36,845 nucleotides of DNA from Candidatus Angelobacter sp. Gp1-AA117 (GTDB lineage Bacteria; Acidobacteriota; Terriglobia; Terriglobales; Acidobacteriaceae), in NCBI GenBank assembly GCA_003223515.1, contig QHVI01000051.1, positions 1 to 36,845 on the forward strand, in the 5' to 3' direction. Position 1 is the first letter of the stretch. Each line of letters begins with the position of its first letter. The notes under the pieces were generated by a model. The model was not told the origin of the DNA, did no database searches, and saw only the letters and a program-made list of their open reading frames with translations. Both the position numbers and the translations under genes were made by a program. Positions 1-36,845 of this stretch are shown piece by piece.

Positions 1-60
1 TGATTTTGGGGATAAAACAGACAAGACCATCCAGAGGGCCGGGAAAATACCAGCACCCTC

Positions 61-98
61 AAAGCCGCCTACAGCGGCGGTTTTCGCTTCGGCGAAAA
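61..98. terminator. Two adjacent hairpins at the outer left edge
   Basis: A GC-rich stem (GCCGC at 64-68 with GCGGC at 74-78) is followed by GGTTTT on the + strand. Directly after it comes a second stem, TTTTCGC (81-87) with GCGAAAA (92-98), closed by a TTCG tetraloop. The first hairpin looks like a rho-independent terminator for a + strand gene ending left of the window. On the - strand the pair lies just downstream of the tRNA-Pro tail and could end transcription there. Confidence 0.5.
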
Positions 99-122
99 CG
101 TCTGGATGTCATTGATTTTGAA

Positions 123-212
<90 letters not shown>

Positions 213-384
213 AAAAACCATAGTTTTCGCTAAAAGGCCTATAAAATCCGCCAAAATCGGGTGAAAATAGACAAATTCGTTTGATTACTTTGGTTACCCA
301 CAACAAAATATATCTAAGTTGTTGAAAATAATGGCCATCTACGATATGCTCAGAAGGCATCAGAATACTTAAAGACTTTGCGTA
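213..384. other. Non-coding stretch inside the left boundary
   Basis: This AT-rich stretch lies between the att-like repeat and the first candidate promoter. I see no credible coding frame and no strong hairpin. It would be a reasonable place for recombinase arm-binding sites, but no repeated motif is obvious. Confidence 0.4.
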
Positions 385-414
385 TTGACAGGGGTTCAGA
401 GTGATTAGTACAGT
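385..414 (+). promoter_or_regulatory. Candidate sigma-70-type promoter
   Basis: A perfect -35 box TTGACA (385-390) is followed, after 18 bases, by TACAGT (409-414), a fair -10 box. Together with the terminator at 750-780 it would define a transcript of about 360 nt covering the small frame at 418-735. Confidence 0.45.
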
Positions 415-417
415 GCT

Positions 418-735
418 TTGTCACCGCTTCGTCAATATCGGATAAGTCACTGGAGGTGTTGTACGTCGTCTCACCATGCTACTTTAAGGGCTGTAGGGCT
501 GTCATCTAAAGTCCAACCTCTAACACCAAATAACTCTGCTAAAACAACCGATCCTCCAGATGAGCTTGTTCTTGCAGGAGCAATGAGGTGCACTGGTCAG
601 CGACCAAAATCTCGGGAGGATGCTCGTAAACACTATCAGAGTTGCCTTAGGTGCCAAACTTGGGCCGCGAATAAGCTATTGGCTGCGGCTCATGCAAGAA
701 GTAGCGATAATTGGGCTACTCGGCGAAAGCGATAA
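418..735 (+). CDS. Possible small protein, function unknown
   Basis: A 105-codon frame begins with TTG right after a good promoter and ends 15 bases before a strong terminator. The second half (residues 40-105) has ordinary codon use and a CxxC pair (HYQSCLRCQTW) among basic residues, which could bind zinc. No ribosome site of note precedes the TTG, and an ATG about 55 codons in could be the real start. The alternative is a structured non-coding RNA, since ACTTTA and TAAAGT frame a possible stem at about 480-512. I recognise no family. The promoter and terminator argue that something is transcribed; that it is a protein is uncertain. Confidence 0.35.
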   Translation: MSPLRQYRISHWRCCTSSHHATLRAVGLSSKVQPLTPNNSAKTTDPPDELVLAGAMRCTGQRPKSREDARKHYQSCLRCQTWAANKLLAAAHARSSDNWATRRKR

Positions 736-749
736 CTTCTGATACTATC

Positions 750-780
750 AAAAGCCCTGACCTTGTGTCAGGGCTTTTTG
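750..780 (+). terminator. Rho-independent terminator
   Basis: The stem AAAGCCCTGAC (751-761) pairs fully with GTCAGGGCTTT (767-777), and the T run continues to 779. This is a textbook intrinsic terminator closing the unit at 385-735. The A-rich left arm might also work weakly on the other strand. Confidence 0.85.
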
Positions 781-807
781 CTTTTTGCGAGGACTTAATA
801 ACGAAAC

Positions 808-2259
808 ATGGCTAAGACGGTGCGTGCAATCATCCTTGGTGTTGGTGCTATGGGGTATCCAGCAATATTTGCGCTGATAGCAATCCGGGAGCATATCCGA
901 CAAAGAGGGATTGATCTACAAGTTGCTGCTCTCATAGATGTTGAACGCACCTTGGAAGATTCTCTGCGACAAATTGCGGGGGCCTTAGACCCATCTCCAC
1001 AGATCCGAATTTATTCAAAATCGGATCCTTTTGCTTTCTGGAGGGACTTGTCAGCATTTCGTGCTGACGAAAGCGAAATATTTCTCATTTATGACGCTAC
1101 TCCGGCATTCTTGCATTCAATAAACATGAGCGAAGCTGCCAGAACACCAAATACAATCTATTTGGGTGAAAAGCCCATAATTACATTGCCACAAGACCTG
1201 AATCTTGCAAGAGCATGCGGAAACGATATTTACTGTGACTTGATTGAAACAAAGAGTGTAGTCGGTTTAACCTTGTTGTCTCTCCTATCAAATAAACGTT
1301 TCCGAATTGATAATATGAAATTCTGGCGGCTAAATAGCTCTGGACTCCGAAAGATATACCAGCCTAGGGCGCGAGGAGGAGTTACTGGCGGTGCTTTATT
1401 TGATAAAGCTTTACATGATATCGGCTTATCAGTTTGTCTGACGCGGGAATTATTTGGAGCTGAACCGGAAGTTTCGATCAAAGACGCCGTTGCCTTCAGC
1501 TTCATACCGTGTCAGGATTCGAGTAATGATTTAGTGAAGCTCTTGCTTACCGGTGAAGATCATGGATGGAACAGAATAGCCAAAGGAGAAGATGACGAAG
1601 ATTTCGATCAATGGACTGCTGATTCAGCAGGTTACTCCGCGGTTGAATGGCGAGGTCAAGCGGGGGAACAGATAGAGGCAGAGTATTTTTTCAGTTGGAT
1701 TGGAGTATCTCAATTCGACGAACTGTCGGTGGGTGCTGGGCTGCCCAGTATTGAAGCGAAAATGAACGAGTTAGATTTGCCAAACCCTTGGTACAGCTCG
1801 CGCCAGGTGATCGCAGACGATAACGAACTAGCTTCGGGATCAAATAATGGCCAACTATTCCTTGAGGAAGATTGTCGGATTCTCATTCTGGATGGCCTGC
1901 TAGATGGAAAGAGGGATACTTTGGTTTGCAATTTTCTGTCCCGCCCAGGTATCCATCCCTGGATTTGGAGTAAGAATTTACGAAGCAACATCGCACTGTT
2001 GGAAGATGTGGCTTTCGGTTCAAATTCACTGGCCAGAGTTTTGGCCTCAGTTATCTTGGGAGAAAACGAATCGTATACGCTCGGGAAAGACGTATTCATC
2101 CAGAGTCATGAAATTGCCCTTGCAATGCGGAAGATATTTTGGCGCGATACGAAGTCGTTTGAAGAAGAATGGGAGCATGCAAGTGACGTATTTGGCAGAG
2201 CTTTAAACAAGGCACTCTATAAGCCGACGCCGACAAAGGCGAGCTACTTTAAGAAATAA
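808..2259 (+). CDS. Gfo/Idh/MocA-family oxidoreductase
   Basis: This 483-residue protein is predicted to be a cytoplasmic NAD(P)-dependent oxidoreductase. The N-terminus has the Rossmann turn GVGAMG (residues 11-16) after a hydrophobic strand. A GEKPI segment in the middle matches the EKP motif of the Gfo/Idh/MocA family, and GGALFDKALHDIGL matches the family's GG...D...H.D active-site region. Members usually act on sugars, inositols or biliverdin-like substrates. This one is longer than the usual 330-400 residues, with extra C-terminal sequence of unknown role. The ATG at 808 has a GAGG stretch about 15 bases upstream. It stands alone on this strand, between a terminator and a convergent leftward block, so it looks like cargo. 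Substrate unknown. Confidence 0.75.
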   Translation: MAKTVRAIILGVGAMGYPAIFALIAIREHIRQRGIDLQVAALIDVERTLEDSLRQIAGALDPSPQIRIYSKSDPFAFWRDLSAFRADESEIFLIYDATPAFLHSINMSEAARTPNTIYLGEKPIITLPQDLNLARACGNDIYCDLIETKSVVGLTLLSLLSNKRFRIDNMKFWRLNSSGLRKIYQPRARGGVTGGALFDKALHDIGLSVCLTRELFGAEPEVSIKDAVAFSFIPCQDSSNDLVKLLLTGEDHGWNRIAKGEDDEDFDQWTADSAGYSAVEWRGQAGEQIEAEYFFSWIGVSQFDELSVGAGLPSIEAKMNELDLPNPWYSSRQVIADDNELASGSNNGQLFLEEDCRILILDGLLDGKRDTLVCNFLSRPGIHPWIWSKNLRSNIALLEDVAFGSNSLARVLASVILGENESYTLGKDVFIQSHEIALAMRKIFWRDTKSFEEEWEHASDVFGRALNKALYKPTPTKASYFKK

Positions 2260-2284
2260 ACTTTTATTCTTGTTTGCACTTGTA

Positions 2285-2308
2285 AAAAAGCCTGCCGTTT
2301 TCCGGCAG
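2285..2308 (-). terminator. Intrinsic terminator for the leftward gene block
   Basis: GCCTGCCG and CGGCAGGC form a perfect 8 bp stem. Read on the - strand the hairpin is followed by a run of six T, so it ends leftward transcription coming from the coiled-coil gene at 2317-2553. On the + strand there is no T run, so the oxidoreductase gene has no terminator of its own here. Confidence 0.85.
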
Positions 2309-2316
2309 GCGATGCG

Positions 2317-2553
2317 TTAAGTAGCAGACTCAAGAACCTTCTTGGCTTTTTGCAGTTTTTCAAGCTGCTTCTCCTCTTTTTCCAGGTCTTTGCGCATCTT
2401 CGAGACACGCTCTTCCTGCTTTTGTATCAGGGAAAGCATGCTCTCGGCGGCATCCTTCTTGACCCAGGGTTTTCGCTTGGTGCTGCCGGATTCGGCGGCA
2501 GCACCCTGCTGTGAGGTTCCTGTTTCTGTTTGGCCTTTCTTCTGAGCCGTCAT
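2317..2553 (-). CDS. Small basic coiled-coil protein
   Basis: This 78-residue protein has a low-complexity N-terminus (Q, T, G, A, S) followed, from about residue 30, by a highly charged helix rich in K and E (MRKDLEKEEKQLEKLQKAKK) that should form a coiled coil. There is no signal peptide or membrane segment. The ATG is preceded by GAGGAGG at good spacing, which is strong evidence that it is expressed. It is the last gene of a leftward series before a clear terminator. No family recognised; a structural or DNA-associated accessory role is only a guess. Confidence 0.7.
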   Translation of the reverse strand: MTAQKKGQTETGTSQQGAAAESGSTKRKPWVKKDAAESMLSLIQKQEERVSKMRKDLEKEEKQLEKLQKAKKVLESAT

Positions 2554-2598
2554 GTATTCCTCCTCTTTGCTTTGTCTTACTACTTTGTTTCTCTTCGA

Positions 2599-2895
2599 TT
2601 ACTCGGCCCCGGAATTTTCTTCTGGGGTGATCTCCGGTTGCTCCTGTGGGGCGGCAGCCGAAGCATCATGGTTTTTGGTGCATTCCTGGGCTGCCTCCCG
2701 GCAGGGTCGACAGCTTTTAAAATTTAGGGATGGGTGGCGCTCCCTCTGCTCAAGCGTTGCGGCTCTGCGGCCCTTTGATTGAACTTCTGTGACCCGCTTT
2801 GCAGCTTTTTCAGGTGTGAGGTTGTGGCCAGCAGGCTCGTAATTTCCTGCTTCGTCAAAAGACAATACGAGTGTGAGATTGGTATTAGTCATCAT
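2599..2895 (-). CDS. Hypothetical small protein with CxxC motif
   Basis: This 98-residue protein begins with a strand-rich segment (TNLTLVLSFDEAGNYEPAGHNLTPEKAAKRV), then a basic stretch, then KSCRPCREAAQEC, where three cysteines could bind zinc. The C-terminus is acidic and proline-rich, likely disordered. A double ATG is preceded by GGAG at correct spacing. It lies 45 bp upstream of the coiled-coil gene and 51 bp downstream of the HipA-like gene, all leftward, so the three are probably co-transcribed. No family recognised. Confidence 0.65.
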   Translation of the reverse strand: MMTNTNLTLVLSFDEAGNYEPAGHNLTPEKAAKRVTEVQSKGRRAATLEQRERHPSLNFKSCRPCREAAQECTKNHDASAAAPQEQPEITPEENSGAE

Positions 2896-2946
2896 TTCTC
2901 CTTTGGTTTTGTTTCGGTTTGAGTTTTGGATGGAACGGACGAAAAG

Positions 2947-3759
2947 TTAATCCGTCCAGTTTGGGAAGGGGTTGCGTGAGGAAGTCCGGAAATTTGTGAT
3001 GAGGTCGCGGACAGAAGACCTGCGCCGGTAGAGGGTTTCTATCAGGCGAGACAGCCCTTCAGTATCTCCCTGATACCACTCCTCAGGAACCTCAGCGGCA
3101 ATCTTCCAGAGGTCGGCAATGTCAATCTGCTCTATCCGGGAGAGAACCGGCTCGAAGTTCTTCCAGCCCGTAACTCCCTTGTAGGCGTAATCGCGGTAAT
3201 AGATGCCCAACAGAGCCAAGTCAGGAAAACTCCACTCGGCCATATTGAAGCAGTGTCCTTGGTCAATGAGCGTCATGCGATAGAAGCGTTCTTTCGGGCG
3301 TTTAACAAAAACCGCTTGGCGTCCATCGCTGTTTCCTGTCCACTTGTCGAAGGCAAGAACCCGCGTAAGGTCCTCCCGGTTACTGACTCTCTCAAAAAGC
3401 ACCTCAGGCAGATAATCGAAAACATGGTCCTGCCAGGGATCGGCCACATACCGGGAAGCAAGCTGAAGTCCGGCTGCACATGGAAGGGAGTTGCCTGCAT
3501 CTTCAATCCTTAATTCAGGTGAGTGAGTGATGAGCCAATCGGATACGTCAATCACTCTTACCTCTGGCATGGAAAGGCCGAGAAGAGTGCCGATTCTTGT
3601 GCCCATGTATTCACTTGCCAAAACGCGGAGGTGCTGCGGGTTGTTTTTAAATTTGGTGATGTAAAAGTTGTTGTCGGATGCACGGAGCAGATGGGATTGT
3701 GACCCTCCGCGCATTCGGCGTATGTGCTGGACTGCGGAAATGGTTTGAACGGAGTTCAT
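2947..3759 (-). CDS. HipA-like kinase (HipA_2 type)
   Basis: This 270-residue protein resembles the short HipA-like kinase group (HipA_2), not full-length HipA of about 440 residues. The start GGSQSHLLRASDNNFYITKF looks like the glycine-loop and lysine region of a kinase fold. The segment DKWTGNSDGRQAVFV fits the family's catalytic D..GN.D motif, and LIDQGHCF fits the metal-binding aspartate. HipA proteins phosphorylate targets such as Glu-tRNA synthetase and act as toxins, but the targets of HipA_2 proteins are not known to me. No HipB-like antitoxin is adjacent. The AGGAGG upstream lies 19 bases from the ATG but only 7 bases from an in-frame CTG, so translation may start five codons earlier. 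Confidence 0.75.
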   Translation of the reverse strand: MNSVQTISAVQHIRRMRGGSQSHLLRASDNNFYITKFKNNPQHLRVLASEYMGTRIGTLLGLSMPEVRVIDVSDWLITHSPELRIEDAGNSLPCAAGLQLASRYVADPWQDHVFDYLPEVLFERVSNREDLTRVLAFDKWTGNSDGRQAVFVKRPKERFYRMTLIDQGHCFNMAEWSFPDLALLGIYYRDYAYKGVTGWKNFEPVLSRIEQIDIADLWKIAAEVPEEWYQGDTEGLSRLIETLYRRRSSVRDLITNFRTSSRNPFPNWTD

Positions 3760-3835
3760 CGTTGCGAGCAGGGGAATTCCTCCTTGATGTTTGGTCTGAA
3801 ATAAAGCGGGAAAGGGCTGGATCAGGGGGCGATCT

Positions 3836-4183
3836 TCATTTGCGAAGCCGTCTTTTGTTTTTCTTTACTCTCTTTTTGCGGTTCTCCTCTGACGATTCCG
3901 TCTCCATTCCATTGCGGGCTTGGTACACACGGCGAAGTCGCTCGTAATAGCGGCTGTTCCCAAGTTCCCGCTCATTGGCGGTATTGGTCAGCTCCTCATT
4001 CGCAAGCGCACGGATTTCTTCAAGCATGAACTGAAAACCCCGTAGCGAGTCCTTATGGAATATGTTGAAACTCATCAGGTGTTCGAGACCTTGCACCGTC
4101 TCCTCGAACGAGCGGTTCAACTCAGAGATGGCGTGGTAGACCGGATAGCGCACCGGCAGGAGTTTTGTGGGAGCGGCGTTCAT
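3836..4183 (-). CDS. Hypothetical protein upstream of the HipA-like kinase
   Basis: This 115-residue protein has a mostly helical body (PVYHAISELNRSFEETVQGLEHL...LEEIRALANEELTNTANERE) and a very basic C-terminal tail (KKRVKKNKRRLRK) suited to nucleic-acid binding. AGGAGG lies just before the ATG. It sits 57 bp downstream of the integrase gene and 76 bp upstream of the HipA-like gene in the same direction, so it is probably part of the integrase transcription unit. I do not recognise a family; an accessory factor of recombination is possible, without direct evidence. Confidence 0.65.
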   Translation of the reverse strand: MNAAPTKLLPVRYPVYHAISELNRSFEETVQGLEHLMSFNIFHKDSLRGFQFMLEEIRALANEELTNTANERELGNSRYYERLRRVYQARNGMETESSEENRKKRVKKNKRRLRK

Positions 4184-4240
4184 AGTAGCCTCCTTTGCTA
4201 AGGCACGAATTGGCGTTTTTGAAATGAAACTTGGAAGGGA

Positions 4241-5311
4241 TTACTGGATTAGCGCTGCTGGTTGGGTTGGGATTGAAGTCGGGACAGGCGCGGCTTGGAT
4301 TTCTGCGGGTGTATTTCTCTCGCGCTCAGCCCACATTTCAAGCTTGCTGATTGCTTCTCGCAAGGTGGGAAGTTCGATTTGGCTATAGAGGTCGTTGGTG
4401 TCTTCATTACGGCTGTGGCCCATCAGTTCCATGCGCACGTCCTTGATCACCCCCGCCTCGATCAGGCGGGAGTTGAAGGTGGTACGCAGGTCTTTGAAGC
4501 GGAAGCGCCGGATGCCTGCTTTGCGAATCGCGGTCGCCCAGGCAGTCTTCACGCTCCTGATTGGCTCTTCGCCGAATGTGAAGATCAGGCCGCGCGACTT
4601 GCGTTCCTTACTCAGTAGTTCGACCATCCGCTTTGTAAGGGGAAGTTCTCTCGATTCTCCTTCGGCGGTCTTCGATCTGGTTACGACAAGGACTTTTCTA
4701 AAAAAGTCTATGTCCTCGAAGCGTTCTGAAAGGATTTCACCGCGGCGCATGCCAGTGTCCAGGGCGCAGACGATGATTTTTGCTAGGTGCGGGCTGGCTG
4801 CAGCAAGAAGCTGATCTTCTTCCCCAACATTCATGATCGGACGCTTAATGCGCCGGGCACGCGCAAGCCTGCTGCGGGCCAGGGGATTTGCTGCAAGGAT
4901 TCGCTCTTCCACAGCCCAGAAGAGAACATGCCTTATGACCTCAACATCGCGGTTGATCGTCGTTTCGGTCAGTTTCTTTTGCCTGTGCCGGTGCTGGCGA
5001 TAACGGATCATCTCGTTTTTGGTAATCTCGCCAATCGGCTTTTGGGCAAAATACGGCAAGAAAGCTTTTGAGCGTTCGATATGAAAGGGCTTGACATCCG
5101 CGCCTGCAAGGAAGCGGGCAAAGAGTTCTCCGAAGCTCATTTCGGGATTTAGTTCTGCGGGTCTTGATTTCTTCAGCTCAAGCTCGATCTTGTGCTTGCG
5201 ATCAAAATCCTCAGCTTTCCGGATTTTGTCGGTTCCGGTAGAAAGGGCATAGCGGATGCCGTCCTGCCAGATGTAGCTCCAATACACATTTCCACGTTTG
5301 TATAGACTCAA
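4241..5311 (-). CDS. Tyrosine recombinase (phage-type integrase)
   Basis: This 356-residue site-specific recombinase is the likely enzyme for integration at a tRNA gene. The N-terminus resembles an arm-binding domain (YKRGNVYWSYIWQDG), followed by a SAM-like core-binding region (about 60-150) and the catalytic domain. Catalytic residues visible are R189 (GMRRGE), K214 (RSKTAE), K273 with R276 (FKDLRTTF), H299 (LMGHS) and Y309 (DLYSQI). The first histidine of the usual HxxR box is replaced by lysine, a variation seen in active members. The start is TTG at 5311, chosen because AGGAGG precedes it by six bases. It overlaps closely with the zinc-ribbon gene upstream. Confidence 0.92.
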   Translation of the reverse strand: MSLYKRGNVYWSYIWQDGIRYALSTGTDKIRKAEDFDRKHKIELELKKSRPAELNPEMSFGELFARFLAGADVKPFHIERSKAFLPYFAQKPIGEITKNEMIRYRQHRHRQKKLTETTINRDVEVIRHVLFWAVEERILAANPLARSRLARARRIKRPIMNVGEEDQLLAAASPHLAKIIVCALDTGMRRGEILSERFEDIDFFRKVLVVTRSKTAEGESRELPLTKRMVELLSKERKSRGLIFTFGEEPIRSVKTAWATAIRKAGIRRFRFKDLRTTFNSRLIEAGVIKDVRMELMGHSRNEDTNDLYSQIELPTLREAISKLEMWAERERNTPAEIQAAPVPTSIPTQPAALIQ

Positions 5312-5323
5312 TTTGTTCCTCCT

Positions 5324-5467
5324 TTATTTGTGCTCTCCAGGGCGGTAGGTTTTGCCGCAGGAAAGGCAAAGGACCGTCTCGTCGTCCTCCTGCCAGACGA
5401 GATAGTCAACGCGGCTTTCGCAGCAATACGGACAGGACTCATAGACCAACTCGGCTTCAAGCCTCAT
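5324..5467 (-). CDS. 47-residue zinc-ribbon protein
   Basis: This small gene encodes a 47-residue protein with two knuckles, ESCPYCCESR and TVLCLSCGKTY, separated by an acidic strand region: a compact zinc ribbon. Such proteins often act as small transcription or recombination accessory factors. Its ATG at 5467 overlaps the stop of a 10-codon frame (ATGA arrangement), and its stop lies 12 bases before the integrase start, so that the integrase ribosome site overlaps its end. This spacing implies translational coupling across all three frames. Confidence 0.65.
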   Translation of the reverse strand: MRLEAELVYESCPYCCESRVDYLVWQEDDETVLCLSCGKTYRPGEHK

Positions 5468-5496
5468 CGGTCATAGCAGTTGCTCCATAAAGTCAT
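5464..5496 (-). CDS. 10-residue leader peptide with strong ribosome site
   Basis: The best ribosome site of this region (AAGGAGGA) stands before an ATG at 5496 that opens a frame of only ten codons (MTLWSNCYDR). Its TGA overlaps the ATG of the zinc-ribbon gene by 4 bases. The zinc-ribbon gene has no good ribosome site of its own, so it is probably translated by coupling from this leader. A single-base sequence error joining both frames is the alternative. Confidence 0.45.
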   Translation of the reverse strand: MTLWSNCYDR

Positions 5497-5601
5497 GGAT
5501 TCCTCCTTAGGTTTTTGCTTAGGGTTTCGGATCGGGCAGGTCTGCCCGAGGGCGGGATGCGAAAACAGACGATGGTACAAGCTCAGTATGCGGGTGTTGA
5601 A

Positions 5602-5628
5602 AAGCCTAATACCCGGATATCCGGGCTT
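5602..5628 (-). terminator. Possible terminator or dyad after the mobility operon
   Basis: A perfect 14 bp palindrome CCCGGATATCCGGG (5612-5625) overlaps the stop of the zinc-ribbon membrane gene. An outer AAGCC/GGCTT pairing is an alternative fold. Downstream on the - strand there is only a short TTTT, so it could be a weak terminator or a protein-binding dyad. Confidence 0.35.
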
Positions 5629-6031
5629 ACCTTCTCCGCCTTAAGCGAAGCATCAGGCGAATCAGGAAATACGGGACATGCATGAAGAGAAGCCAGGTCA
5701 GACCGAGCAGAAATCCGATGAACATCAGGATGAGCAGACGGGAAGAATTCACGAAGATTTGAATGAGGAAATATCCGAAGTAAATGATGGAAAAGAACAG
5801 CAGAGCAAGCCCCGGAACAACTCCAGTAAGGAACATCAATGGCCTAAACCAAAACGGCGGCTTCGGCTGGGGCTGGCTTAAATCTCTGGAGCCGCACCTG
5901 GAACATGCCTCCGCTCTTCTGTCATTGGGGTGCAGCCTCGGGCAAAACTTTGTGTTGTAACTGAGGCCGCAAGTATTGCAGAACAGCGGGGTTCCTCCGG
6001 TAAAGCGGCCGCAGTGGTAACAGATGCGCAT
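5627..6031 (-). CDS. Zinc-ribbon membrane protein
   Basis: This 134-residue protein has an N-terminal double zinc ribbon: C4, C7, C18, C21, then C30, H34, C43 and C46. A proline-rich linker follows, then two hydrophobic helices (about 66-90 and 95-120) and a basic end (RLMLRLRRRR). The ribbon therefore probably sits on the cytoplasmic face of the inner membrane. It is the last gene of the leftward mobility operon, 6 bp after the replication-relaxation gene. Similar ribbon-plus-helix proteins occur in many contexts, so the function cannot be deduced; a membrane anchor for a transfer complex is a speculation. Confidence 0.7.
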   Translation of the reverse strand: MRICYHCGRFTGGTPLFCNTCGLSYNTKFCPRLHPNDRRAEACSRCGSRDLSQPQPKPPFWFRPLMFLTGVVPGLALLFFSIIYFGYFLIQIFVNSSRLLILMFIGFLLGLTWLLFMHVPYFLIRLMLRLRRRR

Positions 6032-6037
6032 GTATTT

Positions 6038-6844
6038 TCAAATTAATGATTGTGGAACACCTCCTTCCGGGCGCAGCCACGGGACTTGCCAGAAGCCGCA
6101 AGCTTTGAGATTTTCAAGCGTGGTGAAATAAAAGAGCTTGGATGTAAGTTTTCCAACAGCTTCCCTCAGTGACTGCATCCGGCGCTCCGACGAAGTTACG
6201 ACCAAAACTCCGAAGCGTGAATGCCCAAAGAGGCGTTCAAATTCACCTGTGGCGGCAAAGCCCAGGTACTCTTTTACCTTTTTATTCCATACCGGGATGC
6301 CTTCTGTCCCCAGATCGACCTCAAGGTACATCGGGCGAATGGCTTCGTTTGAATGAATTTCAAAATATGCATCGGGGATAACAGGGCAGGCGGGGGAAAG
6401 TGCTTGTTTGAATACCTGCCAGCGCCTTACCTCGCCGCCCTCTATATATGAATGTGCGGCGCAGTAGACCTCATTGATTGCAAGCTGGTGAGCAACAAAT
6501 TTGTCCCCAATCAGGAAGGAATCTGAAGGACGGCTGAGTCCATTGGGAACCGTTCCTATGAGTTCTGCCCCTTTCTTGGAGAGACAGTAAATAGCTTTTT
6601 TGCCGCCCAGGGTGCTTACAAAAAAGAACCGTTTTAGGATTCCTGCGCGGCTGAGTTTCAAAAGGCGCGTGTTAACCCGGCTCGTGGAATTAAAGCCGCA
6701 AATCTTAGCGGTCTGGTTTCGGTCTATGATCCGGAGCAGGGACAGGGCGCGAAGGAGTTCCAAATCCCGCTTCTGCAAAATCAGGTGTACCTCACTGCCA
6801 GTCTTCGAGGTTTTGGCTGGTGGTCTGTTTTGGAGTTCTTGCAT
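6038..6844 (-). CDS. Replication-relaxation family protein
   Basis: This 268-residue protein fits the replication-relaxation family: an N-terminal winged helix (LLRALSLLRIIDRNQTAKICGFNSTSRVNTRLLKLSRAGILKRF), then a domain with PDAYFEI and MYLEVDLGTE, a D...E-x-D pattern reminiscent of nuclease folds, then HSRFGVLVVTSSERRMQSL. The family occurs on plasmids and integrative elements and has been linked to plasmid replication and relaxation. Its biochemistry is poorly known. The start overlaps the end of the coupling-ATPase gene by 53 bp, and there is no clear ribosome site, so it depends on coupling. The pairing with a TraG-type ATPase is a recurring arrangement. Confidence 0.75.
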   Translation of the reverse strand: MQELQNRPPAKTSKTGSEVHLILQKRDLELLRALSLLRIIDRNQTAKICGFNSTSRVNTRLLKLSRAGILKRFFFVSTLGGKKAIYCLSKKGAELIGTVPNGLSRPSDSFLIGDKFVAHQLAINEVYCAAHSYIEGGEVRRWQVFKQALSPACPVIPDAYFEIHSNEAIRPMYLEVDLGTEGIPVWNKKVKEYLGFAATGEFERLFGHSRFGVLVVTSSERRMQSLREAVGKLTSKLFYFTTLENLKACGFWQVPWLRPEGGVPQSLI

Positions 6845-8147
6845 TGATTTCGGCTTCGATGTCCTCCCGAAGTTTTCCGAATCGCATTAATGATCGGTGG
6901 ACAAGGTCGGAAACTTGAACATTTTGCTTCCTGATGGTCGGCACACAGACCTCACGGCGGAAGTCACCGAGCCGGACGACGAAATGCCGGGGTTCAAGAG
7001 TCGTGAGCTTTCTTGCAAGCGATTTCTCGCCGTCAAGTGCGCGGGCCATGAAAGGCGCATCTTCTGCGGAAAGCTGAAAACAGAGATTCGTCCCGACGGA
7101 GAGGAGACTCGACCTCATAGCAGGGGCAAGCTGGTTTAAGAACTGGTTTGCAGAAACTACAGAGACACCGAACTTACGGGCCTCGGCAAGAAGCGTTCCA
7201 AAGGCATCATCCACGGCAATGAGGTTCGGGAGTTCGTCTGCATAAATCGTGAAGAGATTTCTTCTGTGGCGGGAGAAAATCGAGCTTTTCAGCTTTGCAA
7301 GAAACAGGCCTGCAAACGTCAGGGCATTTTCGCCGAGTCGCCCTTTGGGGAGATCTAAAAGTATCCAGTGCCCTTCGTCCAGCGCTTCCCGTATCGAGTA
7401 CGAAGATTTCTGCTGGCCGATGACATGCCGAAGTCCCGGATCAAGCGTGAAAGCGGTCACCTTGTTCAAGACTGCTTCGCGCATGACGCTCTGCATCGCT
7501 TCTGAGGCCCGATCATAGCGGTCTTCAAAATATCTCTTCACTTCGGGATTGGTGACTCGCCTAAGAAGCGTTGATCGATAGACGGAGTTCGTCAGAAACG
7601 GAGAGACTTCAAGAAACGTCAGATTGTTTTCGGAAAGCACCCAAAGAGCATTTCTCAGGAGCTCTTCAGTCCTGGCACCGAAATGGTCGAGATTCCATCG
7701 GTGGCGAAGCAGCGTGACAATCTCTGAAATGAGGGCAGCACGGCTTTGGTCCTCCGAACATTCCAGAGGATTGAGTCCAAGAGCATACTTAGGACTAGAA
7801 AGGGTCATTAATCGCGTTCTCCATGAGAATTGTTTTTTTAATGCATGCTCTCGGGCGCAAATCTCGGAAAGTACAAAGGGGACAAGGTCACCATGAAGAT
7901 CGATACAGACAAACCCTAGTCCCTTCTTAATATCCTGGGCCATCAAATGCCGAAGCAGGCTGCTCTTGCCGGTTCCAGTCTTTCCGACAATGGCAATGTG
8001 CTCAGGCCGCCTCTCTTCCGGCAGGATGACCTCTCGTTTGGAGACCACGCCGTCTTTCACTTGAAAACCCAGGCTCACGCCGGCAGGGGGCGCTCTGCGC
8101 AGTAATTTGTTCCAGATCAGAACGATGAGTTTTTCAAAAAGAGCCAA
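6792..8147 (-). CDS. TraG/VirD4-type DNA-transfer ATPase
   Basis: This 451-residue P-loop ATPase is of the type IV coupling-protein/VirB4-like superfamily. Walker A is GKTGTGKS (55-62), followed by LRHLMAQDIKKGLGFVCIDL; Walker B is FTIYADELPNL (about residue 300). ARKFGVSVVSANQFLNQL matches the conserved region after Walker B. A short hydrophobic stretch at the N-terminus (LIVLIWNKLL) could touch the membrane, but there is no full two-helix anchor as in VirD4. Such enzymes pump DNA during conjugation or mobilisation. The start is TTG, 10 bp after the methylase gene. No other secretion gene is present, so the element would rely on a helper system or use the ATPase differently. Confidence 0.82.
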   Translation of the reverse strand: MALFEKLIVLIWNKLLRRAPPAGVSLGFQVKDGVVSKREVILPEERRPEHIAIVGKTGTGKSSLLRHLMAQDIKKGLGFVCIDLHGDLVPFVLSEICAREHALKKQFSWRTRLMTLSSPKYALGLNPLECSEDQSRAALISEIVTLLRHRWNLDHFGARTEELLRNALWVLSENNLTFLEVSPFLTNSVYRSTLLRRVTNPEVKRYFEDRYDRASEAMQSVMREAVLNKVTAFTLDPGLRHVIGQQKSSYSIREALDEGHWILLDLPKGRLGENALTFAGLFLAKLKSSIFSRHRRNLFTIYADELPNLIAVDDAFGTLLAEARKFGVSVVSANQFLNQLAPAMRSSLLSVGTNLCFQLSAEDAPFMARALDGEKSLARKLTTLEPRHFVVRLGDFRREVCVPTIRKQNVQVSDLVHRSLMRFGKLREDIEAEINARTPKQTTSQNLEDWQ

Positions 8148-8157
8148 AAGGAAGCAG

Positions 8158-8913
8158 TTAATAATTTCTGATTAGAAGCTCTGAGTACCGGCGCCCTGCG
8201 TGTTTCTGGAGTGAATAAAAGATGCCGACTTTCTCAATCTTGAATTCAGCAAAGAGCTTGCGGATGAATGGATGGTCATTGATCGAAAGAAGGAACTTCC
8301 CCTTGAGGTTTGAAAGGCAGCGTTTGAGCGACAGAAAATTCTCGTCCGAGAAATTGTGATTGTAGAGCTTAACCCCGTAATACGGCGGGTCGAGGTAAAA
8401 GAAGGTGGTCGGACGATCATACTTCTCAAGAACTTTTTCAAACGGCAGATTCTCGATCTGCACGTTCTGAAGCCGCTTGTAAGCGGACGAAATCATCTCA
8501 GGGATGCGCTTCGGCGTGAAAGTCGGCTGCTTTGTGATATGGGCGGCAAAATTGTGCCGTGCTACCATTCCGCCGAAGGAACACTTCTGGATAATAAAAT
8601 ATCTTGCTGCGCGCTGGATGTCCGTCAGGCTTTCAGGAGGTGTTTTTGAGAGGCGTTCGTACCACTTCCGGCTGAGAAGCACGAACTCGAGAGACCGGAG
8701 CAGTTCTTCATGGTGTGCCTGGCAGACCCGGTAAAAGTTCACAAGTTCGCCGTCCAGATCGTTAATCACTTCGACTGCGGAAGGCTCTTTGCGGAACATG
8801 ACCTGGGCACCCCCGGCAAAAGCCTCAACATACGTCTTGTGCTTCGGGATGAGTGCGATGATTTGGTTTGCGAGGCGGTTCTTGCCGCCGACATAACTTA
8901 GGGGACCTTTCAT
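8158..8913 (-). CDS. Dam-type DNA N6-adenine methyltransferase
   Basis: This 251-residue enzyme transfers a methyl group from S-adenosylmethionine to adenine N6 in DNA. Motif X is YVGGKNRLA (7-15), motif I is FAGGAQ (32-37), and the catalytic DPPY stands at 175-178 (FYLDPPYYG), the order of the D12 (Dam) class. Length is normal for the family. No restriction enzyme is adjacent, so it is an orphan methylase within the mobility operon. It could protect the element or mark replication state. The ATG overlaps the stop of the preceding gene (ATGA), showing co-translation. Target sequence unknown. Confidence 0.9.
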   Translation of the reverse strand: MKGPLSYVGGKNRLANQIIALIPKHKTYVEAFAGGAQVMFRKEPSAVEVINDLDGELVNFYRVCQAHHEELLRSLEFVLLSRKWYERLSKTPPESLTDIQRAARYFIIQKCSFGGMVARHNFAAHITKQPTFTPKRIPEMISSAYKRLQNVQIENLPFEKVLEKYDRPTTFFYLDPPYYGVKLYNHNFSDENFLSLKRCLSNLKGKFLLSINDHPFIRKLFAEFKIEKVGIFYSLQKHAGRRYSELLIRNY

Positions 8914-9377
8914 TCATTGTGATTGTTAATGGCAAGAATCCGCTCGGTGGTAAGGTGCAGGCCCAGGGCGACGGCATCAAGCAACTGTAGCTTATTTTTG
9001 TGTTCGGAAAGCAAAGGGAATATCGAGCAAATGGCTTTGCGCAAATCGCCGCGAAGCGTGATTGAAGGGTTTCTGAATGCCGCAAAGAGTTGGCTTTCTG
9101 AAGCTTCAAGGATGGGAATCCCTTGTTCACGCAGAGTGTCATGAATCACTTCTCGCAGATCTTCACGCCTGGAACTATCCGGTTCACTCTCCAGTGCTGC
9201 CGTCCCAAACTGAAAGGCATCGAAAGGTTTTTGCACGAAGGCCGCTGCAGCAGATTTGGCTCTTGTCTTATCATTTGGCAGTGAACGTATTTCAAAGCAT
9301 TCAAGTTCCTGACCGGAAAAGAGTGCCAGAGCAATTGTCCGGCGACCGACGGCAAAGCTCGCTAATTTTGAATTCAT
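8910..9377 (-). CDS. Hypothetical protein, possible RNase H-like fold
   Basis: This 155-residue protein starts SKLASFAVGRRTIALALFSGQELECFEIRSL, two short strands with a glycine turn that recall the opening hairpin of RNase H-like proteins such as RuvC or YqgF, although the usual aspartate after the first strand is missing. Later segments (QGIPILEASESQLFAAF, LDAVALGLHLTTERI) resemble the later strand and helix with an aspartate (D135) seen in such folds. This comparison is weak. It overlaps its neighbours by 4 bp and 1 bp inside the mobility operon, so it is surely expressed with them. Confidence 0.65.
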   Translation of the reverse strand: MNSKLASFAVGRRTIALALFSGQELECFEIRSLPNDKTRAKSAAAAFVQKPFDAFQFGTAALESEPDSSRREDLREVIHDTLREQGIPILEASESQLFAAFRNPSITLRGDLRKAICSIFPLLSEHKNKLQLLDAVALGLHLTTERILAINNHNE

Positions 9378-9619
9378 TACTGTTCCGTTAATTGTCTAAT
9401 GTCGCTTCGGAATGAGAGTCCGGGGTCGGGTCTGCTCATTGCCTTTTGATAGGCGCGTATGACTGCTGAGAGCGAATATCTCTCTGCCGCTATAACTGAG
9501 GTGCGTAAGTCTTTAAAGCTGCCAATTTTCCTGCTGATCTGAAGGATGGTGAATTCAGAGACATTCGACGGCTGAAACTCCTCCGGCTGCTTTGGAAACC
9601 GATCAAGAATTGAGGTCAT
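9377..9619 (-). CDS. Hypothetical small protein in the mobility operon
   Basis: This 80-residue, probably helical protein has no recognisable motif, no membrane segment and no cysteines. Its stop shares one base with the start of the next gene (TAATG) and its ATG overlaps the XRE gene by 4 bp, so it is translated as part of the operon. Function unknown. Confidence 0.65.
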   Translation of the reverse strand: MTSILDRFPKQPEEFQPSNVSEFTILQISRKIGSFKDLRTSVIAAERYSLSAVIRAYQKAMSRPDPGLSFRSDIRQLTEQ

Positions 9620-9912
9620 GAAATCTGCGTTAATGAAAGGCTGTTGGCTGCTTTGGGCAGCCTCGCTTCCCGGCTGCGGACCTCGCCTCTTATCCTCGTG
9701 TACATCGAGGAGTAGAGGAAATCAGTGGGTGTGCGGTAAATGGCAGCAAGCTTGAGAGCAGTCTCAAGCGTGGCAACCGTTTGGCCCTGCTCAAGCCGGG
9801 AGAGTGCGGACGTATTCTTATGGCCAAGAAGGCCCGAGACATACTTCCTTGAAAATCCCATCCTGCGGCGATAGAGGACGAGATCGTTGTTTGACGGCTG
9901 GCGTTGTGGCAT
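9616..9912 (-). CDS. XRE-family transcriptional regulator
   Basis: This 98-residue protein has a Cro/CI-type helix-turn-helix covering about residues 10-65: LVLYRRRMGFSRKYVSGLLGHKNTSALSRLEQG, then TVATLETALKLAAIYRTPTDFLY. It is the first gene of the leftward mobility operon and faces the non-coding, dyad-rich segment at 9913-10230. It most likely represses its own promoter and with it the methylase, coupling ATPase and downstream genes. It overlaps the next gene by 4 bp. Confidence 0.82.
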   Translation of the reverse strand: MPQRQPSNNDLVLYRRRMGFSRKYVSGLLGHKNTSALSRLEQGQTVATLETALKLAAIYRTPTDFLYSSMYTRIRGEVRSREARLPKAANSLSLTQIS

Positions 9913-10230
9913 TGCTGTTTTACGTGGTCACCATAACAAATGGGTAAATTTCATTGCAGACGGAAAAATGAAGCGCGCTAAGTTCAGAGCGTGCCTTTGC
10001 TGTTGATAACCGAAGCTTCGGTTGAGGCGTTTAATGATTTTCTTGTTTATCTGCCGGGGCGGGTCGCAGAACTGCGTGACTGCACGGCGGGAAAACCGGA
10101 AAGAATAACAGGCAGGTATTAAACGGTCGTTAAATCGGGATAAAGTTTTTATCAACCCGGAGCAGCCGAAGCTGGGTTGCTTGAACTGGACGTCTGCCAC
10201 CCACGACCGAAAAGAGCTAGTGTTTAGGGC
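9913..10230. other. Dyad-rich divergent intergenic region; candidate regulatory, oriT or replication site
   Basis: These 318 bp separate the leftward mobility operon from the rightward recombinase unit. They contain a perfect 16 bp palindrome AACCGAAGCTTCGGTT (10008-10023) and a stem CAACCC/GGGTTG enclosing 15 bases (10153-10179), plus a possible imperfect GCGCGC/GAGCGTGC stem near 9973-9994. A - strand open frame of 90 codons exists here but has no ribosome site and an odd composition, so I do not call it. At least one promoter per direction is expected here. An origin of transfer or replication is plausible from position. Confidence 0.5.
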
Positions 10231-10479
10231 ATGACAAGCTCACTTGAATCAAAGGGCGTGCCGTTTATAGAAACCTCTGGGGAAGGAGACTCTCAGGTTT
10301 TGAAGATGCTTCGTGAACTTTACCTTGACTTCACCGACGAAGAAATAGCTTTGGCCAAGGAAAAGCTAGATCGTTATATAGTCCTGGCATGGGATATTTT
10401 CAGCGTCACCAAGCCCCTCCTTTTTGACAGTCCTCTGGAAACTTCTTACGATGAAAATATAAAGGTCGAACCATCCTGA
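10231..10479 (+). CDS. Hypothetical small acidic protein before the serine recombinase
   Basis: This 82-residue acidic protein has a helical centre (VLKMLRELYLDFTDEEIALAKEKLDRYIVLAWDIF). It could be a recombination directionality factor or a small regulator, since it lies 22 bp upstream of the large serine recombinase on the same strand, but no family is recognised. The ribosome site is weak. Confidence 0.55.
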   Translation: MTSSLESKGVPFIETSGEGDSQVLKMLRELYLDFTDEEIALAKEKLDRYIVLAWDIFSVTKPLLFDSPLETSYDENIKVEPS

Positions 10480-10501
10480 AATATTAACTCCTACAAAACA
10501 T

Positions 10502-12103
10502 GTGAAAAATTATCTTGCATATACCCGTGTGTCCACTGCCAAGCAGGGAGAGCATGGGGTTTCTCTTCAAGAGCAAAAGGCAGCGATAGAAAATTACGCG
10601 CACCAAAACCAGCTCGTTATCAATGAGTGGTTCGAGGAACAGGAAACCGCTGCAATGAAAGGCCGTCCTATATTCACAAAAATGCTGCGGCTGCTCAGGT
10701 CTGGTAAAGCATCAGGAGTGGTAATTCACAAAATTGACCGCAGTGCCCGAAATCTCAAGGACTGGGCGGATCTACAGGAACTCAGTGAACAGGGGATAGA
10801 GGTTCATTTTGCAAGCGAAGCGATCGTGCTCAATACTCGGGGTAACAGGCTGTTGGCTGATATCCAGGCCGTTGTTGCAGCTGATTTTATCCGTAATCTG
10901 AGAGAAGAAACGCGAAAAGGGATTAGAGGACGACTCAGACAGGGCCTTTATCCAAGGCCAGCACCACTTGGATATGTGGACGTTGCCCCAGGCAAACCAA
11001 AGGCAATTGATCCGGTCAGCGCACCTTTCGTCAAGAAGGCCTTTGAGAGCTATGCAACCGGAGACTACAACCTGAAGACATTAGCAACGATGCTTCATAA
11101 TGGTGGGTTTCGCGCTCGAAGCGGTGGCAAACTTAATCCGAGCAATTTCTCAAGAATTCTTAATAATCCATTTTATGCTGGCATTATCAAGATCAAAAAC
11201 TCAGGAGAAACATTTGCTGGTCTGCATACGCCGATCGTCTCAAAGTCCCTGTTTGACGAGGTGCAGTCAGTATTGACTGGAAAGAAAAATGCCAAGCTTC
11301 GCAAGCACGATTTTGTCTTCAGGAGACTTGTGGTTTGCGGAATACATAATCGTTGTTTAGTCCCCGAAAGGCATACAACGAAAATTTATTATCGCTGTCA
11401 TGCGGGACGGTGTCCCTCAAGTGTGCCTGAAAGCAGCATTGAAAGAGCAATAACAGGAGAACTGCGACGGTTGCAGTTCAGCTTAGGCGAACAACAATGT
11501 CTTAAGCTGCTAACAGGGCAAATAAAAGCTGACTCCATCAAACAACGTCAGGAGGTCGATTCAGTTCTGCAAATTCAGAGTGAGAAGATCAATGAGCGTC
11601 TGAATAGACTGACAGATGCATATCTTGACCGCGCTATCGATAAGGTCGATTTTGAACAACGCAAAACGGCGCTCATCATAGAGCGCCGGGAGATCGAACG
11701 AAGGCGTGAAGAGTTTCGACAGATGCATGCACCTGTGGGTCAATACATTGAGCAATTTCTCGAATTGGCGAGAAGTGCTTATTTGCTGTATGAATCTGCG
11801 GATTTGAACAAAAAGCGCGAAATAGTGAAATTGCTAAGTTCGAAAATTGTCGCATCATCAAAATCGGTAGATTTCATGCTATGTTTGCCGTTCAAACAGA
11901 TCGCCGAGCGTGACAAAATGCTATCTGGCTGCCCACCTTCAGCCACCTGTCCACAAATTTGTGACAAACTGCTAGATTTTCTGAAGGTTTTTTGTGCGAC
12001 AGCACAGGTCAGCTTGCTTGAGCGTTTCAAGGCCATTATGCCTGAAACACCTGACGACGTCGATAACAAGCTCTCTCGGTTCCATAAACCCGCAGTTGTC
12101 TGA
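10502..12103 (+). CDS. Large serine recombinase
   Basis: This 533-residue site-specific recombinase has an N-terminal resolvase catalytic domain (about 1-145): the nucleophile is S11 in TRVSTAKQ, and KIDRSARNLKDW supplies catalytic arginines. A recombinase domain follows (LGYVDVAPGKPKAIDP...LATMLHNGGFRARSGG...NPFYAGII), then a zinc-ribbon-like segment (CGIHNRCLVPERH...YYRCHAGRCPSS) and a long charged coiled coil (about 350-420), as in serine integrases. Such enzymes join attP and attB without homology. The start is GTG at 10502; the ATG two bases upstream is out of frame. A strong terminator follows. Its presence next to a tyrosine integrase is unusual for one element. Confidence 0.92.
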   Translation: MKNYLAYTRVSTAKQGEHGVSLQEQKAAIENYAHQNQLVINEWFEEQETAAMKGRPIFTKMLRLLRSGKASGVVIHKIDRSARNLKDWADLQELSEQGIEVHFASEAIVLNTRGNRLLADIQAVVAADFIRNLREETRKGIRGRLRQGLYPRPAPLGYVDVAPGKPKAIDPVSAPFVKKAFESYATGDYNLKTLATMLHNGGFRARSGGKLNPSNFSRILNNPFYAGIIKIKNSGETFAGLHTPIVSKSLFDEVQSVLTGKKNAKLRKHDFVFRRLVVCGIHNRCLVPERHTTKIYYRCHAGRCPSSVPESSIERAITGELRRLQFSLGEQQCLKLLTGQIKADSIKQRQEVDSVLQIQSEKINERLNRLTDAYLDRAIDKVDFEQRKTALIIERREIERRREEFRQMHAPVGQYIEQFLELARSAYLLYESADLNKKREIVKLLSSKIVASSKSVDFMLCLPFKQIAERDKMLSGCPPSATCPQICDKLLDFLKVFCATAQVSLLERFKAIMPETPDDVDNKLSRFHKPAVV

Positions 12104-12118
12104 AATTCTTCTTTGAAC

Positions 12119-12148
12119 AAAACGCCGCTCAATAAGGAGCGGCGTTTT
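12119..12148. terminator. Bidirectional intrinsic terminator
   Basis: AAAACGCCGCTC (12119-12130) and GAGCGGCGTTTT (12137-12148) form a perfect 12 bp stem with a 6-base loop. With A4 on one side and T4 on the other it serves both the serine recombinase from the left and the protease gene from the right. Confidence 0.88.
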
Positions 12149-12162
12149 GACGCGGAGAAAGC

Positions 12163-12642
12163 CTACTGCAATGTGATTGTCTGGGCCTGATAATCAAATG
12201 ATATTCGTCGAAAGCGAATTAAGACGTCCTGTCCGATAAGACCATCACATTTCAGTCCAAGGCGCTTGCTCAGGCCGTCCACATTGCCGGTGAACACTTT
12301 GAGATGCTCGATATTTTGATGTCCGAACTCAATATTAACGAAAACCTCGTAGGCCTCGCCCACATATCCGTCTGACGGAGCACCCTGCTTCATGGCTGGA
12401 GAGTTCGCTTTGAGTCCGGATAATTCAAGGGAGATGAGGGAACTGATCGCGCCAGTATCGAGGATGAACGTGCCTTGTTTCCCGTTGATCGTGGCGGTGA
12501 CCAACATGAGGGAGTTGGCTGTATTGAATTTGATGGTCGAGGCGCGTTCTTTGTGGGCAGCCGCAGCGGGGTCTGCCTTTATGCTCAACAGCAAAAGCGC
12601 CAATGCGTAAATCCGCAAAACCCTGACCGCTCTTCCCGGCAT
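12163..12642 (-). CDS. Secreted retropepsin-like aspartic protease
   Basis: This 159-residue protein begins with a basic stretch and a hydrophobic core (IYALALLLLS) ending in an A-rich cleavage region (ADPAAAAHK), a clear signal peptide, so it acts outside the cytoplasm. The mature part carries the aspartic protease motif FILDTGA (D62), followed by a hydrophobic strand, and ends with CDGLIGQDVL and FDYQAQTITL, the second conserved region of single-domain retropepsin-like proteases, which act as dimers. The substrate is unknown. It ends at a shared terminator and is divergent from the XRE regulator of the restriction system. The link to either neighbour is unclear. Confidence 0.75.
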   Translation of the reverse strand: MPGRAVRVLRIYALALLLLSIKADPAAAAHKERASTIKFNTANSLMLVTATINGKQGTFILDTGAISSLISLELSGLKANSPAMKQGAPSDGYVGEAYEVFVNIEFGHQNIEHLKVFTGNVDGLSKRLGLKCDGLIGQDVLIRFRRISFDYQAQTITLQ

Positions 12643-12722
12643 GCTGCTCTTATTCGCTTCCCGCGTCCTGGAGGCCGTCCCCTCAGGAGGTTCTAAGGGC
12701 TCTAGCTCTCTATATTTATCGT

Positions 12723-12736
12723 CTCCATATATGGAG
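12723..12736. promoter_or_regulatory. Palindromic operator candidate of the restriction-system regulator
   Basis: CTCCATATATGGAG is a perfect 14 bp palindrome 37 bp before the ATG of the small XRE gene. Position and symmetry match the binding sites of controller (C) proteins of restriction-modification systems, which set the timing of methylase and nuclease expression. Confidence 0.55.
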
Positions 12737-12773
12737 TTGTGAGACTGGAAGGATACCCCGACAATCGAAGCAA

Positions 12774-12992
12774 ATGCAAGAGGATATTCAGATTCAGATC
12801 GGCCTTAGAATCAAGGCTTTACGAGAAAAGACGGGCTTGAACCAGGACGATTTTGCAGACATTTGCGGGCTTCACCGGGCGTATGTCGGCAAGATCGAGA
12901 ATGGGCGTTTCGACTTCAGGATAAAAACCCTCCACAAGATTGCTCACGCCTTAAAAATAGACTTGTCGGGGCTTCTCAAGGGAATTGATTAA
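12774..12992 (+). CDS. Controller-type XRE regulator of the MORC/Z1 system
   Basis: This 72-residue protein is almost entirely one helix-turn-helix domain: IGLRIKALREKTGLNQDDFADICGLHRAYVGKIENGRFDFRIKTLHKIAHALKIDLSGLL. Size and sequence type match controller proteins of restriction-modification systems. It stands 159 bp upstream of the ATPase-nuclease gene on the same strand, with a perfect palindrome in its own promoter region, so autoregulation plus control of the downstream genes is likely. The ribosome site before the ATG is weak. Confidence 0.8.
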   Translation: MQEDIQIQIGLRIKALREKTGLNQDDFADICGLHRAYVGKIENGRFDFRIKTLHKIAHALKIDLSGLLKGID

Positions 12993-13150
12993 AGTTTTAT
13001 TTATCCGAGCACTGGTCCCTATCGGCTTTTTACTTTATTTGCTATTCTGAACTCAAATATCATTCGATGTTTTTCAAGCAATCCTCCCCTTATGAGACAG
13101 ATAATCAATATTGCCATTTTTGAGCGCATGGATCGCATGCTTGCAAGATC

Positions 13151-15472
13151 ATGAAGCAAACCTTTTTTAAAATTGGCGAAGAAAAAACTGGCGTCGAAGT
13201 TCGGATCAGCTACCGAATCATTCAATTGTTTTCAGAAGGTCTTTATGCCAGTCCTCACAAGGCGATCGAAGAATTAGTCTCAAATTCGTTTGATGCCGGT
13301 GCATCAAATGTCCATGTGATCCTCTCACCTGACCTAACGGAACAGGACGCCACGATTGCCGTACTCGATGACGGTTTTGGCATGGACGAAAAAGGTCTGA
13401 CTGACCATTGGCTCATTGGAGTCAGCAGAAAACGCTCGGAGGGGTTTTTAGGCCCCAAAGGGCGCAAGCAGATCGGAAAGTTCGGTATTGGCAAGCTGGC
13501 GACATATGTCCTTTCTCGCCGCCTCACGCATATTTGCAAAGTTGGCTCCGTTTATTACTCAATCAGCATGGATTACACCAAAATTCCGGCTGGTGAGGGC
13601 GGGGGAATTCACACTGAAGAACGGGTAATCTTGCCGTTACGAACCCTTACAGAAAAAGAAGCCAGACAAGCTGTTGCCTCATGGATCGAAGGAAATAAGC
13701 CAGGATATAAAGCCATAAAATTATTTGGAAAAGGGGCGGCGCGAACATGGACAATTGCCATCATGTCCAGTTTGAAAGATATGGCATTAGAAATCCAGAA
13801 GGGACGACTTCGCTGGATTCTACAAACGGCCATGCCGCTAAGAGATGATTTTAATTTGTTTTTAGACGGAGAAAAGATACCGCCAGCGAAATTGTCCGCG
13901 AGTAAGGTTGGGCATTGGATTCTTGGCAAAGATCTAATAAAGCTCCCCAAGCCGGCACCTGAGTTGAAGATTTCCGGAAATAGTCGCGCATCCAAAGAAA
14001 GTCGTCATGGTTTGTCAGAACGCCAACTGGGACGAATTACTGGATATGTGGAAGTCTTCGAAGATCCTCTCGACACTGGAAAATCAATCGGAATCGAGAG
14101 GAGTCATGGATTCTTTGTTTATGTGCGAGGACGTTTGGTCAATATTGATGATCCCGGTTTTGGCATCAGCAGAAATCTCCTACGTCATGGCACATTTTCA
14201 CGATTTCGGATGGTCGTGCATATTGACAGCCTTGACGAGGAACTGCGGTCGTCCCGCGAGACTGTGCGCGCGGGCGTTCTGACCACGATTGCACAGAATG
14301 TTTTGCATGGCGCATTCAATCATGCCCGAGTTGCGTTGGAAAAGCACGAAGCGAAAGTTTCTGCCGGCCAGCAGATCTCAAGTCGGGTTGCTGGCAGTCC
14401 AGGAAGTCTAACTCGACGTCCCATCATCGGCTTGGTGCGTGGGGCTCTCGAGGGGAAAATCAGCCCGAAGGGTGTTAGCTACCCGCAAAACCTCACGAAA
14501 CAGGGGAAAGAGGTTTTTCTCGATGAGTTAACCGCCCGAGCGGAGAGTGAGCAAGGGATCGTTCGGGACGTGCAACTCGTGGAAAGGTCTCAAGACGAAG
14601 GAATCGCTATACTGGACGTGGAATCCGGAACTCTTGAAATCAATAGTCTTCATCCCTTCGTTGCATATTTCTTGGACGAGTATGAAGACAAGAAACGCAG
14701 TTTACCGTTGGAGTTGCTTGCTATGTCAGAGGTCCTGCTCGAAGCGCATCTCTACGAAATTGGGCTGGACAGCGACGACATACATGATGTTCTGTCTCGC
14801 CGTGATGAAGTTTTGCGTTTTCTCGCACGTTCAACAGGAAAACGCAATGCGAGAACGATAGCCCAAGACCTCATTGATGCTGCAGGCGACAAAAATGCAC
14901 TGGAGGCGGCACTGGTCAGCGTATTCGATAGTATGAATTTCGATGCCGTTCCGCTGGGCGGACCTAAAAAGCCGGACGGTTTGGCTGCTGCGCGATTAGC
15001 AGGTGATTCGAAGGGCAAGCCTCATCGTTATAAGGTCAGCTTGGAGGCAAAGAGCAAAGAAAAGGAAGGCGCAAAAGTATCCGCCAAGACAGTCGGCGTC
15101 TCGGGCATCGCTAGGCAGCGTGATGATTACGAATGTGACCATGCGGCGGTTGTTGGCCCGGACTTTCCCACAAGTGACGGTGAGCTGTCTGCATTGGTAA
15201 AAGAAATTAAAAAAGATCATAAAGCGTCGGTAGTGGGTCATTTTCGATTTCCACAGGTCGGGAATAAGCAAGCCAACCCTAACCGCGAATCCAGCATCTC
15301 ACAACTGATATGCCCACGACTAAGTTCCCTGAGACAGGCGATACCGTGCCGGAGACAGGCATTTACCGTGCTGTGCATGTTCACCATAAGCTGCCAAAAG
15401 AAGTGGCACTGCTCAAGGACGAACATTTCCCCAGATGCCAAAAATGCAATAAGCCTGTTCTCTTTGATTTGA
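13151..15472 (+). CDS. GHKL (MORC-like) ATPase with PD-(D/E)XK nuclease, interrupted by an IS1-family element
   Basis: The first 692 residues are native; the last 81 are read from the inserted element. The N-terminus is a GHKL ATPase: N box E41...N45..D48 (EELVSNSFDAG), G1 box DDGFGM (73-78), G2 box GKFGIGK (109-115). A transducer-like middle follows, with a conserved arginine-rich segment (EELRSSRETVR). The region PDGLAAAR...YKVSLEAKSKEK (about 607-637) fits a PD-(D/E)XK nuclease core (D ... ExK). Iyer and colleagues described such MORC-type ATPases in restriction systems with Z1 helicases and methylases. The missing 154 C-terminal codons lie at 18411-18873. The truncated product keeps ATPase and nuclease motifs; whether it is active is unknown. 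Confidence 0.85.
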   Translation: MKQTFFKIGEEKTGVEVRISYRIIQLFSEGLYASPHKAIEELVSNSFDAGASNVHVILSPDLTEQDATIAVLDDGFGMDEKGLTDHWLIGVSRKRSEGFLGPKGRKQIGKFGIGKLATYVLSRRLTHICKVGSVYYSISMDYTKIPAGEGGGIHTEERVILPLRTLTEKEARQAVASWIEGNKPGYKAIKLFGKGAARTWTIAIMSSLKDMALEIQKGRLRWILQTAMPLRDDFNLFLDGEKIPPAKLSASKVGHWILGKDLIKLPKPAPELKISGNSRASKESRHGLSERQLGRITGYVEVFEDPLDTGKSIGIERSHGFFVYVRGRLVNIDDPGFGISRNLLRHGTFSRFRMVVHIDSLDEELRSSRETVRAGVLTTIAQNVLHGAFNHARVALEKHEAKVSAGQQISSRVAGSPGSLTRRPIIGLVRGALEGKISPKGVSYPQNLTKQGKEVFLDELTARAESEQGIVRDVQLVERSQDEGIAILDVESGTLEINSLHPFVAYFLDEYEDKKRSLPLELLAMSEVLLEAHLYEIGLDSDDIHDVLSRRDEVLRFLARSTGKRNARTIAQDLIDAAGDKNALEAALVSVFDSMNFDAVPLGGPKKPDGLAAARLAGDSKGKPHRYKVSLEAKSKEKEGAKVSAKTVGVSGIARQRDDYECDHAAVVGPDFPTSDGELSALVKEIKKDHKASVVGHFRFPQVGNKQANPNRESSISQLICPRLSSLRQAIPCRRQAFTVLCMFTISCQKKWHCSRTNISPDAKNAISLFSLI
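15221..15257 (+). repeat. Left end of the IS1-family element: target duplication plus IR-L
   Basis: The 8 bp AAAGCGTC (15221-15228) is the target duplication, repeated at 18403-18410. From 15229 begins the terminal inverted repeat GGTAGTGGGTCATTTT..., 29 bp that match the right end at 26 positions. A GG start with TG at bases 6-7 agrees with IS1-family ends as I remember them, and an 8 bp duplication is within the family's 8-10 bp range. Confidence 0.88.
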
Positions 15473-15564
15473 TTCATGCGGCTGCGGATATTTTCGGGCA
15501 TCACATCTTCCGCATTTACGAACTGCCCGTGATCGAAGAGGCAAAAGCGGAGAAAGCTGGTTAG
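15310..15564 (+). CDS. Small CxxC protein, passenger of the IS1-family element
   Basis: This 84-residue protein reads FPETGDTVPETGIYRAVHVHHKLPKEVALLKDEHFPRCQKCNKPVLFDLIHA, then a strand-rich tail. One CxxC pair (CQKC) and several histidines suggest a small metal-binding protein. A PETG segment occurs twice in similar form, reflecting a short DNA repeat GAGACAGGC. It recalls YjzC-like small proteins, but I am not certain. It lies between the left inverted repeat and the convergent transposase gene, whose end it overlaps by 4 bp. The overlapping frame of the truncated ATPase gene at 15310-15472 is its shadow. Confidence 0.65.
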   Translation: MPTTKFPETGDTVPETGIYRAVHVHHKLPKEVALLKDEHFPRCQKCNKPVLFDLIHAAADIFGHHIFRIYELPVIEEAKAEKAG

Positions 15565-16466
15565 GCTTTCACGTTCTCCCGTGACAGTGCTTTCAGCAAC
15601 ATTTCTTTTTCAGTCTCACGCACTCTGGACACTGCTTTCTTTGGCGCTACCAGATTGCAGATTTCTTCGATGCTCCACACATGATCTGTAAGGCCAGCTT
15701 CCATGCAAGGCGTTACGCGCAACGTCTGATGAACACGCCCGAAGTTGTAATACACGAAATAGAGCGCCACTGCATGGCAATGGTTCTGTACCTTTTTGCT
15801 GAATCCGTTTGTTAGGCGAGTGAAGCGCCTCATGCCCATCCGCATTGAAAGATTCTGACGTTCAACATAGGACGTGCTTACATGCTTTGGGTCTGGATTG
15901 CCGCTCACAACTTTCATGTCACAGCCGATGCATTTAGCGGGTGAGTATTTCCGCTGTTCATCATCTGACGGTGAGCCGTAAAGCTTCTGTAACACAGCGT
16001 AATCAATGTCAGCGCCGAATGCATCCTCTACTGCGCTCAAGTACGCCTTATGGCCATCTGTGGTGATCTGGACGCGATTCTTAATCCGGTCAGCACAATC
16101 TTGCATGAACTCGTGCGCCCAACCTGCGTCACGTCCGCCGACCAGATACGAGACACACAGCTTCGTGTCTGCATCAATGGCCGTCCATGTCCAAGTGTCG
16201 CCCCATCCTTCGGCTTTCTTTTCGGCTTTAGTGTTCTTTGCTTTGGAACCAACAAAGCTCCAAATTTCATCGCACTGCAAACGGCGTACTTTCACATTGC
16301 GAACGGTGCGGTCATGGAACTCAGCGCAAGCCTCACCCAACTCTTCCAGCAGCTTGATTACGGCACCCTTGGAACGTCCGGTCATCCGGCAGGTAGACCT
16401 GATGGAGTTTCCCTCGACTAAGGCCCGTACAATCTGTGTTCGTTCGGCATTGCTTAGGCTGTTCAT
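15561..16466 (-). CDS. IS1-family (DDE) transposase
   Basis: This 301-residue transposase starts with a helix-turn-helix region (ERTQIVRALVEGNSIRSTCRMTGRSKGAVIKLL), then carries a DDE-type core: D in LQCDEIWSFV, D in TTDGHKAYL and E in STSYVERQN. An additional AIDADTKLCVSYLVG strand and a cysteine pair (CIGCDMKV) are typical of the longer IS1-like group. The start at 16466 is preferred because the homologous N-terminal block begins there; a longer frame runs from 16502. The gene is intact, so the element could still be mobile. It needs no frameshift, unlike classical IS1. Confidence 0.9.
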   Translation of the reverse strand: MNSLSNAERTQIVRALVEGNSIRSTCRMTGRSKGAVIKLLEELGEACAEFHDRTVRNVKVRRLQCDEIWSFVGSKAKNTKAEKKAEGWGDTWTWTAIDADTKLCVSYLVGGRDAGWAHEFMQDCADRIKNRVQITTDGHKAYLSAVEDAFGADIDYAVLQKLYGSPSDDEQRKYSPAKCIGCDMKVVSGNPDPKHVSTSYVERQNLSMRMGMRRFTRLTNGFSKKVQNHCHAVALYFVYYNFGRVHQTLRVTPCMEAGLTDHVWSIEEICNLVAPKKAVSRVRETEKEMLLKALSRENVKA

Positions 16467-16546
16467 AATGACCATTATGCTTGAGAGAATAAATTGTGTC
16501 AAGCATTTTGTGCATTTCGCTTGAAGTCCATGCTGAAACGTGCTAA

Positions 16547-16602
16547 TTTCTCTCTGTGGCTGTGATCGTGAGCACGCTCACGATCACAGCCACAGAGAGA
16601 AA
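16547..16602. repeat. Perfect 56 bp palindrome (27 bp arms, 2 bp centre)
   Basis: The arm TTTCTCTCTGTGGCTGTGAT... (16547-16573) is repeated exactly inverted at 16576-16602 around AC. It stands about 80 bp upstream of the transposase start and 164 bp before the first rightward passenger gene, inside the promoter zone of both. There is no T run on either side, so it is not an ordinary terminator. Confidence 0.95.
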
Positions 16603-16765
16603 ATCCCCCAATTGGGTGCCTATTCCGGGTTGACAAGACAGGCACGAACGGGCAAAACTTTGTGGTCTAACCTACGTCTAATGGAGAGAGGGGTAGGATG
16701 GATTTAAACTTCAGCGCCGTTCCTACCGATATTATCAATTTGAGAACCGACCTAGAGGTATCATC

Positions 16766-17233
16766 ATGGCCACTATAGCTCTTCCAATTCAGCAAATAGA
16801 GCAATCTGTACGTGTGGCTCATAAAGCAACAGAATGGGTCACGTCTTGCTCAAGATCGCAAACAGCAGATGTACCGATGGTTTTAAAGGTGGCTGGTAAG
16901 ACCATCTGGCTAAAGTATCGCTTTTCCTGCTTATCCAAACTCGAAGATAAGCTAATCGCCCACCTGACAGACCACGACTTCAGCGAACTAAATGCCGCCG
17001 ATTTGGTGGAAACAGCAGTGTCTATTGAGAATCTTGTTGCCATGCAAAGAGACATTCTTAATGATGTGCATGAGCTAGGGACAGAAATTCGCGTCTGGTG
17101 GAAGCGCTCGATAGAGAAACTGACCGAACAAACCGAACATCTTGAATCAATAGCCGAATCCTTCCGTTTTGCTGCTGATCCCGAAGCTACAGCGCTTTTA
17201 GCTTTGGCAGCCGAGCATCTAGCTGTAAGATAA
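16766..17233 (+). CDS. Hypothetical passenger protein 1
   Basis: This 155-residue protein is mostly helical, with an N-terminal region containing short strands (PMVLKVAGKTIWLKYRFSCLSKLEDKLIAHLTDHDF) and long helices after it (NLVAMQRDILNDVHELGTEIRVWWKRSIEKLTEQTEHLESIAESF), probably a coiled coil. No catalytic motif is visible. AGAGGT precedes the ATG at normal spacing. Its stop codon lies in the left arm of a hairpin that separates it from the next gene on the same strand. The pair may form a two-gene unit such as a toxin-antitoxin module, but neither product matches a family I know. Confidence 0.65.
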   Translation: MATIALPIQQIEQSVRVAHKATEWVTSCSRSQTADVPMVLKVAGKTIWLKYRFSCLSKLEDKLIAHLTDHDFSELNAADLVETAVSIENLVAMQRDILNDVHELGTEIRVWWKRSIEKLTEQTEHLESIAESFRFAADPEATALLALAAEHLAVR

Positions 17234-17264
17234 GTCTCTTAGTCCTACAGGGACGAGAGACTTA
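17231..17264 (+). promoter_or_regulatory. Hairpin joining two passenger genes
   Basis: TAAGTCTC (17231-17238) pairs with GAGACTTA (17257-17264), with an inner GTCC/GGAC stem. The structure includes the stop codon of the first gene, ends four bases before the TTG start of the second, and hides its only purine-rich (GAGAG) segment. This could make translation of the second gene depend on the first. Confidence 0.55.
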
Positions 17265-17267
17265 TCT

Positions 17268-17789
17268 TTGGCACGTTGCAAACTTGAAATAGACAATCCT
17301 AAATTCCTTGATTCCATTGGTGGAGACCAAGCGGACAAGTCTCTACTGCAAGGCTTGAAGGAACTCCAAGCGAAACTCGCCAAAGATCATAGGCTCTCTA
17401 CTTTTGTTAACCATCCAATGAAAGGTCATCCAGACCTACAAAACAGAATCTGGAAGTGGGATTTTGCGCCGGAAGGTGACACCAGTTCTACTCGTAAGGG
17501 ATGGCGAATATTTGCCTACGTAGAGAATCCCAAAGCAGAGGAACCAATTCCAGCAACACCGTTCTATTTTTATGAGAAACCAGGGCCGAGCGGTAATCCC
17601 GTTCCGCACATAGCGGAAGCACTAAAGAGATTTCTGAGGCGAACGATTCAGGTCAGGGCAGATGATAGATTCAAGCGCCAATACGATGGCGACAAAATAA
17701 TTTCTATTTGTTACGAGTGTTTCGATACGACGATCTCTACGGATATGCAAGAAATAGAAATACACGAATCAACGCATGAATGCTCATGA
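17268..17789 (+). CDS. Hypothetical passenger protein 2
   Basis: This 173-residue protein has an N-terminal helical part (LLQGLKELQAKLAKDHRLSTFVNHPMKGHPDLQNRIWKWDF), then a strand-rich part (TRKGWRIFAYVENP, TPFYFYEKPGPSGNP), then a helix (IAEALKRFLRRTIQVR) and a C-terminal CYECFDTTISTDMQEIEI. Compact size, basic helix and RKGWRIFAYV strand are vaguely RelE-like, but no catalytic set can be named. The only start is TTG, directly after the hairpin at 17231-17264. Convergent overlap of 6 bp with the next leftward gene. Confidence 0.65.
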   Translation: MARCKLEIDNPKFLDSIGGDQADKSLLQGLKELQAKLAKDHRLSTFVNHPMKGHPDLQNRIWKWDFAPEGDTSSTRKGWRIFAYVENPKAEEPIPATPFYFYEKPGPSGNPVPHIAEALKRFLRRTIQVRADDRFKRQYDGDKIISICYECFDTTISTDMQEIEIHESTHECS

Positions 17790-18023
17790 CCAGCGAGCTT
17801 TGGCGGCCTTTTTGGCTATGGCTCGGCGCTTCTCCGTGGAAAGGGCTTCGGCTCTAGCGCGACCGCCTTTCTTGCCCCCTAACCGCCCCCGTTCAATAGC
17901 TTTGGGGTTCTTACCTGCATTGGGGTCTTCCAAAGGCTGGCCGTTTAACTGCTCGCCGATTGCCTGTTCGACAACTCGGCGAGCAACCATCATGAAATCG
18001 TGTTCTTTGGGGTGTTTCGACAT
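17784..18023 (-). CDS. Small basic protein with GGKKGG-type DNA-binding repeat
   Basis: This 79-residue protein ends in ERGRLGGKKGGRARAEALS and EKRRAIAKKAAKARW, the glycine-lysine-alanine motif found in many short, histone H1-like or Alu-type bacterial proteins, which probably bind nucleic acid. The N-terminal half is helical (MMVARRVVEQAIGEQLNG). It is 17 bp downstream of the 82-residue gene and convergent with passenger 2. It may be a nucleoid-like accessory protein of the transposon. Confidence 0.7.
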   Translation of the reverse strand: MSKHPKEHDFMMVARRVVEQAIGEQLNGQPLEDPNAGKNPKAIERGRLGGKKGGRARAEALSTEKRRAIAKKAAKARWS

Positions 18024-18040
18024 ACTGATATTTTAACCTG

Positions 18041-18289
18041 TCACACCCTCTGGACGTTGCTGCGAACTGGTTTATAGAGCTTCAGGCGTTTCTCTTCGCC
18101 ATTTGCCCAATGCGCCAAAACAGGGAATGAAATCACGCAGGGTTCAATGGTGAAAGTCAATGTGGTCTTATCCTGAAACCGGAGAGTGATTCCGTAAAAC
18201 TCATCATCGGAAGAGAGTTCCACGGCATCAATGATCTTGTCTTTGACTTCGGGGAAATCGGCGAGTTGCCTTAAACTGATGTCAGCCAT
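18041..18289 (-). CDS. Hypothetical passenger protein, 82 residues
   Basis: This small protein is mainly strands: LPQ-like start (LRQLADFPEVKDKIIDAVELSSDDEFYGITLRFQDKTTLTFTIEPCVISFPVLAHW), then a basic end (KRLKLYKPVRSNVQRV). It has a strong ribosome site (AGGAGG) before its ATG, which supports expression. The gene starts only about 85 bp inside the right inverted repeat and reads inward. No family known to me. Confidence 0.65.
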   Translation of the reverse strand: MADISLRQLADFPEVKDKIIDAVELSSDDEFYGITLRFQDKTTLTFTIEPCVISFPVLAHWANGEEKRLKLYKPVRSNVQRV

Positions 18290-18373
18290 CTTGCCTCCTA
18301 ACAGGTAATTTGGTTAGGGCTGCGTTCGTGCTAGGCACACGGGCGCTGCCCGCTTACCTTATATCCCGCTTTG

Positions 18374-18410
18374 CCTGTGGAAATTCAAAATGGCCCACTA
18401 CCAAAGCGTC
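18374..18410 (-). repeat. Right end of the IS1-family element: IR-R plus target duplication
   Basis: Positions 18374-18402 read on the - strand start GGTAGTGGGCCATTTT and match the left end at 26 of 29 bases; a further CGGGA-ATAAG block follows on both sides with a small offset. The second AAAGCGTC copy is at 18403-18410, after which the interrupted ATPase-nuclease gene resumes in frame. Confidence 0.88.
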
Positions 18411-18873
18411 TGGCAAAACAATCACTTTAATCCGAATTGTGGATTTGGCCCGTCTTGTTCGATTAGTTCCCCTTAAGAGACTTGGACTCGATCGGTTACG
18501 CGAACTTTTTGACAGCTGCATCACACCTGAAGAAGTAAGCACATGGGTGGATAAAATGGCTGCAGAACAAGTTCCTAAGGCACATTACCGGAGCATAATG
18601 GATGCGATTTGGGAGCTGCAAAAAGAACGGCCTGACGAAGCGGTTGAATATTCTGGTTTAGCGGTTGCTTTACAAAAGGGACCCAAGAAGCTCAATATTT
18701 CCAAAGCGGATCTTTATCAAACTTGCTTGGCGATTTCTGGACTGGCACCTGAAATGATATCTGCTAGAAAGAATTCTGTAGAGTTAAGTCAACGACCGGA
18801 TCGTGTTATGGCATTGATAGGCTCTGTAATTCGGGAATATCCTGAGGAAGAAACAACGGGATTTCAACTCTAA
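18411..18873 (+). pseudogene. Detached 3' part of the MORC-like ATPase-nuclease gene
   Basis: This segment supplies the last 154 codons of the gene begun at 13151: GKTITLIRIVDLARLVRLVPLKRLGLDRLRELF...ITPEEVSTWVDKMAAEQVPKAHYRSIMDAIWELQKERPDEAVEYSGLAVAL, a helical domain of the sort that ends such restriction endonucleases. The open frame seen from 18310 begins inside the transposon's right end and has no ribosome site, so independent expression is doubtful. The two parts together make 2541 bp, 846 residues plus stop. It ends 14 bp before the methyltransferase gene. Confidence 0.88.
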
Positions 18874-18887
18874 ACTTTAAAAATACA

Positions 18888-20111
18888 ATGTCTAAGTCTA
18901 TTACAACGATACGGCCGATCCACCCATTTCCAGCCCGAATGGCACCGTCAATTGCTCTGCGCCGCTTAAGCGGTAGAAAAGGAACGCTACGAGTTCTTGA
19001 CCCCATGGTTGGGTCCGGGACCACGGCTGTAGCAGCTAGGCTTCGCGGACACCGGGCGATTGGCTTTGACACCGATCCGCTAGCGTTACTCATTGCCAAG
19101 ACCTGGGCCTCGGACATCAAACCCAAGCACCTTCGCAAGTCTGCGGAAAAAGTGTTGAAAGAAGCGGAAAAAATATATAAAAAGCTACACGTTAAAGATG
19201 CGTATCCGGTGGGGGCCGATAAGGAAACGAAGGCTTTCATACGTTTCTGGTTCGATGCCACCAATCGACGGCAATTAGCTGCTCTCGCAGGTTCCATCTC
19301 GAAAATAAAGGAGTCGGTTGATCGAACTCTTCTGTGGTGTGCTTTTTCGCGTCTGATTATCACAAAAAAAATAGGAGCCTCATTGGCGATGGACGTTTCA
19401 CATAGCCGTCCACACAAAAAGTATAAGACCGCACCGATAAAACCATTTGATCGGTTTCTTGCTTCGGTTGAAACGATTCTCAAGAATTCGCCATTCTCCG
19501 CTGCTCGTAAGATTCCTATTGCACAAATACGCAAAGGGGATGCAAGAGAACTCCCCATTGAGAGCCGAAGTATTGACCTTGTTATCACCTCGCCACCCTA
19601 TTTAAATGCCATTGACTATTTACGTGGGCATAAGCTTTCTCTCGTATGGATGCGCCACTGGATCTCTGACCTTCGAGAGCTACGTTCTAGAAATGTTGGC
19701 GCGGAGCATTCTGTAGACAGCGAGTTAGATGATGAGTTAAGTAAGGCGCTCAAACGGATGGGCGAGACGACGAAGCTGCCAGGACGGATTCAAGATATGT
19801 TAAAGCAGTATTTGCGAGATATGGATAAAGTCTTTTCAGAGATCGCAAGAGTTCTCCGAAAGAATGGTGAGGCTGTAGTCGTCATTGGCGATTCGATGAT
19901 CAAGGGCGTATTTATCCGCAATTCTTGGGCGCTGGTTTCTATCGCGAAGAAGAACGGTCTTATATTGTATTCGAGCCGGCGCAGGCCACTGCTCGTAAGT
20001 CGTAGGTACTTGCCGCCGCCTGATCATAGAATCTCTGGCAAAGAGTTGCGTGCACGCATGAGAGAGGAAGTCCTTTTAACTTTTAGAAAGAGTCGAAAGA
20101 TAGCAATTTAA
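18888..20111 (+). CDS. DNA methyltransferase (N4-cytosine or N6-adenine)
   Basis: This 407-residue enzyme modifies the base recognised by the MORC/Z1 system. HPFPARMAP (12-20) fits motif X, DPMVGSGTT (38-46) is motif I for S-adenosylmethionine binding with GFDTDP as motif II, and TSPPY (about 233-238) is the catalytic motif IV; serine before PPY is common in N4-cytosine and in some N6-adenine enzymes. VLRKNGEAVVVIGDS is a later conserved strand. A charged region between motifs I and IV probably holds the target recognition part. It follows the detached nuclease part by 14 bp, so it lies in the same operon and appears intact. It may now act as an orphan methylase. Confidence 0.88.
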   Translation: MSKSITTIRPIHPFPARMAPSIALRRLSGRKGTLRVLDPMVGSGTTAVAARLRGHRAIGFDTDPLALLIAKTWASDIKPKHLRKSAEKVLKEAEKIYKKLHVKDAYPVGADKETKAFIRFWFDATNRRQLAALAGSISKIKESVDRTLLWCAFSRLIITKKIGASLAMDVSHSRPHKKYKTAPIKPFDRFLASVETILKNSPFSAARKIPIAQIRKGDARELPIESRSIDLVITSPPYLNAIDYLRGHKLSLVWMRHWISDLRELRSRNVGAEHSVDSELDDELSKALKRMGETTKLPGRIQDMLKQYLRDMDKVFSEIARVLRKNGEAVVVIGDSMIKGVFIRNSWALVSIAKKNGLILYSSRRRPLLVSRRYLPPPDHRISGKELRARMREEVLLTFRKSRKIAI

Positions 20112-20167
20112 CTCTCTTGTCACCAAAGCCCCTCAGGCTTTGTATTCGGCCAAAACAAAGAAATATT

Positions 20168-22036
20168 ATGTTCGACATCAATGATTATAAAGACCTAAAT
20201 AGCTTGCAAGGTGGCCAGTATGACCGCCGTGTTGAACATCTACGGGCAAGCGGAATTCAGACCTCATGTATTGAAAATGCTGTCAAAGAGGCAGTAGCAA
20301 ATATTAGTCAGCACCAGACTCGCTCCTTCGTTATTTATGGCGAGCCTCAAAGTGGCAAGACGGAGATGATGATTGCGCTGACTGCAAAGCTGGTAGACGA
20401 GGGATATAAAATTATTGTTCATTTGCTCAATGACAATGTGAGTCTTCTCGAACAAAACTTAAGACGCTTCAAATCTTCTCGCTTGGCGCCAGCTCCGGTA
20501 AATTTCAAGGACATCATTGACCGATCTGTGACCATAGACGATAGGCCATTCATTATTTTCTGCAAGAAGAATCCAAGTGATCTTCGCAAACTGATCGCTA
20601 AAATTGGCTCACGGGACGGCATCGTCATTGTTGATGATGAGGCAGATTACGCTTCGCCAAATTCCCAGATCAATAAAGGTAAGCAAAGTAGGATTAATGA
20701 ATTGATTCGGGAGATATTGGGAACCGGCGGAATTTATGTAGGCGTTACAGCAACTCCTGCAAGGCTTGATCTGAATAACACGTTCGACAACGAACACCAA
20801 AAGTGGGTTCGTTTTGAACCGCACAAGGAATATACAGGCCAAGAGACATTTTTTCCGTTGATGGGTAACAAGGACTTTACACTTTGTCTCATTTCAGACA
20901 AGGCCGGCGATGATCCCAAATACTGCAGAGAGGCGTTTTTTCGTTTTCTCGTCAACTCGGCATATTTAAATCTGCACTCTGACATTAACAAGACTGATCT
21001 AAACGGAAACTACACATTTTTAATTCACACTAGCGGAAAGAAAATCGATCACAAGAGAGACTTTGAAGTCATGCAAAAGATCTTTGCCGTCCTAGCAAAT
21101 GATCAAAATGCCAATCATGAAAAATATGTGAAGTCAATCTGGGAGATCGCAGAAAAGAGATATCCACAAGAGAGCAAGAACATTACACGGTTCATTCTCG
21201 GCAATATTTTGCGGAATGAAATCAAAGTACTCAATAGCGACAATGACGTTCTGAATAAAGGCACCACACCTGCTTGTCCTTTTACCGTAATCATTGGTGG
21301 CAATATTATCTCGCGAGGTGTCACTTTTGATAATCTGTTATCAATGTTTTTTACTCGGGACGTGAAGCACAAGCTTCAGCAGGATACATATATTCAACGG
21401 GCGAGGATGTTTGGAGCTAGGGGAAAATATCTCAGGTTTTTTGAGCTCACTATACCGTCGCAACTCTATGCGGACTGGCAAAAATGTTTTGTGTTTCACA
21501 GGCTAGCACTGAAGTCTATCGAAGCCGGTCGTGGTGCGCCGGTTTGGCTGTCTAATGAGCGCATCTCAGCAGTTGCATCGAGCAGCATCGATCAAACCAA
21601 TGTGACGTTGGATAGCGGAGAGATGAGTTATGCATTATTTGATTATGATGCGTTGGCCGATTCCTTAAATAAAATTACCGAGTCCAACGGTGATCAGATT
21701 TCGAGAATTAGTGAATTGCGAAAACTGCTTGGCGATTCGGCTCTGCCACAATATTTGTTTGACTTTATTGCGGCAAACGTCACGGATGCGAAGTCGCAGA
21801 TTATGATTCATCGATCACTTTCAATTGCTGCAATGAAAGATGCTGACCAGACTAAGATCAGCCGTAAAAAGGGATTTATGGGTGGTGCCAATTTTACTGG
21901 GCATCCAGAAGTTGCTCACCATATTCGTATTCACCATAACAGCAGGGGCCGAGGGAGGGTATTTTATAAGTATGTCGCTGGCATCATGTTTCTGAAAAAT
22001 ATCAAAGAGGAACTGGCTCATGGTAAGGGAGCATGA
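20168..22036 (+). CDS. Z1-domain superfamily helicase/ATPase
   Basis: This 622-residue motor has Walker A GEPQSGKTEMM (about 58-68), Walker B VDDEADYAS (about 154-162), motif III GVTATPARL and a C-terminal helicase part with IIGGNIISRGVTFDNL and QRARMFGARG, the arginine-finger region of the Z1 superfamily. Z1 helicases occur with MORC-like ATPases, nucleases and methylases in restriction systems. The ATG at 20168 is preferred; an upstream TTG at 20117 gives 17 further, dissimilar residues. It follows the methylase by 56 bp and overlaps the next gene by 17 bp. Confidence 0.87.
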   Translation: MFDINDYKDLNSLQGGQYDRRVEHLRASGIQTSCIENAVKEAVANISQHQTRSFVIYGEPQSGKTEMMIALTAKLVDEGYKIIVHLLNDNVSLLEQNLRRFKSSRLAPAPVNFKDIIDRSVTIDDRPFIIFCKKNPSDLRKLIAKIGSRDGIVIVDDEADYASPNSQINKGKQSRINELIREILGTGGIYVGVTATPARLDLNNTFDNEHQKWVRFEPHKEYTGQETFFPLMGNKDFTLCLISDKAGDDPKYCREAFFRFLVNSAYLNLHSDINKTDLNGNYTFLIHTSGKKIDHKRDFEVMQKIFAVLANDQNANHEKYVKSIWEIAEKRYPQESKNITRFILGNILRNEIKVLNSDNDVLNKGTTPACPFTVIIGGNIISRGVTFDNLLSMFFTRDVKHKLQQDTYIQRARMFGARGKYLRFFELTIPSQLYADWQKCFVFHRLALKSIEAGRGAPVWLSNERISAVASSSIDQTNVTLDSGEMSYALFDYDALADSLNKITESNGDQISRISELRKLLGDSALPQYLFDFIAANVTDAKSQIMIHRSLSIAAMKDADQTKISRKKGFMGGANFTGHPEVAHHIRIHHNSRGRGRVFYKYVAGIMFLKNIKEELAHGKGA

Positions 22037-22484
22037 ACTATATTATGGCGCGGCGCTGCTTAAGTTGATATCGCTTAGCGAGTACCCCGTTGAAATCAAA
22101 CCTTTTGCCTCGTTTAAGGGGAACTCTTCTTATGTGATCAACGGGAAGGTTGGGATTTACATCAAGCACTCGACTCTCCGCATGAGTCCTTGGGGGTTTA
22201 CATTTCAACGAATTCATCAAGACGAGCTTACACAACTGGAAGCAGCTTTCAATGACACTTTTCTTTTATTAATTTGTGAGACCGATGGCGTAGTGATTCT
22301 AGCCAGTCCAGAGGTCAAAACACTTCTGAACCTGAATCATGGTGGAACGCAGTGGATAAGCGTCAAACGTGGAAAGCGCGAACAGTACCAGGTCAAGGGC
22401 TCAAACGGGCAACTGGCATTCAAAGTTGCCGATTCTGATTATCCCAGGAAGCTCCTTGCCGCTCTGAAACTAACCAAAGAATGA
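22020..22484 (+). CDS. Accessory protein of the MORC/Z1 restriction system
   Basis: This 154-residue, strand-rich protein (SSYVINGKVGIYIKHSTLRMSPWGFTFQRIHQDELTQLEAAFNDTFLLLICETDGVVILASPEVKTLL) translates from an ATG inside the end of the Z1 gene with AGAGGA upstream, so it is coupled to it. Systems of this type often end with a small protein of a nuclease-like or unknown fold. I see a KVGIYIKHS strand but no full nuclease motif. It is the last gene before the right boundary of region A. Confidence 0.75.
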   Translation: MVREHELYYGAALLKLISLSEYPVEIKPFASFKGNSSYVINGKVGIYIKHSTLRMSPWGFTFQRIHQDELTQLEAAFNDTFLLLICETDGVVILASPEVKTLLNLNHGGTQWISVKRGKREQYQVKGSNGQLAFKVADSDYPRKLLAALKLTKE

Positions 22485-22517
22485 TTTAGGGAAGGGGCGG
22501 GAGCGTAGGCGGCAAGC

Positions 22518-22574
22518 GGCGCGTCTTCAGTCTTTCTGAATCCGCGCCGGTCAAAGGTTTGTGTAAGCCTTTGA
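22518..22574 (+). terminator. Two hairpins at the right end of the restriction operon
   Basis: GGCGCG/CGCGCC with inner TTCAG/CTGAA (22518-22548) forms a strong hairpin, and TCAAAGG/CCTTTGA (22551-22574) a second. No T run follows, so they may stop transcription only in part, or form structure next to the att-like repeat. Confidence 0.45.
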
Positions 22575-22588
22575 AAACAAACCTCTTC

Positions 22589-22677
<89 letters not shown>

Positions 22678-22786
22678 ATTTTTTCAATAACTTACACCGA
22701 ATTTCTGGTCTGCCGCCTGCAGCGCTGTAGGCGAAATTGAGGCTGCGAAAGCCTCAAAGATCAATAAGCAGATTGAGTTAATTGAC

Positions 22787-23122
22787 TTGCACGTGTCCGT
22801 TGCCTGTATGCATTGCAGGGCTCTGCCTCATCGCGTAAGGCAGGAACGCCAAAAGTTGGCTGCACGACTTCTATTTGTCGCACTCGACCCAAAAGGTCAC
22901 ATGCACTGGATGGAAGTACGGGACTGGTTAAAGCATGGTACACGCGACGGACAAAAGCGAATCAGACAGATCCCTTTTGAGGGTGAGCGTTTGGAGGTGA
23001 TGAGTATCCGACGGTGGAGAGACAAAGTGCTAGGCGAACAGGCAACACACATCGGCTTAGTATCGCAGGCGTACCCAAAGGCCACCCCAGATACTGCGGC
23101 CCTTTTAGATCTATTCCGCTGA
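22787..23122 (+). CDS. Hypothetical protein just outside the right boundary
   Basis: This 111-residue frame starts with TTG; the frame is open from 22691, so a longer product is possible. Sequence: CMHCRALPHRVRQERQKLAARLLFVALDPKGHMHWMEVRDWLKHG, then a basic part and a C-terminal helix. One CxxC pair is present. No ribosome site is convincing and I recognise no family. It may be the 3' remainder of a gene cut by the arrival of region A. Confidence 0.45.
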   Translation: MHVSVACMHCRALPHRVRQERQKLAARLLFVALDPKGHMHWMEVRDWLKHGTRDGQKRIRQIPFEGERLEVMSIRRWRDKVLGEQATHIGLVSQAYPKATPDTAALLDLFR

Positions 23123-23343
23123 GGTCAATATTTTCAAAGGTCGGGCTTTATGCGGGGATGTTGCTTGCGCCATTCATTCCAAGCTGAAACCCTTTCTTTG
23201 AGTTTTTTCAAATGCTTCGACGATGCCATATTTCTTCCTTACCAATATTGGCGTTTGAAATGCGATTGGACAACGCCCGAGAGGGAATGATGGAAACGGC
23301 AGATAGTGGCGATTTGAACCAGCAGCACCCCATCTATCCCGCG

Positions 23344-25164
23344 CTATTCTCGACAGATTATGTAGGCGTATGCTCCAAATTCTTTACAATTCCCAATGAA
23401 AGACACGAGAAGCCAGTAGAGCTGTACAAAGTGTGGAGTTGGCGGTTCGCCTCTCTGAATCGCCGCGAACGCTCCTACAAGCTGGTTTCTGCTTAACAGG
23501 GACGTAACTATGTAGACCCTTCGGATGGTGTCCGGCTTTGCAATGGCCTCGTTGATCGTGGCTGGTAACGTTGCAGGATCGCCGCCAATAATGCGCTGTA
23601 TTGCCGTTTCTACACCATCATTGCGATACACCTGCTCCCATGCGGGCATTTTATGAGCGATATCTTCGGGGGTCGGATTCATTCGGCCAAGATTTTTTGA
23701 TGCCTGGCTAACCAAGTCGTGCAAGGATGATGCTCCCAGCCCCGCTGCGCCGTGCTTCGCGTGGTAAAAGCTAAACGTATTTGGACGTACCGTGCTGTTC
23801 ACACCGAGGAAATCAGCCCACTCGTCACCCAAGTCATCACAAATAAGTACCTCGCCATTCTCCCGAATGCTGTCCACAATTACTCCAAAAACAGAGTTGG
23901 CATCGAATGCAGCTTGCCCGACGGCAAATTGTCCCTTCTCGCTTACAGACTGATTCAATTCTGCCTTTGACATGACATGACGTAAGAGAGCCTCTCCGTC
24001 GGCTAAAGTGTTGTCCTTGTAAAGCTCACCTTCTACGTACACTATGGATAGATCGCTAAATAAAACTGTAAAGAGGCTCTCGCGATCTAGATAACGCTTA
24101 AGAAGCACTCGGTCCGCATCATCAGGAGCATTGACGATTTCCACGTAGATGTTGTCGATCTCAGGAATGTCCAATTTGCGCAATGAAATGCGGCTCTTGT
24201 TGAGGTTGATTTCGCCGACTTTGTGCTGGTCGTCAGGATCAATTACACGATATTCGTCTCGGGCTTTTTGAATAGTGAAATTTTTGTCCAGCGCTGCAAT
24301 AACAACGTCCACTCCATCTTTTGTCAGAACCTCAGCTTCCTCATCATTGCCATGTACCAATCGAATCCCCTCAATCTCATCAAATACTGCTTCCTCCAGG
24401 GTTCCAACATCCACCGCGATGTACCTCGGTTGTAGGGTAGGAAGCATCGATTCGAGATTTATAGGACGAGCGAACGAGCGGATAAATGGTGAAAGCGGTG
24501 CATTGTGATGTTCTAAAAAACGGTCGACGTATTGGATTGAGTATTGAACCATCTGTTCATAGCCTGATCTATCCGAGCGAGTTGCAATTCGGCCAGTGCT
24601 GGGAGTGGCTGTAACACGCCGCCCCGCATTTCTCACGCGATATCCGTTCGCCACAAAACGATTCGCCCCGGCTGGAGAAACCACATTCTCCAGGTTGTTG
24701 GCTTCAAGGCTTTTGTTTTTCAACGCATGTTTCGAGATCGACATGTTACGCAGGTTTATTCGCTCAAATATCACATGCTCCTGAGCAATTGCAGATTCAA
24801 GTCTGTCGTCACTAACACGTTGCAGGTATCTCGTCTTGAACTCAGAAGGAAAATCCAGATTGGATTTAAACAGAACAGCATGGTCGCGATATTCGACCAG
24901 CAGTATGAAACCGCAAATCCGTTCTTTCATGTAGTTCGGCGGAAGGTCGTATAGGAAAGATGGTGTCCGCTCAAAATAGAATGAAATAGCAGACCAGTGT
25001 GCTTGTCCGAGAGATTCTTTGACGTGAAGGAAGACGTTTCTGTTTGTGGTCGTATCAGCAGCCTTGCGGATGTCTCTGAATGCTTCAGCAATCGCTCTTT
25101 TAGGCAGCCTTATTTTCCGTTTGAAAAAATAAGCAGATTGCGTAGCTCGTAGCCAGTCGATCAT
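23344..25164 (-). CDS. Uncharacterised protein with nuclease-like C-terminal motif set
   Basis: This protein of about 606 residues has no signal peptide. Strand-rich N-terminal and middle parts lead to a C-terminal core with EVLICDDLGDEWADFLGV, then FSFYHAKH, then GLGASSLHDLVSQASKNL. The D..DE ... HxK ... SSLxxLxxQ layout resembles the core of DUF6119-type (TIGR04141) proteins of defence islands and could be a PD-(D/E)XK variant. This is an inference from motif layout. The ending FVQLYWLLVSFIGNCKEFG is also conserved-looking. I prefer the ATG at 25164 because GAGGAAAG stands right before it; an upstream ATG at 25275 would overlap the divergent PIN gene region. Confidence 0.75.
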   Translation of the reverse strand: MIDWLRATQSAYFFKRKIRLPKRAIAEAFRDIRKAADTTTNRNVFLHVKESLGQAHWSAISFYFERTPSFLYDLPPNYMKERICGFILLVEYRDHAVLFKSNLDFPSEFKTRYLQRVSDDRLESAIAQEHVIFERINLRNMSISKHALKNKSLEANNLENVVSPAGANRFVANGYRVRNAGRRVTATPSTGRIATRSDRSGYEQMVQYSIQYVDRFLEHHNAPLSPFIRSFARPINLESMLPTLQPRYIAVDVGTLEEAVFDEIEGIRLVHGNDEEAEVLTKDGVDVVIAALDKNFTIQKARDEYRVIDPDDQHKVGEINLNKSRISLRKLDIPEIDNIYVEIVNAPDDADRVLLKRYLDRESLFTVLFSDLSIVYVEGELYKDNTLADGEALLRHVMSKAELNQSVSEKGQFAVGQAAFDANSVFGVIVDSIRENGEVLICDDLGDEWADFLGVNSTVRPNTFSFYHAKHGAAGLGASSLHDLVSQASKNLGRMNPTPEDIAHKMPAWEQVYRNDGVETAIQRIIGGDPATLPATINEAIAKPDTIRRVYIVTSLLSRNQLVGAFAAIQRGEPPTPHFVQLYWLLVSFIGNCKEFGAYAYIICRE

Positions 25165-25309
25165 TCTTTCCTCAAACCACGAATAGCCAGGCCAAAGCAG
25201 GCCCAACCTAAAAGATTTAGGAGGGGGTGATGGGGCAAAGCATAATATAAGATTGATGGCTAAAGCAATGCGCAAATTGGGCGGTCAGGATCAGGGAATC
25301 TGGAGCGGT

Positions 25310-25546
25310 ATGCGGCGTTACTTACTCGACACGAATGTTTTCGATGCTCTCGCCAAGGGAACCATTCAGCGCTCCGATCTACCCACTGATGGACAGCTCT
25401 GTGCGACGAGCGTTCAACTCGCCGAGTTGGAAAGAACGAAGGACGCGGACGTTAAACAGCGGCTATCTTCGCTCTTTAAACAAATCGTGATGGCAGTGGC
25501 AATGTCAATCAGCATTTGTTTTTGGAGTCGAGGGTGCAGGATTTGA
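25310..25546 (+). pseudogene. PIN-domain toxin gene, truncated
   Basis: The sequence MRRYLLDTNVFDALAKG...LCATSVQLAELERTKDADVKQRLSSLF is the N-terminal half of a PIN-domain ribonuclease: DTNVFD holds the first catalytic aspartate and ELERT the glutamate. From about 25490 the frame runs into an IS110 remnant and stops, so the later acidic residues are lost. PIN proteins are toxins of VapBC-type pairs; no antitoxin gene is evident next to it. GGAG precedes the ATG. Confidence 0.7.
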
Positions 25547-25705
25547 TCTGGGGGAATGGCGGCACGACTGTGGACCTGCAGTTGGCGATAAAACTGAGCG
25601 GCTCCTTCTGGTTTCAGCCGCTTTTCTGTGAGCTCTCCCCGCTTCTGTATCAAGCATCGCAATTTGTTGGAAACTCGGATGGAAATCACAGCCTATAATC
25701 TTCAT
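25490..25705 (-). pseudogene. IS110-family transposase remnant
   Basis: The - strand start MKIIGCDFHPSFQQIAMLDTEAG with AAGGAG before it is the N-terminus of an IS110-family transposase (DEDD type; first aspartate in GCDFHP). After about 23 codons the frame shifts; the sequence continues in another frame as GELTEKRLKPEGAAQFYRQLQ, and after that it no longer resembles the family. The rest of the transposase, normally about 350-400 residues, is absent. The remnant lies against the broken PIN gene. Confidence 0.7.
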
Positions 25706-25905
25706 TGGCGGCTCCTTTCGCCCGAGTCTTGGTCTTCATCGAACTCAAGTTTACTCGCTGCCGGTTGGAGCCGTCGTTGTTATCCAATCAAGCCAGAGAC
25801 ACGACCAAATCGCAAAGCCTTCTTCCCATTTGACAAAGGGCTTCGAATTGATATTGTTTAAGCATCGAGCTAAAAGGTCGATCATTATAATCGTAATTCA
25901 GGTCC

Positions 25906-26154
25906 ATGAATTTTGAGGATCCGGCAATCAGGCACAACAACCGAGAGCAGCCTGCAGAGCAAAGTGGCATTGATCAAGAGACATTAAAAAATGTCATCCG
26001 GGATATATTTTTCGACGCAGTTGCACCTAAGACGATAGGCGAGCTTGCAGCTCACATCACAGCTAAAGCGAACGAGTATCGCGTACCATTTGACAGATTA
26101 GAACGCGAATTCATGGCATATATGAGCGACGAGCTAGCAAACTCTGTCGATTAA
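25906..26154 (+). CDS. Hypothetical small protein
   Basis: This 82-residue acidic protein is likely helical (QETLKNVIRDIFFDAVAPKTIGELAAHITAKANEYRVPFDRLEREFMAYMSDEL). The regular amphipathic pattern supports a real product; the ribosome site is poor. It is convergent with the XerC/D-like gene 60 bp downstream. Family unknown. Confidence 0.5.
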   Translation: MNFEDPAIRHNNREQPAEQSGIDQETLKNVIRDIFFDAVAPKTIGELAAHITAKANEYRVPFDRLEREFMAYMSDELANSVD

Positions 26155-26213
26155 TATCTTCTTTCATTTGCTGCGCTGCATTGCTTTGAAAACCACTTTA
26201 AGCAATCGTTTGG

Positions 26214-27254
26214 TCAGCATTTCTGTGAGTATCGGTCGAGTCTGTCTGTAGCTTCTCCCTGGCGCAGCCAAATGTTCGATCGTAGATTAAATGATGGATG
26301 AGACGTCTTCAGGACGGAAATTAGATGTTCCTTGCTGATATGAGTGTACCGCTGCGTTGTGGCGATTGACGAATGACCGAGAAATTCTTGAACGACCCTG
26401 ATGTCAACTCCATTACGGAGAAGCAACGTGGCAACCGTGTGTCGTAGCATATGCGGTGTGACATGCCGCTCAATTTTGGCATCCTTCCTCAACTGAGAAA
26501 TGACGTTCGTAATTCCTTGAGTCGAGAGTCGATTGCCAACGAAGTTCAGAAACAACGCCGGGCAGCGAGTCTGTATTTGACCTCTGAGCGTCAAGTGGTC
26601 TCTTTGTAGCCTGAGACTTGCTTCGTCCACTGCAAATCCAATTCGATCACGGCCGCCCTTGCCTTTTATCTTAAATGTGCCCTCCTGAACGCCAAAGTCA
26701 CTAATATCAAGGGCCGACAGTTCTCCAACCCTCATTCCTGTTGCAAACAGGAGATCGACCAATGCTTGATTTCGCATTCGAAGATACGCGGAGGCGTAAG
26801 TTGCACGTTCTGTTCGGTGAGAAACAGAACCTGTTGTGGCAGCAGCGGTGCTGTTTAATTCCGTCTGAACTAGTAGAGCCTTCATCTCTTGTTCGGTTAG
26901 CGCCCTTGGCAACTGCTCTACGCGTCCGAAGCTTAGTCTCACACGCCAAAATGGGGATTCAACAAGGGTTCCCTTCCTAACCCAATATCCAAAGAACACC
27001 TTTAAAACAACGACCTTCCGTCGAATGGAAGTAGGAGCATATTCCAACTCCCGTAGATGAGCTGCCCAGCTCTCAATGACCGAACTGGTGAGATCGCGCA
27101 CTTCTAAATTCCCTCCTGCAAATCCTGTAAATTGAGCCAAATCCGATTCGTAGGCAGTCTTGGTCTTGGCCGTTCGGTGATGAGTCGAGAAGTAGCCGGC
27201 TAAAAAGTCTATACATGCCTGCTTCAGTTGCATTGTCAGCGATCGGGCCAGCAC
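26214..27254 (-). CDS. XerC/XerD-like tyrosine recombinase
   Basis: This 346-residue recombinase has an N-terminal SAM-like core-binding domain (about 10-105) and a complete catalytic domain: R in GMRVGEL, K in IKGKGGRDR, H and R in PHMLRHTVATL, H in FLGHSSIATTQ and the tyrosine nucleophile in RYTHIS. It is close to the XerC/XerD pattern, unlike the integrase at 4241-5311, which has an arm-binding N-terminus. The start is GTG at 27254 with GAGG close before it; an ATG seven codons later is the alternative. It may serve a second element in region B, or be a stand-alone recombinase. Confidence 0.9.
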   Translation of the reverse strand: MLARSLTMQLKQACIDFLAGYFSTHHRTAKTKTAYESDLAQFTGFAGGNLEVRDLTSSVIESWAAHLRELEYAPTSIRRKVVVLKVFFGYWVRKGTLVESPFWRVRLSFGRVEQLPRALTEQEMKALLVQTELNSTAAATTGSVSHRTERATYASAYLRMRNQALVDLLFATGMRVGELSALDISDFGVQEGTFKIKGKGGRDRIGFAVDEASLRLQRDHLTLRGQIQTRCPALFLNFVGNRLSTQGITNVISQLRKDAKIERHVTPHMLRHTVATLLLRNGVDIRVVQEFLGHSSIATTQRYTHISKEHLISVLKTSHPSFNLRSNIWLRQGEATDRLDRYSQKC

Positions 27255-27584
27255 ACCTCAGTGGCAATAACATGGCCCACTCCTTTTTCAAATTGAATGA
27301 CCCTGCTGTCGCAATAACTCGGCGATTTGATTAAAGCATTTTAAGGATAAAGAAACCCGGTTACGCAAGTAATCGTGGAACTGCTCGGCAGCCCGCCGAA
27401 TGTACCTATTGCAAGCAGGATTCGTAGCCGATCTCGACGGTTTCAGTTGGCGAGACGCTCAAGTTATCTGGTGAATCAGAGTCGTGAAACCGGGTGAAAG
27501 GACTCAAGATGGTTAACACAGGCCAAGCTTAGTCGCAAGTAACAGTGTCACAAATCGGGAATGCGGTTTCGATAACAGAGAGTT
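27255..27584. other. Divergent intergenic region before the STAND gene
   Basis: These 330 bp lie between the leftward recombinase and the rightward STAND gene. I see no coding frame worth calling, and no strong hairpin or repeat. Promoters for both neighbours should lie here. The ribosome site before the STAND ATG (AGAGAG) is modest. Confidence 0.4.
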
Positions 27585-30500
27585 ATGTCTACTGAATCCG
27601 CGATACCCGAGTTTGAGCTTTCGATTGATCATTTCTCTTATGACGCGCTGCAGCGCGCCAAGTGGGCTGATCTGGAGCGATTTGCCGTCGAAGTTCTGCG
27701 CCGGTACTATGAGCCATTTGGATTGTCTCTTCATCGGACTGAAAAAAAGGCCGGCTCAGATGTTGGAGGGGATGGTGCCCATGACGGTGAAGCAACAGTT
27801 ATTCTCGGTGGTTCGTCTTCATTAAGACAAAATATTCCAACAAACGGACTTGTCCTGCCGACCGAATTAGGTATTTTTGTCACCTTGTGGGTGGAAGTAA
27901 AGAAGCGATCAAGCGAAAATGTTGATCATCATGATCTCGGTGGAACTCTTTTTCGCTCATCTCTTGAACACGTAACTAAACTTGTTTTTGTATGCAATCG
28001 CGATTTCACCCGGCAATTCAGGGAAGACCTGGGCAGGTATGCCAATCGATATGGTGTGCAGTTTGCTCTGATTGATGGAAAAACCCTTATCCGAATTGCT
28101 GAGGAGGTTACGTCCTCTGTCAAACCAACATCTCTTTGCACGGCGGATACGGAAAAGCCTGAAATCAAAGCTCAGCTCAGATTCACGACTGACCAATTCT
28201 ATCGTTGTTCGAAAACTACCGGCATTACGGTATCTGAACATGCTGTCGGCGAACCGATTTTTGTGGAAGCGGAATGTAGAGCGACGGAATTCGTCGGGAT
28301 ATATAAAGGGCTACGGGCCAATCTTGAGTATGATGGGAGAGAAACTCTTCAAATTTCATCACGTCTCGAGTCCGACCATAGCTTTGTTGGGGTTGGTGAC
28401 CAATTCCGAGTGGCTTTCATGGTTTATACCGACCATAGTTGTACGCTGTCCCTGAGTAGTTTTTCCATCAAAATCACAAATGACGAGGGGCAACCGGTAT
28501 TGTGCTCTATCATTCGTGAAACCGGAATATGTCACGTTCGAGGGACACTCCTGCCGGACTGGATACCCCCTTCCAGAGTGCGTCAGCACCACAACTTTCT
28601 TTGTGTGCTTCAAGAGTGGATGCTTACCGCCAAACCTTGCATTGCCAACGTCATTTCAATAGCAGGCATCGGAAAAACTCATCTTATTAGGTCGATTCGT
28701 CGCTTTTGGTTAAATCATGGAGTATATGAAGTCTATCTTGATGGTGCCGTTGATCAAACTCCCAATGCTGTCGCACTGGCAATACTCGGCCAAATATTTC
28801 CGGTGCCTTTGGATCAAATTTCAAGCACACTTGCAGACACTCTCACAGAGTGGCTTATCCGTTCGGGTCTCTCCAAACCAGAGGCCAGCGCTTTTGCCCA
28901 CTGTGTCGTCAATAAGGATGTTCGGGAACTTCCCTTCAGCCATAGTCAATTTGGTCAGTTTCTTGCATTAATGCTCGCAAACTTCTCCGCGCGCAACCAG
29001 ACGATAATCATTTTCGAAGATCTACATAAATGTCTTCCCACCGTAATGACAATGCTCCAGGGGATGCAGCGGGGGCTGTTAAAACTCGGCTCTGTCCGGG
29101 TCTTTACTTTGCTGACTACTCGGGAAGACTCCGTTTGGGATGATGAAGCACTACGGATAGAGTGGAGAAATTCCTTTGGTGAATTGCGAGTCAGTAGCGA
29201 TGCCAAAGAATTTCATTTGCACGGATTTAATCCAGAAGAGGCGTTGGAAATGCTCCGGGTCGCGATTCCCGAGATTGAGGAATATCATTCGCAGGAAATA
29301 ATCAGCCAGGTAGGGACTACGCCTTTTGGCATCCGTGAAGCGATGGGGCTTCTCGTCGAACTTAAAGCGCTTGAACCTGGGGGGGAAAAAAATGGAACCT
29401 GGCGTCTTCTTTACCCTGAGCAAATGATTCGCTCACTAGACAGCCAGGAGCTTCGTCGTCCTACGCATTACCGGCTCAAAGGACTGCAAGAGAGATATCC
29501 AGATTGGTTGAGCGACTTTCTTGCAACAGGCGCTTGTATCTCTATCGCCTTTGATCCAATGTTGTGTGCGCAGAATGCAGGTTGTCCCAGCGGAAGAGCT
29601 CTGGAGCAAGCATTGGCGGAATGCAGAGCTCTTGAAGTGATCCGCTTCTCGCCCATTATGTCGTCGGAAGTCCAATTCGATCACGATCTGGTTCGGCACG
29701 TACTTTTGGAAGACATGGGGCAGTTTCAGCAGCGCAAGGTAGCTAAGTCTTTGCTCGAGAGAATTGCGGAATATAACAATTTACCGCTTCTGAGCTCTCT
29801 AGCTTACCAAGCGGGCATGGCTGATGATTGCTGGCGTTACGCCCTCAAGCATTTTGAGGTTGCACAAAATGCTCATCATCATCTTGAAGCTGTGCAAGCA
29901 CTTGCATTAGCGCTGGCAGTTACCGACCAGAATATTGCCACAAACGTATTTGCCGTCCAAAGCGGGCGTTATCGACCTTCGTTTGATGAAGCAATCTCTG
30001 TCGCCACACCTGTCCTCCGCTCCCTCGATCGGTCGACGCGAGAACGAGCAACAGCTGATCTTCTGCTCCAGTATATTGAACAACTGGTGGCCGTGGGTAG
30101 CGGAGGAAGCACTTCCATCGCAAAGGCACTTACGGAAGCAGGGATGTTTGCCGAGCGGCTCAAGGATAGCTACCTGTCAGCAATGGTCAAAATGTACCAA
30201 GGGCGGCAGGAGTTCAATCGAGAAAACATCTCTGAATCTCTTCAACTTCATCAAGCTGCGGAAGCGGTTTTTTCAGACCTCCCTAAAAGTGCTACAGTTA
30301 TCGAGAAACGCTGTCTCAATCTCGTAAGATTAGCTATAGTGCAGCGCCAATGCGGTCAGCTGGGCCAGTCAAGAGCAACGCTCATTAAAGCTGCGAAATT
30401 AACAGGAAATCACTGGGAACTCCTGGCCCAAATCCGTGCGAATTTCGGCGCGACTTATTTCTATACTAATTGGTCTGAAACCCGGCGACATTGGAGCCGT

Positions 30501-31145
30501 GCGCTTAAAATTGCTGCACGAGGTGGCACAGGAGGCCGCTATATTCACACTCTGATTGATCTCGCGCACCTTGATCTACTGGAAGATAAACTCGATTCCG
30601 CAGTCAAATTCCTTGAGGACGGGCTGATATTGAGCAGACAACAGGGGCTGGAAAACTCCGAACTGCGTTGCCTCTTGAATCTAGGTTGCGCAGCTCTCAT
30701 GCAGAATGCATCAGAGCAGGCGTTGCATCTCCTACGCGATGCCGACCGCCTTGGCTTTCGCCATGAGATAGGCCGGCGGCTGTGGAGGGTGCGGTCCAAC
30801 ATGGCGACCGCACACTTCCTTCTAGGAGACATACCGCGTAGCTTGGTTGCAGACCAGATGACGCTGCGTTCTATACCCTTAGTTGAAAAGCAGGTTTTCT
30901 CCCTCAAGCCAGATCATCCCAGCGCCGGTACACGCATGGTGCTTGCAATTGCGAATATCGCGTTGAGAGCCGAACATTCACCAACTCATACAGGCCTGTT
31001 ACGCACTCTTCCGGATTCGGCGCAGCGGTCAGCTATTGATCTGGCGACCATGATAATGAATGGCCAGCAGGACTTAATTCCAGGATTGCGTGGCCGACAC
31101 TGTAAAAAGATCGGAGCATACCATTTTTTCATTATTACCGAGTAA
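27585..31145 (+). CDS. Avs-like defence protein: nuclease-like domain, STAND NTPase, TPR-like repeats
   Basis: This 1186-residue cytoplasmic protein has three parts. Residues about 25-170 look like a restriction-endonuclease fold (D59 and D63 in GSDVGGDG, then E104-x-K106 in WVEVKKRS). A strand-rich linker follows. The STAND-type NTPase has Walker A AGIGKTHLI (about 360), Walker B IIIFEDLHKC (about 475) and TLLTTRED (about 510). From about 770 to 1120 helical repeats of TPR type (SRATLIKAAKLTGNHWELLAQIRANFGATYF, LEDGLILSRQQGLENSELRCLLNLGCAAL) probably sense a ligand. Proteins of this layout (Avs and relatives) recognise phage proteins and then cut DNA. It is a single-gene unit that converges on the kinase-glycosyltransferase gene with 11 bp overlap. 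Confidence 0.82.
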   Translation: MSTESAIPEFELSIDHFSYDALQRAKWADLERFAVEVLRRYYEPFGLSLHRTEKKAGSDVGGDGAHDGEATVILGGSSSLRQNIPTNGLVLPTELGIFVTLWVEVKKRSSENVDHHDLGGTLFRSSLEHVTKLVFVCNRDFTRQFREDLGRYANRYGVQFALIDGKTLIRIAEEVTSSVKPTSLCTADTEKPEIKAQLRFTTDQFYRCSKTTGITVSEHAVGEPIFVEAECRATEFVGIYKGLRANLEYDGRETLQISSRLESDHSFVGVGDQFRVAFMVYTDHSCTLSLSSFSIKITNDEGQPVLCSIIRETGICHVRGTLLPDWIPPSRVRQHHNFLCVLQEWMLTAKPCIANVISIAGIGKTHLIRSIRRFWLNHGVYEVYLDGAVDQTPNAVALAILGQIFPVPLDQISSTLADTLTEWLIRSGLSKPEASAFAHCVVNKDVRELPFSHSQFGQFLALMLANFSARNQTIIIFEDLHKCLPTVMTMLQGMQRGLLKLGSVRVFTLLTTREDSVWDDEALRIEWRNSFGELRVSSDAKEFHLHGFNPEEALEMLRVAIPEIEEYHSQEIISQVGTTPFGIREAMGLLVELKALEPGGEKNGTWRLLYPEQMIRSLDSQELRRPTHYRLKGLQERYPDWLSDFLATGACISIAFDPMLCAQNAGCPSGRALEQALAECRALEVIRFSPIMSSEVQFDHDLVRHVLLEDMGQFQQRKVAKSLLERIAEYNNLPLLSSLAYQAGMADDCWRYALKHFEVAQNAHHHLEAVQALALALAVTDQNIATNVFAVQSGRYRPSFDEAISVATPVLRSLDRSTRERATADLLLQYIEQLVAVGSGGSTSIAKALTEAGMFAERLKDSYLSAMVKMYQGRQEFNRENISESLQLHQAAEAVFSDLPKSATVIEKRCLNLVRLAIVQRQCGQLGQSRATLIKAAKLTGNHWELLAQIRANFGATYFYTNWSETRRHWSRALKIAARGGTGGRYIHTLIDLAHLDLLEDKLDSAVKFLEDGLILSRQQGLENSELRCLLNLGCAALMQNASEQALHLLRDADRLGFRHEIGRRLWRVRSNMATAHFLLGDIPRSLVADQMTLRSIPLVEKQVFSLKPDHPSAGTRMVLAIANIALRAEHSPTHTGLLRTLPDSAQRSAIDLATMIMNGQQDLIPGLRGRHCKKIGAYHFFIITE

Positions 31146-32835
31146 CCGAGTTATTAAACAGGAGCAATCCCAATCCCGCAAACACTCTTTCGGCGCGAGC
31201 GAGACCGTCGGGATCGCCCCGTGAAAACGCCAGGAGGGCCCTAAAAAGAAGTTCTGCCACAATCCAAGAAATAGAGAGGAACTGTTTTCGTGGTTCTGGA
31301 ATGATATTTTTTACTCTGTCCCATGTCTCTTTGGGGCTGAATTGTGGCTTCTCCCAGATCGATGTACTGAGCCAGATTGCAAAATCAAGTGGTCCCACCG
31401 CATATCGGGAGTGTTCGAAATCTGCCAAGCGGATCTGGCCCGTTTTATCGAGTAAGAAGTGATCACTTTTTAAGTCACCATGGGCTAACTCTGGTTTCTC
31501 TATAGTGAATTCTTTTTTATCCAAGAGTTCTATAAGTTGCAGTGCACGGATACGAAAAGCCTCAGGAACAGGCCACGCGCTTCGGCTGAGTAGTATGCGC
31601 ATTCTAAGGAGCTCAACTTGAGGATGAGACCGGCAAAGTAGCCATTCTCCAGTCATGCACGAATTTAAATGGGCCGAAGCAATATCAAACTCTTTGAGAT
31701 CGCGTTCTTCTCTCGTCCTGGAAACAATTTCCAATTTATCTAAATATTCGGTCAGGGCCGTATCATTTGTCAGGCATTTATAGCTGCTGCACTGTTTAGC
31801 TACTGCAAGCACCAGCTCATCCGTTATCAGCGAAGTTGCATCTTCAGGCGCTGTTGCCCACTCAAAAATGACAAGAGGGGCAGGATGTTCTTCGGCATGG
31901 TAGATCACCAATGAGAGTGGATTATTTCGATTGTAGAGTACCCGCCGATAACTTATCACTGTGCCCCTGATGGGGTTCAAACGTGGTGCATGGTTAAACA
32001 GAAGGGATTGGGCAGAAGGTCTTTGCATGAAGAACTTCACGCACCAATTCTTCTCCCCATTTTTTATCCGGAAAACGAGATGGTGAGTATTCGTTATTCG
32101 CGTGAACGATAAACCTTCATCTCTGAGAATTTCCTTTACACGAGCTAAACGCTGTTTTTCCAGAACCCCAGGTTCTAATTCGCCCGGTAAGTCCATAAAA
32201 GCTTGCCTGTTTACAGTGGGACCTTCCTGATAGAGCTTAGTGATTTGCTGATATACAACTGAGCGAGAGAATAATGTCACAGCCCGTAATCGCGCCGCCT
32301 CGGACTGGACCGTACGAAGCTGCGGGTTTCGCAAATACCCCGCGAGTACTGCGGCGAGCGTCGAGGCATCGCCAGGAGGGAACAATGTTCCGCTTTCACC
32401 ATTACTGACAATATCGGCAAGTCCGCCGGTCCTTGCAGCGACTACGGGACAGCCGGACATCATCGACTCAACTGCGACAATGCCGAACTCCTCGCTATAT
32501 GAGGGAATTACGCTCACTAGTGCCCGGCTATATAATTCGCAAAGCGCCGCATTTTCGACACGTCCCCATAACATCAATCTCCCGTTCGAGCGAAGGCTCT
32601 GGAGCGCAGCAATTTGTTCCACTACCTCAGAGATCACATTGAGCTCGCGCTGACTGCCTCCGACTATCCAGAGCTGGAATAGGGGCAACGCAGAGAGCTC
32701 ATTGAGAATTCCAACAGCTTCAAATAGAAGGCTCAGGCCCTTGCGTAAATCTGTAGGTCTGCCGACGAACAAAATCACTTGAGGGCTCAGGACGCGGGTA
32801 GAAGACATCAGGATCAACTCCATAGGGAATAACAC
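31135..32835 (-). CDS. GT4 C-terminal half fused to an aminoglycoside-phosphotransferase-like kinase
   Basis: About the first 200 residues are the donor-binding half of a GT-B glycosyltransferase, family 4: VILFVGRPTDLRKGLSLL, then SYSEEFGIVAVESMMSGCPVVAARTGGLADIV with the E-x7-E pattern. The rest is an APH/choline-kinase-like domain: catalytic AHGDLKSDHFLLD and metal-binding LADFEHSRYAVGPLDFA. The start shown is formal, because the gene continues from the 32720-33421 frame through a single +1 frameshift near 32765-32800. The intact product would transfer a sugar and phosphorylate a substrate, possibly for a glycosylated secondary metabolite or surface compound. Confidence 0.75.
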   Translation of the reverse strand: MLFPMELILMSSTRVLSPQVILFVGRPTDLRKGLSLLFEAVGILNELSALPLFQLWIVGGSQRELNVISEVVEQIAALQSLRSNGRLMLWGRVENAALCELYSRALVSVIPSYSEEFGIVAVESMMSGCPVVAARTGGLADIVSNGESGTLFPPGDASTLAAVLAGYLRNPQLRTVQSEAARLRAVTLFSRSVVYQQITKLYQEGPTVNRQAFMDLPGELEPGVLEKQRLARVKEILRDEGLSFTRITNTHHLVFRIKNGEKNWCVKFFMQRPSAQSLLFNHAPRLNPIRGTVISYRRVLYNRNNPLSLVIYHAEEHPAPLVIFEWATAPEDATSLITDELVLAVAKQCSSYKCLTNDTALTEYLDKLEIVSRTREERDLKEFDIASAHLNSCMTGEWLLCRSHPQVELLRMRILLSRSAWPVPEAFRIRALQLIELLDKKEFTIEKPELAHGDLKSDHFLLDKTGQIRLADFEHSRYAVGPLDFAIWLSTSIWEKPQFSPKETWDRVKNIIPEPRKQFLSISWIVAELLFRALLAFSRGDPDGLARAERVFAGLGLLLFNNSVTR

Positions 32836-33421
32836 AGATTTTTGAATTATTTACTTCAGGGTAAAGCCTTTTTAAATCAGCATATTCCGAAGGACAAACC
32901 ACAATCAAAGCATCTGCTGCATTGAATATCTTTACTTCTGCATGGTCGCGAAGCGCTGCCACAGGAGACTTAACGGACTGACCTTTCTCGCAATTCAGTC
33001 TGCCCAGCGAAAGGACTGAATGCACATGACGAATTTGTTTTTTGTGACAAAACCGCCTTACAATTTCTCCTGCAATCCAATAGTGACTGTGCATTGTAGA
33101 GAATTCTAAGTTCAGAGAGTCGATCTTAGTATCAAAGGCGACTGAGAGCTCCTCTAAATACATCCCTACAGCCGCTGGCTCCAGTTCCTCTGGAGGCCCC
33201 ACCTCCAAGCGATAAATTGAGCAAAGAGGGCCTAGTCTTTGAAATGCAGGCTTGTCCGCCGCATTTCGCCTAGTGAAAAAGGTAAGCTGGTAGCCTTTTT
33301 GGATGAGGAAACGCCCAAGATCGAATAAGAAGAGGTGACCTCCACCATAGCGCTCATGCCCAGGAGGATCGAATGGGTCCCCTATGAAACAAATAATGCT
33401 AACTTGCGAGCCGTCCTTCAT
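32720..33421 (-). CDS. GT4 glycosyltransferase N-terminal half, split by frameshift
   Basis: This frame encodes the acceptor-binding half of a GT4 enzyme: SIICFIGDPFDPPGHERYGGGHLFLFDLGRFLIQKGYQLTFFTRR, HSHYWIAGEIVRR and VIPYGVDPDVFYPRPEP, the typical end of the first half. The frame then leaves the family and stops, while the neighbouring frame continues with QVILFVGRP. One extra base explains it. Start at 33421 (MKDGSQV) is preferred because the family sequence begins right after; a longer frame reaches 33505. The pair is either a decayed gene or carries a sequencing error. Confidence 0.72.
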   Translation of the reverse strand: MKDGSQVSIICFIGDPFDPPGHERYGGGHLFLFDLGRFLIQKGYQLTFFTRRNAADKPAFQRLGPLCSIYRLEVGPPEELEPAAVGMYLEELSVAFDTKIDSLNLEFSTMHSHYWIAGEIVRRFCHKKQIRHVHSVLSLGRLNCEKGQSVKSPVAALRDHAEVKIFNAADALIVVCPSEYADLKRLYPEVNNSKICVIPYGVDPDVFYPRPEPSSDFVRRQTYRFTQGPEPSI

Positions 33422-33529
33422 AGTGTTCCGATAACTCTCTGTTATCCCAACCAACTCGCTGCGAGGCTCACCAGAGCATTGCGGGTCAGTGGGACATGCC
33501 GCCAATTACTCAAAATTGCTGACCTCTTA

Positions 33530-34675
33530 TCAGCACCGCTGCTTAATCCGCTTTTCCAGCCAGTCAACAAGCCGCCCTCGTAGCGAACGATCAAGGATTG
33601 AGGTTCTTTCAGGATCGACAAAATCAGGAAGTCGGTCCATATCCCGTTTAACCTCGTACCAGGACACGGGAATACCAGCCATTAACTCGGCATACCCTTG
33701 AGGATCAGACGAAGAATCAAAAATATAACGCAGACTTAGATCGTCATATTTCTTGAGGCTCTTAGGATCTCTATCTTTCTGGAAGAACACCGTCGGAATG
33801 AGATGATCCGTATGAAAGTATCCTTCATAGTGATCTGGAGATAAGTTAGCAAATGCCGAGGTCGGTTTGAGAGGGGCGGGGTCTTTGGCTTGTCGCGGAA
33901 CAAGAAATGTAGCAGGGCAATGTGCAAACTTAGTTTTTCCCGGGCTGGGTTGGGCATTGTTGATCGTTCGCATTGCATTTTCTAACGCCCAAGTGCATTC
34001 TGCGCTTTCCAGAGATGCCTTTTTACTGCGTGCATACATAAAATGCCCCAGTGCATTCGATGTGATCATGATCCCCCCAGGGGTTCGATGATCATGCCAC
34101 CAGCGGCCATCGCCCTGGGCACAGAAGATGTTGGGAAGGGTCGAAAATTTGAGCGTTGAGTCGCTTTTGTGTAAATAGACATATTCTCGCTGGCTATGAA
34201 AGCTGTCATCCGCTACTGGCACCTGCATATACGATTCCATCAATTTCCGACATATTTCTTTCAGTCTGTCGTCCGGTTCGCGATTCACGAGCCGGGGACT
34301 GATTACCAGAATCACAAATGATGATGTCAATCCTTCAAGAGCAAGGCGTTTCCATACCTGCCGATGATCCTGTATCGTATCGATCAAGTCTTTGTCGCCA
34401 TTTTGCATGCGAAGGATTTCATTTTCTTCGAGCAAACAGACAAAGATATTCTTATTTTTGGCTGCTACACGTCCAAATACACAGGGTTGATTACTTTCCA
34501 CCCAATCTCGATAGGCCGTAATCTTCGCTTGACGAGTGTATTTAGGATTGAACAGAATCGCCTGAGTTGCTGAGACATCCGGTGAAAATCCAATCCGAGA
34601 TCGCAAATGATCTAACGATCCATGGAGATTGTTTTCAAGTAAAAGCTCGGCCAAATGTTTTTTATGAACAGGCAT
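33530..34675 (-). CDS. Uncharacterised 381-residue protein
   Basis: There is no signal peptide and no membrane segment. Distinctive segments are YRDWVESNQPCVFGRVAAKNKNIFVCLLEE (about 55-85), RWWHDHRTPGGIMITSNALGHFMYAR (about 190), GKTKFAHCPATFLVP and EGYFHTDHLIPTVFFQ. The many histidines with aspartates could bind a metal, and the first segment recalls YqcI/YcgG-type proteins only weakly. It lies 108 bp upstream of the glycosyltransferase-kinase gene on the same strand and may belong to the same pathway. It could also be a defence effector of the CBASS-like genes upstream, but I have no motif evidence for that. Confidence 0.7.
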   Translation of the reverse strand: MPVHKKHLAELLLENNLHGSLDHLRSRIGFSPDVSATQAILFNPKYTRQAKITAYRDWVESNQPCVFGRVAAKNKNIFVCLLEENEILRMQNGDKDLIDTIQDHRQVWKRLALEGLTSSFVILVISPRLVNREPDDRLKEICRKLMESYMQVPVADDSFHSQREYVYLHKSDSTLKFSTLPNIFCAQGDGRWWHDHRTPGGIMITSNALGHFMYARSKKASLESAECTWALENAMRTINNAQPSPGKTKFAHCPATFLVPRQAKDPAPLKPTSAFANLSPDHYEGYFHTDHLIPTVFFQKDRDPKSLKKYDDLSLRYIFDSSSDPQGYAELMAGIPVSWYEVKRDMDRLPDFVDPERTSILDRSLRGRLVDWLEKRIKQRC

Positions 34676-35049
34676 TTAAGGGACGCTCTGGTTCCTTCGC
34701 TCAGACGCAATTACGCGAAACGCTAACTTCTAATTGCCAAAGGGGGTAGTGAACAGATTATGTGGCCAAAACAGCAGATTCGCAACCATTTATAAGGGGC
34801 TGTTTATCAAATAAATGTTCCCGCACTGATCTAATCCAATTCTCCAGGGTAGGTCACGGGGGGAAATTAGAGTTTTTTAATTTTGAAGCTCATGGCTGTC
34901 GGCTTTCTTGTGAGATGTCTGAATGTTGAGCTCTCCAAAAACCCAAGCAATAGGACACACTCATGGCCGGCTTACTGTTTTGTTGAGCTCTGGGGAATGC
35001 TGGCAGCGCTGGATGAGCTGTGCATTTTGCAGCGGGAGTCGCAGACGAA
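34676..35049. other. Non-coding gap between the CBASS-like remnant and the 381-residue gene
   Basis: I see no reliable coding frame in these 374 bp. A TTGAGCTCT motif occurs twice (about 34925 and 34983) and an A/T-rich run lies near 34867-34886. Open frames on the + strand from 34923 onward are shadows of the E2-like gene. An effector gene may have been lost here. Confidence 0.4.
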
Positions 35050-35844
35050 TTAACGTTTGGTGCCGCCCAGCAGATGTTCGGCGGTCAATGGCAAGAACTC
35101 GAACCGATTGTCATCGAGAGAGCTTCTTTGAAAATAAGCATTCATATCTGAAGTCCGGACATTACTGCCGTATACAGGTTTATCGACCAACTGGTCCATT
35201 AAATAAGCAAACCAACGCCGCCCCAGTTGCTTACGCAATGTATTTACTCTTTTTCGATGGCACGATCCGAGTCGAAGGCCGCTTCCACATGGACACGAAC
35301 GTTTATTTGCAACGTTTTTCTTCATGGCAGCTACTGCGACGAAGCCGAGAACAATTCGCTCATCAACACCAAACAATTCAGCAAGATCCTCGATCACACC
35401 TTTCTTGCCATGAGACAATTCCCCGAATGGCATTCTTCCATGTTCTTCAAAAAAAGAATGGCCGTACAAATACGGCACAACACACATATCAACAAAGGAC
35501 AAAATCGAGGGAGAGCGCAATAACATCAAACGCAGTCTGGTCTCAGAACCCAGGCACAATGAACCATCGTCAAGTTTGTGGAATTTCGGCGGAATACGTT
35601 TGTTAACTTCCCATATGGACGGCAACAGCCGGGGATAACGGTCTGGAATTTGAATCCTAAGGCTGTACTCATCATCAATCTGTTCTCCGCCCTTTTGCGT
35701 GGCTGAAAACTCTAAAATGCCTTGGACGATTACATCCAATCCTTTGCTCGGATGTAAGCGAAGCCCCGGATACTTCACCAGGAGCTCGCTCAATTCCCAC
35801 TGCTTGTGCCGTTCGCTCAGGGTTTTTTGCATGACTTGCCCCAA
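35050..35844 (-). CDS. E2 (UBC)-like protein with C-terminal SEC-C zinc motif
   Basis: This 264-residue protein matches the bacterial E2-like pattern in residues 1-155: DEYSLRIQIPDRYPRLLPSIWEV, IPPKFHKLDDGSLCLGSE with candidate catalytic C97, SILSFVDMCVVPYLYG, and PFGELSHGKKG. The C-terminal part has a SEC-C motif, CPCGSG...SCH (C184, C186, C195, H196). E2-like enzymes accompany CD-NTases in type II CBASS, where Cap2 conjugates the synthase to a target; short forms have only an E2. The start overlaps the CD-NTase gene by 28 bp. No E1 or JAB-protease gene is nearby. Start could also be 35832. Confidence 0.78.
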   Translation of the reverse strand: MGQVMQKTLSERHKQWELSELLVKYPGLRLHPSKGLDVIVQGILEFSATQKGGEQIDDEYSLRIQIPDRYPRLLPSIWEVNKRIPPKFHKLDDGSLCLGSETRLRLMLLRSPSILSFVDMCVVPYLYGHSFFEEHGRMPFGELSHGKKGVIEDLAELFGVDERIVLGFVAVAAMKKNVANKRSCPCGSGLRLGSCHRKRVNTLRKQLGRRWFAYLMDQLVDKPVYGSNVRTSDMNAYFQRSSLDDNRFEFLPLTAEHLLGGTKR

Positions 35845-36527
35845 GGCCTTGGTGCATACGGAATAGAAATGGCCGGGGCGGATCGTGCGACCTGAATGAC
35901 CGGAGCCATATTCTCGAATCGACTTAGTTCATCCCGCTTCAAATCGATCGAGAAAATACGCCGTACGAGGCTTCCAACTTTGCGATCTTCTATACCGAGT
36001 GCCAGTGCTTCGAGGTCGGCACTCACCTGAGTATGCCAAGACCAAAAATTTGATTCCAAGAATGGATTTTTGGCCCAGCGATCGGCATAGTCTTCGGCCG
36101 GATCGGCAGGATTGGGAACTCGTGGCCTGGTTGTCCTAACGAATTTGGGCATGCCTTCCACAATGCTGGTCAGTGCTGCCCAAAGATCCCTCTCGCTCTT
36201 GTATGCATGAGCCGCAAGATTTGTGATGATCATGGAAATCGGAGCGACTGCGGGGTTCTCCCGGAACATGACATCACGATGCCTCTTCAGTATTTGAATC
36301 GACCTTTGCAGCGGAGTTTTCCATTCATATGGCGGCACGTCTTCCACGGATGCATACATCCTAAGATTGACGAGCTCGCGAATACGATCGACTGCTGTAG
36401 GACGAACACATTCCTCGAACCACTTCGCAAAACCACGAGGGTTGCTGCTGAACCATGCGCGTGTTTTCGATTGATATTCCGGGTGCCTTTTGTCGGTAAT
36501 GGCAACAGCGACTTGGGCCGGGTGCAA
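35817..36527 (-). CDS. CD-NTase (CBASS cyclic-oligonucleotide synthase), N-terminus lost
   Basis: The 236 residues match the helical C-terminal part of OAS1-like/CD-NTase enzymes: NPRGFAKWFEECVRP, TPLQRSIQILKRHRDVMF, PISMIITNLAAHAY and VPNPADPAEDYADRW. The polymerase core with the GS motif and acidic metal ligands should precede it but is absent: an in-frame stop lies directly before the TTG start, and beyond about 36545 the sequence belongs to another element. Part of the missing sequence may persist in a second frame to 36544. The remainder cannot make a cyclic nucleotide. It is best regarded as a gene remnant. Confidence 0.75.
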   Translation of the reverse strand: MHPAQVAVAITDKRHPEYQSKTRAWFSSNPRGFAKWFEECVRPTAVDRIRELVNLRMYASVEDVPPYEWKTPLQRSIQILKRHRDVMFRENPAVAPISMIITNLAAHAYKSERDLWAALTSIVEGMPKFVRTTRPRVPNPADPAEDYADRWAKNPFLESNFWSWHTQVSADLEALALGIEDRKVGSLVRRIFSIDLKRDELSRFENMAPVIQVARSAPAISIPYAPRPWGKSCKKP

Positions 36528-36559
36528 TTAAAAGTGCGAGTCAATGCCTGACGGACAAT

Positions 36560-36845
36560 GCCGGGGGAGGTGACTTCCGAGGTTCTAGCAACAGTTAAGG
36601 CCGAACATTTCCTGGCGAGTGAGATAAATCAACATAGGTGAATCCATTTTTCGAGGAGCACCTATGACCGAGCGTTTTTCCGATAGGGAGAAGACTTGTC
36701 CAAGCCAGCAACCGCGCTTGGAAGAACGACTGAAGGAGTACCCAGAACTGAAAACCAAGATTGAGGCGATGCTGGGCATTATTGAGAACGCGGGCGGGGA
36801 TGTGGAGAAGGCGGCCGAAGCCGAGCGGCGGATCTTGGAGGAATT
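36560..36845 (+). mobile_element. Left end of an ISKra4-like insertion sequence, cut by the window
   Basis: From roughly 36560 the DNA no longer fits the CD-NTase gene; a transposase gene begins at 36664. The exact end of the element and its inverted repeat cannot be fixed because the right end lies outside the window. Confidence 0.55.
36664..36845 (+). CDS. ISKra4-like transposase, N-terminal part
   Basis: An ATG with GAGGAG at correct spacing opens a frame that is still open at the window end (60 codons). LEERLKEYPELKTKIEAMLGIIENAGGDVEKAAEAERRILEE resembles the N-terminal coiled region of ISKra4-family transposases. The catalytic part lies outside. Its arrival probably removed the N-terminus of the CD-NTase gene. 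Confidence 0.6.
   Translation, partial: MTERFSDREKTCPSQQPRLEERLKEYPELKTKIEAMLGIIENAGGDVEKAAEAERRILEE

Follow-up and report, generated by a model that had tools for sequence, protein, structure and literature searches.

A 3174-bp element in Candidatus Angelobacter probably belongs to an IS1-related clade with a conserved KGG companion gene and an exchangeable cargo slot

Introduction

Insertion sequences of the IS1 family have ends that begin with GGT(A/G)(A/G)TG, and they produce target duplications of about 8-9 bp. Their transposase has a zinc-finger N-terminus and is encoded in two frames, insA and insB', which are joined by a frameshift; members with one frame are said to exist. Insertion sequences with passenger genes, for example of the IS1595 family, were reportedly described as tIS by Siguier and colleagues in 2009. 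This term is also used in PMC7986276. Tn3-family transposons carry varied toxin-antitoxin pairs (PMC7157771), and RmrTA (RosmerTA) is a system of the anti-phage or toxin-antitoxin type (PMC10440598).

Here, we analysed a window of 36,845 nucleotides (contig QHVI01000051.1 of Candidatus Angelobacter sp. Gp1-AA117). The original prediction, made from this sequence, was an IS1-family transporter element with exact boundaries, which interrupts a host gene and carries five passenger genes as one candidate cargo set.

Results

The element spans positions 15229-18402 (3174 bp) and contains a single transposase. Both ends start with GGTAGTG, and the left (GGTAGTGGGTCATTTTCGATTTCCACAGG, 15229..15257, forward strand) and right (18374..18402, reverse strand) terminal inverted repeats agree at 26 of their first 29 positions. 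The exact 8-bp target duplication AAAGCGTC lies directly outside them at 15221..15228 and 18403..18410 (no strand assigned), and the predicted repeats, duplication and element length were all borne out by this end comparison. Inner copies of the repeat bounding a shorter IS, the finding named beforehand as counting against the prediction, were looked for across the whole window with the 12-base end motif, allowing two mismatches at most, and none was present inside the element. The left type had one match (15229) and the right type three, of which only that at 18402 is near the element, so no shorter IS is bounded within it. Non-transposase genes thus lie within one end pair and one target duplication, which is the arrangement expected of a tIS and agrees with the predicted transporter element with exact boundaries. 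The KGG and p173 genes are convergent with a 6-base overlap, and the CxxC and transposase genes are convergent with a 4-base overlap.

The interrupted gene encodes a HATPase_c_3 (MutL/BbrUII-like) ATPase of a restriction-type locus, and its upstream (13151..15220) and downstream (18411..18873) parts are both on the forward strand. Besides the window's own genome, near-full-length matches were obtained at two loci, L130 and L131, among 297 genomes searched, and these homologues are single open frames of 859 and 880 codons. In both, the two pieces align side by side in one frame, with the upstream alignment reaching residue 689 or 691; identities of the upstream and downstream pieces are 59% and 52% with L130, and 50% and 40% with L131. 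The host gene is therefore continuous apart from the insertion, as predicted, and its uninterrupted form exists in relatives.

The transposase (15561..16502, reverse strand) is an IS1-like DDE transposase in one open frame of 313 codons, corresponding to 313 aa from the listed TTG. Met13, which is invariant in all 14 aligned sequences, is a likelier start than this TTG. Residues D78, D149 and E214 are likewise invariant in 14 of 14. The protein scored 31.8 bits with Pfam PF03400 (DDE_Tnp_IS1), above the cut-off of 24.1, and 62.3 bits with NCBIfam NF033558 (IS1), below the cut-off of 100. When the stretch of up to 70 codons preceding the aligned part was searched for the zinc-finger pattern CxxC-n-CxxC, the pattern was absent from the window transposase and present in 3 of the 82 transposases (L114, L115 and L117), all from the window's genome. 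The transposase leader contains a perfect 27-bp inverted repeat with a 2-nt centre (16547..16602, no strand assigned), and a 121-nt fold of this region has an energy of -62.3 kcal/mol (z -8.6). Stems of at least 12 bp upstream of the transposase were found in 9 of 82 elements versus 0 of 246 shuffles, and because so few elements have one, the stem was rejected as a family hallmark.

Related elements were collected in a main set of 82 delimited elements and a second set of 44 elements on IMG/VR contigs. A first pass left 40 of 102 loci without boundaries supported by 7 or 8 of 8 duplicated bases. At the element ends, 63 of 102 loci had at least 7 of 8 bp duplicated for some end pair, versus only 7-9 of 102 when the comparison was shifted 5-30 bp outward, and 75 of the 82 delimited elements have an exact 8-bp duplication. 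The 82 range in length from 1766 to 6694 bp, and each has no fewer than 938 bp outside the matched transposase. The initial premise that IS1-type elements as a rule contain a transposase alone therefore does not fit this clade. Of the 44 viral-set elements, 2 (1323 and 1365 bp) lack evident cargo. Target sites showed a symmetric bias, CAA-N7-[8 bp]-N7-TTG (73 sites; p from 4e-4 to 2e-13 at six positions, uncorrected). Only 12 of the 73 sites match five or six of these positions, and the window's own target fits poorly (2 of 6).

The KGG protein (17784..18023, reverse strand) is a basic protein of 79 aa. A homologue is inside 74 of the 82 elements, and none of the 82 loci has one outside (518,416 flanking bases); in the IMG/VR set, it is inside 42 of 44 elements and never outside (229,035 flanking bases). 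In 71 elements the match covered 41 or more profile positions; KGG is upstream of the transposase in every one of them and shares its strand in 67, and in 52 of these 67 same-strand cases it starts at most 130 nt from the element end. In the 1365-bp element L199, which has an 8-bp duplication, the transposase is accompanied by an intact KGG gene and nothing else. A search of 149 genomes of the phylum gave 18 near-full-length KGG hits, of which 13 have a related transposase, whole or as a fragment, no more than 4 kb away, and the other 5 have no transposase hit in that range. KGG and transposase distances are correlated (r = 0.33, n = 65, 0 of 2000 permutations as high), a result that common host descent would also yield. 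KGG is missing from 8 of the 82 elements, with 6 changes on the transposase tree, and 3 others have the box alone. Judged from these comparisons, KGG is a companion gene conserved in this transposase clade and not ordinary cargo. It marks this clade and not all IS1-like elements, many more distant IS1-like transposases having no KGG hit nearby. Database searches for KGG gave no sequence match in the PDB to E 1, no PDB fold match to E 0.001 for a model of pTM 0.39, and no Pfam family common to two of 52 members at E 0.1. Among the papers listed in a literature search, which did not extend to ISfinder, none described an IS1-type element with a KGG gene.

In contrast to KGG, the cargo is exchanged. 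The nearest relative (83% transposase identity) keeps the ends, transposase and KGG and carries unrelated, PD-Lambda-2-like cargo, and at the DNA level the sister element L107 shares only the ends, transposase and KGG region with the window element. Other members carry Rosmer-, HigB-, HicA-, Fic-, GmrSD-, Type IIG- or P63C-like genes, including matches to RmrA, RmrT, PD-Lambda-2_B and HigB, and 34 of 82 elements have a gene matching a toxin-antitoxin, restriction or anti-phage type by our own profiles, library match or annotation. The P63C domain, counted with a domain-only profile that left out the KGG-like box at the N-terminus of these proteins, is inside 10 of 82 elements and outside at one locus, and inside 6 of 44 viral-set elements and outside at one locus. 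On a quick transposase tree, the 12 PDL2_C carriers and the 10 P63C carriers require 9 changes each, and the 3 p173 carriers require 3.

All five non-transposase genes of the window element are inside its ends, as predicted, but they do not form one cargo set: KGG is the companion, two genes are multicopy in the genus, and only the 155/173-aa pair is recurring cargo. The CxxC protein CxxC84 (15310..15564, forward strand, 84 aa) has a weak YjzC-like match below cut-off. Its gene is found in none of the other delimited elements among the 82, at 12 places in its own genome and with matches in 5 of 8 other genomes of the genus, and because of this distribution it was probably captured from the host lineage. 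The p82 gene (18041..18289, reverse strand, 82 aa) has 20 matches in its own genome and 1, 24, 10, 7, 1 and 9 matches in six other genomes of the genus, with none in two. It is inside 5 of 82 elements, all from this genus (the window element, L111, L114, L115 and L117), and in one more IS1-like locus, L116. At 12 further examined p82 loci of the genome, which excluded two weak places, no window-transposase hit was detected, and one of them (L223) is bounded by different ends, with an exact duplication of 8 bp. We considered p82 as a second core gene and rejected it, as it is multicopy in the genus and absent from 148 other genomes of the phylum sample; it is probably a captured gene of the host genus.

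The remaining genes, p155 (16766..17233, 155 aa) and p173 (17268..17789, 173 aa), are small, adjacent and co-directional on the forward strand. A perfect 13-bp hairpin (17227..17268, forward strand) covers the p155 stop codon and the p173 start codon, and was not seen in L110 or L127. The pair travels together in the window element, in L110 (2397 bp, target duplication GAACACCC) and L127 (3362 bp), both with different layouts, and in diverged form in L119. By this comparison, it is the only recurrent cargo module among the window's five non-transposase genes. Neither protein has a convincing family match, and p173 showed no similarity to HigB profiles. Its C-x2-C and H-x-C motifs are invariant in 3 of 3 aligned homologues, its structure model is of low confidence (mean pLDDT 51.8), and among PDB sequences only two chains were hit below E 0.01, T32-15-1 and F4132-2, which we take to be designed proteins. 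A p173-alignment search of 396 genomes returned just the window's own copy and a single weak, stop-containing hit. By eye, a GGWRFY strand in the diverged L119 protein recalls RelE/HigB toxins.

Discussion

We consider it highly probable that the element belongs to a widespread IS1-related clade with a core of transposase and KGG and an exchangeable cargo slot, occupied here by p155-p173 together with p82 and CxxC84. The conserved unit would be the one-frame DDE transposase and the small basic KGG protein, the latter usually encoded just inside the transposase-distal end on the transposase strand. The slot would lie between KGG and the transposase, or beyond the transposase, and in the window it may have received the mobile p155-p173 module as well as p82 and CxxC84 from the host genus. 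The transposase is predicted to cut at the GGTAGTG ends and to join with an 8-bp stagger, and KGG may bind DNA and assist or regulate transposition. Perhaps it replaces the N-terminal zinc-finger region, which is present in related transposases of the same genome and missing from the window's. A much bolder reading, in which a pan-bacterial transposase and KGG family has KGG in the zinc-finger role, the slot carries immunity or toxin-antitoxin modules and p155-p173 is an undescribed phage-defence pair, seems to us doubtful.

Other explanations of the locus differ widely in probability. The source assembly is a draft of 206 contigs, and a chimera or stacked insertions could mimic one element; this is extremely improbable given the single end pair with its exact duplication, the host-gene homologues that run unbroken across the junction, the same plan in dozens of other elements and an exact 8-bp duplication in three of the four plasmids of named organisms examined. 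That the five genes form one fixed cargo set is nearly as improbable. They do occur together between exact ends in the window copy, but the full five are found in no other of the 82 elements, the CxxC gene occurs among these in the window's alone, and p82 and CxxC84 are multicopy elsewhere in this genome and related ones. The five-gene unit is rejected within the sampled set of 82 elements.

More weight is due to alternatives on function. KGG might be a long-associated passenger, such as a stability, nucleoid or host-interaction protein, with no role in transposition. The 8 elements without it fit this, as does the KGG-like box on P63C cargo proteins, by which the box could be a DNA- or RNA-binding module of general use. 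We nevertheless think a passenger rather unlikely, as the position and strand of KGG are nearly fixed, cargo swaps around it, and the cargo-free 1365-bp element still keeps it. For p155-p173, size, gene order, small gap and repeated co-travel fit a toxin-antitoxin pair, as do the many cargoes of this type in related elements and the strand noted in L119. The pair would most likely act as a toxin-antitoxin or abortive-infection pair, p155 having an antitoxin-like role and neutralising a toxin-like p173. A mobile pair of another kind, either a regulator with a Zn-binding effector or an anti-phage pair without toxin-antitoxin logic, is a substantial possibility at somewhat under even chances; the lack of family matches and the conserved Zn-ribbon-like C-terminus of p173 point to it, and such a C-terminus is unusual among RelE-type toxins.

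The element family may be a little-noticed vehicle by which small genes of toxin-antitoxin-like and anti-phage-like kinds spread among bacteria of several phyla in soil and water, and it also occurs on contigs classed as viral. Its uniform, searchable frame of ends, 8-bp duplication, transposase and KGG could help to pick out gene pairs of no known family as candidate defence modules. A biochemical question also arises, namely what a tiny conserved second protein does for an IS1-type transposase.

Compared with the IS1 family, the element has the same features in its DDE_Tnp_IS1 domain above the Pfam cut-off, its GGTAGTG ends and its 8-bp duplication, and three of the four plasmid relatives opened carry the annotation 'IS1 family transposase'. 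It differs in its single transposase frame of about 300 aa, the absence of an N-terminal zinc finger from the window transposase, a score under the NCBIfam IS1 cut-off, and, in its family, regular cargo alongside an added, conserved KGG gene. RosmerTA, PD-Lambda-2 and HigBA (PADLOC and Pfam names) match the cargo of related elements, whereas none is matched by the window's p155-p173. Tn3-family transposons similarly have varied toxin-antitoxin pairs aboard, but their transposase and mechanism are unrelated to IS1-like ones, and in the present family KGG is constant while the pair is variable. Like tIS, the element has one transposase and passengers within its own ends; unlike them, its family combines a conserved companion gene with an exchangeable slot that often holds toxin-antitoxin-like or anti-phage-like genes.

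Results

Using a transposase scan of one genome per species, we took the best 80 loci among the matches listed, and genus relatives and four plasmids of named organisms were added to them. The titles of these 80 loci name Acidobacteria, Verrucomicrobia, Planctomycetes, Chloroflexi, Nitrospirae, Methylomirabilota, Omnitrophota and several proteobacterial groups, and almost all are metagenome bins in which individual taxon assignments may be wrong. A target site duplication matching at at least 7 of 8 bp delimited 62 of 102 loci, window counted. In a control, such a duplication was present in 63 of 102 loci at the element ends, compared with 7-9 of 102 when the comparison was shifted 5-30 bp outward. 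Some of the 40 undelimited loci are truncated by contig ends or have short fetched flanks, and some are without recognisable ends. After some places were refetched with longer flanks, the working set consisted of 82 elements (59 first-pass elements, 5 with good ends and no matching duplication, and 18 added), with three first-pass elements swapped for longer fetches of the same places. An exact 8-bp duplication flanks 75 of the 82, and their lengths range from 1766 to 6694 bp.

The gene of the small GGKKGG-box protein (KGG) is a companion of the transposase clade of the window's element (15229-18402), and not of IS1-like elements generally. The KGG profile has a match inside 74 of the 82 elements and zero in the flanks (249,525 bases inside vs 518,416 outside). 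Because this profile had been iterated on the first-pass loci, the test was redone on loci from IMG/VR, where 144 regions of viral-classed contigs, possibly with misclassified contigs among them, encode transposase relatives. The best 80 of these (L141-L220) gave 44 delimited elements, and at these loci, which were not used in building the profile, KGG was matched inside 42 of 44 elements and never outside. Where at least 41 profile positions were matched, KGG lies upstream of the transposase in 71 of 71 elements and on its strand in 67, and in 52 of these 67 its start is less than 130 nt from the element end. In the 1365-bp element L199, which has an exact duplication, the transposase is accompanied only by an intact KGG gene; in L162 (1323 bp), the KGG gene has lost its box. 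The profile has no match in 8 of the 82 elements, and the box alone was found in 3 more. In 149 phylum genomes, a transposase match (fragments included) lies less than 4 kb from 13 of 18 near-full-length KGG matches and from 3 of 15 partial ones; the other 5 near-full matches have none within that distance, and many of the more distant IS1-like transposases in these genomes have no adjoining KGG. Three elements without KGG (L006, L013 and L037) have other small reading frames in common, in two clusters of 66-69 aa.

The KGG genes encode short, basic proteins (n=65; median 79 aa, net charge +11) with a predicted fold of three helices (mean pLDDT 83, pTM 0.39). The members have no Pfam family in common, and no PDB relative was found by sequence or by fold; one plasmid record labels the protein 'histone H1'. 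A KGG-like box is also found at the N-terminus of P63C cargo proteins in L008, L021, L080, L084, L094 and L113.

Transposase residues D78, D149 and E214 are invariant in 14 of 14 aligned proteins, and the window's transposase would use these DDE residues, IS1-like ends and an 8-bp stagger. At 73 sites, target choice showed the symmetric bias CAA-N7-(8-bp duplication)-N7-TTG (per-position p values from 4e-4 to 2e-13, without correction for the positions tried), and within the duplication, counted from 0, position 1 favours G and position 6 favours C/T. Five or six of the six CAA/TTG positions are matched in 12 of the 73 sites, and two at the window's site. The leader of the window's transposase gene contains, at 16547-16602, an inverted repeat with perfect 27-bp arms around a 2-nt centre, and stems of at least 12 bp upstream of the transposase were found in 9 of the 82 elements, window included, vs 0 of 246 shuffles. 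Three related transposases, all of the window's genome, keep an N-terminal CxxC-n-CxxC stretch that resembles the IS1 zinc finger (InsA). Since two of these three elements are without the KGG gene, KGG may stand in for the IS1-type N-terminal zinc-finger region, which from three cases is only a hint. In the 6.7-kb L112, an apparent second transposase (6413-7405), IS1595-like by eye, sits alongside Fic and protease-like genes.

The content of the cargo slot is swapped between elements. L107, the nearest relative of the window's element (83% transposase identity, 8-bp duplication), is its sister (SH-aLRT 98) on a quick transposase tree built with no mixture model. The similarity of the two at the DNA level is confined to their ends, KGG region and transposase, and the interior genes of L107 match our PDL2_B and PDL2_C profiles. 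On this tree, 9 changes were counted for the PDL2_C gene (12 carriers), 9 for P63C (10 carriers), 12 for HTH/ImmA-type genes without PDL2_C (13 carriers), 3 for p173 (3 carriers) and 6 for KGG with its 8 absences. The Ntn-hydrolase-like gene has six carriers and only 2 changes, and is therefore largely inherited. Among the matches in scanned cargo are PD-Lambda-2_B, RmrA, RmrT, HigB, HicA, PIN, Fic (SoFic), GmrSD (HEC-06), HEC-04 (an AAA ATPase), a Type IIG enzyme of MmeI-like type, an N6 methylase, P63C and a Clp protease; a RES/MbcA-ParS-Xre pair is annotated in one plasmid relative. Using our own profiles and these matches, at least one toxin-antitoxin-, restriction- or anti-phage-type gene was counted in 34 of the 82 elements, which is a soft number because the HTH/ImmA profile may count some plain HTH genes and, at 6 of the 44 viral-set loci, also has matches beyond the element ends. 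PADLOC gave no match for the PDL2_C and HigB genes.

The co-directional genes p155 and p173 occur together in L110 (genome G001; 2397 bp, exact duplication) and in L127 (G125; 3362 bp, apparently 7-bp duplication), and L119 carries a diverged pair. Relative to the transposase, the two genes are divergently oriented in the window and in L110 and lie downstream in L127. The window's p173 is nearer to that of L127 (47% identity) than to that of L110 (29%), but its transposase is nearer to that of L110 (70%) than to that of L127 (63%), which fits cargo exchange. C-x2-C and H-x-C are invariant in all three p173 proteins. In the window, the p155 stop and the p173 start are covered by a 13-bp hairpin (fold z -6.3), which was not found in L110 or L127. 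From the layout of the pair and the company of other cargoes, we read p155-p173 as putatively toxin-antitoxin-like; structure and profile tests of p173 spoke neither for nor against this reading.

The p82 (18041-18289) and CxxC (15310-15564) genes, which the original prediction had placed with the other passengers in one candidate cargo set, are best read as captured, because both are multicopy in the genus. p82 has 20 matches in the window's genome and up to 24 in a relative, is found in 6 of 8 other genus genomes, and has zero matches in 148 other genomes of the phylum sample. It lies inside 5 of the 82 elements, all of the window's genus, and none of 12 further p82 loci (L221-L232) has the window's transposase. 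Some of these 12 adjoin small HTH genes, and in L223 p82 lies inside a 4369-bp stretch with different 20-bp inverted ends (19/20) and an exact 8-bp duplication. The CxxC family occupies 12 places in the window's genome, the most in any genome of the genus, with relatives in 5 of 8 other genus genomes.

Discussion

The transposase relatives on viral-classed contigs suggest that phage or prophage DNA may be a further carrier of elements of this family. In the literature searched, which leaves much of the IS literature and ISfinder outside its scope, we found no description of an IS1-related family in which a KGG gene is conserved, and its novelty is stated with that limit. IS elements with passengers are a known class, tIS (PMC7986276). 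In addition, toxin-antitoxin pairs are described in Tn3 transposons (PMC7157771), and a role in phage defence is reported for Rosmer (RmrTA) systems (PMC10440598).
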